A stretch of 64,000 nt of DNA from Lophium mytilinum (Eukaryota > Ascomycota > Dothideomycetes > Mytilinidiales > Mytilinidiaceae), in NCBI GenBank assembly GCA_010093605.1, contig MU004198.1, positions 254,456 through 318,455 on the forward strand, given 5' to 3'. Under the pieces are notes generated by a model. That model had not been told where the DNA came from and did no database searches. It was given only the letters and a program-made list of their open reading frames with translations. The translations under genes and the position numbers were made by a program. Below, piece by piece: positions 1 through 64,000 of the stretch (its first letter is position 1; each line of letters opens with the position of its first letter).

Positions 1-1182
1 GGTTGGCAATTAGAAAGGATCACCACGTCGCTCTCAGTATGCCCTGGGGGCTGTAGGGTCCGCAGCCAAAACCCAAAGAAGGTACGTTTCGGAGGTTCGC
101 AAGGATAAATCGGCACGTTGATTCGACGTCTCGGGAGCTTTAAGATATCTTCTATCGTTATCATACTGCTGTCATCGTGGTCTCTCACACGAACGTAAGT
201 GTTGTCGTTCGGTAATCTGGCAATGATAAGGCCGACCGCCACGTGGGCACGTAATGTCGTAGTGCAGTTGAGTACGGCGATATCTATTCCAGGGGCACAA
301 AGTGAAACCCTCAGCTCTATAGACAGTTCACCGTTGGTCTCTGTGAAACCTTGAGACCCTAGAGTTGGGGTCACGTAGCTGCTATCGAGGTACACAGAGG
401 GAGACGGTGCGTATAAACTAGAGTATCTTGGAGAGGCGTCACCTGGTTCCATGGTCCAGGCAAAAATTGATTCATCCTTGGTTTGCTGAATGATATGTTG
501 TTGTAGCCGCAGAAAGGCTTTTTCTCGCTCTCCATAGATCATAGGCATATTCACGTTGAACAGTCCCATAAGACTATAGGCTCGGTCCTCTATCCTTTTC
601 GTTTTTCTCTTTGCTGCCCACGACATTCGTTGAGCAACGGAGCAGGAGGAAAGCGCGGCGGTATGGCTCAGGACATCCTTGGGAATCTTCGTCTTGCGTG
701 ACAGTTCTACGAGAAGTTCGGTCTTCGATCCCATTGGATTCCATTCATGATCAAAGAAGGATACTGCTTTTGGCGCGATTAATTCCTGTAGAGTCCAGCC
801 TCTGTCGAACCACTCGCTATCCGAGAATTGCTTTTGGGGGATATCTTCGAGGTACACGACGCATAAAGCACTACAGCTGTACCACAGGTACATGCTATTG
901 ATGGCTTCTGTTAGCTCGCTCGAGTTTCCCTTATTGATGCAGCAGGTGTCCACCCAGCCATAACGGCAATTAGATGCAGAGGCCAGGTCGCAAAATCCTT
1001 TGATTTTAGCGAACCCCCTTCTTTTGGGAAGCTCTGTTTGGTGACAGCATATCCTCGTAGGTGACTTCATCCTCGTCAGGGCCCCATCTGTGTGACAGAA
1101 TTGCATACTGATTGTTGTCGAAGTCCAGCTCGGAATCTGGAACTTGCTCGAATTCCAAGGTAGTAGTATTGAGAAAGCGCAT
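1..1182 (-). CDS. HET-domain (heterokaryon incompatibility) protein, 3' end off window, one-base frameshift
   Basis: HET proteins trigger cell death when genetically unlike hyphae fuse. The start at 1182 gives the usual N-terminus MRFLNTTTLEF, followed by the hallmark YAILSHRWG. After about 55 residues the frame meets a run of five C on the plus strand (1014-1018) and stops within a few codons. One base fewer would continue directly into KIKGFCDLA, then DTCCINK, RGWTLQEL and YSLMGLFNV, all typical HET motifs in the usual order. That second frame stays open to the window edge, so the C-terminus is missing here. No splice signals explain the shift, because the family reads straight through this point. 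The gene is either a natural null allele or carries a homopolymer sequencing error. The domain call is firm; whether the gene works is not. Confidence 0.85.
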
Positions 1183-1934
1183 CTTGACGGATGAGAAGTC
1201 TACAATCAAGACGAGGCGTAGGAGAGATGCGCTGGGCCAAAAGACACGCAATTGCAACGAGAACGCGAGAAGCTCTAGCCTCAGCCTTGCGCTGAGAGTA
1301 TACGATGCTGAGAGATGGGAAGTCTTAAAGAAGGATGGTGCGTCGCGAGTTAAGAGCTATAGCGATACGTTGTGGTTTTCTGCATTCGATAGGCCCTCTT
1401 CAACTAAAGAACTTATGAGAGATTAGTGAAGGAGTGAGACGACACGTCCAAGGCTATGAAGCTGACACCATTAGTTTGATTACATAAGTAGAGCTGAGCG
1501 ATGATGCTAGAGGATAGAATACGCCGCTAGCTATCATAGTACGGCGCTAGTTATTAGCATGGGCGGGAAGAGCACGGATAGATTCTAGCCTGGAACGTGG
1601 TTGGGAACACGTGGGATAGAACGACCCTAGGAAGCCACGAGGTCGATGGATAAAGAGACCGCCATCAATTGTTCTTTCACCCCGCGCTCGCCCTCCAGCA
1701 CTCAGTGTCATCGGGACACTCTCCTAGCACCATCCCTTCGAGATGCATGAAGCATCACGCGCGAAAAGCCACCCTTGCATAATATGTAGCGTGGCAGCTC
1801 CAGCGGCCCGGGACCTTCAAACGCCTTAAATCTGCCGCTTGGAAAAGGACGGCGGCATCCTCTCTCTCGCGAGCAACCCCTCTCGAGATATACGGGTGTG
1901 TAGTCTGCGACACTGACGAGCCAGAGTGTTGCCG
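1183..1934. other. Intergenic: upstream regions of HET gene and F-box-like gene
   Basis: About 750 bases between divergent genes. Only short frames without recognisable domains are present. It presumably holds both promoters, but I see no clear TATA box or repeat. Confidence 0.5.
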
Positions 1935-3092
1935 ATGGCGAGCCTAGCTGCCATTCCGGATCTACTCCTACATATCATCCTCCAGTCAGATCTCGACACC
2001 CTCCTGCACCTACGCCTCACCTCCCGATCCGTCAAGGACCTCATAACCGCATACGAGTCCACTGTTGTACGACGCGTTGCGCGGAACACGTTTCCACAGA
2101 GCAAGCGCCTCCTCCTGGAAGCATCTTCAAAGGGAAAATACGATTTGAAATGGTTACTAGACTGCAAGCTTCGACAGTTGGCCGCGATAGCTGTGGACAA
2201 GCATCGATGGGAACACAAGCTGCGGGTCGCGGATGGGGCGGCGGCTGAGGATCCAGTAGGAGAGGAGTTGCGCGAGCGGGTGTTCAAGGGATTTCGAATA
2301 TTGCGCCTGTTCTCGAATGTCGCCAGAGATGCCGAGTCAGTGCCGTTGGACGAGCTCCCGCAGATCGCCATTGCAGCCCAGAATGACCACTCGAAACCCT
2401 TCCATGTCGTACAACGAGCGGTGCCACACTTCAGACGGAAGAGCCTCATAACTTCGACCGCATATTGCATATCGAAACGGTGGTCACAAGCTCAAGAGAG
2501 CACGCGCCTGGCTTTGCTGTCGTCGGATATGATCCGGGAATGGAGGAAGGAGTTGTGGATACTGGAAACGCGGGAGAACTTCCTAAGACAGATGTGGCCG
2601 GAGTATGCCTGCTATTTCCAGGACATGTTCTTCTTTGTCAAAGCTTCATTCAGTCACTTGGACAAGCAGGACAAGCACTTCGACTGGGGTTTTGAGAAGG
2701 GATCTAAGCGGCTCGATGATTCGTGGGTTTCTTGGTACATTCTGCGGGAAGGTCCAAGGCTCTTCTGGGAGCAGTGGTGGGCGAACAGAGATAACCCAGA
2801 AGTACCCCCGATACTCGAGGAAATCGAAGATGCTTGGGATGGTCGACCACCTGTCTTGGCCAAGATGGAGCGGGAGAGCTGCCGACGCTTATTTGAGACA
2901 TTGGACGACCTAGCGCAGGATGCGTATCCATACAACCCAATTGCTACAGTGTTTCGGCCTCAGCCATGGACGTTTTTCGCAGAGTATGGGCTAGCATTTG
3001 AAAGGAGACTTCGAGCTGTTGAGCGCCATCCAGAGGAGATTCTCGAGCGTGTTGCCTTTCATGTCGATATGAAACCATTCGTGCCATTGTAG
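1935..3092 (+). CDS. F-box-like hypothetical protein, 385 aa, intronless
   Basis: The open frame begins at a GTG; the first ATG at 1935 is used because the protein then starts MASLAAIPDLLLHIILQ. That segment, with the following LHLRLTSRSVKDLI, fits a degenerate F-box (residues about 5 to 45). F-box proteins are substrate adaptors of SCF ubiquitin ligases. The rest is helical, rich in tryptophan and charged residues, with no repeat or catalytic motif that I recognise. Single-exon F-box genes of 350 to 500 residues are a large, fast-evolving family in filamentous fungi. The F-box call is moderate and the substrate is unknown. Confidence 0.65.
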   Translation: MASLAAIPDLLLHIILQSDLDTLLHLRLTSRSVKDLITAYESTVVRRVARNTFPQSKRLLLEASSKGKYDLKWLLDCKLRQLAAIAVDKHRWEHKLRVADGAAAEDPVGEELRERVFKGFRILRLFSNVARDAESVPLDELPQIAIAAQNDHSKPFHVVQRAVPHFRRKSLITSTAYCISKRWSQAQESTRLALLSSDMIREWRKELWILETRENFLRQMWPEYACYFQDMFFFVKASFSHLDKQDKHFDWGFEKGSKRLDDSWVSWYILREGPRLFWEQWWANRDNPEVPPILEEIEDAWDGRPPVLAKMERESCRRLFETLDDLAQDAYPYNPIATVFRPQPWTFFAEYGLAFERRLRAVERHPEEILERVAFHVDMKPFVPL

Positions 3093-3492
3093 CTGGTACG
3101 TTGGAAGGAAGGCTGTGTTGCAATCACTATGGGCAATGCGAATGCCTTGTGCTGCTATCGGGCATAAAAATAATGGAACTACATATGTTAGGTCGCGTAG
3201 ATAAGTCCAAGATGACTGCTCTTTTCTTCTCAACTATATACCAGACCTATAGAAGTAATGGAAGTTTGCACTACCAACAAATACAAACGCCATTGTAGTG
3301 GACACATTGAATTATAGGACATTGATGGGTATCAGAAAACAAATCCCAGCCAGTGCCAGCTTAGCGCCAGTGCCAAGATGGGGGCCAAAAGGATGATCCA
3401 TTTCAACCTCAATCTTAGACGCGAAACATGGTTGCGAGATCAATGTGAGGCAAGCTTATATCCGGTTTGGATCGATTGCCGTCGCGTTCGAG
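3093..3492. other. Intergenic, tandem genes
   Basis: 400 bases holding the 3' end of the F-box-like gene and the upstream region of the ubiquitin-like/CorA gene. No further gene or repeat seen. Confidence 0.5.
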
Positions 3493-6400
3493 ATGGAACA
3501 GACCGATGCGCCGCTAGAGAAGGAAGCAGAGAACGCGTCCCAAGTCTCACCACCACCATCCCCTGACACCGGCTCTGTCCAGAACGAGCAGCATCTTGAG
3601 ACACTGGTCTTTGTGGACCACAATGGCAAGAGGTTTCTCTTCCCGTGGGTCGAGTGCAAGACATGGCAGGTACACGATGTTAATTCTACTTGACGTAGGA
3701 AATTTGCAACTAACACTTCCCACAGGGCATAAAAAAGCTCATTGAACGAGCGTATTCACGTGGCGAGAACTCTGCGCTCTTGCCTGAGGTCTTAGAGGAG
3801 AGATTTGATCTCTTGCTTTTTAACAGAGATGTCGCACTCCCTGAGGTATGGGATGCCGTAATCAGACCAATGGTGGAAGTCCATCTATCTTTGTGGTCTA
3901 TGCCCCCCGTTCCATCGCCCCAGCTTCCACCAGCACCATGGGCAATAGCAGGAGCTGAAGCGCCTGGTACTGATCCCCCCTTTCCACTCCCATTTCCAAA
4001 TCCGGCCCCGAAGTCCTCAAGCTCGAGATCAGAATCTCGCTCTCAAGACTCTCGTTCGCGTGCTCGGTCTCGACCGCGTGCCCGATTAGGGTCCGGATCA
4101 CGTTCACGTTCTCAATCCCGCTCTCAATCTCGCGATTCTGTGGTTTCGTACCTATCTGGTGGAGGATCCTCTTGGGGGTCTGTCTCAAATGCGTCGAGTT
4201 CGGGTAGCGTTCCCACTGACTTCGAACCTCCTAGGCCGTGGGCCCCCCCAAGGGACAGAGATGGCAATCATTTGTCCTTTCTCGCAACACACTCAGAATT
4301 CTCTGACCAGGTAAAATCAGAAGGGACAAGCCCCAAGCCTCCGGCCAGTCGGCCTATGACGAAGGAGCCTGTTGATATCTTAGAGGCTCACATGTCTCGC
4401 ATGTCTTCAAACGAAACCAAAACCTATGTACTCATCCGCCAAGCCAACTCCCCCCAAAAGCCTGGAAGTAAAGACATCGCAAGTATCCGCTGGCATCACC
4501 TGCATGCTTCCGACGAATTAGACTTCTATTCGTTTAAGGATGCTTGTACCAGTATTCCCAAAGTGAGCCGCCAGGCATGCCATGCCGTTTCAACGCTATT
4601 AGCAAAGGTAGAGAAAGAAAATATCAAAACTGCGTTGGATGGTATGTTCATCGAACCGGGTACAGTCCTGCGATGCGACTTTAAAGACGACCAGGGCAAG
4701 GAACATGCTGTCATATTCGCCTGTGTTCCATTTTTCGATCTACAAGCTCCGTTGAAGCCAAGGCTCAGTAGAGGACAACGCCTCCATCCTGTCAGGACCC
4801 TAATGTCGACGTTGTATCCGTACGAAGACGTAGTGGAGCGTGACCGAGAGCAAGCATTCCGAAAGCATGGAAACAACTCCTCCGAAAGTATCATCCATGT
4901 ACCAGTCTTCTGGATGCTCAGCATCGGATCTGAGGCGATTGTAACATGCGGTTATAAAACGTTATCAGCAACAATGGGGCCATCCATGCTAATAGAGCGT
5001 GACATTCAGAAGCTCGGAAGGTTAGAGACTGCTGTTGACATCAGATTTACTGATTGGGAAGGCCGTGTTTTCTTGTTTCCACGGGAGCGATGCAACACCT
5101 TTTTCGAATTCGAGCAGAAGGTCCGAGAGGTACGATCGGCTTCAACTCGACAGGCTCCAATAAAGGGTACTCTCAAATTTGTGCTTGTGCAAGAGAAAGA
5201 CAAAACGTTGCTGACACCCGGCAATTGGGTTGATGAGGTCCATTCATTGAAGACTACGTTCGTTGATATTATAACTTTGAATAAATGGGGACGCATGTCC
5301 GACGGAACTAATGCTCTTGAAGAGTGGGACTCGGATGAAGAAATCTCACAGACCGACGCGACTCCTGAGACTAACTCTTCGCGGAAAGATGCACCAAAAA
5401 GAAACACATTATACAAAGTGGCACCATTCTTTACCTGGAAGCCTGACAATTTGTTGCAAAATGAAAAAGCGGGGCAGGACCATCATGGATATGATTCGAA
5501 CATTGTTGACATGCTCGACGTTATCGGTAAGACGTTTGACCGCCTCTATACAGTGCTAAAGGCTAATTGAACTCCTATATCAGATCCGGACGTTGCCACC
5601 CTCACTACAGAGCGGAGAAGGATGCAACAGCCAGCTCAGGGACACGAAATGCCACACGAGATCAATCGAGCCGGCCTTGATCCTGTCCTCAAATATCATC
5701 GTCGCGGGAGTCGTTCCGCCGCAGTCGTGAATCGTCGTGTCCGGGAGGGGAATCATATTCATATCCGGGGCGTGAGACTTGAGCCGGCGCAAAAAACTTC
5801 TGAGGCCCTGATACTCGAGAAACTGGCTTTGGTGGAACGAAATCTTCTATGCGATACTCTCGATAACGATGCTATTGATCACGACGTGAACAAGGGATTT
5901 GCTTCGACCGACTACTATAAAGGCCTTTCGGAGCGTGAATTCGAAACGACCAAGGAAGCCATGGATAGACTCAAAGCTGGAGCGCCTCTAGAGCCGTCTC
6001 TGCTTCTGGAAACTGACTTCCGCCCCGGAAAATACCAGGGGTCTAGTCTTACTGATGAAATACATGCTAAAATTATCGAGTTGCAGCGGTACCACATCGC
6101 GAGGCTTGCATATGAATTCTTAGAGGAAGTATCTCTAACGTTCTCTCTATACATTGGCAAGCTTGATATAAGTCCTGTTTCAAGGAAAGTATGGTCAGCT
6201 CTGAGTATGATAGCGGCGGTACTTCAAATCGCCGTTGACAACGATGCACAACCCACACGCAAAAGCAAGGCCAAGCTCTGGACGCTTCGAAAGAGGTCCG
6301 AATATATAGACAGGTCCTTAGCTCCAGATCTCGGCTCCTGGCTTCCCCAGCATATCAAAAGCTGCACAAAATGTCGAAAAGCCGAGTTCGCGACCGAAGA

Positions 6401-8376
6401 CCATGCAATCAAGCACCTGCAGAAACGATATATGAGAGACGATACGAAGACCCCATTGGAAGGCGATGAACATGATCTAACCCCCGATTTTAGACCTTGT
6501 CTTCGTAATGATTTGCAAATGCGCTTAGAGGAACGCAACTCCGCGTTCATTCTCATCTTGTCTAAGAGCATCAAGGGGATCTCGAATTTGATATTGCAAG
6601 CCAAGGAGCTTGCAGATGGGGTCACCTTCGATAACAAAACTGTTGCGGACTCATATGCATTGCCAATTTCGCTAGTTGAATCGATGCGAAGGTTCACTGT
6701 TTTGTTCCTAGGAGTTGAACGCGCCATATATTTCATTGACGTTCGTTTCAGGAATTGGAAATTCGAGCACAGAAAGGAGGCCATGGAATACTTCACAGAC
6801 GGCATGACTGCTCTTAAAAGGTTTGAGTCTAGTGTCCATAATTCGCTCGCGGAGGCCCGGAAAGACCTTTGTTTCATGGTTCGATCTCCCCCGAACGATA
6901 GCAACCTTCTCTTGAAGCTTTCTCTTGGACCGGAGTTCATCCTTGCGTGGTTAATGCGCCGCCTCATCGTCAAGCCCATAGACCACAACGTGGGGACACC
7001 CGAGCTGTATAGAGAATACCTCTCGGCTCTTGTAAGCAGGCCGTGTATCGTTCATGGAAAGGAACTGACATCGATCCCCAGGTATTCCAAGTCAATCACC
7101 ATCCTAGGAAAAGACTGCTACGGGACATCAATCTCCTACAAGAGGAGTTTCATGCGTTGGACCAAGTCAATGGCTGGCAGATAAGGCTAGTCGAGAACTA
7201 TTTGGCTGTCCTAGACGACAAATCATTCTCGACCGAGATCGCTGGTCGTCGAGCCCTCTTCGAACATGAAGAGAACCTCCTTTCTGGTTTCATGCCGCAC
7301 CTACTAGACGATCACGAAGATTACATGGAGCTGCTGGGGCGCTGCCAGCCTCTGATAGAGACGACTAAGCAAAGCACAGAGATCAACGAAGAAGACCATG
7401 GCAAAGCAATTCTGGTATTCACGTTGGTGACCATCATTTTCTTGCCACTTTCTTTCGTTACATCATATCTTGGTATGAATACGGCCGATATTCGCGATAT
7501 GGAGAACAAGCAATCCCTTTTCTGGGAGATAGCTCTTCCGCTTACTGCCGTTACGGTGGGATCGATTCTCTTAGTTGCTTATAATGGTGACCAAGCCCGC
7601 GATATTGTTTCGTCCGTCTCCCACACATTGACGGGGAAGAAGTCAAGAAAGAGCAGACACACCTTGTCGGTGGCCCAAAGAAAGAAATTTTCGGCAGGTA
7701 TTGACTCTTCGAGCGACGTCGACTATAAGAGCTCTGGAGACTCTGCGGAGTATGCAATGCCAGTGCCTAACACGCTTGCTGGAGGAGTGATTGGTAGGCC
7801 GCCGCCGCGAGCAGCTCCGGGGAGGGCTGGCAACACAGTTCAGGACGGACACTACCTCTTACCCGAACCCATCTCAAAAATCATGAAAGATCCCCGCTCT
7901 CGGACCTACACAGCCCAAAAGAATGAGCCTTTGTCTCCACCATATATGCGATCGCCGGCGGTTATGCCCCTGGAGAGAAGTCGTCCAACCTATGCGAGAG
8001 TGCTTCGGAAATACGTCACTTCTGACTCACTAGCGTACGGATCAAATTTCTTTATCTTCAAATCTCCAGAGACTACTTCGTCAATGGTGCCTGGCAAACA
8101 TGACATGTGGTCCCCCCGAATCCTTCTCATGCTAACGAATCAATTAGTCACTTTCGGCTGCCTTGGGAATACGATGCTCAGGACCCCGACTATTTGATCA
8201 TCACGAAGGATGTAGACACTTATGACCTCGACGAACTATTCGAGCACAGTCGCCGTGCTAGAAATCCGCAGACGCGTACCAAAACGCGACGTAGGGACGC
8301 TGAGTCTTATATAGATACTTACAAAGCGGATTACACTTGGGTAAAGAAGTCGAATCGAGGGACACACCCACGCTGA
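3493..8376 (+). CDS. Tandem ubiquitin-like domains fused to a CorA-like two-helix membrane domain, about 1,530 aa
   Basis: Exons are 3493-3669, 3726-5526, 5584-7031 and 7082 to about 8034-8106, then 8148-8376. Phases match at each of the first three junctions. The ATG at 3493 is the first in the frame. Residues about 35 to 120 form a fungal ubiquitin-like domain (GKRFLFPWVECKTW). Residues about 156 to 200 are Ser/Arg-rich. A second, similar domain (GRVFLFPRERCNT) lies near residue 500. The C-terminal third is CorA-like: a long helical region, a hydrophobic helix near residue 1,250, the signature GMN (in SYLGMNTADI), and a second hydrophobic helix. CorA proteins are Mg2+ channels, and eukaryotic fusions with this module are poorly understood. 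The last intron is uncertain: the acceptor after CAATTAG (8147) is good, but the donor could be 8035 or 8107, both in phase. A membrane protein with cytosolic signalling domains is inferred. Confidence 0.8.
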
Positions 8377-8925
8377 GTATGGCAAAGGTGGCAAAGTCAG
8401 CAAACATTGAAGAGTCATTGTAGACTCTCAATGGGTGTACGGCTCGCAAGGCTCTCTCCACTACGTGATTCATGGCAAATAAAGTGTCCTAAAATGAGAG
8501 CGAATGTGTATAGGCGTTCCGTCGACATCATCCTGACTCCGTAAGATGGTCCATACATTCACTCTGTGACCCTGCGAGGCAACTTCAAAAAGCAAGAACA
8601 TATGTTAAGAGTTGTCGTATTACACAAACACATCTTTCTTTTGCGTCCCCGAATTTTGACCACAGTGTCACGCCGGGCCTGAAGAAGTGGCACTCAGCAA
8701 GCATATTGTCTCGTGCCGTCGTGTGTACACATGTTTGCCAATACTTAAAGTGTTACTATTGAAGCGCCTCAGCGGTAGCAGTTCCATGCTCAACGATTCT
8801 TGAAGTTGCTGTTATGAACAACATGCATTTGATAGCCCAACCCCAATTCCCCTGAACGCCTTACCATGCATGCATATCGTAACCCCGATTCTGACATTCT
8901 TATCTCGTGATCTTCATTTCAACAC
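8377..8925. other. Intergenic, convergent genes
   Basis: Holds the 3' ends of the ubiquitin-like/CorA gene and of the SRP gene. No coding potential or repeat beyond short frames. Confidence 0.5.
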
Positions 8926-9567
8926 TCACTTCTTTCCCTTCTTCTTCTTCTTCCCACCCCCGGCCGCCCCTCCGCCCGGCGGTCCCTTCGCATCACCAAC
9001 TTTCACATCCTTGCCCGTCCCCTCCGGCACCGGCGTATGTGTGCCCGTTTGATCTATCGGCGCGTTCAGATCTGCCAAACATACAATCAGCGCACGCTCT
9101 ACAGCCTCGAGTCCTTCTATTACAGTGGTTAGAGGGGTCGACTCACCTTCCACAACCTCCGGCAGCGCCGCCATAACCCTTGCCAGTTTCCCCAAGCTTC
9201 CCACCAACCGGCCCACCTCTGCTGCTTTATTGGTCTGATACTTCAGACATGTGCCGGAGTCTGGGTCGTACGTTTTGAGCGTGAATGTTGCGATATTGAG
9301 GCGAGTGGGAGTAGCGGACGCATCGTCGGATACCGGGGCTGCTGCAGGTTCAGATCCCGCCGCGGCAGCCTTCTTTCGCGATTTCGAGACCTTGGAGACT
9401 TTGGGGCTGAGGACGGAGTATTTAGATGAAACTCGGGTCTTGCACCGGGGTTAGTGTGGGCATTGAGGGATGGGTGGGGAGCTTGAATAACATACAGTTC
9501 TCGGGTAGGCTTTTACCAGGAGAGAGGACTGTGCGAGCCATTCTGAGCTGGTTGAGATGTGAGGCAT
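8926..9567 (-). CDS. SRP21: Signal recognition particle subunit SRP9/SRP21
   Basis: Part of the SRP Alu-domain heterodimer that pauses translation while secretory proteins are targeted to the ER. Three exons: 9567-9496, 9438-9147 and 9071-8926. Introns are 9495-9439 (GTATGT donor, CACTAAC branch) and 9146-9072 (GTGAGT donor). The joined protein of about 169 residues starts MPHISTSSEWLAQSSLLVKA. It then has the SRP9-21 core TFTLKTYDPDSGTCLKYQT and NKAAEVGRLVGSLGKLA. The end is Gly-rich followed by a lysine tail (KKKKKGKK), common in fungal members. The short first exon (24 codons) is easily missed in automated models. It is divergent from the DUF1308 gene. Confidence 0.92.
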
Positions 9568-9977
9568 GTTGGGCTGGTGGTTTTGGGCGGAGAGGGATGA
9601 ATTGGGGAAGCTTTTCGCGGGGTTGAATGGGGATGGAAAAATGTTTGGCCGAGGAGTGCTGACATCTGGGGTTGGCCTTTCTCAGGCATCCACCTCACTC
9701 CCAATAAGAGGTCTAATTCACCCAATACTACGATTGAAGGCACTTAGTAGACTGGCTCAGCGGTCAAACTTCTCAGGTCTAGCCGTACTCTCAAACTTGG
9801 ACGCCCTAACGTCCTTAACCCAGCCGCAATTTCTTTTGACTGGCATTAGCAACTCTTAGAACATCTTAGAATTTCGAGAAAGTACCTACATATGAGTCAA
9901 ACATATTATTTAGACTTGCAGCTCTCCAATTTCTTTTTCCCATCCTCTTGCCCTCTGGGTCGAAGCACTTCACTATC
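9568..9977. promoter_or_regulatory. Divergent promoter region, SRP21 / DUF1308 gene
   Basis: 410 bases between two start codons on opposite strands, so it must carry both promoters. No TATA box or palindrome stands out. Confidence 0.5.
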
Positions 9978-11642
9978 ATGTCGAATCAGCATGGGAGATT
10001 CCACAAAACCAAAGGAAACACTCTAGACGTCGACATGAAATCTCTAAACATTCATGAAAGCATGGCCGTAGTTTCTGAGGCGTCTAAATCAGAAAACGAC
10101 CAGGCCGCCGACCAACCATCTGAGGACACAGACGCGCCAGAAAATCCTGCCGAGCTAGAAGCCATTGCGCAGGACTTATTGAGCAGAGCCAAATCCCTCC
10201 TATCCGAAGTCGAAACATGGATTGAAGCTGTCCACCAGAAGAAGTTAAGCACGGGTCAACGGGCCGTAGAATACAGGACCATCAGAAATGACATCGAGGC
10301 TGAGATTGGATTCCTACAGAAACTCGCTACAATGGATCTGTCCCAAGAGAAAGCGCGGCACTACATTGTTTCTTCCAATCTGATGTATTTCGAAGCCATG
10401 TGGGCTGCTGCTAAAAGATCTTCGGGTCTTTTAGCCTTCAGGAAAAACCTGTTCCACAGTCGACCAGCAGAACGGCGAAGAGGGGTCGAGCAAAAGTAAT
10501 ATCACTCTTACGCGTGATACTGTAGGCTAGACTAATTTGATTCTAGAGGCGCCACGCCATCGAGGGTTCGGGGAGACGACAAAGCGTTTGCTCTCGTAGA
10601 TATCATCGCTTGCGATGGGCTTGAGTGGATCAAAATCTCTACTATGTCGGAAAAACGACTCTTATTCGATCTCGCTAAGCTAGGATGGCAAAACGACGCG
10701 TTTTCAGACGATGAAGATGAAGACATGAATGACCAGCCAAATAGACTCGATGAAGATGACGACGACGAAGTATCCTTGGTGAAAACGGCACGAGATCTAG
10801 CGAAAGGTGCCCCCAAAAGTCGCGTCATGGGCAAAATACCAACTGTTCGTTTTGTTCTACCGAGGATACATTCGGGAAAGATAAAGGAAATCGATAGTGT
10901 AATCCAAAAGATGAGAGCTACGGGCGCCATCGTCGAATGCGGAAACGATCTGGAACTACCTCCGCCGATGGAAGTGGCTCTACCTCGTCTTCTCGTCGAT
11001 CGATCTACCAACTTCACCGAAACCCTCAATATCGATTGTACCATTCTCCTCGCGATTATAAGCGACATTAGTCATGCCGACGTTCCAATACAAGATTGGT
11101 ACCCTCCCGCGGTGAAATCTCAGATCGTTTCAGAGGCCAAAGAACGTCTTCTCCCCACCCAATTCTACCCAATATTGAACGGCCGTTCTATGGTCTGTAC
11201 AGAAGAAGCGGCACTACAAATGAAAGAGATTGCAGCTATTATCGGCACGGAGACGGAGAAACAGCGTGCCCTTGTCCTCTTTGGTGAAATATCCCACCAA
11301 TCTGGGGAAGATCTTGTCATGGCCTGGTCGAAGCTATCCGCCTATTCTACTCCGGCGGACTTCCTTCTCCCTATTCGAGTTCTTCCAAAAGATGTGCCAG
11401 ATGCCCGAATCTCTCCAGCAGCTGCCGCAGTGGCCTCCGAGCTCACCCCGATCAATAGCTCTGTTTTTCTCTTTGGCTGGATGGCTGGTCTCACTACGCT
11501 AACATCGAACCGGACAACGGTGAAGCAAATAGACCGTATAGTGGACGATGTGGGCTTGGAAAATTGGGATTCTGGGCCGTTGCTCTGGGTCTCTGAAGAG
11601 GCAAGGAGTTTGATCGCCAAGCAGGGCAGGCGGAAAGCGTAA
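9978..11642 (+). CDS. DUF1308 (UPF0415/C7orf25-like) protein, about 554 aa
   Basis: Two exons, 9978-10495 and 10547-11642, joined in phase across a 51-base intron (GTAATA donor, GACTAAT branch, TCTAG acceptor). The frame opens at a CTG; the ATG at 9978 gives MSNQHGRFHKTKG. The N-terminal half is acidic and helical. After the junction comes FALVDIIACDGLEWIKIS, then an acidic linker, then NIDCTILLAIISDISH, matching the DUF1308 layout of human C7orf25. That second segment resembles a PIN-like fold, so nuclease-related activity is possible but unproven. The family is conserved from fungi to animals and lacks a firm function. Confidence 0.8.
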
Positions 11643-12292
11643 CCGATCTTAAGCCCTTTCGGTGTGAGTGCGCAGTAGAGAGTACCAGATGCACCATACA
11701 CAAACAAATAGAAGCAAGCGCGGATGAAGCCACTCGCAAGCTTCACACTGCCATGTCGAATTCAAAAGTGATGAAGCCACCGTCACTATGAATCACTCAC
11801 CTCTCCTCCTAGCTTCGCCAATTCATACCGTGTGTATTCTCAATTGGTTTTCCTTGACCGCTCGTTTATCCTAGGGAGGTCCGAATGAACGCTGGAATAT
11901 TACGAGATTATAAGATTCTACGACTGTGCTATCCGGTGCTACACGGTTCTCTTCGAATAGGATAAGTTATTGATCGAACAACATATATCCTGATAACAAG
12001 GAGTTTTCTAGACCTGCCCTCAAAGGAGGTCCCCTCGTTTCTTCAAGCTAAGCTGACCAATAACGGAGGTTATTACTCCGCCGTTGATGTGGATCCCGGA
12101 GATCGGCATAGAGACGGGGAGTTTTGCCCTCTTGGGATTGATGGATGTGGGGAAGGTCCAACGTCACTTCACGAAAAGATTAAACATGCATACTTATAAC
12201 TAGATCTCGTCTAAGTTCAAATCTCATTTCTAGCGCAGCGACGTAACAAAACCTATTTCTATTATCTTCTCGTATGTACATATCTTTTCAAG
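11643..12292. other. Intergenic, tandem genes
   Basis: 650 bases, the 3' region of the DUF1308 gene and the promoter of the dioxygenase-like gene. Nothing coding or repeated seen. Confidence 0.5.
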
Positions 12293-13465
12293 ATGAACGG
12301 CTTTCACAATCCCATCCCTTCCCGACATTTCCCCAAAGACACGCCTCCATCTCTCTCAGACTTCAAAATCCTCTGCTCGAAAACCACTCAAAGCAAAGAA
12401 TACCCCCTAGCCTCCTCCATCCAATCCAACATCCCAATCTACACTCTCCCCCCCTTCTCATCCCTCCCCCCTTCCCAAATCTCCGCCCTCCAAGACGAAT
12501 GGCACCAGATCCTCCTCTCGGGCCCAGGCGTCTTCGTCACCAAAGCCACCCTCCCCAAACCCACCATAACCCTTACCAACACTATCTACACCTCGATCAT
12601 CGCCTCGGAGCTCGCCACCGCAAAAGGCGACCACTTCTCCTCCGCCGGCAACAACAGCCGCATCTGGAACTCCTTCAGCAAGCACGCCCTCGCCGACCCC
12701 CCCAGCTTCATCGCCTACTACTCCTCCCCCTGGCTTTCCGCCATCAGCTCCGCCTGGCTCGGCCCCGCCTACCGCATCACCGCCCAAGTCAACCTCGTGC
12801 GCCCCGGCGGCGCCGCGCAGGTCGGCCACCGCGACTACCACCTCGGCTTCCAGACCGCAGAGGCGACGGCCGCGTACCCGAAGGTCACGCAGATCGCGAC
12901 GCAGCTGCTCACGCTGCAGGGCGCGGTCGCGCACTCGGATATGCCGCTCGCGAGCGGGCCGACGCGGTTCTTGCCGTTTAGTCAGATGTTCGAGGCCGGA
13001 TATGTTGCGTACCGGATGCCGGAGTTCCAGGAGTTCTTTCAGGAGAGCTTTGTTAGTGTGCCGTTGGAGATGGGGGATGGGGTGTGGTTCAACCCGGCGC
13101 TGTTTCATGCGGCGGGGGAGAACACGACGACAGATGTAGAGCGTTGTGCGAATCTGTTGCAGGTGAGTAGTGCGTTTGGGCGGACGATGGAGAGTGTGGA
13201 TGCGGTGCCGTTGGTGGAGAAGTGCTGGGGGAGGTTGGTGGAGATGTTTAAGGAGGAGGGGTGGAGTGCGGAGGTTGAGGCGTTGGTGAGGGCACTTGGG
13301 GATGGGTATTCGTTTCCGACGAATTTGGATCGGAGACCGCCGCAGCCTGGAGGTATGGCGCCGGAGAGTGAGCAGGATGTGCTGAGAAGGGGGTTGAGGG
13401 ATGGGTTGGATGTGAAGGGGGTTTTGAGAGAGTTAGAGACGATGAGGGAAGAGTCGAAAGCCTGA
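12293..13465 (+). CDS. Phytanoyl-CoA dioxygenase (PhyH) family protein, 390 aa
   Basis: Fe(II)/2-oxoglutarate-dependent oxygenase fold. The intronless frame starts at an ATG at 12293. The metal-binding His-x-Asp is seen in GHRDYHLGF, preceded by QVNLVRPGGAAQ. The distal iron histidine and the 2-oxoglutarate arginine fit FHAAGENTT and the following Arg. Fungal members act in secondary metabolism or on alkyl and acyl substrates as well as phytanoyl-CoA, so the substrate is open. No peroxisomal SKL-type ending is present (it ends EESKA). Codon use is strongly GC-rich at third positions in the first 900 bases, which leaves long antisense frames that are not genes. Confidence 0.85.
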   Translation: MNGFHNPIPSRHFPKDTPPSLSDFKILCSKTTQSKEYPLASSIQSNIPIYTLPPFSSLPPSQISALQDEWHQILLSGPGVFVTKATLPKPTITLTNTIYTSIIASELATAKGDHFSSAGNNSRIWNSFSKHALADPPSFIAYYSSPWLSAISSAWLGPAYRITAQVNLVRPGGAAQVGHRDYHLGFQTAEATAAYPKVTQIATQLLTLQGAVAHSDMPLASGPTRFLPFSQMFEAGYVAYRMPEFQEFFQESFVSVPLEMGDGVWFNPALFHAAGENTTTDVERCANLLQVSSAFGRTMESVDAVPLVEKCWGRLVEMFKEEGWSAEVEALVRALGDGYSFPTNLDRRPPQPGGMAPESEQDVLRRGLRDGLDVKGVLRELETMREESKA

Positions 13466-13616
13466 TGATTTTATTTGTGATTAAAATATTGAGCCTCTAA
13501 GGATACTATGTGTAGTCGAAGAAGTGCCAATATGACACACGTCCAGCTTAGAGTATGAAGATCTCCACGTCGTGAGGCCGTTCAGAGCCTGCACTGTGTC
13601 GAGCCCTCCACCTAGG

Positions 13617-15523
13617 TTACAGCCGGTCATACCGCCCCTGCCGTGCAGCGCTTGGAGTCTGAATCCGCTTGAATACGTTTTTGATTCCATGGCTCCCACC
13701 CTCAATCTCATCCACAAAGACGAGCCGCTGCCGACAACTTGCCTCTTCAAAGGTTCCCATCTCGCCGTGGGCCGTCGTCCTAGTTCCCTTCCACTTCAAT
13801 TTCGGCAGCTTGCTATCCCGCTCACTGAGTGCGACAGCATTGCATAGTCCATTCGCCCTCCCACTATGCATTACCTCAGTGAGGTCCATAGTCATAGCCG
13901 CGATCGCCGTATCCCGCACTGTCTTCGTTGCGCTGGATCTCTGAGCAATGTACACAAGCACCGCGGATAGAGCCAGCGTCATGTTCATCCCCAGCCATCC
14001 GTACAATTTGGCTCTAGCAATCTGAGATTGAACGACCGATTCAGCTCTTCTGAACGAGGCAGACTCCGTATCGTTGCCTAGGTTCTTCATCAATCCGCTC
14101 CACGCCGCGTGATACCCCAGTGTTAGCATTCCGGAGGTATACTGCGTTATGTCGCGGTTCAGGTACGGCTGCGTGAATTTCTGCATGACGGTGTACTTCA
14201 TCACTTCTGACATGTAGTCCAGCGACAAGCACGTCAACCAGTCGTCTTCGGGAACGCGTGCTGTCGTTGTGCAGGTTGCGTACCGGTCGATAGAGCCATC
14301 GGGCGAAGCGATACAGTCAGTGGCATTGTGTTTCCCAGCAAGGATAGAGGCGTTTGCGACAATATAACAATAATTAGCGGCCCAAGTGTCGTTGTCATAG
14401 ACGTAAGGAACTTGGAATTGGCTGACGGCGGGTAGCTTGCCAAATGCGTCTGACGTCCTTGGACACGCTGTGCTGTTGTTGATTATGGTGCCGTCCTCCA
14501 AACGTTCGCCCGAGTTCAGGGTCTGTAATTTGACGTATACCAGCTTATGGCCTGAAAAGATTTCAGGCTTCTCTGGCGGGACGTAGGAGTCATAGAACTT
14601 CTTGTCTTGCATAATTGCTACGGCACCGAAATCTCGAGTCACAAAGCTGTTATTGTTTACGTCGATGTAGTCGGAATTGCCGATGCGGTCGCGATAGTGG
14701 ACGACTGTGTGATTAACCCATGTAAGATTAACGTCGAAATACGGGACTGTGAGACTCATAGAGCTGTTTGTAGTCAGGTATGGGTGAGTTGAATCAAAGT
14801 ATCTGCGTAAGGGGAGGCCGGTCGGGTTGAAGGCGTATAATGGGTCTTTCCCAGTCATGGCGGCTGCGCTAACAACAGCCAGATAACTCGTTTCCATATC
14901 TTGCCAGAAGTTCCAATATGCGTCTTTGACTATTGCCCCCAGCGATGTTTGTGTGGAGCCTTCGAGGAGCCTTGTCCAAGGGAGCCACGCTACTGAGAAG
15001 ACGCAAGTGGAGCGGAGAATGCGGACGGCCATAGCAAAAAGATCACGACCATCGCCCATGCCGACCATATTGTTTGCGTGGTAGAACCGCGTCCGGGGAA
15101 GATAGGCACTCGCCAGTTGCTCAGGCGCGTTATCTCGGCCAGTGATACTCCGCGCTTCTCGAGTAGGATGAAAATAATTCTCCAGGCTAAGAGCGCGGTA
15201 CAGGTGCTACCTAGAAGGCGTATACCGACTAGTGCGATGGATATGAGGCCGGCAACTTGAGTTTGGTAGAGGCCAGACTTCCACTGAAACCAGAAAGGAG
15301 GCGAGCCGGTGTGGAAAGTGTTCTCGTCAACCCAGATGGTGATGCTAAGGACGAAGAACCCGCAGGCTGCCGCATGTAGTAGGAAAAGGTACCAAGCTTC
15401 GAAGGCGTTCCATTTTCCCGAATCGTCGGAGCGTAGGACACACTCATCTGTTGTTTTGCTTTGGGGTATCTTGACGGCGATAGTCTCGTAGACCGGTGTG
15501 TGGTAGCTAGGGCTAGACTCCAT
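13617..15523 (-). CDS. Fungal multi-pass membrane glycoprotein with an apparent frameshift
   Basis: The frame opens at a TTG; the ATG at 15523 gives MESSPSYHTPVYET. The first part has hydrophobic helices (around WYLFLLHAAACGFFVLSI and the next two) and ends at a TAG near 15,010 after SAFSAPLASSQ. A second frame, to 13617, continues at once with VAWLPWTRLLEGS, a long luminal or outer loop with many N-glycosylation sequons (NSS, NLT, NHT, NST, NDT, NAS, NAT) and a last helix, YGWLGMNMTLALSAVLVY. Removing one TC from the TCTTCTCA tract would join the two as ...ASSVAWLPW, the continuity expected in this family. No donor in a matching phase explains it as an intron. Function unknown. The gene may be a null allele or carry a sequencing indel. 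Confidence 0.7.
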
Positions 15524-16000
15524 ATTCAAACAACAGGGGATATATGGAAACTGGCACAGAACCGGACAGAAAAGGTGGAATTAGGCTGCGCCTGTTGAGC
15601 CCCGCTAGTGGTTGAGGGAAGGTACTGAAGAAGAGGAAGGCACGGACATGCAGACGGGCCATGACTTCTCTAGCAAGACAACGTGGCCGTCGCATGTGAA
15701 AGTGAAGTACGGAGGATTGCTGGCAGTGAATTGTAACGTCACCGTCCTGAATGGGGGATATTAAGGGTGGGTTGGGCCGCAGAGCGGTGCTTGCACCAGC
15801 TGCCAGCTTTCCGTCCAATCAGCGCGCCCAAGAGCATTTTCGAAGGATTCGGGATACTTTAGACGGTGGTCCTTTTTCTTGTTCATCCTTGGGACAAAGT
15901 CAAACTCGTGAGGAGCATGAAGCTGAATGGCCTAAAGATAGCTAGCCATTGATTGTTTTTGATATTGTTACAGTAGAAGATATATGTCCAACATACCTCC
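15524..16000. other. Intergenic, tandem minus-strand genes
   Basis: 477 bases between the membrane protein start and the hydrolase stop. No feature recognised. Confidence 0.5.
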
Positions 16001-17258
16001 CTAGAGGCGTGACTTCACCCAGTCTTCCACGACCACATGGCTCTTCCCCTTCTCCTTATACCCAAACATCACGTCAAGAATCATTTCCTCGTGCGCGGAG
16101 CGTTCTGTGACGGCCGTCGTCACCTTCCCACCCGCGCCACGGAAACCCTTCCTGAATCGTGCCATGAACTCTTCGATCCCTTCAATTAAGACCTCATCGG
16201 CACCGCCCCAAATTAGCACCTCGTCCACGACGTTGGCGACGCCCTCCCAGAACGACGCCGGGGCTGTTACGGGCTCTGAGTAGAAGTCGCCGGCAAATGG
16301 AGAGTCGCTGCCGAGGAAGGCGGCGGACCAGAGTCGCAGCACGCGGCCGTCGAAGGCGTCTTTTTCTGCGTTGGTTTCGAATGACGAGATGAAAGTGTTG
16401 AAAGATACCCAGGGTGATATCAAGAAAGTGGCATGGAATTTGGAGGGTAGGGAGAGGGTGGGCACTGCGGGGTTGGGATGGGCGAGATGCGCGAGTACGC
16501 CAATTGTAAGGTTGCCACCAGCCGAGTCACCACCGAGAGTAATCTTTGAAGAGTCAGCTGTGTTGTTCGAGGGTCGAGGGTCGAAACTTAGGAACATACG
16601 TTTGTTGGGTCCCGCTTCTCAGTCTCAATGAGGTGTGTCAGAAGCTCAATTGCCTGGGTCAGTTGGGTGGGGTATTTTGCTTCCGGGGCGTTGGTGTATG
16701 CTAGAAGTAGGACAGCTGTGTCCCGTCCAGCAGCGATACAAGCATCTTTCATGTCTGCGAGGAATTTCATTTGGCCTGCGTTGGCAGGTAGAACGTATCC
16801 GCCGCCTGTGGAAGTAATTAACATTTACGCTTCTGCTACTGTCATCAGTACGCTCCAGCTCACCATGGAAGTAAACTATTGTCTTTTGCGCGTTCTTGTT
16901 CCCAATCCAATGCGCCTGTGTGCCGCTCGGTAGCGTGATGGTATCAGGCGCGAAGCCTGTATCCTTCGCAAACTGAATGTATACTTCGCTGGTCCACGGA
17001 TTCATGTATCTGAACTGCGCTAGGTTCAGGGCGCCTAGTTGGGACCGCATCATGGCGAAAGTGACATCTTTGAAGTAGCTGGAGGCGCCTTTCTTGCCCT
17101 TGAAAGGCGAGGTTCCGAGCCGGACGACTGCGGCGGCCACTGTCGAAGTTACAGATTAGTATAGGCTTGATAGGAGAGGCAACCAGGCACGAACTTGCTC
17201 GGAGGGTAATGGAGGCAATGCCTATCTTGCTAACATTTTGAACCTGAGGATCCGACAT
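16001..17258 (-). CDS. Alpha/beta hydrolase fold-3 family esterase/lipase-like enzyme, 362 aa
   Basis: Four exons: 17258-17195, 17139-16864, 16805-16600 and 16543-16001. All phases agree and the stop is at 16001-16003. The start ATG at 17258 gives MSDPQVQNVSKIG. The oxyanion motif HGGGY is made by splicing, with intron 16863-16806 cutting it after CATG. The nucleophile serine is in LGGDSAGGNL. Later motifs fit the acidic residue (IWGGADEVL) and the catalytic histidine (RSAHEEM). This is the hormone-sensitive-lipase-like group, often esterases or lactonases acting on small molecules. No signal peptide is evident. The substrate is unknown. Confidence 0.88.
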
Positions 17259-17793
17259 AGTGATGAAGTGTAGTGGAAGACGAGGGTGCAAAGAGTGAAA
17301 GGAAGGTCAAACTTACCGTCATCGGCAATGGCTGTCTTTAGCTCTGTGATTAGGAACCTGTGCTACCCGGCGGGCATTGTTGCTGGCTGGAATACAGTAT
17401 CCGAGGCAAAAGGCCCCCGCTTGTGGAAGGGCTAGGAGCTCATTTATGCACGGGAAGCTCTTCTCCTCAACGAGACATCGCTAAACGACGACCACGCTAC
17501 GCACCTTTACGGATTCATATTTGCGCCTTCCGGTCGCTGTTCCCTTACGAAATGAATAAATGAACACCTGTTGTACCTATGCTATTATACGAATGCGCAC
17601 CTGTTCACGCCGCTTTAGCAGCTTTCACGCAGTCATGACCTGGACGTAGATCCAGATCTGCTGACTCGGAACTCCTGGCCCCGTGGGGTAGCGTGTAACT
17701 TGGCGACCGGACATGAGTCAGGCTCCAGAAGGCTGCTGTCGACTCTGACTCTCAACCCCAGACCGTCTGCCCCGATCACCTTTTCCCCGGATT
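17259..17793. promoter_or_regulatory. Divergent promoter region, hydrolase / bZIP factor
   Basis: 535 bases between opposed start codons. It contains no further gene. Co-regulation of the two neighbours is possible but unproven. Confidence 0.5.
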
Positions 17794-19485
17794 ATGGCAG
17801 AAGAAGCGGATACGTCGACGCCTTCGGTAACCTCGAATGACCCCAGTGGCGCCCCTGCGAAGAGACGGAGGACTTCGCAGAACCCTTCCTCGCGCGGCGT
17901 CGCCAACCTCACTCCTGAACAGCTTGCCCGAAAACGCGCAAATGACCGCGAGGCCCAGCGTGCCATCAGGGAGCGCACGAAAAACCAGATAGACCGTCTC
18001 AATGGCCGGATTCGCGAGCTAGAGTCGCAGCAGCCGTACCATGAGCTCCAGGTTGTCCTGCGCGCGAAGGAGGCGGTTGAGCGCGAGAACGACGATATCC
18101 GCAAGAGGCTGGCCTCCGTCCTGACCATCATCCAGCCCATATTGCGCGCCCAGGGCCTCAATGGTGCGTATCAAGCTCAAATTCTTTCTTGAAAGCTTGA
18201 CACTAACGATCTCACAGATTTGGCTGCTGCTGCAGAGCGAAGCCCATTGCCCATTCCTCCACCCGCGGAAGTAGGCTCCCAAACCTCACACCATCTAGAT
18301 CGCGAATATCAGCATAGCCACACTCAATCTCAGAACGGCATATCACACACGAATGAGGCCCAAGGCGCGCAGTCGCCGGGAGCTCAGAGCTCAAGCAGCA
18401 GACCATGGCCTTTTCCTGGCGATCCTCCCACTAGCAACGTCAGAGGATGGCCAGGAGCAATTCCCCCCTTCGATGAGGAACGACATAGCATATCTCAAGA
18501 AATGGGCTTTGATGAGCGACTCGGCGTGGACTTCCTGCTAGAGGGTAACCAGAGATTGAAGTTGGGAGCCCGTCCGGCTCCACACTCCCCCCCAGGGCCG
18601 ATGATGGCTGGCCACTCTGACCACGCGATGATCGCTCATTCTACCCTACCACGAAACATTGAGCCAACATGTCCGCTGGATGTGATCATGCTCGACTTCT
18701 TGGCAGACAGGCGGCAGCGAGCTGCGGAGGGGGTGCCCGTGAAGGCCTTGGTGGGCCCGCTTTACCCCAACTTTACCTCACTCGTGTATCCGGATCGTCA
18801 AATTGAAGCTCACCCTCTTTCAAAGCTCTTCACGGATATCCTGCGTACATTTCCAGATATATGTGGTCTTCCCGAGCAAGTGGCTGTGGTGTTCATCATG
18901 TTTCTCGTCATGCGGTGGAAGATTGAGCCGACACAAGAAAACTACGATAGACTACCAGAATGGGTCACACCCAGGCCGAGTCAGCTGTTTACTCCCCATC
19001 CATGCTGGATGGACCATCTGCCATGGTAAGATAGTCAGACTTGGTTCAGTTAATTCACTGCTAACCGGTGCACTTTTTACAGGCCACGACTTCGTGATCG
19101 GATAACAGCTGTGCATCCCTTCACTGTTTTCGATACTTTCTTCATCTCGTATACAACCACCATATCTCTTAATTGGCCATACGAAGCCCGCGACTGTCTT
19201 CTCCCCGTATCAGCTGCAAAGGCCTCATCGACTTCGGGCTCTCAGTTCTCTGCCACGTCTCCGTACAGCACCACAGCCCACGCAGGCTCGCCGCCAGGAC
19301 CACCTACGCCTGGGGGTGCGGCGAGCACGCCAGGAACTGGAGGCTCAAAAGACGACGACTACTGGCTCATCAACCCCGCCTTCGAAAGTCATCTCAGAAA
19401 CTTGAACAATTGGAGTTTGGGACCTGCCTTCCGCACGGCCTTCCCACACTTTGCTGAAACCGTGAGGATTAAGGAGGGCCACTGA
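17794..19485 (+). CDS. bZIP transcription factor with DUF3425 C-terminal domain, 526 aa
   Basis: Nuclear DNA-binding protein. Exons are 17794-18163, 18218-19025 and 19083-19485, with introns 18164-18217 (GTGCGT, CACTAAC) and 19026-19082 (GTAAGA, GCTAACC). The basic region is RKRANDREAQRAIRERTK at about residue 49 to 66, followed by a leucine-heptad coiled coil to about 120. A disordered Ser/Pro/His stretch follows. The DUF3425 domain starts near LDVIMLDFLADRRQRA and includes VMRWKIEPTQENYDRLPEW and LNWPYEARDCL. This bZIP-DUF3425 architecture is common in Pezizomycotina and linked to stress or specialised metabolism. The target genes are not evident from sequence. Confidence 0.9.
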
Positions 19486-20245
19486 TGTATATATAGACGA
19501 AAGGAAGGTATCAGTGGCGTATTCATTGAAATGGCGTTCTTTTATGTGGCGCTCTGGGCGTAGGAGGCTCCCTATACGGCCAAAAGGGGCGGCATAAAAT
19601 CTCGTGCATGGTGCTAGTCTGTACGATTCAGTTTGTGCGATCAGTTCCACTGTCAATCTGGTTTATTTTTCCTTGTAGTATCATTTTATGCGTTATCGGC
19701 GCTATGACAATGTCCCAAGACTTTACCCTGTCTACTCTTCTATACTACTGCCGACGGTGCTTCAACACCTTTCCAGAATCGAAGAAGCGGCGTGTTACAT
19801 CATATCTGACTACCTTTTTTCTTTTCTCTTACTACCCTTGCCTCAGACAATCCTAACATGAGATCGAGAAGGCATGAGAGCTATTCAGCTCGTGGGGCTG
19901 TGACTGCACTTGCCCTGTCTATCGTCCCTCCCTAGTCGGGTTCCAACCTTAATTCCACCTCTACCACCCCGCTTCCCTTTCGCTTCTCGTCCCTCGCCAG
20001 CATTTTCGATTGCCAACGTCGCCTTCCATGGCTTCGGCCTTAGCTTTCTGGTTTCCTGCGTTTCGTTGATAGTACTTTCGTTGTGCAAATAATAGGAGTC
20101 TTCGACCCTACGAGCCAACGCAAGGTTTGAAGGCGCACTCCGTCTCTACTACAACACAACTTCGCCCGCCGCCGACAGGCTTTCAAGAAGCCCAGCAACC
20201 GGCAAGGTCGAACCGGCATCGGAAGCTCTCCTACAGCGTTCTTCG
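19486..20245. other. Intergenic, tandem genes
   Basis: 760 bases: the 3' region of the bZIP gene and a pyrimidine-rich leader upstream of the proline-rich gene. An upstream non-coding exon is possible. No repeat seen. Confidence 0.45.
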
Positions 20246-21938
20246 ATGGACGAGTGGGCTCAGATGGTCCAGAAGCGGAAGAACAAGAACAAGGCGGCAG
20301 CTCGGGAGAGGAAGCGGTTGAGGTCAGAGAAGGAACACACAGAGAACGCAACAACTGGGGCACTTCGGGGTTCCGATTCTCACACTGGTAATTCTCTCGC
20401 TTGTTTCTTTGACCAGCAGGGCTGATTGTGTTTGTCGTGCTCTCTTAGCATATACGGCACAGCCGGTTGCCAGTTCGACCGACGCTATGTGGCCCCCGAG
20501 GCCTGCCTTGCCTTCGTATGCGTCCTCCTCAGCCAATCTGGCCCATTTAGCTGCGGAGAGGCCGACGAGTGAACTTGAGACGCAATTGGAAGCCGATTCT
20601 GTGGATAGTGAGCCGCCTGCTAGGCCTGCTCTAGTTCCTTATACGTCTTCATCGCCCAGCTTGACCAATGCCATTCCAGCAGTTGTGGAACCCATTACGA
20701 ACCAACCTGCGACCCAACCCGTATCCGATTCTAATCCTACCGTGCCATCTGCTCGAGCTCGTCGGTGGGCTTCTTCGTCCGACGGCACGTGTGACTTCAT
20801 GGTAGCCGCGGGAGGTACGCCAGATCAACCACTATCAACACCAATAGCCATCCGAGACGAACCCCTAGACCCCTCAACCATCAAGCCCACTCAACCTTCC
20901 CCAGAAGCACTCGAACCCCGTGTTCCCATTCCACGCGTCTCCCCACCACGTATAGCCATCCTGGCATCCTCCGACCCACCCACCGCGACTCCAACGCCCT
21001 TAGAGCCTCTCGCACCCACCAAAGCCACCGCCCCAACATCCATCAACGCTGCGCCGGACACCTCCACCCGCGAGACTCCTACTCCGCCAGCACCTCCAAT
21101 CCCTAGCTCGCTCCAAGCCCTCTGGACGACTCTCACCGGCGATCAACGCATCCGCCTAATAACCGCCTGGCTCGAAATGGCGCCGACGCCGCAACAACGC
21201 GGCATCTTCCGTGCCCTCCTAACAAACCACATGGACCAAACCACCCAGCTATCCTTCGCCTACATGACCGTCGCATCCATCGAAGCACTCGACACCACTA
21301 CCGTACCCTTCCCCCAACTTCCCCCTCAACCTCACCCAGGAACCCCCTTCTACCCCCAATCCCCCGATCTCGTTGACACAACTATGCTCGACGTCTTCAC
21401 CACTTCTCCTAGCGCCACCGCCACAGCCACCGCTACCTCTGACACAACTTCAACCATCCCACTTGGCACGCGCCCCTACCGCTCCCGCTCCCGTTCCCGC
21501 TCGCACCCCCCTTACCCCCTGCTCTCGCCCACTGCACCTAGCCAACGTTACGCGAGGTCGCACCCCCAGTCCCCGCCGTGGAAGGCATACCGCGTGCTGG
21601 GCATCTACCCGTCGCGGTCGCCGTTCGAACCCCTCCGCTCGGCGCGGGCAGAGCTACGGGAGGAGCCGGAGGGCGGGGGCTATTTTGACGGGGGAACTTC
21701 GAGCACGGGACTCGATCTAAAAGATGAGGCGGGGGCGTCTGGGGTCCGGCAGCGGAAGGTAAGAGCAGAGGAAGTGGTTGATAGCCCCTCGCGGCAGATC
21801 TATGAGGAGGTTGCGGCTGTGGCGAAGGCGGGGGATCAGAACGCGAGTCCGAGGAAGGAGGAGGAGTGGTCGAGTCCGGGGCCGATGATCTCGCTGAAAT
21901 GGGGGGAAGTGGTGTGGGGGGGATTGGTGTGGTGGTGA
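20246..21938 (+). CDS. Proline/serine/threonine-rich hypothetical protein, about 543 aa
   Basis: The ATG at 20246 opens a basic first exon, MDEWAQMVQKRKNKNKAAAR, ending at 20387. A 61-base intron (GTAATT..CTCTTAG) leads in phase to 20449-21938. Most of the protein is low-complexity and presumably disordered, rich in Pro, Ser, Thr and Ala, with an RSRSRSRS stretch near the end. One compact helical segment (LTGDQRIRLITAWLEMAPTP and about 50 residues on) is the only part that looks folded. A GTAAGA at 21757 could start a further intron, so the C-terminus is uncertain. No family recognised. Confidence 0.6.
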
Positions 21939-22486
21939 GGTGGGAAGTGTGAAGTGTGATGGGTAGGAACGTCTTGGACCGCACCCACACGCAGCACCCC
22001 CGGTTCCGGCCTTGACGTATCTTTCGGCGGATGTCCTTTGATGTCTCTCATATTCCTAGCGGTGTAGTTCCTTACCCCCTTTACTCTCCACTCTAGCCTG
22101 CCCTACCTACCGCATCTTCCTGCGTTAGTAATTAATCGACGCAAACACGATAAGCCTATCACATAAATTAATCAATTTCTCACCCACAAGCGCTGCCACG
22201 TTTCTCAAAATAGTCGATCGCAAGCATATTGACAATTAGATGTGATTGCTAGATCAGCGAATTCCTCGCGATACATAGGGGTATTATTTGATAATGAGGA
22301 TGAGGAGGGCATCAGGTCGTGGGGAACGTGGGCCTCGTGATTTGCTTGTTTCTTTTCTCTTCTTTTGGTACAGCCGTGAGGATGGCAGGAGGTCCTAGAG
22401 CAGGGCCGGAGGAGAGCGAGTTTGGCTCAATCCTCCGCGAACGGGATGGGCGGGTGCTGTGTGAATTAGGCGCGGCGAGGAGGAGA
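21939..22486. other. Intergenic, convergent genes
   Basis: 548 bases, 3' regions of the proline-rich gene and the methyltransferase. Locally AT-rich around 22,120-22,300; no gene or repeat recognised. Confidence 0.5.
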
Positions 22487-23848
22487 CTATTCGGGTTTTC
22501 GGCCGTATACGAAACGTCTGGAAAGGCAAAGTCAGTACGTATTCCTAGAGAAGGTCGCGGAAGAGGTCTACGAGAGGGGGAGGCAAACTCACATGCTCCA
22601 ATACGCATGAATATCGCGATTCATAACATCCTTCCGCGCCTCGGCGACCAACACCTGCACCTCCTCCTTCTCCCATCCGAGTATCCGCGTCAGCGGCGCC
22701 ATAGCCAGCGCCTCGAGTGCCTCGACCGTGTTCTCGCGGCTCCACAGCCCCATCAGCTTCATCTTTTCGTCCTTAGGCCATGTGTTGATCGGCCACTTGT
22801 ACGTCTCATCCGTGACATCGACGAATCCGGCGTCTATCATCCGCCGCTTGTGCAGCGGCGCCTCGACCATGGAGCGGCCGATCTTCTCGACCGCCTCGCA
22901 GGTCAGGTTCCACCAGCGCGCGAGGCTGCACGAGGGCGGGTCGAGGGTGAAGCTGTCGTCGTCGCACTTCAGCGTCCACACGTCCTGGTTCTCCAACCAC
23001 CCACCCGGGCGCAGGTTCGCGAAGGCGGCGGCGAAGAACTTGGGCCAGTCGGCCAGGCTGGCGACCATCATGCGGCTGTGAATCAGGTCGAAGGGGTGGC
23101 GGTAGTGCCAGGTCTCTTCACAGTCGTCGATTAGGAAGGTGAGGTTGGGGGGAACGTCGGTGGGTTGGATGGGGGAGAGGTCGATGCCGATAACTTCGCA
23201 GCCTGGGTGCGCGTCGGCGAAGTCCATGGCCCAGATTCCTGTGCCCGTGCCGACGTCGAGGCAGTGGAGGGGGTTTTGGAGGGGGGAGACGTAGAGGGCG
23301 CCGCTGATGGTCATGGAGAAGAGCATGTTTTGTAGGTCGAGGCGGTCCATTTCTGAGTCGTCGTTGGGGAGGATGTATTCTGTGGAGGGGGGTAGAGTCA
23401 GTCGCGAGGTCTGATTTGAGGTGTGGGAAGCTGTTCGGGGTACGCACTCCCATCTCGATATGAATGATACGTCCGCCCATTCTCTTCGCGGAAATGTTGT
23501 ATACTTGACGTCAACGACGCGGTCCACGTCGAGCTGTTTCTGCAGGCGAATTGTTAGATGGATCGCACACGTTGTCCCTGGTGTGCAGTCTCGACTCACA
23601 CTGAACCGGCATATGCGGAGTCGTTGTCGGAGCCTGTCTGGAGCACGCACGGCATTAGTTTGCTGCGTCTTCTTCGTATAACGTGGACAGTCTCTCACAT
23701 CCAATTCGATGTCCTGGTTGTGCTCGATATCCGTGCCGTCGGTGTGGACGTCGTCATCCGGCGTGTCACCGGCGTCGTGCGGTGGTGGATCGAGCGCGGA
23801 GTTTGGATTCGCAGTGCCGTCGCCGCGGGAGGAGGACGACGACGCCAT
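22487..23848 (-). CDS. LaeA-like SAM-dependent methyltransferase, 365 aa
   Basis: Five exons: 23848-23699, 23637-23600, 23539-23448, 23379-22593 and 22517-22487. The joined product has the full landmark order of LaeA-like enzymes: WTASLTSSIQHF, EENGRTYHSYRDGKY then ILPNDDSEMDRLDL, the SAM-binding LDVGTGTGIWAMDFAD, and the C-terminus VYGRKPE. The tiny last exon supplies that ending. A single open frame from 23848 to 22589 runs through the first three introns (61+60+68 = 189 bases), so an intronless model is tempting but loses the YHSYRDGKY motif. LaeA relatives influence secondary metabolism; others modify small molecules. The gene is head to head with a P450, which suggests a joint biosynthetic or detoxifying role (inference). 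Confidence 0.88.
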
Positions 23849-24680
23849 GGGGATTGATTGCGTGCAGTACGCACTGCAGCTTTCGTGTGGTGGTCGTAGT
23901 AGTGTGGTTAGGGCGGATGAGGCTACTGCCGCGCGGGTGAAAGAAGAGAGGAAAAAGGTGAGTGGCAGATCGTATGGAAGAGGCGGAGAAGAAGAGCAGC
24001 GATTGATCAGGCCCTCGGTCCAGTCAGGCTGCGCGGTTCAGGTGTCGCGGTTCGTATGCCCTCTCGATGCGAACGGGAGGAACCGATGCTGCGAGTGTGC
24101 GGCGAAGTGACCAGGGACGGCCGGTGTGCCGCATAAGATAGCGCACGCAAAGCAACGCCCGGGCCTCTGACGGGGAAGCGTGGTCCGGCCCGGCAAGCTT
24201 GCTGTCAGTGCCCGTGTGGGGTATTCCGCCCAAGCCAATTGGCTCGAGAGTCTTGGATGCACTGGGCCAAGGGCACTTGTGCACCGCGTTCCCGAGTCAG
24301 CTAGGGCGCTGTCCACTAAGAGGCCGGCATCCCGAGCGACCCTGGCAAAGCGTGGGCTTGGGAGAAGCCGGTGGCCGGCTCGGCAGTGCATGGCGCTATC
24401 AGGCATTGATATTGACCCTAACCCAGCCGCTCATAGCCCATATCCAAGCAGCGGGTTAGAACGCAGCTTAGCGGTCCTCGCAAGGCACCGTATTTATGGA
24501 CCTCTTGCCGCCGTGTGGTGGGGGGCGAACGTGTTGGTTGCTGACAGCTTTGCTTTGCTGGGTCGCCGCATAATTCCAACCATCTGGTCGGTCCCAGTCA
24601 ATCCGCAAACTACTTCCTACCCCGACGGGACAAGAACCCTTGGAAACCACCTTTTCTTCTTTTTGCAATTGCGCCCAGCG
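23849..24680. promoter_or_regulatory. Divergent promoter region, methyltransferase / P450
   Basis: 832 GC-rich bases between opposed genes. It holds a perfect 12-base palindrome with CCAAT on both strands at 24233-24244. An open frame in P450 phase extends upstream to 24180, but it lacks family similarity and is treated as leader. Confidence 0.5.
24233..24244. promoter_or_regulatory. Palindromic double CCAAT site
   Basis: AGCCAATTGGCT is a perfect 12-base palindrome giving CCAAT on each strand. It sits inside the divergent promoter. CCAAT is bound by the fungal HapB/C/E complex; binding here is inference. Confidence 0.35.
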
Positions 24681-26782
24681 ATGCCGCAAATTGGCCCCCT
24701 CAACGTCGCCTACTGGCACCTGGCGGCCGTCGTCGTCTTGGCGTATGTCGCGCGCTTGTACGGCCAGTATCACCGTCTGAGACACTTCAAGGGCCCTGCG
24801 ACGACGGGCTTCTCGGCCTGGTGGATGATTCTGGCTGTGAAGGGCAAGAAAGCACATTTGTCATATTCGGGAGTCAATGAGAAATATGGTAAGTAGCGCT
24901 ATGTTGAGTTTGCTGCTTTTGTTGCTTTTTCTCAATTGCGTCTTATCATTGCCAGGTGGTGGTGAGAGACCGCCGCGACGCTGCTGTGTAACGGCGACCA
25001 GCCGCTTTTCTTACCCTAATTTGTGTTTTTGTCTGCAGGATGCCGTAGAAGAGCGGCGGACCTGAAAGAGCTGGGGGAAGAGTGGTACAAAGACCCATTG
25101 CTGACCATGTTCGTACCCCACAGGCGCCCTCGCTCGTATTGGCCCCAACGACCTCCTCACCAGCTCCCCCGAGCTCTTATGGCGCATGAACAGCGTCCGA
25201 TCTACCTACACGAAAGGTGGCTGGTACAACGGCTCCAGGATCCAGCCAGGCCGTGACAATGTGTTTAGTGGGATCGATGAGGACCGTCATACGAGTCGGA
25301 GGGCACAATTGGCTCCAGCTGTAGGTGTTTTCAAACCTCCTCTTTGGACACAAGAAACCCCTCTCTAGGTGGAAGAAGCCCACACTATGAGAATTTGAAG
25401 CAGAGAATCCATCGTTGAGTGATAAATCGGAAAAGAGTACAAAAGCTAACAAACAACCACCCACAGTACTCGGGCAAAGACATCCCCTCGCTCGAAGCCG
25501 AAATCGACGATCAGATCCACAACCTGCTGCACCTAATCCGGACCTCGTACCTCTCCACCCCAGGCCAATTCCGTCCCATGGACTTGGCCCGCAAAGCCCA
25601 GTTCTTCACACTCGACGTCATCACTAAGATTGCGTTTGGAGAAGCCTTTGGTGATCTGGAGAATGATAAAGATATGTACGAGTATATCAAGAGCACCGAG
25701 GACATGTTGCAAGTGATCATCATGGCTGCCACGATGCCGCTCATGAAGAGCATGTTCACGGTCGAGTGGATTGGAAACCTGATGTTTCCGAGTGATAAGG
25801 ACGGAGTCGGGATCGGGAAACTGATTGGGTGAGTACCTTTCATGTCAGTTTAAACTATCTGCGCCGCAGCCACGCAGACGTCAGAGTCCGCTCAGGCACT
25901 CGTCAAGCTCTCGATGCGTCTATCCAATGGCGAGATTGGTAGCCCTATTCCTGCTAGCTGTAACTGACGATGTTACAGTATCGCCAAAGACCTCATCTCC
26001 CGCCGCTTCGGCCCCAAACCCATCCACCGCCAAGACATGCTCGACTCCTTCATGCGCCACGGCCTCAAGCAAGACGAGCTCGTCTCCGAGTCGCTGATCC
26101 AAATCCTCGCCGGCTCCGACACTTCCGCCACCACCATCCGCGCGACGATGCTGTATCTCATGTCCCACCCCCGCGTCTACCGCAAGCTCCAAGACGAAAT
26201 CGACGCCGCCGTCCGCGCGCGCAAATCTGCCCAACCCATCATCACTGCCACCGAAGCCGCCGAGCTACCCTACCTGCAGGCCGTAATCAAAGAGGGCATG
26301 CGCATCTGGCCCGCCGTCACGGGTTTGCTGACGAAAGTCACGCCGCCAGAGGGCGATACCGTCGAGATCGATGGCGAGACGGTGTATATCCCCGGTAACA
26401 CGAATGTAGGGTATGACGCGTGGGCTGTGCATCACAGCAAGGAAGTGTTCGGACAGGACGCGAATCTGTTCCGGCCTGAGCGGTGGCTGGAGAAGGAGGG
26501 GGAGGAATTGAGCAGAATGCAGCGGACCGCGGAGCTGATTTGGGGATGGGGGAAGTATCAGTGCCTGGGGAGGCCAATTGCGACTATTGAGTTGAATAAG
26601 GTTTTTTTTGAGGTGAGTGCTTGCTTTGAGAGATGGGGGAGTTTGTGGCTAATAGATGGCAGCTTCTCCGCAACTTTGACTTCTCAGTCGTCGATCCGAC
26701 GAAGCCGTGGAAGAGCGCGAATGTGGGACTGTGGATGCAGTCGGAGTTGTGGGTTGAGGTTACGGAGAGGAAAGCATCCTAG
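24681..26782 (+). CDS. Cytochrome P450, pisatin-demethylase-like, 506 aa
   Basis: Five exons: 24681-24888, 25124-25320, 25467-25828, 25979-26612 and 26663-26782, all in phase. The ATG at 24681 precedes an N-terminal membrane anchor (WHLAAVVVLAYVARLYG). Landmarks follow in order: ARIGPNDLLTSSPELL, the I-helix oxygen-binding AGSDTSATTIR (about 300), ExxR in KEGMR (361-364), FRPERW, and the heme loop WGWGKYQCLG with Cys near 451. The first heme-loop residue is normally Phe (FGYGKYQCLG in relatives); here it is Trp. The C-terminus ELWVEVTERKAS is typical. The relatives are fungal phytoalexin-detoxifying and secondary-metabolite P450s. Three introns are 146 to 235 bases, long for this window. Probably an ER monooxygenase working with the divergent methyltransferase. 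Confidence 0.9.
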
Positions 26783-27827
26783 GGGCGAAGTGGGTGGTGG
26801 GTGGGTGGGTGGATGGCGGGAGACGGCATTGTAGATGTGAGCGTTCTTGTCGGTCGAAGCGGTAGCCTTCATCAGCATGTAGATGTGAGCGTTTCGTTCC
26901 GCTAGTTCCATCCGAAATGTTATGACTGTAATGCTCTTGAAATGATTCAACAAAGTGACGGGTTATAGCTCTCTTGTGCGGCGTGCTCTCCCTGCGATTA
27001 ATTGCGGGATTGAACTCGGTGGCTGGTTCTTTGAAGTTTCCTCTGCTCGGCATCCAATTCTTCACCGCTTGCATCGTTAGAGGTGGTGTAGTAGGATTAG
27101 ATAGGCGCAGGCATATACTATAGAGGCTGTTGTCTTGTTTGAGCTTACCGCGCAGGCAGCTAGGGATACCACCTCTGCTATACCACGTCAACCTCCTCTT
27201 AGTACTACTAAATAAGAAAGTTAAGATAGAAAGTAGCACCTATAAGTAATAATAAGACACCCTTCTATTCTATCTAGAGTAGAGTAAAAAGAATATCTAA
27301 GGAGCAAAACACCACCCTCATTAGAGGGTGTAGCCACCTCGGAGAGGTTTCTTTAGATCCATCCTGGAATTCCGGAGCCCGCAATTCTTCAATCCATCGA
27401 ATCTTCACCGGCCACTCTCAGCCTCACGCACCAACTGCATACAGCCTCTTTACCGGCTTCCAAGCCTCTCATGCCGCCTCCGAGCCGGTTCCCAAAGGAA
27501 ATCAGCTTTTAACACCATAAGTCGAGTCGAGAATCGCCGACTGCTAGGGTCGAACGCCAGACCAACTTCTAAACTCAGGTGAGGAGTGTCGGCGGTGGGT
27601 AGAACCCACCTCGCGAGGTGCGATGCCTGGAATCCGGCCGCGGGCTTACACTCGGTGTGGCCGACTTTACCAACTGAGCCACAGGACCTGCGAAAATTAG
27701 TTGGGAGTTTACCGAAATATACGAAATATATAGATAGGCTCGGGAGAGGTCACGCTTATAACGTCGCACTCATGAAACAATACAGAGATAGAAAACAGCA
27801 TATGGATAGAACTACCTACGACTTAAC
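26783..27827. other. Intergenic with repeat relic
   Basis: About 1 kb between convergent genes (P450 and aldolase). The part from about 27,180 to 27,310 is AT-rich with many TA steps, as in repeat-induced-mutation relics. It is followed by the SINE-like element described separately. Confidence 0.5.
27240..27694 (-). mobile_element. Probable tRNA-derived SINE relic
   Basis: Read on the minus strand from 27694, a tRNA-like head begins GGTCCTGTGGCTCAGTTGGT, with an excellent A box (TGGCTCAGTTGG). Possible B boxes follow, GGGTTCTACCC near 27,600 and GCGTTCGACCC near 27,550. The 3' CAGGACC needed to close a real acceptor stem is absent, so it is not a working tRNA gene. The body continues for about 300 bases, includes a 7-bp hairpin (27313-27330, loop ATTA) and fades into an AT-rich tail near 27,240. 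The borders are approximate and no target-site duplication was identified. Confidence 0.45.
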
Positions 27828-28785
27828 TCACGCCTTGCCCGCCGAATAACACACATCAAACTGCCACTCCATCAGCTTCACCACCTTCTCCACCCCCTCC
27901 TCCATCAGCGTCGTCAAGCCCAACGTACTCGCCTTCTCCTTCAAATGCACCAAATAGTCATCCAACACCAGCTTATTTACATTGATCTTGCTCACGCCGA
28001 GCTGGATGCACCGCCGCATCGTAACCTCATCAAAATCATTCGTCCCATGCAACACAATCCGCACCCTCCCCGCCGCGAACTTCGCAATCGCCTCCAGCCG
28101 CGGATAATCCAACCGCGGCCCCCTTGCCCCATACTCCCCATGGACATTCCCAAACGCCGGCGCGAGAAAATCCACCCCCGTCGCCATAAACTCCCCCGCC
28201 TCCTCCGGCGTCGTCAGCATGCCCTCCAAATCCGCCGTATCCGCGATGCCATCTTCACCCCCTTCGATGCGCCCGGGCTCGGCCTCCGTCGCGATCCCCC
28301 GCTCGTGGCAGTATGTCACGAGGGCTTTGGTCTTGGCGAGGTTCTCGGCTTTCTCGTAGTGCGACATGTCGACCATGATGGAGTCGAAGGGGAGGGTGTC
28401 GGCGGCGAGGCGGATGAGCGCTTCGTCCTGCGCGTGGTCGAGGTGGATGGCGATGGGGACGGTGGCGCGCGAGGCGGCGTCGGCGGCGGCGCGCACGAGG
28501 AGGCCGGCGGAGAAGGTGATGGCCCAGGGGAAGACTTGGAGGATTAGGGGGGAGCGGGCGTGTTCGGCGGCGCGGATGCAGCCGATTATGTGCTCGATGT
28601 TGTAGCTGGAGGGGGGTTAGCTGGGGAGGTCTTATAGCTTCTTTGCGAAGAGGAAGAGGAGGAAGGAGAGGTGTGGTAAGTGAAGAAGGAAAGAGGGCAT
28701 ACACAATGGCAGCGATTACCCCATAACCCCCCTCTTCCGCATCTTTCAAGATTTTCACGGTTTTGTTATCTTTGAGGTCTTTCAT
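27828..28785 (-). CDS. Class II (zinc) fructose/tagatose-bisphosphate-type aldolase, 286 aa
   Basis: Exons 28785-28703 and 28605-27828, joined in phase 2 across a 97-base intron (GTATGC donor, CTAAC branch). The start ATG at 28785 gives MKDLKDNKTVKILKDAEEGG, leading into GYGVIAAIVYNIEHI. Zinc-site histidines fit IHLDHAQ, GNVHGEYG and VLHGTNDF. The phosphate-binding end is KINVNKL. The length matches bacterial-type FbaA/GatY/KbaY aldolases, which split a ketose phosphate into dihydroxyacetone phosphate and an aldehyde. Fungal glycolytic aldolase is also class II but longer, so this is probably a paralogue with another ketose phosphate as substrate. It lies head to head with SDR1, at the edge of the proposed catabolic cluster. 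Confidence 0.88.
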
Positions 28786-29303
28786 GATTCCAATTTGTCA
28801 AGAACAGAGGACGGACAAAGAAGCTCCAAATTGGAGAGGTAGGGTATACCAACCCCTCTCCAGCGGCGTCCCATGGCGGTTAATAGCATCTCAGCACGCG
28901 TTGTGGTGTTAGGTCGTTAGCTCGGAGGGAAATCCGGCGAGGGATGATGCATGCCAAGCGGTCTCCACATCCCACAAAAAGCGGGTTGACCTCGTGTCGA
29001 GTCTCCTTCATCCACGACCCGCTACTAACACCCAATGGATCTGTACCATACGCGCTATCCCCGCAGTCCCTGGGGCCCTGAGGGTGGGAAAGGTGGGTTG
29101 CCAATTGCGGGCGTGATTGAGGGGCAGAGGCGGGATGTGCCAGTAAACTGATACCAGGGAACGAGGAGTATTAGAAACTCGAATAGACATACATTTATCC
29201 TTACGAGTCCTGTTCCTTACATCTGTTCCGCTTCGTATAACTCTCACGACTCTCATATTTCTCTCATCTCTCACATCTCTCACATCTCTCCCATATCTCC
29301 ACC
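28786..29303. promoter_or_regulatory. Divergent promoter region, aldolase / SDR1
   Basis: 518 bases between opposed start codons. The leader of SDR1 is pyrimidine-rich with repeated TCTCACATCTC. The arrangement would allow common control of aldolase and dehydrogenase. Confidence 0.5.
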
Positions 29304-30375
29304 ATGTCCAAAGAAGTCATCACCCCCCAAAAGAAAATCACCCTCGAGGGCAAGATAATCGCCAGTACGCCGCCCCCTTCTTACTCAACTCAACCTCGAC
29401 CCCAAATCTCCTCCCCAAACCCACCTTCTCCCCTCCCCCACCTCCTCACCTCCTAACCTTCCCCCCAAGTCACCGGCGCCAACCGCGGCATCGGCCTCGG
29501 CATCGCCGACTGCTGCCTCACCAACGGCGCCGCCCGCCTCTACAGCCTCGACCTCGCCTCCCCCTCCCCAGACTCCGATTTCACGGCTCTCGCGAAGCGG
29601 TTCCCGGGCCAACTCTTCGCCCTCACCGCCGACGTGACCAACGAAGCCTCCGTGACGGCCGCCGTGGACCAGATCATCCAGGAAGCGGGCGCGATCCATG
29701 GCATGGTGGTGAATGCGGGCCGCACGCTGCATAAGGCGGCGCTGGACTTCACGACGGCGGAGATTGAGGGGTTGTGGAATGTGAATGTGCGTGAATGCCT
29801 GGATCTGAGAAAAGGAGGGGGAGGGGGAGGGGTTAAGGGAAGTGCTAATGCGGTTCGGTGTAGTTATTCGGCTCCTTCTACTGCGCACGCGTTGCCGCGC
29901 GGGCGTTTATAAAGCTGAACATCAAGGGCTCGATCGTATTCACGGCATCCATGGCGTCGTACCGGCCTAACAAGGTACGTCTCCCTTCCCCTTCCCTTAA
30001 CCCCCTTTCCACCCCTCTCTCTCCTACCCCCTCCCCTCGCCCCCCTTTTTTGCTCACCGGACCCAGCGCGTCCCCTCCGCCCCCTACGGCGCCAGCAAAG
30101 CCGGCATCCGCAACATGACGCACACGCTCGCGATGGAATGGGCCGCGCACAACATCCGCGTCAACTCCGTCTCCCCAGGCCTCGTCAACACCGCCATGAC
30201 GTACTGGGTGCCACAGCAGCCGGATTGGGAGAAGCAGTTAGAGTACTATGGGGGCATGCCGAGGCTGGCGGAGGTGGAGGAGCTGGGCGGCGCGTATGTG
30301 TATTTGTTGAGTGATGCGGCGAGCTATACGACGAGTATTGATATTCCGGTGAATGGGGTGATTGGGATTTGTTAG
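29304..30375 (+). CDS. Short-chain dehydrogenase/reductase (polyol/ketose type) SDR1, 265 aa
   Basis: NAD(P)-dependent oxidoreductase related to fungal sorbose reductase, arabinitol and mannitol dehydrogenases. Four exons: 29304-29364, 29470-29786, 29864-29974 and 30067-30375, all phases agreeing. The cofactor motif TGANRGIG (22-29) is formed across the first junction. VVNAG, the catalytic serine in FTASM and Tyr-x-x-x-Lys as YGASK (170-174) follow. The C-terminus is typical (YVYLLSDAASYTT). The closest relative in view is SDR2 at 39636-40637, which shares most of the C-terminal half, including MTHTLAMEWAAH and YYGGMPRLA. Two of its three introns have no counterpart in SDR2. Confidence 0.9.
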
Positions 30376-30561
30376 GTGGGAAGCGAGAGTTGAGCGAGGT
30401 TTTGAGCAGTTTCGAGATATGAAAAGTGTGTTCTGGCCGTCTTTGTGCAGTCGAACATAGGGGAAGTCTGTTCAGAAGCAATCAATGTTCTGTGATTATT
30501 CAGCAAAGGTATGGTATCTATCCATGAACGCCCCTTTTCCAACCACCCCCCCCTTTCTTGA

Positions 30562-32398
30562 CTACCCCATCCGCCCATCCCCCTTCCGCCACTCCCCGAC
30601 CAACTCTTCCCCTAGCGAGTTCACCGGCCACCCCGTCCGCGACTGGTGTTCCTCGATCATGTGCAGTATCGCTTCCCGCTTCGGCGGCTCCTGCGTATAC
30701 AGCCCCGCGCCAAAGAGGCATTGGGTGCTGACGACACACGCCGCTTCCTCGGTCAGAGTAGATGCAATGCCGCCGATAGCATCAATAGCATCAATGAGCT
30801 GTTTGCTGCGTTCCGCATACTCCAGGAAGCCGCCTGGCGCGGGCCGGTGGACTAAGAGAAGGATGCGGGCGAAGGAGTAGAGTTGGATTGAGACAGCTAG
30901 GGAAGGATCAGTGATTTCAACAAGGCATTTGACAGGCACGTGGGAAAGGGGTATAACATACCGAAAGCAGGCGGATTTATCCAGATAGGTTTAAACACCG
31001 CATTCTCGCTCCCGCCCTGCAACGGCAGCGGATTAAAATGCACGCTCAGATTCCCCTTCCACTCCTCCAGCGCCGCCAGCAGCGCGTCTGCGCGCTCGAT
31101 CCTGGGCCGGAGACTCGCTTCCCCGATTTTGCACTCCTCGGCGGAGCTGTAGTTGACGGCTTGGACGAGGAGGTACACTACTCGGGACGCTATGTCGTAC
31201 TGCTCCATCACATGATACGGTTTCGTAGGCTTGAAGAAGCTGAACGCTCGCCGACCTTCGCGGAACGCGGCCCATAGGTCCTGTCGTAGCCAAGCCCACC
31301 ACACGGCTTGCTTGAGGCCGCCAGATTCGCCGTTGATGTCTTGGGAGCGCTGGATCCAGAAGACGCCTTTTAGATGGCGTTCCCAGCCTTTGCCGGCGCC
31401 GTCGATCATTTCGTACATTGAGACGATGAGGGCGGTGGCGATGAGCTCGAGGCTGCGGGTGTAGGATTCGTGTTTCATGGCGCGTTGGAGGTATTGCAGC
31501 GTTTCATAGTAGTACTGCACGGCTGTGGTGCGGTCGAGGAGCGGGCCGCCTGGTTCCATGGGTTTGATGGAGAGGTGGCGCGAGGACAGGGCCAGGATGG
31601 CTTTCATGAGACCTTCGTTCTGCAGCGCGAGTTGGGGGACGAAGGTGGAGAAGTGCTTCAGCGGGTCGTACATGTCAATCCAATGGCTTAGGTTCTCGAC
31701 GAAGCGGCGGAAGATGGGGATTTCGCGGTCGCGTAATTTGATGGGTGACTGCCAGGATTCTCGACCGTCCCCAGCCGGGGGAATGCTTCGAGGGACGGAA
31801 GTAGGGGCGATGTGGGCGAATCGTAGACTCGGGGTTCCGGTGGAGTAGGCAGACGCTGGGTAGGTTGGACTCCGCGCATCGTCCATGAGATTTTCGTTGA
31901 TGCTTGGGGATTTTGTGGAGAGGTTCTCGTGAAGGAACGCGAGGGAGCCATCGTCGGCTCCGTTCGCGGCGTCGTCCGCAAGGAGGCCGAACCATCTTAA
32001 AGGTGCGACTTCTACTCCATAGCCAGCTGATCCACTGAAATTCGATTGAGGGCTTGTTGTGTTGGCATCGTTCCAGCTTCCTTGATCTATGGAGCGTCGA
32101 GCTGTTTCTGGGCTGCTGATTTCTGGTATTTGTTTGCTCTGTCAAAATTAGCATACACTCGCCAGTTCAGTGGAATCCGGGTTGAAGGTCTACTCACGGA
32201 AGGAAGTGACGGTACTTGACTCTCTGGAGGACTCCAGAGTACCTGCGATGAAGACAGGTCTTTCGTTGCTCGTCTCGATTCCTCATCCTCGGGCGGTGGT
32301 GATTGTTCCTGTTGCCAATGCCCTACTACAGAATTGGGAGCTGGCCTGTCGCTCTCACTGGGAGTCAAACTTGGATTCGCATTGTGTGACTGAAGCAT
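30562..32398 (-). CDS. Fungal-specific transcription factor (Fungal_trans_2 type), no Zn2Cys6 seen, about 570 aa
   Basis: Likely nuclear regulator. Exons are 32398-32198, 32138-30962 and 30896-30562, with introns 32197-32139 (GTGAGT, GCTAAT) and 30961-30897 (GTATGT). The middle domain starts around PIFRRFVENLSHWIDMYDP and includes LMKAILALSSRHLSIKP and FARILLLVHRPAPGGFLEYA, typical of the Fungal_trans_2 family. These normally carry an N-terminal Zn2Cys6 cluster. I find no Cys-x2-Cys-x6-Cys pattern upstream on the minus strand to about 32,700. The ATG at 32398 is therefore the simplest start, but an acceptor-like TTCAG just after it leaves room for an unseen upstream exon. It sits inside the catabolic cluster, next to the kinase, so it is a good candidate for its regulator. 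Confidence 0.8.
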
Positions 32399-33221
32399 GC
32401 GTTAGTAAGAGTACAAGAAAGGTAATGATGGTAATAATTGAGGTTCGAAATTGAAGGCAGTTACAAGGCTCGTACAACTCGTGCCACTTGATTGCAGAAA
32501 TCTGCGTCACCTGTGCGATGAACCACAATCACGCATTGAGTGACAGTGACCGGACACGAGTCCTCTTGCACGGGTTTAGGAGCCATAATGGTTATTGGGC
32601 TGTTTTAATCGTGTATCGGTACCACTGGATAGACGAGCCACGCGCGCAAGGATTGCCGTGAGCACGAAGGGTATTATTGGCCTCTCTTCGAGTGCCAGCA
32701 GCACACTTGGTAGAATGGACTAGACTAGGGTCCGTAAGAAGCAAGTCATCGCCGCCTTGGGTCTAGTGCCAACGTGTTTACCACGTGTGCGTGGTGTCTA
32801 TGCAGGGCAAGGCGGTCTACCTCCCCAGCCTTATGGATCTATCTGATATCGAGAGACAGGTTTACAAGACCTCAGATAGACGTTCAAGCATTCTGGGAAC
32901 GAGCATTCGAGAAGAAAATAGGAACCTATTACCTTTGCACCGTAGACGCAATCTCTGCCACCTTTCGCACAAGGTCCACAAGTCGGCTTTTGTTCATCAC
33001 ATTTCTAGAATGGCTACGTTAACGCTTGTTCGGTCCTTTGGAACAAGCTTGACGCACCATATGACGACGACGGCAGATGGCACTGAATCAGTAGTTAGCA
33101 GGTGTTCACGATACATGAATCTCAATTGGAAAGTGGCGCATGTGCTGAGCAGCGGTGAAGCGTGAGAACTGGTCTCGGCACGGGCTTAGCGGAATAGCAA
33201 CCGGGCAGCTTACCATCCCGT

Positions 33222-33239
33222 CGTGGTCCGCAGACCACG
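33222..33239. repeat. Inverted repeat, 7-bp arms
   Basis: CGTGGTC and GACCACG flank a 4-base loop (CGCA). It lies 22 bases before the second inverted repeat, between the regulator and the kinase. Confidence 0.6.
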
Positions 33240-33260
33240 GCCACGAGGCTTCCTCGGCTT

Positions 33261-33284
33261 CCGCAGGCCGACTGGGGCCTGCGG
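33261..33284. repeat. Inverted repeat, 9-bp arms
   Basis: CCGCAGGCC and GGCCTGCGG are perfectly complementary around a 6-base loop (GACTGG). It could be a dyad operator for a dimeric factor or a cruciform; function inferred only. Confidence 0.6.
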
Positions 33285-34115
33285 AGGTTTGGTGGGGGGG
33301 TCGAGGGGTGTGGAGGTGGGTGCTGGCAGCATCGTCTCGTGGCAGTAGGGAGGGCGAGGCGAAGTTGCACGAAAAGGAATTTCAAACCCCATTCCCACGC
33401 CGACTCGAGACGGGGCCAGGAACAGTTCCGCGGCCCTTGGCGGCCTTAAACACGTGAGCTCGGAGAAATTGGTGGCGTCACCGAGCGTTGCTGCACCTCC
33501 TGGCCTCCCATGCAGCACCGCCCACGACCAAAGACACGCTCTCGGGATGTCGCTTCTGGGCAAGAAACGGCGGCCACGCAGAGCCTCACAGCCTTTCCAT
33601 CGTCTACTCGCATTGTCTGAGTCGCACGTGAGTTGACTCGCGTACCTCCATCCCGGAATACCGCTTTGGGCCTTCCAGACGCTCTTTAGCAGAGGGGCGA
33701 ACCATGCGGCAGCTGAGTGGTTGACTGCGTCTGGAACAACCCCTCCCGCATCCACGATGGCGGGGTGTCGATCCACTGACCGGGGTAGCTTTGTGCATCA
33801 CTTGGGTAGAGACAAGGCGGACGAAGCCTTTTGACTGCGGTTCGGGTCGAATGTGACAGATTTCAATCCTGAGCTCTGTATGTATTGTATATCTTCTTCT
33901 GTCAGACCGAATTCGGTTCTTATCATCTCGATTGATTCAGTGGGTGGGCAGCAGTGATGACTTCCTTTCATCGACAGCATGTAGCGCTACTCCAATCGAG
34001 CCTCCCGGCATTTGAGCGGGCACGCGGACAAATAAATACATAGCCAGCCCCTCACGTCACGTAGCACGCGTTTGTCTCCAACTTTCCACACTCTTCGTGT
34101 TCTCAATTCCACATC

Positions 34116-36121
34116 ATGTCTACGAAGCACTTCTTTCCCCATACCGAGGGAGTCGTCGTTCAGGCCCTCAACTCCCTGGTGGCAAGAAACCAGCATTTGG
34201 GACTCGATGAGCCCAACCGTGTCGTGTTCTCCAAAGCCCACCCTCCCTCACAAGTGACGGTGATTTCAGGAGGTGGTTCTGGACATGAACCTGCATGGTC
34301 AGGCTATGTCGGAGAGGGTATGTTGGCGGCTGCGGCGTGCGGAGATGTTTTTGCCAGTCCCTCCACCAAGCAGATCATGGCTGCGATCAAGAACGTCCCG
34401 TCTGACGTTGGCATAATACTGTGTATAACGAACTATACTGGCGATAAACTGCACTTCGGCCTGGCTTGCGAGAAGGGACTCGCACTAGGATATAACATCT
34501 CCGTGGTGAACATGGCAGAAGACGCTTCTCTCGGGAGGAAAAAGTCAGAACTGGTCGGACGACGAGGTCTTGCGGGAAACTTGCTTGGTAAGTGGCCTTC
34601 GTTCCTTTAGCACCTACTCTCCCTGAAACAGCTGCTAATCTCTCTTCTCTACAGTTCTGAAGCTTGTCGGAGCTGCAGCACAGCTTGGCTGGAATTTCGA
34701 ACGATGCTTGAAACTTGGGAACCTCGGAAACGACCAACTGGTTACAATGGGTACAAGTCTTGATCACTGTCATGTCCCCGGACGAGCACATCATGAGGCC
34801 GTTCCAGAAGATGCGGTCGTGTTGGGAATGGGTATCCACAACGAGCCAGTTAGTCCTACTTTGGTGATGATTGACGACTGAAAATCCTGCTAATATGACT
34901 GATAGGGACTTCGAACCGTATCACCAATGCCATCAGCGGAAGATATCGTCAAGGAGATGTTCCTCTTCCTCTTAGATCAATCAGACGCGGACCGTGCCTT
35001 CGTCAAAATCGAGCCAAAAGACGACGTCGTTATGCTGATTAACAACTTCGGTGGCCTGTCAGGTCTGGAACTAGAAGCACTTACCAACATATGCCTTGTT
35101 CAGCTAAGTATGCTGGCATTCCTCTCCGCTCATATGAAGTTCGCTAACCCCAACAACAGAACGTGACTGGAAGATCGTCCCAAGTCGAGTATACGCAGGA
35201 GTTATGGAAACCTCGTTAAATGGCCCTGGCTTCTCAATCACCCTCGGAAACATCTCAGGGATCGCACGTATCATGGAAACCAAAACGTCTGAAATCATCT
35301 CCCTGCTCGACCTCCCCACCACCGCCCCCGCCTGGCCAAAGAACGGGTACGCCCCCATCAAAGAAAACGCCTCTCTCGCACAAAACACATCCGGCGAAAG
35401 CAAAACCCCAGCCGCCCAAGGCCCCATAAGTGCGTGCCTCTCTCTACCCCTATTTCTAGCCTCCTTCACTTCAATCATACTAACAGCAACCACAGTCCCC
35501 GAGTCTTTAATCCCCTCCCTCCGCCAAGCCTGCACCGCCGCCATCAAAGCCGAGCCCCTGATCACAAAATACGACATCCAAATGGGCGACGGCGATTGCG
35601 GCGAAGCCGTCGAGTTCGTCTGCCACCGCATCGTCTCCAAACTCGACGAGCTCCCCTCGCCCACCTCCACCCACATCTTTCCCTTGCTCGACCGCATCAT
35701 CGACGCCGTCGAGGACACCGGCGGCTCCCTCGGCGCCATCATCTCCATCTTACTCACCGCGTTCTCGAACTCCCTTCGTTCGATCGAGAAAGCGAATCCT
35801 AAAGGGTTTACTTTGGATGCGCAGACGGTAGGTAAGGCGGCTGGTCCGGCGATGGAGAATCTGAAGCTGTATACGTCTGCGCGCGTGGGCGATCGCACGG
35901 TGATGGATGCGTTGATTCCGTTTTGTGAGAGTCTTGAGAAGGAGGGAGATTTCGGGAAGGCGGTGGCGGAGGCGGAGAAGGGGGCCAAGGCGACGGCGGG
36001 GATGAAGGCACGGTTTGGAAGGGCGACGTATGTGGCGGATGATAAGGCGCAGGAGGGGGACATGCCGCCTGATCCGGGGGCTTTTGCGGCGGGGGTGTTT
36101 TTGAGGGGGTTGGAGGGGTGA
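34116..36121 (+). CDS. Dihydroxyacetone kinase family (DAK1-DAK2) ketose kinase, 587 aa
   Basis: Phosphorylates dihydroxyacetone or a similar short ketose with ATP, in the cytosol. Exons are 34116-34587, 34655-34848, 34906-35107, 35160-35429 and 35496-36121. The N-terminal DAK1 domain has GGGSGHEPAWSGYVGEGML (from residue 52) and the substrate-binding His 219 in GMGIHNEP, at the end of exon 2. Next is RDWKIVPSRVYAGVMETSLN. The DAK2 domain has the Mg-ATP motif MGDGDCGEAV, then DTGGSLGAIISI. Length and order match fungal single-chain DAKs. The family also includes erythrulose kinases (yeast Eyk1 type), so substrate is uncertain. The last intron is 66 bases, a multiple of three, with no in-frame stop, so retention would only insert 22 residues. 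Confidence 0.93.
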
Positions 36122-37052
36122 AAAAGGGTGACGAGACTAGGTTCGCGTTGTTTAGCATGGTATCGATACTTTGTGTTCTTTATTGACTACAGCATATCGA
36201 CTGTGAAGTGAGCGATGAGCTTCGAATTGGCCCCTTACCCTCGAGACTTTGCCAGCACACAAACCGCACCGAAGCACCCCGGCCCCTTTCTCGAGTCCCC
36301 AGTTTCCTCAATAGCCAGTTCTAATTAGAAACCTCTTAGCAACAGCTTCCCCAATCGCCCCAATCTCCACCCATAATCGCCGTCTTTCTTCCCTCGATCC
36401 CATTCCCTGCCTCCCGTCTCTCAACATCCCCCGCATCCGATCCCGTGTGCTGAAACCCTCTCGACACCTTACTGTATAAACCACAACGCACGGAATTTCG
36501 CAGAACAATTTGAAAACGTATTCTCCACCTCTGCTCCATTCGTCTATTTATCACTTCTCACCTCTGTCTCTTAAGCGCATATATACATCGCTGAAAATTT
36601 CCAGATAGTTGCGGATTTAAGACTTCATTGAACCGTAACCTAATCACAGCATTCAAAAACCACAGTCTTAGTTACTGGGAGGTAAAATGATGTCGCTAGG
36701 AATAGGGAAAGTAATTAGGATCCTTGGGACGTGAAGCTTGGCCGGGGTTGAGGCGATGAGAGGTGTGATATGTTAGGTAGTAGAAGAGTAGCAGAGAAGA
36801 GCTCCAGCCGAGAAAACTGAGAGTGAACGCAGCGAGGAGCTCAAGCATAAAAGATTAGAGCCATTAATAAGAGTAGTGGTCCTCTTATCAAAGGTCACCG
36901 CAAGATCAACCCACAGCCGTAAGAATGCATAACTTCATTATCATCGCTCACTCCACAAACTCCCGCTCAAGCCCGTATATACCACACACCCCACAGTCAG
37001 ATCTATATACAACCCCACCCGCCCCCAAAAGCGCAACAACCCCTCGTCCATC
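36122..37052. other. Intergenic, convergent genes
   Basis: 930 bases between the 3' ends of the kinase and transporter genes. No gene, repeat or clear signal recognised; moderately AT-rich in the middle. Confidence 0.5.
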
Positions 37053-38624
37053 TCACTTCGACGGATATCTCCTAATAACCACATGCGACACCACATAAAC
37101 CCCCACCCCAAACGCACACATCCCACTAATAACCCCAAACCCGAGCAAATACTTCGGCGCATCCTCCTTCGGAAACAGATACGCGCCATAAATCTGCGCA
37201 AGATTCCCCATCGCATTCACAAACGCCAGACTGACCGCGCGCACCTCCTGCGGCATGGACCCGAACGTCGAGGCGCTGTAGCTCAGCGCGAGCCCGTTGG
37301 AGGCCCACAGCCCGGCGGCCATGAAGACCAGCAGCACGTAGCGCGCGGTGAAGTTGTAGATGGTGCAGACGAGGATGCTGCAGATCATGGAGAGGGTCAG
37401 CCAGGCGGCGATGACGATGCCGCGCTGGGTGGGGTGTTTGTCCATGAAGTAGCCGGTTATGCCGACGGCGAGGAAGGCGACGGCGTAGATGGGGACGACC
37501 TGGGGGGTGGTTGGGTTAGTGTTGTCGTTGACATGGGAGTTTGATGCGAGTGGTAGAAGTCGTGGGAGGGGAGGATGCGTACCATGTATTGGGCCATGTG
37601 GCTGGTGTAGCCGAGCCCCTTGACTAGTGTTGGGTAGAAGTAGGAGAGGGTGGAGGAGCCGACGATGACCATGTACCCGGCGGTTAGCAGCCAGGTCCTC
37701 CAGTTGCTGAGGGCCATGGCGAGGGCTTGGAGGGAGGTGAGGCGGGGGTTGTCTTCTGTGCGCGAGGTCACTTCGTCGGCGGCGAGCCGGCTGATGGCGA
37801 GTTCCCGTTCACGGGGGGTCAGGCGGGCGGTGTTGGCCGGGAAGTCGAGGAGGATAAAGTGCGAGCAGATGGCCCAGAAGGCGGTTGCGGCACCTTCGAC
37901 GATCTTGAGAATGTTAGTCATGGTGGTTGGAATGGAGAGGGGAAACTTACGAAGAGCCATCGCCACCCTTCTAACCCGCGGACACCGTCGAGGCCGCCTG
38001 TGATAGCACCAGCGAGGATGCCGCCGAATGCTCCTGAGAGAACAGCGGCAGAGATGTAGACAGCGAAACGCTTGGCCTGTTCATCCTTCTTATACCACGA
38101 TGACAGGATGAGCAGGATACCAGGCGCGAACCCAGCTTCCAAAACACCGACTATCAGCCGTAACGAAAGAAGCGCGTGATAGCTGTGTGCGAGAGACATG
38201 CAGCACGTTACGGCTCCCCACAGCGTCATGATGATCGGGAGATAGATAGAGGGCTTCGTCTTTGATAAGATGAGGTTGGACGGGATCTCGAACACGACGT
38301 AGGTGATGAAGAAGACAACAAGGGAGATGGAGTATTGGCCTGATGTGAGATGCAGGTCAACGTCCATGCCCGCGACTTTAGCGTTGCCAATACTGACGAT
38401 TATTAGTTGGTGGAATTGATGACCCCTTGATGGGAGCACATGGTATCTCACTTGGTACGGTCCATATAGGACAGGAGATACATAAGCCATATCGTCGGTA
38501 AGAGGAACAGATCGATCTTCCGGACGAGAGCCTTCTCTTCCGCTTTCAGCGCTTCGTCGTCCATCGACGGCTCGTACGCCTCGATCTGCTCAGCATCGGG
38601 GGTTTGCTTGAGATCTAGCGACAT
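37053..38624 (-). CDS. MFS transporter, anion:cation symporter (Tna1/Dal5-like) family, 460 aa
   Basis: Plasma-membrane permease. Exons: 38624-38452, 38392-37951, 37903-37583 and 37499-37053, all in phase. The family signature DRTNIGNAKVAG is built by the first splice. Multiple hydrophobic segments fit the 12-helix fold, with LLSLRLIVGVLEAGFAPG as the usual loop and helix. The C-terminus is cytosolic and basic (RRYPSK). Members carry nicotinate, allantoate, tartrate, uronates and other organic acids; some carry sugars or vitamins. Placement between the kinase and SDR2 suggests it imports the cluster substrate. The family leans towards acidic substrates, which is a clue, not proof. Confidence 0.9.
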
Positions 38625-39635
38625 GATAGTGGAGGCAGGCAGGTGGCCGAACAAGGAGAACAATCTGCAATTGAAATCAAGGAAGGAGCTGGACTAGGAG
38701 ACTCAAAAGCGCGTAAAACTCGTGGAACTGACTGAACAAGGAAAGCAGGAAGATGTGAGAGTATCAGAATGAACAGAGGTTATATAGCATCGCGGGCTCG
38801 CATCTTGAATCGAGCAGTCCAAGGTCGAATTCCAGCCTTTTGCCCTAAAACCAGGATGCACGGCCGCTATTCGCATTGGCTGTCGAAAAGCGGCCGAGAC
38901 AAATTCGCCGAAGAACGAGCGTCCTGACCCAGATGCCAGGGAAGCCATGGCGAGCGACCGGTTGTCGGTAGCCTAGCACATCCTGTGATGGCCCCGCGCT
39001 GACCTTCTCCAGTCTTCTGGGGAACTTGTGGAGGCGAAAATGGGGAGGGAGGCTAAGGGGCGTGGAGTCGTAGTAAAGAATGGGGATAGACTCGGCACGA
39101 GGCCAGAAGCTCGTCTCGGGGCAGATATATGGCCACCCTGCGACCCAATCAACCTCCCAGGCCGTCTTTAATCGGGCCATCCCCACAATCTCTCAACCTA
39201 ACGAAACCACCTGTTGAGCCTCGAAGCGGTGTCCCCGGGTAGAGGTGGCCTCAGCACTAAAGTCGCTCGTAGCTCCCACGGCGCGAAGCTCCGAGGTACC
39301 CACAGAGGCTCCGGACCGCATGTATGGACGCGCACCGTGATGCTGTGCCGTGGGGGAGAGCTTTCAGGGAAGATGGGTCTTTCGCGGTGGGAGATGTGCC
39401 GACGTTCTTTCCGACGTGTAGAATAAGTATCATAGGGTCCTGCGCTTCTCTTTCTTGCTATCTGCGCTTGTCGTTTGTCTGAGTCTCTGTCCTCCAGCTT
39501 CTTCCTCTCTACTGAATCTCACAGCTGTTGTCTAAATATCAATCTTCCCTCAAACCCTCCCTTCTCAACCTGAGTCTATAGACTCGTGTCTTCACACTCC
39601 CATTGAAAGCACCGATTCCCCTCTAAACCCTCACA
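38625..39635. promoter_or_regulatory. Divergent promoter region, transporter / SDR2
   Basis: 1 kb between opposed start codons. It includes CGG/CCG-rich stretches around 39,220-39,330 (for example CTCCGGACCG), possible Zn2Cys6-type sites. The last 200 bases are a pyrimidine-rich leader of SDR2. Confidence 0.5.
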
Positions 39636-40637
39636 ATGGGCTCCAACGAAAACGGCGCCGGCGTGTCTTCTGCTGCCGCTCCCTCTTCCACAACGACCCC
39701 CCTCACCACCCAACCCCCCGCAAACTTCAACTGGCAAATCACACTCGCCTCAAAAGTCATCGCCATCACAGGTGCCAACCGGGGTATCGGCCTCGGAATT
39801 GCAGAAGTATGCCTCGCCAACAGCGCGAAAATGGTGTACTCGCTCGATCTCATGGACCCCTCAGAAGACTTCGCCGCCCTGCACAAGAAGTACCCAAACT
39901 TCAAGTACATCCAGATGGACGTCACAAACGAAGAGAGCGTGCAGAAAGCCATTGATAGTATAGTAGAGGCCGAGGGCCGAATCGACGGTTTAGTAGCGAA
40001 CGCAGGCATGACGAAGCACCAACCCGCCCTAGACTTCACAAGGGCAGAGGTAGAGAAGTTGTTTAATCTGAACGTGAGTCTCCAAAATCCCCATCGTCCT
40101 CATCCCAACCCAATCAACTCCTAAACCTACAATCCGGTAACCCCCTAACCAACCCAAACCCCCGCCTCCACCTACCAACCGAAGCCCCAATATCTCTAGC
40201 TAATGCCCACCCCCTAGGTCTTCGGCGCCTTCTTCTGCGCCCAAATCTTCGCCAAAAAATGCATCGCCCTCGGCACCCCCGCCTCCATCGTCTTCACCGC
40301 CTCCATGACCTCCTACCGCCCCAACCGCGCCGCCCCCTCGGCCCCCTACGGCGGCACCAAAGCCGCCGTGCGCAACATGACCCACACGCTCGCCATGGAG
40401 TGGGCGGCCCACGGCATCCGCGTCAACAGCATCTCCCCCGGCTTCGTGAAGACGGCGATGACGTACTACGTCGAGAAGGCGCCGGACTGGGACCTCAAGA
40501 TGCAGTATTACGGCGGCATGCCGCGGTTGGCGATGCCGCAGGAGCTGGGAGGGGCGTATGTGTATTTGTTGAGTGATACGGCGAGTTATACGACGGGGAT
40601 TGATATTCCGATTGCGGGGATTGTGGGGGCGTGGTAG
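39636..40637 (+). CDS. Short-chain dehydrogenase/reductase (polyol/ketose type) SDR2, 285 aa, paralogue of SDR1
   Basis: Two exons, 39636-40073 and 40218-40637, across a 144-base intron. The ATG at 39636 gives an extra 40-residue Ser/Thr-rich leader before VIAITGANRGIG (cofactor motif, residues 45-52). LVANAG, FTASM and YGGTK (190-194) are the catalytic set. The end DTASYTTGIDIPIAGIVGAW matches SDR1. Its intron lies after NLN in phase 0, exactly where SDR1 has one after NVN; the other two SDR1 introns are absent. Likely NAD(P)-linked interconversion of a polyol and a ketose. Having two such enzymes allows an oxidise-then-reduce sequence, as in fungal pentose pathways (inference). Confidence 0.9.
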
Positions 40638-41335
40638 GGGGTGGGTGGGTGGCCGAGGGTGAGTGGGTGGTCGGGGTTTAGAGTGTATAGGGGGGCTCTG
40701 GCGTTGGCATTTATGGTGTTATGATATATCTAGACCGACAGATATCAATAGAAGAGATTGCGGTGCTTTGTCCGATGTCTTTTTTTTAAGTGTAAGACTG
40801 CTGAATACTCCCTCCCGCGTACGCCTTCTTTTACACATACCGCATCTCTGTCCCCTCACCTCCGTAGTCCCTCTCTAAAGACCCTAAGCAAGCTCGAGGT
40901 GTTATGTTGTTGTGATAAGGTAGTGCGGTATAACATATCAGACGTAGAGAGGAGAGCAGAGGAGGAAGCAAGAGTTCGATGCGAAAAATAGAGCGGACGG
41001 TCGTCAAAGTGCGGGTAGCGCAGTGGGCAGCAATAGTAGATAGTTGAGGAATAGCTGGTGCTATTAGCGGTCCGTTGACGGGATACGTGGAGGAACCCGC
41101 GGCTTGCCCCATTGAAGCAGGAAAAATCGCCTCTACTATTTCAACAACCTATGTTTGCATGACCCAGGTCAGCAAGCTCAGCGGTTCGATGAAGCAGCCA
41201 AGCCCAAAGAAGAGCTGTGACTCCACCCCAAACTCACCACCACGCGAATGTACCTCTAGACCTCAAACGCCCACAAATGCTGCTCAGAACGCCATCCCAT
41301 GCCCCCCTTTTCTCCTAAACCTCCCCCTCCCCTCT
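40638..41335. other. Intergenic, convergent genes
   Basis: 700 bases between SDR2 and TRS31 3' ends. A TAGCGCAGTGGG near 41,015 resembles a tRNA A box, but no tRNA fold follows. Confidence 0.5.
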
Positions 41336-42171
41336 CTAACCCGATCCCCCCCTTCCAAGCACCTCCTCCCTCTCCAACACCTCCCCCCTAAAACAAATCA
41401 AAAACACCGTCTTCCCCGGCCACATCCTTCCCTCCACGCCCCCACCCCCCTCCTGCTCGCCCACACTATGCGCACTCACCCCCGTCGTCGGGAACCCCGC
41501 GCCATCACAAACCCCCTCAATAACCCCCGCCACAAACGCCGCGCAGTTCAGCTGGCTCATCTCCCTCGGCAGCGAAATATACGTATTCGGTAAGGGGTCG
41601 TTGTCATACAGCATGTACTGCGCGGGGTCCGACTCGCTCTTCTCGAGCGCGTCGGCGGGCCGGTTGAAGAGGTGCCGCCAGAGGGTTTGCGCGATGAATT
41701 GGAGGAGGGGGAGGATGCGCGTAGGGCGAAGGGACGGGGGCGGGAGGCGGGTTAGGAGGAGGTCGAGGAGGCGGAGGCCGAGGGGGTAGCCTTGTTGGTT
41801 TAACCTGTAATCACCCGTATATTAGCAACTTCCACCTAAATTTTGAAGGGTCTTCTCAAGGCCCTCCTACGGGATTCTTACCGTCTCTCGAGGTCCGCAA
41901 TCCCCTTCACCCGCTTCTGCGCATAGCTTATCATCTCGACAAACAGGTACGCAAACGCCGCCCGGCTCAGCTCCGCGTTTTTGCTGCGGTTTAGGTTGCG
42001 GTCGTAGATTGTTTTCTTGTTCGAGGGGTAGCGGAGTCCCGGCGTTGCAGCCATGGCGGTGCCGCCGCCGCGTTGGGAGACTGTTGCTGCAGGCGGGCCG
42101 GCGGTGCTGGAGGAGGGGGCGGGTGTGGGCGCGGGTTTGAGGGCGCGGGGGGCAGGGTGGGGAGTGCTCAT
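41336..42171 (-). CDS. TRS31: TRAPP complex subunit Trs31 (TRAPPC5), 252 aa
   Basis: Core subunit of TRAPP tethering and Ypt1-exchange complexes in ER-Golgi traffic. Exons 42171-41882 and 41804-41336 are joined in phase 2 across a 77-base intron. After a proline/alanine-rich leader of about 45 residues comes the highly conserved KKTIYDRNLNRSKNAELSR, then FVEMISYAQKRVKGI, LNQQGYPLGLRLLDLLL and PREMSQLNCAAFVAGVIEG. A glycine/glutamate-rich insert lies before MWPGKTVFLICF. Family identity is clear. Confidence 0.95.
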
Positions 42172-43134
42172 TTCCGGATTGGCAAGGTGTATTGTGTGGA
42201 ATTGGGGTGGTGGATAGAGGAGCTTTGAGGGTTGAGGTTTGAGGTTTGAAGTGGAGTGGAGGTTGGGGAGAGGGAAATGGTAGCTCCGCTTTTTCTGCCT
42301 TGGGGATCAGGCGCTAGGATCATACTTTATGCATATCCAGTGAGCACACTTGCTCATCACCGTTTGAGGTGCTTCAACCAATTATGAAACTTCTGATAAT
42401 ACTGCAAGGCGCTGAGGGTATGAATCGGGGAGTTTTCAAGCGCCTACAGTCGGCCTGCTTGGCCGCTGTTTGTGGTGTCTCAGCACATTATCATATTTCT
42501 GAACGAGAGCAAACGCCGTCGTGCCCAAAGTCGTATCCTAGTGCATAGCAAAGAATCACATGCTCTCCGAAGAACCGCCACAAGTATTAACCAATCGCTC
42601 TAGGCTCTTCACTATAATTATATTTTTACACTCGAAGCGAGAAAGCGCCTGCTTGCACGGCTCCAGCTGTGCGCTCACTCATAATATCCACTCTTCCCCG
42701 CCTCCCCCTGGTATGCAGTTCGCTGAAAAAACAACCACCACCATCAGCAAGAAGCCCACATCCCATCAGAGCCCTTCATAGAAAACCGGGCCCAGCGTAG
42801 AAGAAACGCCATTCCTCTCAGCAAGGCAGAATCGAAACAGAATAAAAACCACATTTTTGTGCCCTCCAGACTAAAATCCATTCCACGGACCAAGCCCAAC
42901 CAACTTAAAACCATTATAAACTCTAAACCAAACAAAAGAGAAACGGGGTGCCCAGTATCGTACGGTCGTGCTAGCAAACATCTGCCTGATATCTCACAGC
43001 GAAAGAGAAAGAAAGCCGGAAAGTGGCGGGGTATGTTGAAGTGGCGAAAGCAAAAGAGAAAATGGAGGGAGAAGACGCTGTCAATTACATGACTTAGGGG
43101 TAAGGAAGTTGCGTGTGCGTGAAGGAAAGGTGGA
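42172..43134. other. Intergenic, tandem minus-strand genes
   Basis: 960 bases upstream of TRS31 and downstream of the ADF/PH-like gene. AT-rich from 42,560 to 43,060; no gene recognised. Confidence 0.5.
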
Positions 43135-46100
43135 TTATTGTCCGTAGGCCATCCAGGCTTCGTGTGCTTCTCTCAGAACTGGAGATGCTTGTTAGCAGGG
43201 ATGAAGGACTGGGGAGGGTTGCTACATACTTTGAAGAACATGCACCTGGGACACGTAGGTCTCGCAAGCGCACTGCAGCGTTCGGCCATCGAGAAAGTCT
43301 AGGATAACGCCTGTTCGATTTAGATTTTGTGCCTCGCGAAGATGGTAGAGGGGTAGCCTACTATTTGGGAGTTCTTGCGCGTCCTGGTCGGGTGAATAAG
43401 GGGTGCGGAATTCAGTGAGATGGAATCGCTTTACGATGCCACGAGGATGCTAGAAAAGAGGTCAATTTTGGAAACTTTTGGTGGGTTACGGGATACTCAC
43501 GTCATTTGCTTTGGAAAGGGTCAAGACTATGTTGCCCGACCCATCAATCTCTACCCATCGTCGCTTCCAGAGCTATCTTTAGGTTAGCAAACTTCATTCA
43601 GGTTGACAGAATATTAACTCACGAGTGTGTCTGGGAACTGTATATTTAAGTCGCCCACCTGCACAGCTGGTGGCGGTTCCCGAAGTGATGGTAAATTGGC
43701 CTCATGATCCTCTTCATGCACAGTAGGACTCAGCGACGCCAGGTTCTTCCGGGAAGCTGAAGAAATGGACATTGATGATGACATCCTTTTGAAGAGGCGG
43801 CTCGTCCTTGAGTCCCTTTTGCTGTCTTTCTTGTCGTCTTTCTTCTCGTCAAAGCTTTCCAAACTGGCTGCAGACTGACTGCGGACGGATACAGCAGTAG
43901 GCGGAGGCTTGGCTTCGCTCATACGCCGTCCTAGAGACCGCCAACTGCTCTCAGAAGACGAGCGCGGAAGTCCCGAAGAGCTAGCCTCCTTGGATTGCGG
44001 AGAGCCAGGAGGTTCCGGGGATGCAGGCTCTGGTCTCGCAAGGCTGATCCTTGAGCTTGACACCGGTATCAACACCTTCTGAGCTTTTTGGTGATCGATG
44101 ATGAGGGGACTCTGATGAAGCTCGAGCGGCGAATCTTGAGTCGGCATTGTCAAGTTCGGCTTTTCTGTCCGAGGATCGCGGATAATGCGAGCAGTAACTT
44201 GAACGGATTCCGGCTTGTCGATTTGTTGTACATTGTACATCGGGTTGGTGGTTTCCGGGGGCTGTATGAATGATTGTCGGTTAGGCGAAGGATTGGTAAA
44301 TGAAGCAAAAGACTGTCTGCTGAAACGCTTTGTGTGTTGTAAAACGGGTGAAGGGCCAGTAGATGCAGGTGGTGTACGGAAAGATGATTTTCGCTGTGCG
44401 ACAATCGAACTTGACGCTTCTGGGGGCGTAACGGGACTTACGGATGCTGTAGATTCTCGATTCGATTTCTCAGCAAGGGCCTTGATCCTCTGAGAGATAC
44501 CGGATGACACATTGATCTTCTTGGCAACTGTGAGGTTTTCCTGGTTGGGTTTTGTTAACCAGGAGCCGGAAGATGTACGATCACCACCAAAGACCTCGGG
44601 CGATCTCCGCTCTCCTGGAAGAAAGTGACTCGAAGATGATCGCTCTGGAATAGAAACGACTGATTGATTTGAAAATTTGCGGGGAAATAATGGGCTAATG
44701 GGAGATTTGGAGACGGAAATGGGTTGGGCTTGCTCGAATTTTGCACTTTGTAGCTCCTCCATGAACGAGTCATCTGAGAGATACTCGGTGTCGGAGGCAT
44801 CGGCAGTGGTGAGATCGATGCGAATGGGTTCCACGAGGGCGCGACGTTTTTGGCGAACTTCGACAGTACTTCTCCTTTTGAGATCTGCGGGCGTCGGTGA
44901 TGGTGATGGTTGAGACGGCACTGTTTCTTCCGTCTCGGAGACATGTGGGGGATTTGGCTCCACTTTGTCCCGGCCATTTTCTGATCGAGTGGTTGCAGGC
45001 GCAATGACTTCAATTGACGGCACCGGAGAATTATCCTCTGGGACAACAGTAGGAGAGCTTTCCACGGACTCTTCCACGGGCGTATCCTGGCAGTTGGGGA
45101 TATCAGCTTGTCCATCGACCCCAAAGTTGGTTGACTTCACGTGCAAGTCAGGCTTTGTCTCTTGGTCATGATCGATGTGGTCATCTTCCTCTGATACCGA
45201 TGAGGGGCGAGTAGATGGTGACTCGGAGGAGCCTTGTGTCTGTGCGGACGTTGGTGACGAGGCAGATGCCGATTGTAAGTCTTCGGATTCGGGATGATCG
45301 TCTTCCAAAACCTCCACTGCAGAGTCCGTCTTCGGAGGTTCCGTAACAGTTGACGACGAATCATGAGTATTCGAAACAGACTTTAGCTCAGGCAATTCTT
45401 CCGTGGCAGGACTTGGCTCGATCTTCTCGGGTTCATGTTCCACAGCTAGGGGCTTTTCGGCCTGCTCCAGCTCAGCGGGCGGAGAGACTTCCGCAACGAC
45501 GGCGGCCGGGGTCAGAGCGGCGTCCCTGGCTTTGTCGGCCTCATTAGCTTCCTTAGCTTTCCGAGAGTTCATCTGCTTTTTCCTTAATTCTAGAGCTTTC
45601 ATCAACCGTTGTTTCTCCGGTGTCATTCCCGGGGTCCTAGCAGGTAGAGACCGGATACTGGCGGGGCTGGATCCAGGTCGCATTGGCGTGATCAACGAGA
45701 GTTCAGGGATATGTGGAATTGGCGGTGGTGGTGGGAAGGCGATGCTAGGGACGATGCTAGAGTCTCGCGATTTTGGCCGCCTGGGATCTGTTTTCCTCTG
45801 GGCTATGCGTAGGCCGGGTGGGAGTTGCGACACAGGTCTAGCGTCTTCTTTCGAGCCTGTTCCTGAAGTATGGGGACGTTTGCCAGCATCTACCGACGGG
45901 CGTGGGCGTGGACCTAGCTTGACCTTGGGCTTGTATAGGTAGTCGTAGAGCTCAGAGGTGCTTGGACGCGCTGTCTGCGACGAAAGTCGAGCCTCGTAGC
46001 TGTGGTCAAAATGGTTCTCGTAGTTCCTGAGGCTGGCCACATAATCCGCAGTAGCTTGGTCTGGCGTTGGGCTGTTTGCTGACTCCAAGACAGCGTCCAC

Positions 46101-46888
46101 ACTAATTTGAGACACAGACGTCTTGGCTCGAGGCGTTGTTGGCCTCCTGTCCATAGATCCTCGCACAGTGGACTGCTCAGATGCCTCTGATTTCGCCTCG
46201 GTCCTGGTGTTTGGGCTCGACGGCTCTACGATGGTAGGTATGGTGGAGGCTGCGGTCATCGGTCGTGTCATGGAGGAAGTGTCATCGGCGGTCGCCTGCC
46301 CTTCCTCGGCGTCCTCAGTAATCTCATCTAATTTCCGCCTCCGGGAGGAGCTACTGGACGAAGAACTTGAAGGCGCGGCGGTATGGAGGGAGCAAGCTGC
46401 AGATAGGGCGGCATCGCTGAGGTCCTCGGCGCTGGTGATTGGGAGGATGGTGTCGTGGGGGGAGAACTTTTCCGTTACGGCCTGGAAGTGGACAGTCACA
46501 CGTGCTATAACTGTTAGATATGTTCTTCAGAGCTGTGGCTGAGAGCGCCTTACCCTGCAGAAGCCGAGACGTCCCCTCCGGAGTGTACTTTATCAGAACT
46601 TTCCGCCGCCGGTACAGCAGGAAGCCGTAGAGCGGTGATTTGTCTTCATACTGGGCGATGGCTCCTCGAGCTTCGACAAGGCCGCCGGTGCCACGAGTGA
46701 GGATTTCTATGGCATCGCGGGACGCGTATTTGAGGAGGAACCTGCGAATGCGGCGTCGTTAGCAGCAGATCTTTCCAATTCGTCGAACGGTAAGGGAGAG
46801 CGGAGCGAACTGACCATCCTCCAGCCTCGGCCAGGGCAGACGCATATGCCTCCGCAACGGGTGCGCCATCGAGCCCATTCAGAGACAT
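43135..46888 (-). CDS. Large scaffold with ADF-like N-terminus, disordered centre and PH-like C-terminus, about 1,142 aa
   Basis: Seven exons: 46888-46815, 46741-46554, 46504-43623, 43572-43501, 43449-43362, 43310-43230 and 43178-43135, all phases agreeing. The N-terminus MSLNGLDGAPVAEAYASAL continues through EAGGWFLLKYASRDAIEIL to SPLYGFLLYRRRKVLIKY and ARVTVHFQAV. This fits an ADF/cofilin-type fold such as occurs in actin-associated proteins. The 960-codon exon is disordered, rich in Ser, Pro and Glu, with a seven-serine run. The four small 3' exons build a PH-like domain: LLWKRRWVEIDGSGNIVLTL, VILDFLDGRTLQCACE, and the closing helix EAHEAWMAYGQ. A cortical actin or membrane adaptor is plausible. 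Domain names rest on motif memory, so confidence is moderate; the exon structure is stronger. Confidence 0.72.
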
Positions 46889-48456
46889 TGCGCGGGCTGA
46901 TGTCTATATTGTCGTCCTGGAGGTCGCTGACCGCTGTCGTGCGTAGTGGAGGAGTTGGCAGGTGGTGAGGCGGGCCGAGCGCAGTATCAGGGGTCGCATA
47001 GGCACGCAGCAGCCAGATCACCGAGCGGTGCGAACCATTGAGCTGGCCGACGGGGGTGGTTCGCAATCGTCTGGATGCTTGGTCGACAGTGCGCCAGGCA
47101 CTCTGGGGATGACGAGGGGCGCTGGGGGAAGAATGCAGATTGTCGATGAACAGATGAAGTCGCAAGGAGTTTCAGACGACGGGAGGGCGTTAGCGCAATT
47201 CATCAGCTCCACATCGACCAGCGTCGCCAGCTGGAGATGTGCTTGGCCGATCCAGCCGCTCGTGATCTAATTCCCGCCCGCTAGAACCTGGGAGGCACGC
47301 TCTGCATCTGCGCCTTGTCGGGTTTGCGGAGAAGCAGAAAGCTGAAGCACAAAGTTATCCTCAAATTCACTGGGCTGAGGACCCAGAACCAGATGTCGTC
47401 GAACCACTTCCCCTCCGGAGTACCATGGAACTGTATGGCACCGTTGCCGCACCTCGCGCTGGACCCTGTTGGCCTGTCACCGTGTCAGAGATGTCACGAC
47501 CGTGTTTGATGCTCCCGGCACCTGTCAGACGTCTCTCTTGCATTCCACAGAGCTTAAGTCTGTGCAACTATATAGCCTCTGATATAGCCTATCGAACCCC
47601 ACTTCATGGTCCTGCACATCTCTAGATCTGCTCTGCCTGCCCATCTCCAAGCGCCTGGCGTCTTCAGTGTGTCCCTTCTGCGAAATGTGTACCGCCGATC
47701 GCCTCCTTTGCCGAATCACAGCGCCGCCCATATGGAGAGCTGAGTTCCCGGAACTGTGGTCGACTATGCGACACCATTGGCGACATGCTGCAAGTTGCCG
47801 ACGTCGTCAGTCGTTGATCTTGTACCTGATTAGTCCTGCGGGAGGGATTATCCATGAAGGCCGCAGATACTCTTTGATGCATCGCGAGCGCCCACGTGGC
47901 TCGTTGCTGTTGGTCTCCTCGAACTCTTCCCTCTGGTATCTCACGGAGCGAGAGCCGCAGGCAACATAAGGCTTGACCAGCGTCCCCCATGGATCCGTGA
48001 TGACTTCTCCTGACCACGTTGCGGGTCCCCCATCGGAAGCTAGCCGAACTTTTAGCCTTTCTAGATCGATCTGGAAAGAATCATGGGTGAGTGTTGGATG
48101 AAGAAGCACGCCCCGCCTAAGATTAGGGGGACCGGAAAATAAGCGACGTTATATACTCCAACAGTGAGAATTTGGAAGTGGTCGAGTTTCAGAGTTCTCT
48201 AAACGGAAGAGTGACACAATGTCCCTGCTCACGGGAAGCGCGTTCTTTTCGCGGAGACGTGTTTCGCGTCGCTTCCCGAGGTCCCCTTTCACTAACGCCC
48301 AAGCTCCGCACCTCAACCACCAACGAGTCCCATCGTCGTCGGTCCTAATCCTCCGCTAATCCTCCGCTTGTTCTTCGCCACCGATCGCCGCTCGATATAG
48401 AGCAACTTGAAGAAGTTCGAACCTCGCAGCGCGCCGTCTAGAACAGCGGTGTCGCG
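46889..48456. other. Intergenic, divergent genes
   Basis: 1.57 kb between opposed genes. Frames on the minus strand near 47,807-48,109 look faintly protein-like but lack an ATG and any known domain. One copy of the 43-base direct repeat lies at 48121-48163. Confidence 0.45.
48121..48163 (+). repeat. 43-base dispersed direct repeat, copy 1
   Basis: Begins GATTAGGGGGACCGGAAAAT and ends TATATACTCCAACA. It matches 61021-61063 at 42 of 43 bases, in the same orientation. No inverted partner was found nearby, so it may be a transposon end or a regulatory repeat; the family is unknown. Confidence 0.75.
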
Positions 48457-51379
48457 ATGGGGCTCCCAGAGTACGTTCCATTTCACCCCACCTTGCTTGA
48501 CTCTACAATGCCTCGTCCACGCCTATTCCAAACCAGGAGATGGCAGCTTACCTTTTCCTGTCGCTATTTGGAGTGTTTGGATACTCTGTCAAACATTTCA
48601 ACGACAGACGAGCTCATCATTTTGAGCAAGCTATGAACTCGTCAAGCTACCTCAAAAGGCTACGTCTAGTGCTTGTCCATAGGTCACCCGACAACTAACA
48701 AGGCCTCGTCCCACAGGCAGTGACTGAAGAGTCACCATGCTTTGGTGAGGAGATAGCGTACTGACCACTCACAGGCTCTGGGAACTTCTCGGAGACGGCG
48801 ACATTGTAGAGACTGCCCAGCTGGCCACCGAGCACTATCACAAAACAGGACGGCCTTTGCGCATTGCTGTGGATGAAGCTGGCTGGCGATTCAACAACCT
48901 GAATGAGCACCAGGTCAAGGCCATCCGGGAGAAGTCTGGCGAGCAAGCATTCCAAGGCATCGAGAAGCAAATGTTCTGGAGAATAGCTCGCCTTCTGAAG
49001 CAGAATATCCAGCTTTTGTTCGTCTTCGACGGTTCACGCCGTCCCTGGAAGAACGGCAAAACAGCAGGCAGAATCGACTACAAATCGAGAGAACTCACTG
49101 AGCAACTTCTGGATGTCTTGCGCATATCCCACTATCGTGCGCCCGCCGAAGCAGAAGCGGAGTGTGTTCGCCTCCAGCAGCTTGGCGTCGTGGATGCCGT
49201 CTGGAGTGAGGATGCCGACGCCTTGATGTTCGGATGCGACTTTCTCATACGAGACTACCGAGAGCCCAAGAAGAAACGAGAGAAGACGAATCGATCAAAG
49301 ACAGGGACCAAGAAGAGCAACACTCACGTGCGAGTAATTCGCCTGAAACACCTCCAAGCACTACAGCTCAGTAGAGAGGATATCGTTCTCTTCGCCGTGG
49401 TCTGTGGCGGAGACTACGATCGCGAAGGCCTGAGAAATTGCGGTCGCAACACTGCAATGAAGATGATCAAGCATGGCCTTGCAAGAACGCTGTATGCCTG
49501 CAAGTCGGAGACCGACCTGGGAGACTGGAGACACGCCCTAATACAATTCCTCGCGAAGGCTAAGGCAACCAGCAACGTTATTGTTCGCAACGACTATCCG
49601 AAGTTAAAGCACGTAAAAAATTACAGGGATCCCTTAGTCTCCACCAACGACGCAATAGCGAATCTTGAATGTCTCCGCCATGGCTGGGATAGATCTTTAG
49701 ACGAGGAGGCTCTGAGAGAGTTCATTAGCACACGTTTCAACCTGTGGACCAAGGGTTATTTCAACTGGATAGGGCCAATACTGCTAACTCGGTTCCTCTC
49801 AATGTCGACTGCACGATCCAACCCACATGCGGTGAGGCTCACTAAACGTAGAGCACCTAAACCTTCGGAAACGGGTGAAGATGAGGTTCTCCCGTCGTTC
49901 GAAAGCAAGCTATCCTTTTCGCCCTTCGATCTATCATCGCTCGGTCAAGACAGGTTTCACGATCGCTATTGGACTGGCAAGAGAGAGGATGAATTTGAAG
50001 CTGATCACCGCGTCGAGTGCGAGATACTGGATTGCATGCTTCGTCGAGCGTTGCCAGATGAGGTGCTAAATCTACCAGCGAAGACACCTGCGAAGAAACG
50101 GAAGAGGGCGACGGATGCTCAAGAAGGAGAAGATGGCATCGAAGCCCAACCTCACGTGTCCCCAAAGAAACGCAAGAGCAAAGCGACGAAGAAGGCTGCT
50201 GAAGAAGACAGCCGTATCCCCCCAACGAACGAGCCGACTTCTTCGAGCCTACTGGAGCATCGCCCACAGTTTCGAATACCCACAGACACCGTTTCACCGT
50301 TCGCCATACCTTCGACATCTGCGTCGTCGAACCACCTACCAGTGGTGACCGCAGCGGCGAGGAGTGCTACGACCGACGTGATTGACTTGCTCGACTCGGA
50401 AGACAGTGAAAGCGAGGATGAGCAGCTCCGGGAAGCTATACGACTCAGTCTACAAGAGCAGAGAAAACAACCAACTCCAAGAAATCCCACATTCCACAAC
50501 AACCCTAGAAGAAAACATGAACCCCCATCGAGTAGTATTTCGAGTCATAGGTCTCCTTCCATCCACACCATCAAATCCAAGTATGCGGGCAAAGCAAACG
50601 CTCAAATCTCGCCCGAACCGCCGTCCTCTCCCAGTCTATTTGTGAGCCCGCACTCGCCAGGAGTGATATCGAATCGTCTGGCGTTAATTGCCGGAAGCCC
50701 CCAGGAATCAATCCTTCCTTCTAGAGGCCTCACAGCTGTCAAAGACGAAATTCGCTCTGGTACATCTTGGAGCTTTGATATCGCCGATGTCAACAAAACC
50801 CCACAGGCACGGAGCTCGGCGGCCTCGCGAGCGGATGTTCTTAAAGCGATACAAGGGCTACCGTCTGTGGCAGCTGCTAGAGCACGTTTGTCACAACCGA
50901 AGCCAAGTCCTGCAAAGCCTCGAGACAGTCGCCCGACCTTCGACACATTTCACAGCACGCATGAGTCCATTTCCACAACTTCGAACGGCCGTCTTCCTAG
51001 CACACAGGCATTCGTGAACACTTTCGCTGCTCCTCAAGAACGCCAGGAGAGCAGTCTGACGAGTATGGAAGATCTCAAAATTCTCTTCCAGCAAATGGTA
51101 GACCAGTCTTCCCCGATAGCGGCCAGAACGCCAGTACCAGCAGCAGAAGTGGACCCTGAGAAAAATGCTGAGCGAATTCGGGCAGCACGGCTGGCTCGAT
51201 TCGGAAATAGTGTCTCTGCGACCGAAAAGCCCCATACTTCCGCACAAGCTCTCGTACCAGAGATCGCCGTTATGACCACGGATGCATTTCAGGAGCTTCC
51301 CGATTTGCCTGTGACCACGAAAAGGCGAGCACGCAAGGCAGAACCAGAGATTGAAACGATTGACTTGACTAGCGATTGA
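48457..51379 (+). CDS. GEN1/Yen1-type Holliday junction resolvase (XPG/Rad2 family), 872 aa
   Basis: Structure-specific nuclease resolving joint DNA molecules. A 14-base first exon (48457-48470, MGLP plus part of Glu) joins across a 304-base intron to 48775-51379, giving MGLPELWELLGDGD. Active-site motifs: VDEAGW (about 36), FVFDG (87-91), APAEAEAEC (127-135), SEDADAL (149-155), and the helix-two-turn-helix region CGGDYDREGLRNCG (216 on). After the nuclease core comes a Lys-rich, NLS-like stretch (KKRKSKATKK). The tail holds a UIM, DEQLREAIRLSLQEQ (about 553), next to a SUMO-interaction-like VIDLLDSEDSESEDE, and a C-terminal IETIDLTSD. Length and SIMs fit Yen1. The tiny first exon means the N-terminus, needed for activity, is easily lost in annotation. 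Confidence 0.88.
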
Positions 51380-52274
51380 GTCGAGCGATGGGGTTGGAGG
51401 TTTCGGGGCCTTTTGTGCAGATGATATGGAAGGTTAGGCAGCACGATGTGCGAATAATTGCTGGCTATCGTATGTATGATTCATCAAGGTATTGCGTGAC
51501 TTGTCTATCGGGGTAAACAGCAGGTATGCTCTAGTAGACTAGCAAATCCATCTCATTACATACGTTAACGCTTGTTAAAATGCGTCACCCTGAAATATGT
51601 ATTCATTAAGTCTTGTAAGTTATGCTTGCTTATAGATACTGGAGAAATATCGCTTAAGCTATGCAATACGCAAGCATATTCTTGATCTATAGACTAGCCA
51701 ACCCTCTGTACGTGCAATTGCTTAAAGATTGGGCCCCTAGGCCCCCCGTTCTAACGATGCGTCCGGATCGGTACCTCGGCGGGGGAAGGATTTGCAGGAT
51801 ATAAATAGATTTAGGTGGCGTGAGGAGAACCGCTGCTCCCGACCTCAGGAAGAAGAGATAATAGATATCTTGAAGGTATAGAGCAAGCAGAAGGCTATAG
51901 ATCTGCTGCTGAGGTTGGAACATGCATGTGGAGACAGATGTAAGGTGTTTGAGGTTTGCTAGGGATGCCGGTGCCCACGGTTGCACCGACGACGGCCCTG
52001 CAGCGAATTGCTTAGCGCCATCCCTGAAGACAACACCTGCATTCCTCACCCACCACCTCGACGACCACCACTCTCGCTCTCGCTCCCACCACCGCCGCCA
52101 CTCGCTGTCCCACCATCGCTCTATATTCTATCACCAGGTCGCTCTAAACCCCTACGGCATACTGAACGGCGACACCGACTCGCGAGCCTCAGCAGCTGCT
52201 GAGCTTTGTTTTGCGCGAGGCACAGCCGCCCCCGACCCTCCTCACCCCTCTACATCCACATCACCGTTCCCAAA
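51380..52274. other. Intergenic, tandem genes
   Basis: 895 bases. The part 51,690-51,910 looks unlike its surroundings (GGGCCCC, GATCGG, then purine-rich) and could be an old repeat, but I cannot assign it. The last 250 bases are a CT-rich leader of the chitin synthase chaperone gene. Confidence 0.4.
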
Positions 52275-53408
52275 ATGGGCTTCGGCGACTTCCACACAAT
52301 ATGCAACAAGGTCTCTATACCGCTATGCTCCGTCGTTGGCCCTCCGTCCGGCCTGACGGGCGCCGTGGGGATCCAAGCCGCATGCTACTCGCGCAGCATT
52401 GAACTGGCCAACACTATCATTTTCCAAGCCGCTGCCGACTTTATGCACATTCTCGCCCTCACAATGACCGTCGTCATGATTATCCATGTGCGGTCGAAAT
52501 TCACTGCCGTTGGTAGGTGCTGCAGAACCCCAACCTCGAGAGGCTGTCAAGCCAGTATCGCAGATAGCTGACAGTTCATGTGTACAGGCCGCAAAGAAAT
52601 CACATCCTTCTTCTACATCTATATGATCCTAACCATCTTCTCGCTCATCCTCGATGCCGGCGTAGTTCCCCCTGCCTCTGGCTCATATCCTTACTTTGTC
52701 GCAGCCCAGAGTGGCCTCACCTCCGCGTTACTCATGTGCCTCATGATCAACGGCTTTGTCGGATTTCAGCTCTATGAAGACGGCACGACGCTATCCGTTT
52801 GGCTCCTCCGACTCTCTTCCCTAGCCTGGTTCATTATTGTGGGCGCCATCTCCCTCTTGACATTCAAAGGATGGGCAGGCCTCGGACCGACAAAGACTGC
52901 CGCATTATTCGTCACCCTATATATCATCAACGCCATCTTCCTGTTCGTCTACGTCGTGACGCAGGTCATTCTCGTGGTCAACACCCTGCAGGACCTCTGG
53001 CCGTTGGGCGATATTATTTTCGGTGTCTTTTTCTTTGTCATTGGCCAGGTTATCCTCTATGTCTTTAGCGACACCATCTGCGATCACGTGCAGCACTACC
53101 TCGACGGCCTTTTCTTTGCCACTATCTGCAACCTCCTCGGCGTCATGATGGTCTACAAGGTTCGTCATTTCCCCCTTTCCCCCGATGGGAACTTACTTGC
53201 TAATTTGATACCGCAGTACTGGGACTCCGTCACCCGCGAAGATCTCGAATTCAGCGTCGGCATCAAGCAGCACAACTGGGAAGTCAAGGAACTCCTCCCC
53301 GAAGAAGACCGCAGAGCCACCGTGTACCAGGACTCCGAGTACGCGAGCAGCCTGTACCAGCAGCAGCCTGGGATGCGGCAATCTCATTACAGCGCTGTCG
53401 GGTACTGA
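52275..53408 (+). CDS. CHS7: Chs7 chitin synthase export chaperone, 333 aa
   Basis: ER membrane chaperone needed to fold and export class IV (Chs3-type) chitin synthase. Exons 52275-52512, 52588-53159 and 53217-53408. The ATG at 52275 gives the family N-terminus MGFGDFHTICNKVSIPLCSV. About seven hydrophobic helices follow; GRKEITSFFYIYMILT marks exon 2, and YWDSVTREDLEFSVG starts exon 3. The second intron is 57 bases with a GTTCGT donor. It is a multiple of three with no stop, so a genomic frame reads straight through it. Family and length fit well. Confidence 0.93.
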
Positions 53409-54122
53409 GATCTGCTCTGGAAATTAAACGACTGCTTTCACAAACCTACTTGTTAATATTTGCATCGCATTGGGGGAGCTTTTTGGCGCTTTTCTGCTTT
53501 CCTTTGGCGTCGGGTTTCATGGACACAAAATGGTGCCGCAATGGCGTTTAAAGAATGGGGATTCGGAGAGTGCTGAATAGGGTGGGGGGACATAGGGTCG
53601 AGGGGAGACTCGGCACTTATTAGGTAGTAATTCAATCCATTCTTAACGCTCTCATCGTGTTCACGTACTTGAGTTTTGTGTGCGGTCCCGATTGTGCATA
53701 CCTGTCAGCCACTGCTTGAAGTGCTTCAGCAAGTTTCCACATAGCCAAATACTTGCTAGGAGTGCCATCTCTCCATGTCTAACGTGAAATGCTAGGTTGA
53801 GAAAGGCAAATTCGTAAACTAATACTAGAACCACATTTAGGCGCTCTGATTGGTGGGCTAGCTGCTGCATTAGTGCAAGGACCACGCCGCAGCTCAACTT
53901 CGCCCTCAAGGTCACCAGCCGAGGGCACTAGAAAAATCACCTCCCTCCCAGACTTTGAATCACAATGAGTATGCACCGTGTTTTTCACAACAAGGGTAAC
54001 ATCTGATATTCTCTTGCTTTCAATTCTTGTCCTTCTTACTCCAACCAAGGTTCTCATTCACCCTGTCCCCCATTCATCCTATATTCATTTAGAGGCTCTG
54101 GAAGTTCCAGACTTGATTCAAC
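53409..54122. other. Intergenic, tandem genes
   Basis: 714 bases, the 3' region of CHS7 and the upstream region of the homeodomain pseudogene. No further feature recognised. Confidence 0.5.
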
Positions 54123-56162
54123 ATGTCTGCAGCTCTACAACACCAAGCCTCGTACTACGAGTCCATTGCTTTTGCCGGCATTGGTGATGGTATTTCCGAG
54201 ACTCTAGGCTTCGACGACTATGCCCCGTTCTACGAGAATGATCTCAGCATTCCCAGTTCGGATCCTAGTAACGAGTGGGACTGGGTAATATGACTACTCT
54301 CTTGATGACCAGACGGTACGCTGACTGCAGCTAGGCTTCGTCTCTCGAAACGCAAGAGCCTATTGATCAGGATATTTGGGCTCGTTGGCCTCAGATTTCT
54401 GCTGTGGCTCTGAAGGACTTGGCACTCGATATGCAGCCCGCAGAGCTTCCAGCCTCAGCAATTCCTCCCAATCATGAACGGCTAGATGTTCGTGACGACG
54501 ACACGATGGAAACTGTCAACAATGCCGGGCCTGAGGGTAGATCAGGGAACTGGGATACTTTCACTTCGACTGATCCTTGGTCGCCTGAAGTAGTGCAAAG
54601 CTTGAGCACCAAGCCTCTGCAGCAGGGTTCTGAGCTAGAAAACGCCGCGGGATGTTACTAATCTCGTCACTAAATGAAAATGCATGAACCAGAATTTCAA
54701 ACTGACACACTGTGTTGCAGACAGCAGAAGAAGTACTAAAAGAAGTACCAAACCTGAGCTGTTAAGTGTGAAGGTTCCAAAACGACATCAACAATACCCA
54801 CGCTGCAAATTCTCGTTAAAGTCGATTGCTATATTAGAGCGATGGCTCAGAGCACAGATGGATGATCCTTGACCCTCAGCTGATGACAAAGCAGTCCTTG
54901 CAGCACGTGCTGGTCTTCGAGAGAGTCAAGTACATACCTGGTTCACCAATATCCGGAAGCGCCGCTTGAACCCTATCGAAGACTGGCTTAACTCTTCGTC
55001 GGAAGACGAGGAGGTTGCAGACGCAGCTAGGCGTTTCGCATCTGGGAACGACTCCTTCACCATGTCCTTTGGGACCGACAGATTCGGAGCCACCAAGAGC
55101 CCTTACCCTCGGGCTTCGTCTGCTCGAAACAGCTCAAGCTCAGTCGAAAGTGCCAGATCTGCGTTTTCTCAATCGAAGGATGCAGTATGGAAAATCTCAA
55201 AGAACCGTGGGAGCAAGAAGTACTCAAGGGCAACTCTAAGAAGGCAAGACGAGTCTCAAGACGTAATCCCTGGACGGTTTCAGTGCACGTTCTGCTCTAA
55301 AATTTTGAGCGAGAAAACATGGAAGAGGCATGAGGAGACCCAACATCTTCCGAGATGGAAATGGATATGCACTACCAACTTCAAACATTTTACAGGGGTG
55401 GTAACATGCGTTATATGTCTAAAGCTGGACCCAGACCATGAACACTGCCGAACAGCCCACCCTGAGTTGGCCAAGTGCTTCGAAGCATCAGAAGAAGACC
55501 GCACATTCTATCGGAAGGATCACCTTGCGCAGCACATCCAGAACGTCCACGGCAGAAAATTGTATGAAGCACCTGCTAGTTACTTAAAAGTCGACATAGA
55601 TGACTCCGAGCAGACCTGGACCTGTGGATTCTGTGGGGAAGAGCTGGTCACCTGGGCTCTTCGGGCACGTCATATCGCTGCACACTTCAGACAAGGGGTC
55701 AACATGACGCAATGGGACTCTAACCGCCAGAAGGACGGATGAACTCATAGCTCTCTTCGACGTTAGGAGACACGACATGCATGAGCGCTTTTTGGAGCCT
55801 TTTCTTCTTTGTCCAAAGATTGCCCAAGGTCTGCGTGTGACAGCGGATTCCCTAACCACTATCACGTCTTTGAGCATATCAAACAAGTGCATGACTGGAA
55901 GTGCTTGTTCAATGAGCTTCGGAAGCAGCATGTGCTGGAGGGATTCGACCGCGCGTTACCGCCTTTACATCCAGGTTCAACTAGATTCCACGTAGCCCGC
56001 GGGGATGACTCGAACGTTTCGGCGAGTCGAGATACACCGTCCAAATATGTTAACGTTCATTTAAATAACCGCCTCTCTGAAACACTTGAGCGCTTCCATT
56101 CTCGGAACTCCGACCGCGCAGGCTCGTTATTGGCAAGGTCCAATTTATCACTGGCGCTTTAA
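54123..56162 (+). pseudogene. Decayed homeodomain (TALE/KN-type) plus C2H2 zinc-finger transcription factor
   Basis: Exons 54123-54284 (MSAALQHQASYYESIAF) and from 54335 (ASSLETQEPIDQDIWARWP), then a third part after an acceptor near 54720. The homeodomain reads FSLKSIAILERWLRAQMDDP, a TGA at 54870-54872, then PSADDKAVLAARAGL and VHTWFTNIRKRRLNP in the same frame. The TGA replaces the residue that is usually aromatic in the TALE DxPYP loop. Downstream are C2H2-like fingers: FQCTFCSKILSEKTWKRHEE, and WTCGFCGEELVTWALRARH. The frame stops again at 55742. Protein-like sequence continues in two other frames (MHERFLEPFLLCPK, then HVFEHIKQVHDWKCLFNELR). That suggests at least one nonsense change and two indels in a recently functional gene. 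Readthrough of TGA-C cannot be excluded, but the later frame changes argue for decay. Confidence 0.7.
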
Positions 56163-56696
56163 TCTGAGTGGAGGCGGCGGATAGTCAATTGTTTGAGCAC
56201 ATGAAAGAATACCGAGCGCAGAACCAGAAATCCTTCCATTACCGTTGTATTAGAAAACCCCTCATTTAGCTCACTAGCGTGCATCAAGAGGGGATTCAAA
56301 GCTGGTCCCTGCCTCACCCCGCTCGCTCACACTGTGCAAAGTCTATCAATTAGTCTCATCTCAAAAGTAAGACATGAAACAACTATAGAAAGGTCTATCT
56401 AGCCAATGTGAACAGCTTGTGCGCTCGCTTAACCATTATTCCTTCGCTTGTCACCTTTCGTCGTCAAAGACACCTACCCCCTTGTCAAAGATCTAGCTTC
56501 CCCGACACCAACATGCCAACGTAGAGTGACACCTAAACACCCACAAGCAAATCTTCCCATATTGCCAAGAACGCAATAGAAATCCGGTGAAGCACCTATA
56601 TTCCTACTTATTAGCCCAATCTCGCCCCATTAACTCCCTAGACCCTCCCGCTCCAATAACAAGCAACCCCCAAGCCCCCTTCACCACTCCCACACA
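56163..56696. other. Intergenic, tandem genes
   Basis: About 530 bases with a CT-rich leader immediately before the next start codon. Nothing else recognised. Confidence 0.5.
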
Positions 56697-57455
56697 ATGC
56701 TCCCACCACCCCTGCTGCGCATCTTCTATGCCCTCTCCCTCGCCGCCGCCCAGCAAGCCACCACCATCCCCATCTTCGGCCTACCGCACCCCGACGCCCA
56801 GCGCCCCTGGCCGCAAACCCTCTACGGCGGCTCCATCCTCGCCCTCGATCCCACCGCCACAACCTACCTCCTCACCTCCACCTTCGCCTACCCCCCGCAG
56901 ATCCACACAGGCGTGTCCGGGGCCGCGACAAGCTTCGAGACCAGCACCGTCCCGATCCCGGAAATCGTCACGCAGGGCCCGTCGACGTACGCGCACACGA
57001 CGAACGCGCTGGGGAATATCATGACGTGCTCGCTGTACGGCAGCACGTCGGCGGCGTGCAATATCACACTGTTTGAGCCGCCGGGGCAGGTGAGTTCGTC
57101 GTCGGCGTTTACGTCGACGTGGAAGGTGGGGATGACGGGTGGGGGGATGGGGAATGGGTCGCGGTGGCCGTATGCGGTGATGGATTTTGAGCCGGTGAGG
57201 ATTACGGGGGGGTTGGAGATGGTGGGGATTACGGTGACGAGTAGTGTGGCGAGGGTGGTGGTGGTGACGAGTACGAGTGGAGCGGGAGGGTGTGAGGTGG
57301 GCTGGGGGGTGGGAGGGCTGATGGTAGTAGTGGTGGTTGCTGTGGTGTGTTTTACTTTAGAGATTTTGGGAAAAGTGGTGGAGACTAAAGATGGCCTATG
57401 TTTCTTGAGACATCGACGTCTTTTATGCGTTTGGAAAGATACCCAACTTGGATGA
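56697..57455 (+). CDS. Small secreted or membrane-anchored cell-surface protein, 252 aa
   Basis: The ATG at 56697 begins a signal peptide, MLPPPLLRIFYALSLAAAQQ, probably cut after the alanines. The mature part is Thr/Ser-rich, with a sequon (NIT) and two cysteines near GNIMTCSLYGSTSAACN. A hydrophobic segment, LMVVVVVAVVCFTLEIL, lies near residue 215 and a short basic tail follows. This layout is common in fungal cell-wall or plasma-membrane glycoproteins. No enzyme motif is seen. A GTGAGT at about 57,092 could start an intron that would change the tail. Function unknown. Confidence 0.65.
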   Translation: MLPPPLLRIFYALSLAAAQQATTIPIFGLPHPDAQRPWPQTLYGGSILALDPTATTYLLTSTFAYPPQIHTGVSGAATSFETSTVPIPEIVTQGPSTYAHTTNALGNIMTCSLYGSTSAACNITLFEPPGQVSSSSAFTSTWKVGMTGGGMGNGSRWPYAVMDFEPVRITGGLEMVGITVTSSVARVVVVTSTSGAGGCEVGWGVGGLMVVVVVAVVCFTLEILGKVVETKDGLCFLRHRRLLCVWKDTQLG

Positions 57456-57904
57456 TTGAGTATGTCAACATGGCCATACGGTGTTGAACAACGCCACCAT
57501 ACCTGGTCTCATTCCCAGTCCGTTCGTTCATAGCCTAGCAAGTCTAGAATACTCCAGCTGCCATCGCGAGAGAGGGGTTCTTTCTCTCCTTCAGCAAGCC
57601 GAGACATTATTTGAGCATCTGTTGCCGACTAGGTAAGTGACTCAGGAGGACGGGGAGTATATCACCTTTTGAACTCGGTTGGTAGTGTAGATTAGTCGTC
57701 GTAGGGCTAACCTAAAAAGGGGCTAAAGAGGAACCAGCGGTCTGACTAAGCAGGCAAATATGACCTCCGTTCGAAGTCCATTCATACACTGATTTTTTCA
57801 ATGGCAAGTTCCTTTATCGACATTCAACCCTCAGATACATCATAGAATACGTCGGTTCCCCTAATTTTCAAGCTTCAAGATTTTTTGCCATCTTAGTTGC
57901 CCGA
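57456..57904. other. Intergenic, tandem genes
   Basis: 449 bases. A tRNA B-box-like CGTTCGAAGTCC occurs near 57,768 but has no matching A box or stems. No gene recognised. Confidence 0.5.
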
Positions 57905-60129
57905 ATGGCCCCGCACCTTAAATCAAACGTCAAACTCGAAATATACCTCTCACACTCCCCTGATCATGCCAATGCATTCCTATCATCCACGTACGATGCA
58001 AATGTGGTGAAAGCTCTCGAATTCCCCACGCATCCCGCCCCAAAGGGTACCAAGTTCATCATGCCAGGATCACGGCTTCCGCACCTAGATTTCTCAAGCC
58101 GATTGTCATCAACGACCACTATAGACACTATTGGTAAGATGCTAGAGAGTGACTACGGCATCCTTCTGAGTGTCCAATCTCACTTCCGCGACTTTGGACC
58201 CTGGTTCCACCAATACGGCGGCTATGTTGTCCTCGACCCCACGTCTACCCTTGTGGATGCTTGGGCTGTGCAGGAGGACACCGGAAGACTACCGTGGGGC
58301 GAAAGATCAAAGTATGGGTTGTATCCCGAGCCTGGAGAAAAGACGCCGGACCTCGTGCGCATTGTGCTGGTCACGACCGCAGGATTAATAGGTGAGATGG
58401 AGGAGCGGCGGGAGGAGAGAGGAGTATTACCATGGATGAAAAGGTGGAGGTATGAAGGCAACTGTGTCAAGAGTCTCCGCTCAAAAGTGGGTCGGTCTAA
58501 GCCTTCTGAGGAGGCTCAATACCAGGGAAAGTTGACGGAGCATGAAACGGAGTGGAAAAATATCGGAGACATGATCTTGAAACGGTTCAGGGAGTGGGAG
58601 ACATTGATCTTCGAAGCCGGAGAAAGGCATGCCGATGAAGTAGGGCTATCAGAGCTAGAGGCAACTGTCGAGAGAGCATTCGAGCGCTGGGAGCAGTGGA
58701 GACGTGAGAAAGATGGCGAGTCAACCACACTCACTGGTGAGACTCCCCCCGGCGTCAACGTGGAAAACAAAGGCAAGTATCCTTCCTTGGGGCAAAAGTA
58801 CCGCCTCTTCAATCATTTGAATGCCTCACAAAGGAACATTGTCATCTCAAAGCCTCTCCGCAACTCGCAAGGTCTCCTTGATTCTAGATTCTCCAGCTTC
58901 ACCATCCATTCAGGACTATTACGTTGGGGACAATTGCAAACAGTGGTTGCGGGTTCTACAGCTAAGAAGCTTACGCGAACCACTGTTTCAAAGCAAGACC
59001 CTAAAGCCCGCGGGGGCACGATCATCCAGAGAGAGTACTCGTACCGTGCCGCGGCCAGAAAAGGCGAATGGAAAGTCCGACAAGCTTTCAGCAACCGCGA
59101 CAATAGGTCTGGTGGAGGAAGTGGAAGACCGAAAGAACACTTTGGCTGGGTGATGTATCACGAAGATATTGACCCACTGGAGACCGTTGTTCGATGCAGC
59201 AGGCTGAATCCTTCTGAGGGATTCCATGAAGCGCACGTTGACGAGGTAAGCACCGGTACTACAGCGACAGGCCATAAATCTGGGTACACGGGTTCAGCAT
59301 TGTTTGGGGTACCCCCACAGGATTTGGAAGATCCAAGGGCAAAATCGAGATTCAAGCAGTACAGATTGGCTGCTCAGCAGCCAGGCTAGCCCTAACAGTG
59401 GTATCAAGCGAGCAAGTCAGAGTCAAGCTGTGATGAGTCCGTGTGCCCAGACTTGTGGCCTAGTACTGTAGTTTCATGCCCGTCCGAGGCGTACTCTCGC
59501 AGGCTTGCTCTAATATATCCCAGACGTCCTTATGCTAACCACTCCTCAGGATATTCTCTACGTAAACCGCTACGATTGGTCAATGCACTGCCACCCCAAC
59601 TCGGACAAATCCTGGAAAAGGTTCATTCGTCCAGTCAACCCCAGGTTTAGTCCGAAGAAGGGTGGTGATGATGATGATGAATACGACGTTGACGATCTCG
59701 AAGAGGATCTAGCTTCAGGGTACATGATAGCCATAGACGCAGATAGCTTCGATCCAGACTTCGCAAGATCTTTCCTTCAAGACACGACCTCGAGTGGAGA
59801 GCGAGTGTTCCTTTACAACGAGGGTAAGATTAGTGATGGAAAGCCGAAAAGGATGAGAAGGGAGCCGTTCGGGGCCTGGGTTTCGATGCCAGATACCGAG
59901 TATGAGTATGGTAAGTCAATGTATTTTTCTTTCGCGCCGATATTCAGTCCAGAGATATAAGCTCTCACTCCAAGTCCTAACTCGTTATTCTCTAGGCTGG
60001 CTCGTCTTTTCCGATCGCACACATCCCGACTTTTCCGACGAACAAGAGCTGGTTGCTATTGTATATGACGGCTTTGGTGACGGACTAGACGCCTCCGAAT
60101 TTGCCGTAGAGGCTGACCCGAGCTCCTGA
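57905..60129 (+). CDS. Hypothetical fungal protein, 611 aa, three exons
   Basis: Exons 57905-59245, 59550-59910 and 59996-60129, with a 304-base and an 85-base intron. Branch site GCTAACC and acceptor CCTCAG support the first join, giving HEAHVDEDILYVNRYDWSMH. The protein starts MAPHLKSNVKLEIYLSHSPD. It has a charged coiled-coil-like middle (about 230-290), and an acidic segment DDDDEYDVDDLEEDL before a compact end (GWLVFSDRTHPDF, AIVYDGFGDGLD). No catalytic motif or membrane helix seen. If intron 1 is retained, the frame continues 47 codons to a stop at 59389, a possible shorter 494-residue isoform. I do not recognise the family. Confidence 0.7.
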
Positions 60130-60790
60130 GTTGTCAATGTGATCCAGGAATTAGGCTGAGGCCTTAAGCCTGCGATTTGGCACCGCGGGCGGTGTCCCCG
60201 TGAGGTCCCAAAAGAATTTAAGCGCAATTTTTGAAGTATTCAAAGCCACGGCACCCACCCGCAACGCCTAGGCTCGACGCGTTACTGTTGCGATTTCCTG
60301 TCACCGAAGTAAGAAGTCCCCGCCGTGGTACATTAGTGTAAGCGGTCGACCTCCTTCTGAGGTCACACTAAGGGACCTGTTCTACGCCGACTAGGATAAT
60401 GGAGCGTGTTCGATATGGAAATCCGTATCACTTGACAGCAGTAAGAGCTTGAGAAATAGTGTGTGATATATTAGAAACTTAACCCTCTACTAGATGTCTT
60501 TGGGACACTACAAATCCAAACCATGTATAAAGCAAAGAAACCAAACACTTTTCAATACTGACAAGACTTAGATCTATCACGGAAATTACGTCCGCCCGAA
60601 GTTTGACTCATCTCACTTCCAAATCAACCCATGGCATAGGACCGATTTCAGAGGGATTTTTAGCGTCTCGTCCAACACGAGAGATCTCAAATACTAGAAC
60701 GTCTAAGCAACCTAGACATACCTCATACGAAGGCTATCTGGCTCGAGCCATTCTGCTAGTACCATCTAATACACATCATCGCCGATCGGT

Positions 60791-60991
60791 TATATAAAGT
60801 GTTCACATCTTCCCCGCGCTCTTCTACAAATATACACCCTTCGTATCTCCGACTTTCAGACAGTGTTCCTTTACATTGCGTTCATCTGCGACAAATATCT
60901 CGAGTCTTCTCAAGTAACCATCGCAATGACTTCCACCGCCCCAACACCGAGACTCACCGCCCCATACCAATCACTCAGGCTACACCATTAA
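60791..60991 (+). other. Orphan promoter-like segment with short reading frame
   Basis: TATATAAA at 60791-60798 is followed by a pyrimidine-rich leader and an ATG at 60926 that opens 21 codons (MTSTAPTPRL...) to a TAA at 60989-60991. The repeat begins 30 bases further on. It looks like the 5' end of a gene cut off by rearrangement or insertion; this is inference. Confidence 0.3.
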
Positions 60992-61020
60992 TAGAACACC
61001 TTCAAACTCCCAAACAACGA

Positions 61021-61063
61021 GATTAGGGGGACCGGAAAATATGCGACGTTATATACTCCAACA
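61021..61063 (+). repeat. 43-base dispersed direct repeat, copy 2
   Basis: Matches 48121-48163 at 42 of 43 bases, same orientation, start points exactly 12,900 bases apart. The sequence on either side differs between copies. Confidence 0.75.
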
Positions 61064-61373
61064 AAGCGTAGAGCAAGGAAGTTACCAGAGTAAAGTTGGA
61101 AAATCGGTGTCCGATTCGTGCTCGTGATGGCTAGTGAGCGTTCCAATTCCTACGATTAGAGTGATTGGTGTTGATCAGATCTGGCAAGTACCTATTAAGA
61201 CACAAGCACGCTACAGGCAACAATCTTAGCTTCACCGGAATTTACGAGATATGTACTAATCAAACCCTCTCCAAGGCTTAGTTATTATGAAGCAAAAGAT
61301 GATTCCAGCCTGTTCCTGTAGAATACAAAAACAACGGAGGAGGAAAGGTGCCAGTTGGGGTAGAACTTAACGT

Positions 61374-63976
61374 TCATTCAAAGTTGAAATTCTGGAGCAG
61401 CTTGACTACGGCTTCGTGACCATTCCCGGCGGCTAATGAAAGCGCCGTCTCACCGTGGTTATCCTTCAGGTTGACGTCTGCCTTGCCCTCGAGAAGCAGC
61501 GTAATTACGGCATCGTGGCCGTTCGCGGCCGCCCACAATAGTGGCGTCATGCCATACTGGTAGTCCTTTGAGTCGACATCCGCCCTGCCCTCGAGGAGTA
61601 ACTTGATTACGGCCTCGTGGCCATTTGTGGCCGCCCATATCAGCGGCGTCATACCATACTGATGATCCCTTGAGTTGGCATCCGCCTTGCCCTCGAGGAG
61701 AAGCTTAACCACGGCCTTGTGCCCGTGCTTAGCCGCCCATAAAAGCGGCGTTATACCATACTGACGGTCCTTTGACTTGATATCCGCCCTGCCCTCGAGA
61801 AGTATCTTCACTACAGCTTCGTGGCCATTCGCGGCCGCCCACGATAGCGGCGTTATGTTATACTGGTAGTCCTTCACGTTGATGTCCGCCTTGCCCTCAA
61901 GAAGTAACTTAACTACGCCCTCGTTACCATTCGCGGCCGCCCATAGTAACGGCGTCATACCAGACTGATGTTCTTTTGAGTTCACATCCGCCTTGACCTC
62001 GAGGAGAAGCTTAACCACGGCCTTGTGCCCGTGCTTAGCTGCCAATAATAGCGGCGTCATACCTTTCTCGTCCTCTGAGGCAACATCCGCGTTATTTTTA
62101 AGGAGCAGCTCTACTATGGCCGGGAACCCTCTTACGGCCGCCCACGATAGCGACGTCAAGTTCATTTTGTCTGTTGAGTTGACGTCCGCTTTACCTTCGA
62201 GTAGCAGCTTGACTAACGCTTCGGACTTTCTATCAACTGCAAACAACAGCGATGTCTGGCCATGTTCGTTCTTTGCTTCAATGTCCGCCTTCTTCTCAAG
62301 AAGTATTTTGACTACAGCTTCGTGCCCATTTCCGGCTGCCAACAACAGCGACGTCATACCGTGCTCGTCCTTCGAGTTAACGTCCGCTGTGTGCTCAAGT
62401 GCCAGCTCAAGTATGGCCTCAAGCCCAAAATATGATGCTACCATTAGAATATTTGTGAATTTGGGCTTTATGTAGTGGGTATTCTTCGCAAGGTAGATGT
62501 GGGACCAAGTCTTGAAGCGCTGTGATCGAGGGTCGCAGAGCCTGGCAACCGATTGGAACACCTGCTCAATTGCACTATGTTGAATTTTTCGGTAATGAGA
62601 AGCCCAAGAATCAGCGGCGTACTCCAAGAAGCGGTGTTCAACTACTGAAGATGCGAAATCCCTCGCTCCGTCGAATTCAGCGAACGAAAGATAGGTAACG
62701 CAAATTCTTGCCATAAGAGTCTCTGATTCGGTTGGGATTAGAGAATGTTTCCAGTTGCCAGTAGCTACGCCTCTCTTTGCGAGAAGGAACTCCTTGGCAG
62801 TCTGATGGATCAAGTAGACCCTCTGATCCACCACAGTCACAAAGAGTCCGGAAAGGTTTCTCGCTGATACTTCAAACCTCGCCTCGTCGTCAAGGTCGAG
62901 GTCATCGTAGGATCGATGATGGTCTTCGACGGCTAGAGCGATATTCATTTCTTTCAACGTGAGTGGCCTGGTTGCTGCAACGACAATATGGAGGAGTTTC
63001 CGTGCTTGGGGCCGTTCATCATCCTCGATTCTTGAGAGGATCGCCTCATATGCTTCTTCAACCGTAGACGGAAGGGTACTGATGATAGCCTTCAGCCTTC
63101 GGCTTGTAGGACGAGTTGTTTTCCGAACGATATCCAGAATAAGTTTCAACCAAAGGTATGTTCGATGGGTCATCCCCAAAAGTTCCCTTTCGAGATTTGA
63201 CGTCTCCGACTTGTTGAGCTTTAGTTCGGATGCGAGCTTTGAAACTCTCCATTTGATCACAATGTCAATCTCATGACTGATCGCATTTGACTCTTGCTCG
63301 CCTTGTAACCGAATCGTGGGAAATTTGGAAACAAGCTCGGTGAAACGCCGTTCGATATCTAGGTAAGGACGGCTGGTGACAAAGAATTTGAGTTGGGTAC
63401 GGGTTTTCTGGGAATTAGCTTGTTGGTAGAATATATCAAGGGCGTTGATGAATTGGTAGCGTCCTGCCTCTGCGCATTCGTCGAGGGCGTCTAGGACACA
63501 AACGATCTCCCCAGCCCTCGGGTCAGCCGCCGCCTTCATCAGAATGTTCCAGAGTGTATGGAACGATTTAGTAAGTTTGTCTCCATTGTCGGCATATTCT
63601 GACATGGCATGTTTAAGGAGCGTTGGGTGCTGCGAAAAGAGCTGGTGTAACAGTGCCGAAAGCGCTATAGCTATAGCCTTCTGTACATCATTGTCATCCT
63701 TGAAGAAGAAGTAGCAGGTAGTGCGGTTGTCCGTGCTTTTGAAGTCTTCGTCGACGAAAGACTTAGATAGAACTGATTTTCCGCATCCGGGATCCGCCGA
63801 TAACCAAAGAAGACCTGAAGAGCTGTCATCTTTCCAATTTCGGAAGTTTCCATGGCGGAGAACCCATTGGCAGGTTCCTTCAAGTCGAGTGGGATTCCTG
63901 TCCTTGAACTTCTCGTAGTCGAAAGCTGAAGAGCGTAGGGCTTGCATACATTCGCGTTCGTTATCACTCCATTTTA
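61374..63976 (-). CDS. NACHT-ankyrin NLR-like protein, N-terminal exon(s) off window
   Basis: STAND NTPase of the fungal NLR type, which usually senses non-self and triggers cell death through an N-terminal effector domain. The visible exon begins KWSDNERECMQALRSSAFDY, right after GCTAATC and an AG acceptor (63978-63977). The true start and the effector domain therefore lie beyond 64000. Walker A is SADPGCGKS and Walker B is VCVLDALDEC. Helical regions follow, with LTLKEMNIALAVEDHH and YLIHQTAKEFLL. From about 62,460 down to 61,380 there are some ten ankyrin repeats of 33 to 34 residues with near-identical units such as TPLLWAAANGHEAVVKLLLE. The gene ends at a TGA at 61374-61376. Confidence 0.88.
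61380..62460 (-). repeat. Tandem ankyrin-coding DNA repeats, about 102-base unit
   Basis: Consecutive units of 99 to 102 bases are highly alike at DNA level. A 43-base stretch is identical at 61691-61733 and 61997-62039, three units (306 bases) apart, which points to recent unequal exchange or gene conversion. Confidence 0.8.
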
Positions 63977-64000
63977 CTTCGTAGATTAGCAAACTAACAT

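Follow-up and report, generated by a model that had tools for sequence, protein, structure and literature searches.

A six-gene cluster of Lophium mytilinum as a candidate catabolic unit for a small polyhydroxylated compound

Six adjacent genes in the genome of the fungus Lophium mytilinum, encoding a class II aldolase, two SDRs, a fungal-type transcription factor, a DAK-family kinase and an MFS permease, raise the question whether they serve one catabolic pathway and, if so, for which kind of compound. The locus occupies positions 27,828-40,637 of the window, i.e. the 64,000-nt stretch of contig MU004198.1 (assembly GCA_010093605.1) that was analysed and to which all cluster coordinates refer. 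Gene models spliced by hand and Pfam searches yield six intact genes, all spliceable with GT-AG introns, and every family named in an earlier note on this DNA is indeed present. The genes are arranged in three head-to-head pairs, as that note had also stated, each with a divergent promoter region: 518 bases separate the start codons of aldolase and SDR1 (28,786-29,303), 783 those of regulator and kinase (33,333-34,115), and 1,011 those of permease and SDR2 (38,625-39,635).

SDR1 (29,304-30,375, forward strand; 265 aa, four exons; PF13561, 1.5e-49) and SDR2 (39,636-40,637, forward strand; 285 aa, two exons; PF13561, 4e-51) are 63% identical and carry the catalytic residues Ser155, Tyr170 and Lys174, and Ser175, Tyr190 and Lys194, respectively. 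An Asp at the end of SDR strand β2 is typical of NAD use, and such a residue is found in both proteins (Asp48 in SDR1, Asp71 in SDR2), which fits a role in oxidation. Scoring 136 of 167 candidates gave 95 exon-level matches to SDRs across the genome, of which five belong to SDR1 and SDR2 themselves and the other 90 show at most 41% identity; within this scored set neither protein has another close relative. Mannitol dehydrogenase is among the nearest solved structures of the cluster SDRs, and the GolD/DthD model is matched by a cluster SDR with a score under the cut-off.

The six genes might nevertheless be mere neighbours, with two or three small units, each a functional pair, adjoining by chance; aldolase and SDR1 might serve one substrate, for instance, and permease and SDR2 a different one. 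Such a reading draws on the lack of a common motif in the three promoters: the three intergenic regions share no 8-mer (0 found vs. ~0.5 expected by chance, with 771 bases taken for the regulator/kinase region), and CGG-N17-CGG occurs 0 times in the aldolase/SDR1 region, four times in the regulator/kinase region and once in the permease/SDR2 region. We consider it very unlikely, however, as it is the two outer pairs that contain the closely related SDRs, and as DAK and aldolase loci are rare in this genome, where profile searches give four PF01116 matches at three loci and five Dak1 matches, likewise at three. According to a crude estimate, the probability that any aldolase lies within 10 kb of any DAK gene under random placement is ~0.004. 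That the six genes form one functional unit is, in our view, highly probable.

The kinase (34,116-36,121, forward strand; 587 aa, five exons; Dak1 3e-91, Dak2 1.4e-33) keeps, according to alignments, the DAK active-site residues, i.e. His57, Asp110 and His219 of the hydroxy-ketone site. Its score for TIGR02361, the model of ATP-dependent dihydroxyacetone (glycerone) kinase, is above the cut-off (596.2 vs. 574.95 bits), and the other genome copies, on contigs C1 and C13, reach 740.2 and 574.2 bits, respectively, with gene models that are our own splicings and lack the first coding residues. Judged by these scores, the cluster kinase diverges from the best-scoring dihydroxyacetone kinase of the genome, the one on C1. 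A tblastn search of plasmids with the cluster kinase returned 659 records, every one below 60% identity, and two DAK neighbourhoods that were inspected contain neither an annotated aldolase nor a tblastn match to the cluster aldolase.

The aldolase (27,828-28,785, reverse strand; 286 aa, two exons at 28,785-28,703 and 28,605-27,828) matches PF01116 over profile positions 2-277 of 277 (2e-82) and carries the motifs HLDH, VHG, LHG and EAE, which we take to be the His/Asp/Glu metal and catalytic motifs. It is assigned to the ketose-bisphosphate aldolase superfamily and lies below the cut-offs of all 20 NCBIfam aldolase models listed, and so far below them that we rejected an identity as glycolytic FBA; a separate PF01116 gene on contig C3 may be the glycolytic aldolase. 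The protein is 54% identical to PDB 3pm6 over 278 columns (1.3e-91), a putative fructose-bisphosphate aldolase that presumably originates from Coccidioides, and shares a clade with it in a tree of 18 hand-picked sequences, in which several bacterial rows are close kin, four start codons were set mechanically, 8 of the 15 inner forks are open and several branches are long. In this fungal clade the metal site is kept. Bacterial relatives are more distant: a GTDB scan with two fungal aldolases confirmed 3 of 95 pattern matches, all actinobacterial and 40-41% identical, using two short peptide patterns that closer bacterial kin could escape. By BLAST, the cluster aldolase is nearer to aga-type actinobacterial aldolases (120 bits for one of these three relatives) than to the bacterial OtnC candidates (at most 91 bits), and all 367 plasmid records obtained by tblastn are below 60% identity. 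The neighbourhood of that 120-bit relative resembles an aga-type operon.

In the columns that we assume to be the usual phosphate loops the cluster copy reads HGTND and NVNK; the loop Ser and Thr are missing in all three members of the fungal clade, whereas, of the 15 bacterial sequences compared, 14 have the Ser and 14 have the Thr, and a Lys or Arg stands where the Thr was. PDB 3pm6 shares these altered loops. Because the clade lacks both residues, a plain cleavage of a ketose 1-phosphate to dihydroxyacetone phosphate (DHAP) and an aldehyde is weakened, and the aldolase could be one that does not handle phosphorylated substrates. The order of the two enzymes might then be reversed, i.e. the aldolase would split an unphosphorylated ketose or keto-acid into free dihydroxyacetone and an aldehyde, and the kinase would convert dihydroxyacetone to DHAP. 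Both the missing Ser and Thr and a kinase above the curated glycerone kinase cut-off (596 vs. 575 bits) are in line with this order, but the Lys/Arg in place of Thr could bind phosphate instead, the kinase scores well under the genome's other dihydroxyacetone kinase (740 bits), and we know of no class II aldolase of the F_bP_aldolase fold that acts on free ketoses. We regard an aldolase-first order as unlikely and phosphorylation before cleavage, giving DHAP from whatever substrate, as evenly poised between true and false.

The permease (37,053-38,624, reverse strand; 460 aa, four exons; PF07690, 1.5e-38) is probably of the anion:cation symporter (ACS; TC 2.A.1.14) type, a family that, according to the earlier note, favours organic acids. 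Its best NCBIfam model is the D-galactonate transporter model TIGR00893 (E = 1.5e-54), with a score of 185.5 bits under the cut-off of 395 in a library built for prokaryotes, whose thresholds a fungal member may fail to reach. The best PDB match, 6e9n, also concerns D-galactonate transport (9.9e-10). As both the best curated model and the best solved relative are D-galactonate transporters, the permease hints at an acidic substrate; since there are 103 exon-level matches to it in the genome (including its own four exons) and the D-galactonate model is far under its cut-off, ACS-type membership is a broad hint.

A neutral substrate would require a different reading, in which oxidation of a polyol yields a ketose, e.g. 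a 6-deoxyhexulose or a pentulose. The DAK kinase would phosphorylate this ketose at C1, and the aldolase would cleave the product to DHAP and either glycolaldehyde or lactaldehyde. This reading is favoured by the match of the cluster SDRs to polyol and sugar SDRs, by the superfamily of the aldolase and by the erythritol cluster of Yarrowia, which uses a DAK-family erythrulose kinase according to the excerpted text of its description (PMC5992420). Yet the altered phosphate loops fit it poorly, the six genes lack an isomerase for an erythritol route, and the sole Pfam family matched by the permease is MFS_1, whereas the DAK cluster on C13 carries a sugar porter of family PF00083, which the permease does not match. 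On balance we find a neutral polyol or rare ketose doubtful.

The regulator (30,562-33,332, reverse strand; 639 aa, six exons; PF00172 2.3e-8, PF11951 3.6e-16) is a Zn2Cys6/Fungal_trans_2 factor that exceeds its main open frame, its complete Zn2Cys6 cluster being spread over three small exons; one of its introns would measure 543 bases. The factor beside the C13 DAK gene ranks third among the eight genome matches to the cluster regulator, the first being the query itself, and is thus not its best match. Open frames around relatives of the permease (C12, C13 and C17) and of the regulator (C10) give no hint as to the substrate.

A second hint at an acid comes from a paralogue of the cluster aldolase on contig C20, which is 52% identical to it and belongs to the same fungal clade, PDB 3pm6 being nearer to the C20 protein in the tree. 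A gene ~0.6 kb away forms a divergent pair with this paralogue. Among NCBIfam models, L-threonate dehydrogenase fits this gene best (178 bits for the first 286-aa frame vs. a cut-off of 350; Pfam NAD_binding_2/11), and the pairing is a hint at an acidic substrate for the cluster as well. SBD_N/NBD_C kinase and LtnD/DenD dehydrogenase genes occur on contigs C11 and C20, and neither type was found in the six-gene cluster by Pfam and genome searches.

Based on these observations we propose that a small polyhydroxylated compound enters through the permease, more probably an anion (an aldonate or some other acid sugar) than a neutral molecule. This compound would be oxidised by one of the NAD-dependent SDRs, or by both, to a hydroxymethyl ketone (HOCH2-CO-), which the kinase would bind via its active-site histidine and phosphorylate at the terminal hydroxyl. 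The zinc aldolase may then break the adjacent carbon-carbon bond and release DHAP; the small fragment left over would be CO2 if a four-carbon 3-oxo acid is the substrate, and an aldehyde or an aldehyde acid if the chain is longer. Finally, the Zn2Cys6 factor would turn the genes on, making the cluster one inducible catabolic unit. The analysis shows which genes are present, in what order, that they are intact, to which families they belong and that they retain catalytic residues, while the sequence of steps, the acidic nature of the substrate, the products and the joint regulation are inferred. We put this route as a whole, with an anionic substrate favoured, forward tentatively and slightly below an even chance. 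Compared with the earlier note, which had envisaged uptake, conversion to a ketose, phosphorylation and cleavage to DHAP, the kinase step gains from the retained DAK residues and the cleavage step suffers from the altered aldolase. The reading as a catabolic cluster is partly supported, in that regulator, transporter, dehydrogenases, ketose-type kinase and class II aldolase make one plausible unit, with plain ketose 1-phosphate cleavage and the erythritol analogy weakened.

In its boldest form the proposal would describe a route for acid sugars that proceeds by phosphorylation and is new to fungi, in which a DAK-type kinase replaces the DUF1537-type, an aldolase clade with a rebuilt phosphate site converts keto-aldonate phosphates (or decarboxylates 3-oxo-tetronate 4-phosphate) to DHAP, and an anion permease and two NAD-dependent SDRs feed it. 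We judge this form unlikely; if it were true, the same aldolase clade would, via its C20 member, serve a split fungal tetronate pathway. Should the pathway be real, an aldolase clade of fungi with a solved structure (3pm6) but no more than a putative name would acquire a function, the non-canonical DAK kinases of filamentous fungi would acquire a role, and candidate enzymes would become available for the fungal use of plant-derived acid sugars.

How does the cluster relate to known systems? The erythritol cluster of Yarrowia lipolytica, to which the earlier note had likened it, comprises EUF1, EYK1, EYD1, EYI1 and a TPI-like isomerase, as given in the excerpted description (PMC5992420). Both clusters place a fungal regulator, a dehydrogenase and a DAK-family kinase side by side, and to this extent the likeness holds. 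Yarrowia, however, has RpiB-like and TPI-like isomerases where Lophium has the class II aldolase, the second SDR and the ACS-type permease; Pfam detects neither isomerase type in the six proteins, and the genome's sole RpiB-family match lies on a different contig (C19:1130736-1131161). Since the Yarrowia isomerases are not among the six genes, the analogy is weakened, and membership in the erythritol pathway, as far as it is set out in that excerpt, was rejected (PMC5992420).

The bacterial three-step threonate route (LtnD, 2-OtnK, 2-OtnC) and its plant LTD fusion likewise lead from an acid sugar to DHAP by a dehydrogenase, a kinase and an F_bP_aldolase-family enzyme, which is reported to act last in bacteria and to be a domain of plant LTD (PMC12540250). 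Its kinase is of the SBD_N/NBD_C (DUF1537) type and its dehydrogenase of the NAD_binding_2/11 type, in contrast to the DAK-type kinase and the SDRs of the cluster, and the bacterial OtnC candidates are separate from the fungal aldolases in the tree. In two of four annotated plasmid loci around kinases of the threonate-route type, an F_bP_aldolase-type gene directly follows the kinase gene. A Klebsiella plasmid operon, which we take to be YdjI-type, also combines MFS transporters, dehydrogenases, a sugar kinase and a class II aldolase (34% identical to the C20 aldolase) with a regulator in one unit. It differs in having an annotated 'sugar kinase', zinc-type and NAD(P)-dependent alcohol dehydrogenases, an aldo/keto reductase and a DeoR regulator.

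Further candidates were considered. The L-fucose study of T. reesei FUR1 proposes dehydrogenase, dehydratase and aldolase steps and in its excerpt never mentions a kinase, and a fungal L-fucose cluster was rejected on account of these kinase-free steps (PMC12370193). Neither the L-glucose route of Luteolibacter (PMC12632266) nor the rhamnose transporter RhtA of A. niger, an FHS family member (PMC5161314), matches the cluster as far as the excerpts describe them. The excerpted account of gluD/gluE in A. niger provides an earlier example of two genes under one bidirectional promoter, and of 5-keto-gluconate in fungi (PMC5306355). Among the literature matches listed (titles and starts of abstracts, with subscription journals mostly outside coverage), no fungal cluster combines a DAK kinase, a class II aldolase, SDRs and an ACS permease. 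The six-gene arrangement seems to be undescribed, but its chemistry is of a familiar type.

The six adjacent genes of the cluster lie in a stretch (contig C18, 254456-318455, of a genome of 43.18 Mb in 24 contigs) whose introns and gene families are of the filamentous-fungus type. Their models were built by hand with GT-AG introns, on the basis of splice signals and homology only, and Pfam backs each of the six families named in the earlier note, i.e. the aldolase (28785-27828, minus strand, 286 aa) and SDR1 (29304-30375, plus strand, 265 aa), the regulator (33332-30562, minus strand, 639 aa) and the DAK kinase (34116-36121, plus strand, 587 aa), and the MFS permease (38624-37053, minus strand, 460 aa) and SDR2 (39636-40637, plus strand, 285 aa). 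The Zn2Cys6 cluster of the regulator is complete and split across three small exons upstream of the main frame. The next recognised gene on the right encodes a TRAPP subunit. On the left, a dispersed repeat (27264-27741) immediately next to the aldolase and a cytochrome P450 (about 24171-26834) are not counted as cluster members; a methyltransferase-domain gene, LaeA-like by eye, is found at 22589-24037. The repeat has seven other copies of about 370-415 bases with 78-92% identity, plus five shorter fragments (13 matches including itself), and is perhaps a SINE, as a tRNA-like stretch is visible by eye; ARAGORN and Rfam (gathering threshold) reported nothing for it.

Searches of the genome gave three DAK and three F_bP_aldolase loci, and the probability that any aldolase lies within 10 kb of any DAK gene is about 0.004 under random placement, a crude estimate that ignores the non-random order of genes. 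SDR1 and SDR2 share 63% identity over 253 residues. An SDR search of the genome (136 of 167 candidates scored) gave 95 exon-level matches, and the 90 that lie outside these two genes show no more than 41% identity. This close kinship, together with the position of SDR1 and SDR2 in the two outer gene pairs, suggests a duplication retained inside one functional unit. A mere neighborhood of genes, against which the kinship of the two SDRs speaks, is quite improbable.

Both dehydrogenases contain the Ser-Tyr-Lys triad, and an Asp closes the second β strand (position 48 in SDR1, 71 in SDR2). As a rule, Asp at this place goes with NAD and hence with oxidation. According to PMC12370193, a fungal, NAD-specific L-fucose dehydrogenase has Asp in the cofactor-binding place. 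The nearest solved structures include SDRs with no specific name as well as mannitol dehydrogenases, and the NCBIfam models for KduD, GolD/DthD and gluconate 5-dehydrogenase all stay below cut-off. Among NCBIfam models the permease is matched best by TIGR00893, for D-galactonate transporters (E 1.5e-54; 185.5 bits vs a cut-off of 395), and among solved structures by 6e9n, likewise a D-galactonate transporter (9.9e-10), in line with the anion:cation symporter type proposed earlier. This may hint at an acidic substrate, if weakly, as the permease has many relatives in the genome (103 exon-level matches, four being its own exons). At C11:752400-758800 (L054) a D-isomer-specific 2-hydroxyacid dehydrogenase gene lies between two permease genes related to that of the cluster, possibly another organic-acid locus.

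His57, Asp110 and His219 of the kinase, which we take to be the hydroxy-ketone site residues of DAK kinases, align with solved DHA kinases, and with the curated glycerone kinase model the enzyme scores 596.2 bits, 21 above the cut-off of 574.95. With the same model the copies on contigs C1 and C13, both spliced by hand and missing their first coding residues, reach 740.2 and 574.2 bits, respectively. By these scores the window and C13 kinases have both diverged further than the C1 copy, and each of them adjoins a Fungal_trans_2 regulator as well as an SDR and a transporter; divergence and common neighbor types favor, but do not prove, specialised ketose kinases. The C13 cluster, located near the contig end (12055-24193; L020, L021), comprises an adjoining Fungal_trans_2 regulator, sugar-porter MFS, DAK kinase, SDR and transketolase and may constitute another ketose route, with transketolase replacing the aldolase.

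The single result most informative on the mechanism, the altered phosphate loops of the aldolase, cuts both ways. Among 18 hand-picked sequences the window aldolase, a copy on contig C20 and PDB 3pm6 form one clade on a long stem (support 100/100), whose position among bacterial aldolases the tree does not settle, given 8 open forks among its 15 inner ones and several long branches. The clade retains the metal and catalytic motifs. Of the 15 bacterial rows, which are not independent samples, 14 have the Ser of HG[A/G/S]S and 14 the Thr of the NxxT loop; the three fungal rows all carry Asn or Asp in place of this Ser and Lys or Arg in place of this Thr. Both motifs are the phosphate loops of class II FBA, as in E. 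coli, and with Ser and Thr absent the fungal clade either binds phosphate differently or needs none. The latter would suit an aldolase that acts first on the free ketose, the kinase then phosphorylating DHA, which the glycerone kinase score would also allow; the signs of a specialised ketose kinase speak against this order, and we consider it unlikely. The former would suit the explanation that we prefer, if tentatively and at somewhat less than even chance: SDR oxidation would yield a hydroxymethyl ketone, the kinase would phosphorylate its end and the aldolase would then release DHAP, all starting from an acidic substrate. The same order with a neutral substrate, the route of the earlier note, fits the mannitol dehydrogenases among the nearest SDR structures, less so the D-galactonate transporter matches, and is rather doubtful.

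An acidic substrate may also be viewed in the light of other loci. The C20 aldolase, 52% identical to the window aldolase, is divergently paired with an L-threonate-dehydrogenase-like NAD_binding_2/11 gene (C20:156373-159274; L006, L022, L023), for which L-threonate dehydrogenase is the best NCBIfam model (178 bits for the first of two frames, cut-off 350). Hydantoinase/oxoprolinase-type and S-Me-THD-like domains occupy neighboring frames beside this pair (L023, 4770-7795). At C11:814147-818899 (L053) a D-erythronate dehydrogenase (331.7 bits, above the NCBIfam cut-off of 325) and an SBD_N/NBD_C kinase are about 2 kb apart; for the first frame of this kinase the D-threonate kinase model (cut-off 450) gives only 33 bits. 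Together, the C11 and C20 loci resemble the separated parts of what may be a fungal tetronate pathway. An F_bP_aldolase-type enzyme is described in PMC12540250 (citing Guo 2024 and Zhang 2016) as the last one in a bacterial three-step threonate route and in the plant LTD protein. Kinases resembling that on C11 occur in seven plasmid records, and six of the neighborhoods, four of them annotated, were examined. A class II aldolase directly follows the kinase in two of the four annotated loci and not in the other two; as to unannotated records, L059 has a tblastn aldolase match about 2.6 kb from the kinase and L061 yielded no tblastn match to any of the aldolase queries. As the tree keeps the fungal clade apart from the plasmid kinase-linked aldolases and BLAST places the window aldolase nearer to aga-type aldolases, the link of the clade to acid sugars rests on one gene neighbor, not on phylogeny.

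A literature search found no fungal cluster of this six-gene composition among the matches listed; the genome searches covered, among fungi, the window's own genome. The parts and the logic of the cluster are familiar: according to PMC5992420, the Yarrowia erythritol cluster has a regulator, a dehydrogenase and a DAK kinase in common with the window cluster, but isomerases where the latter has its aldolase.
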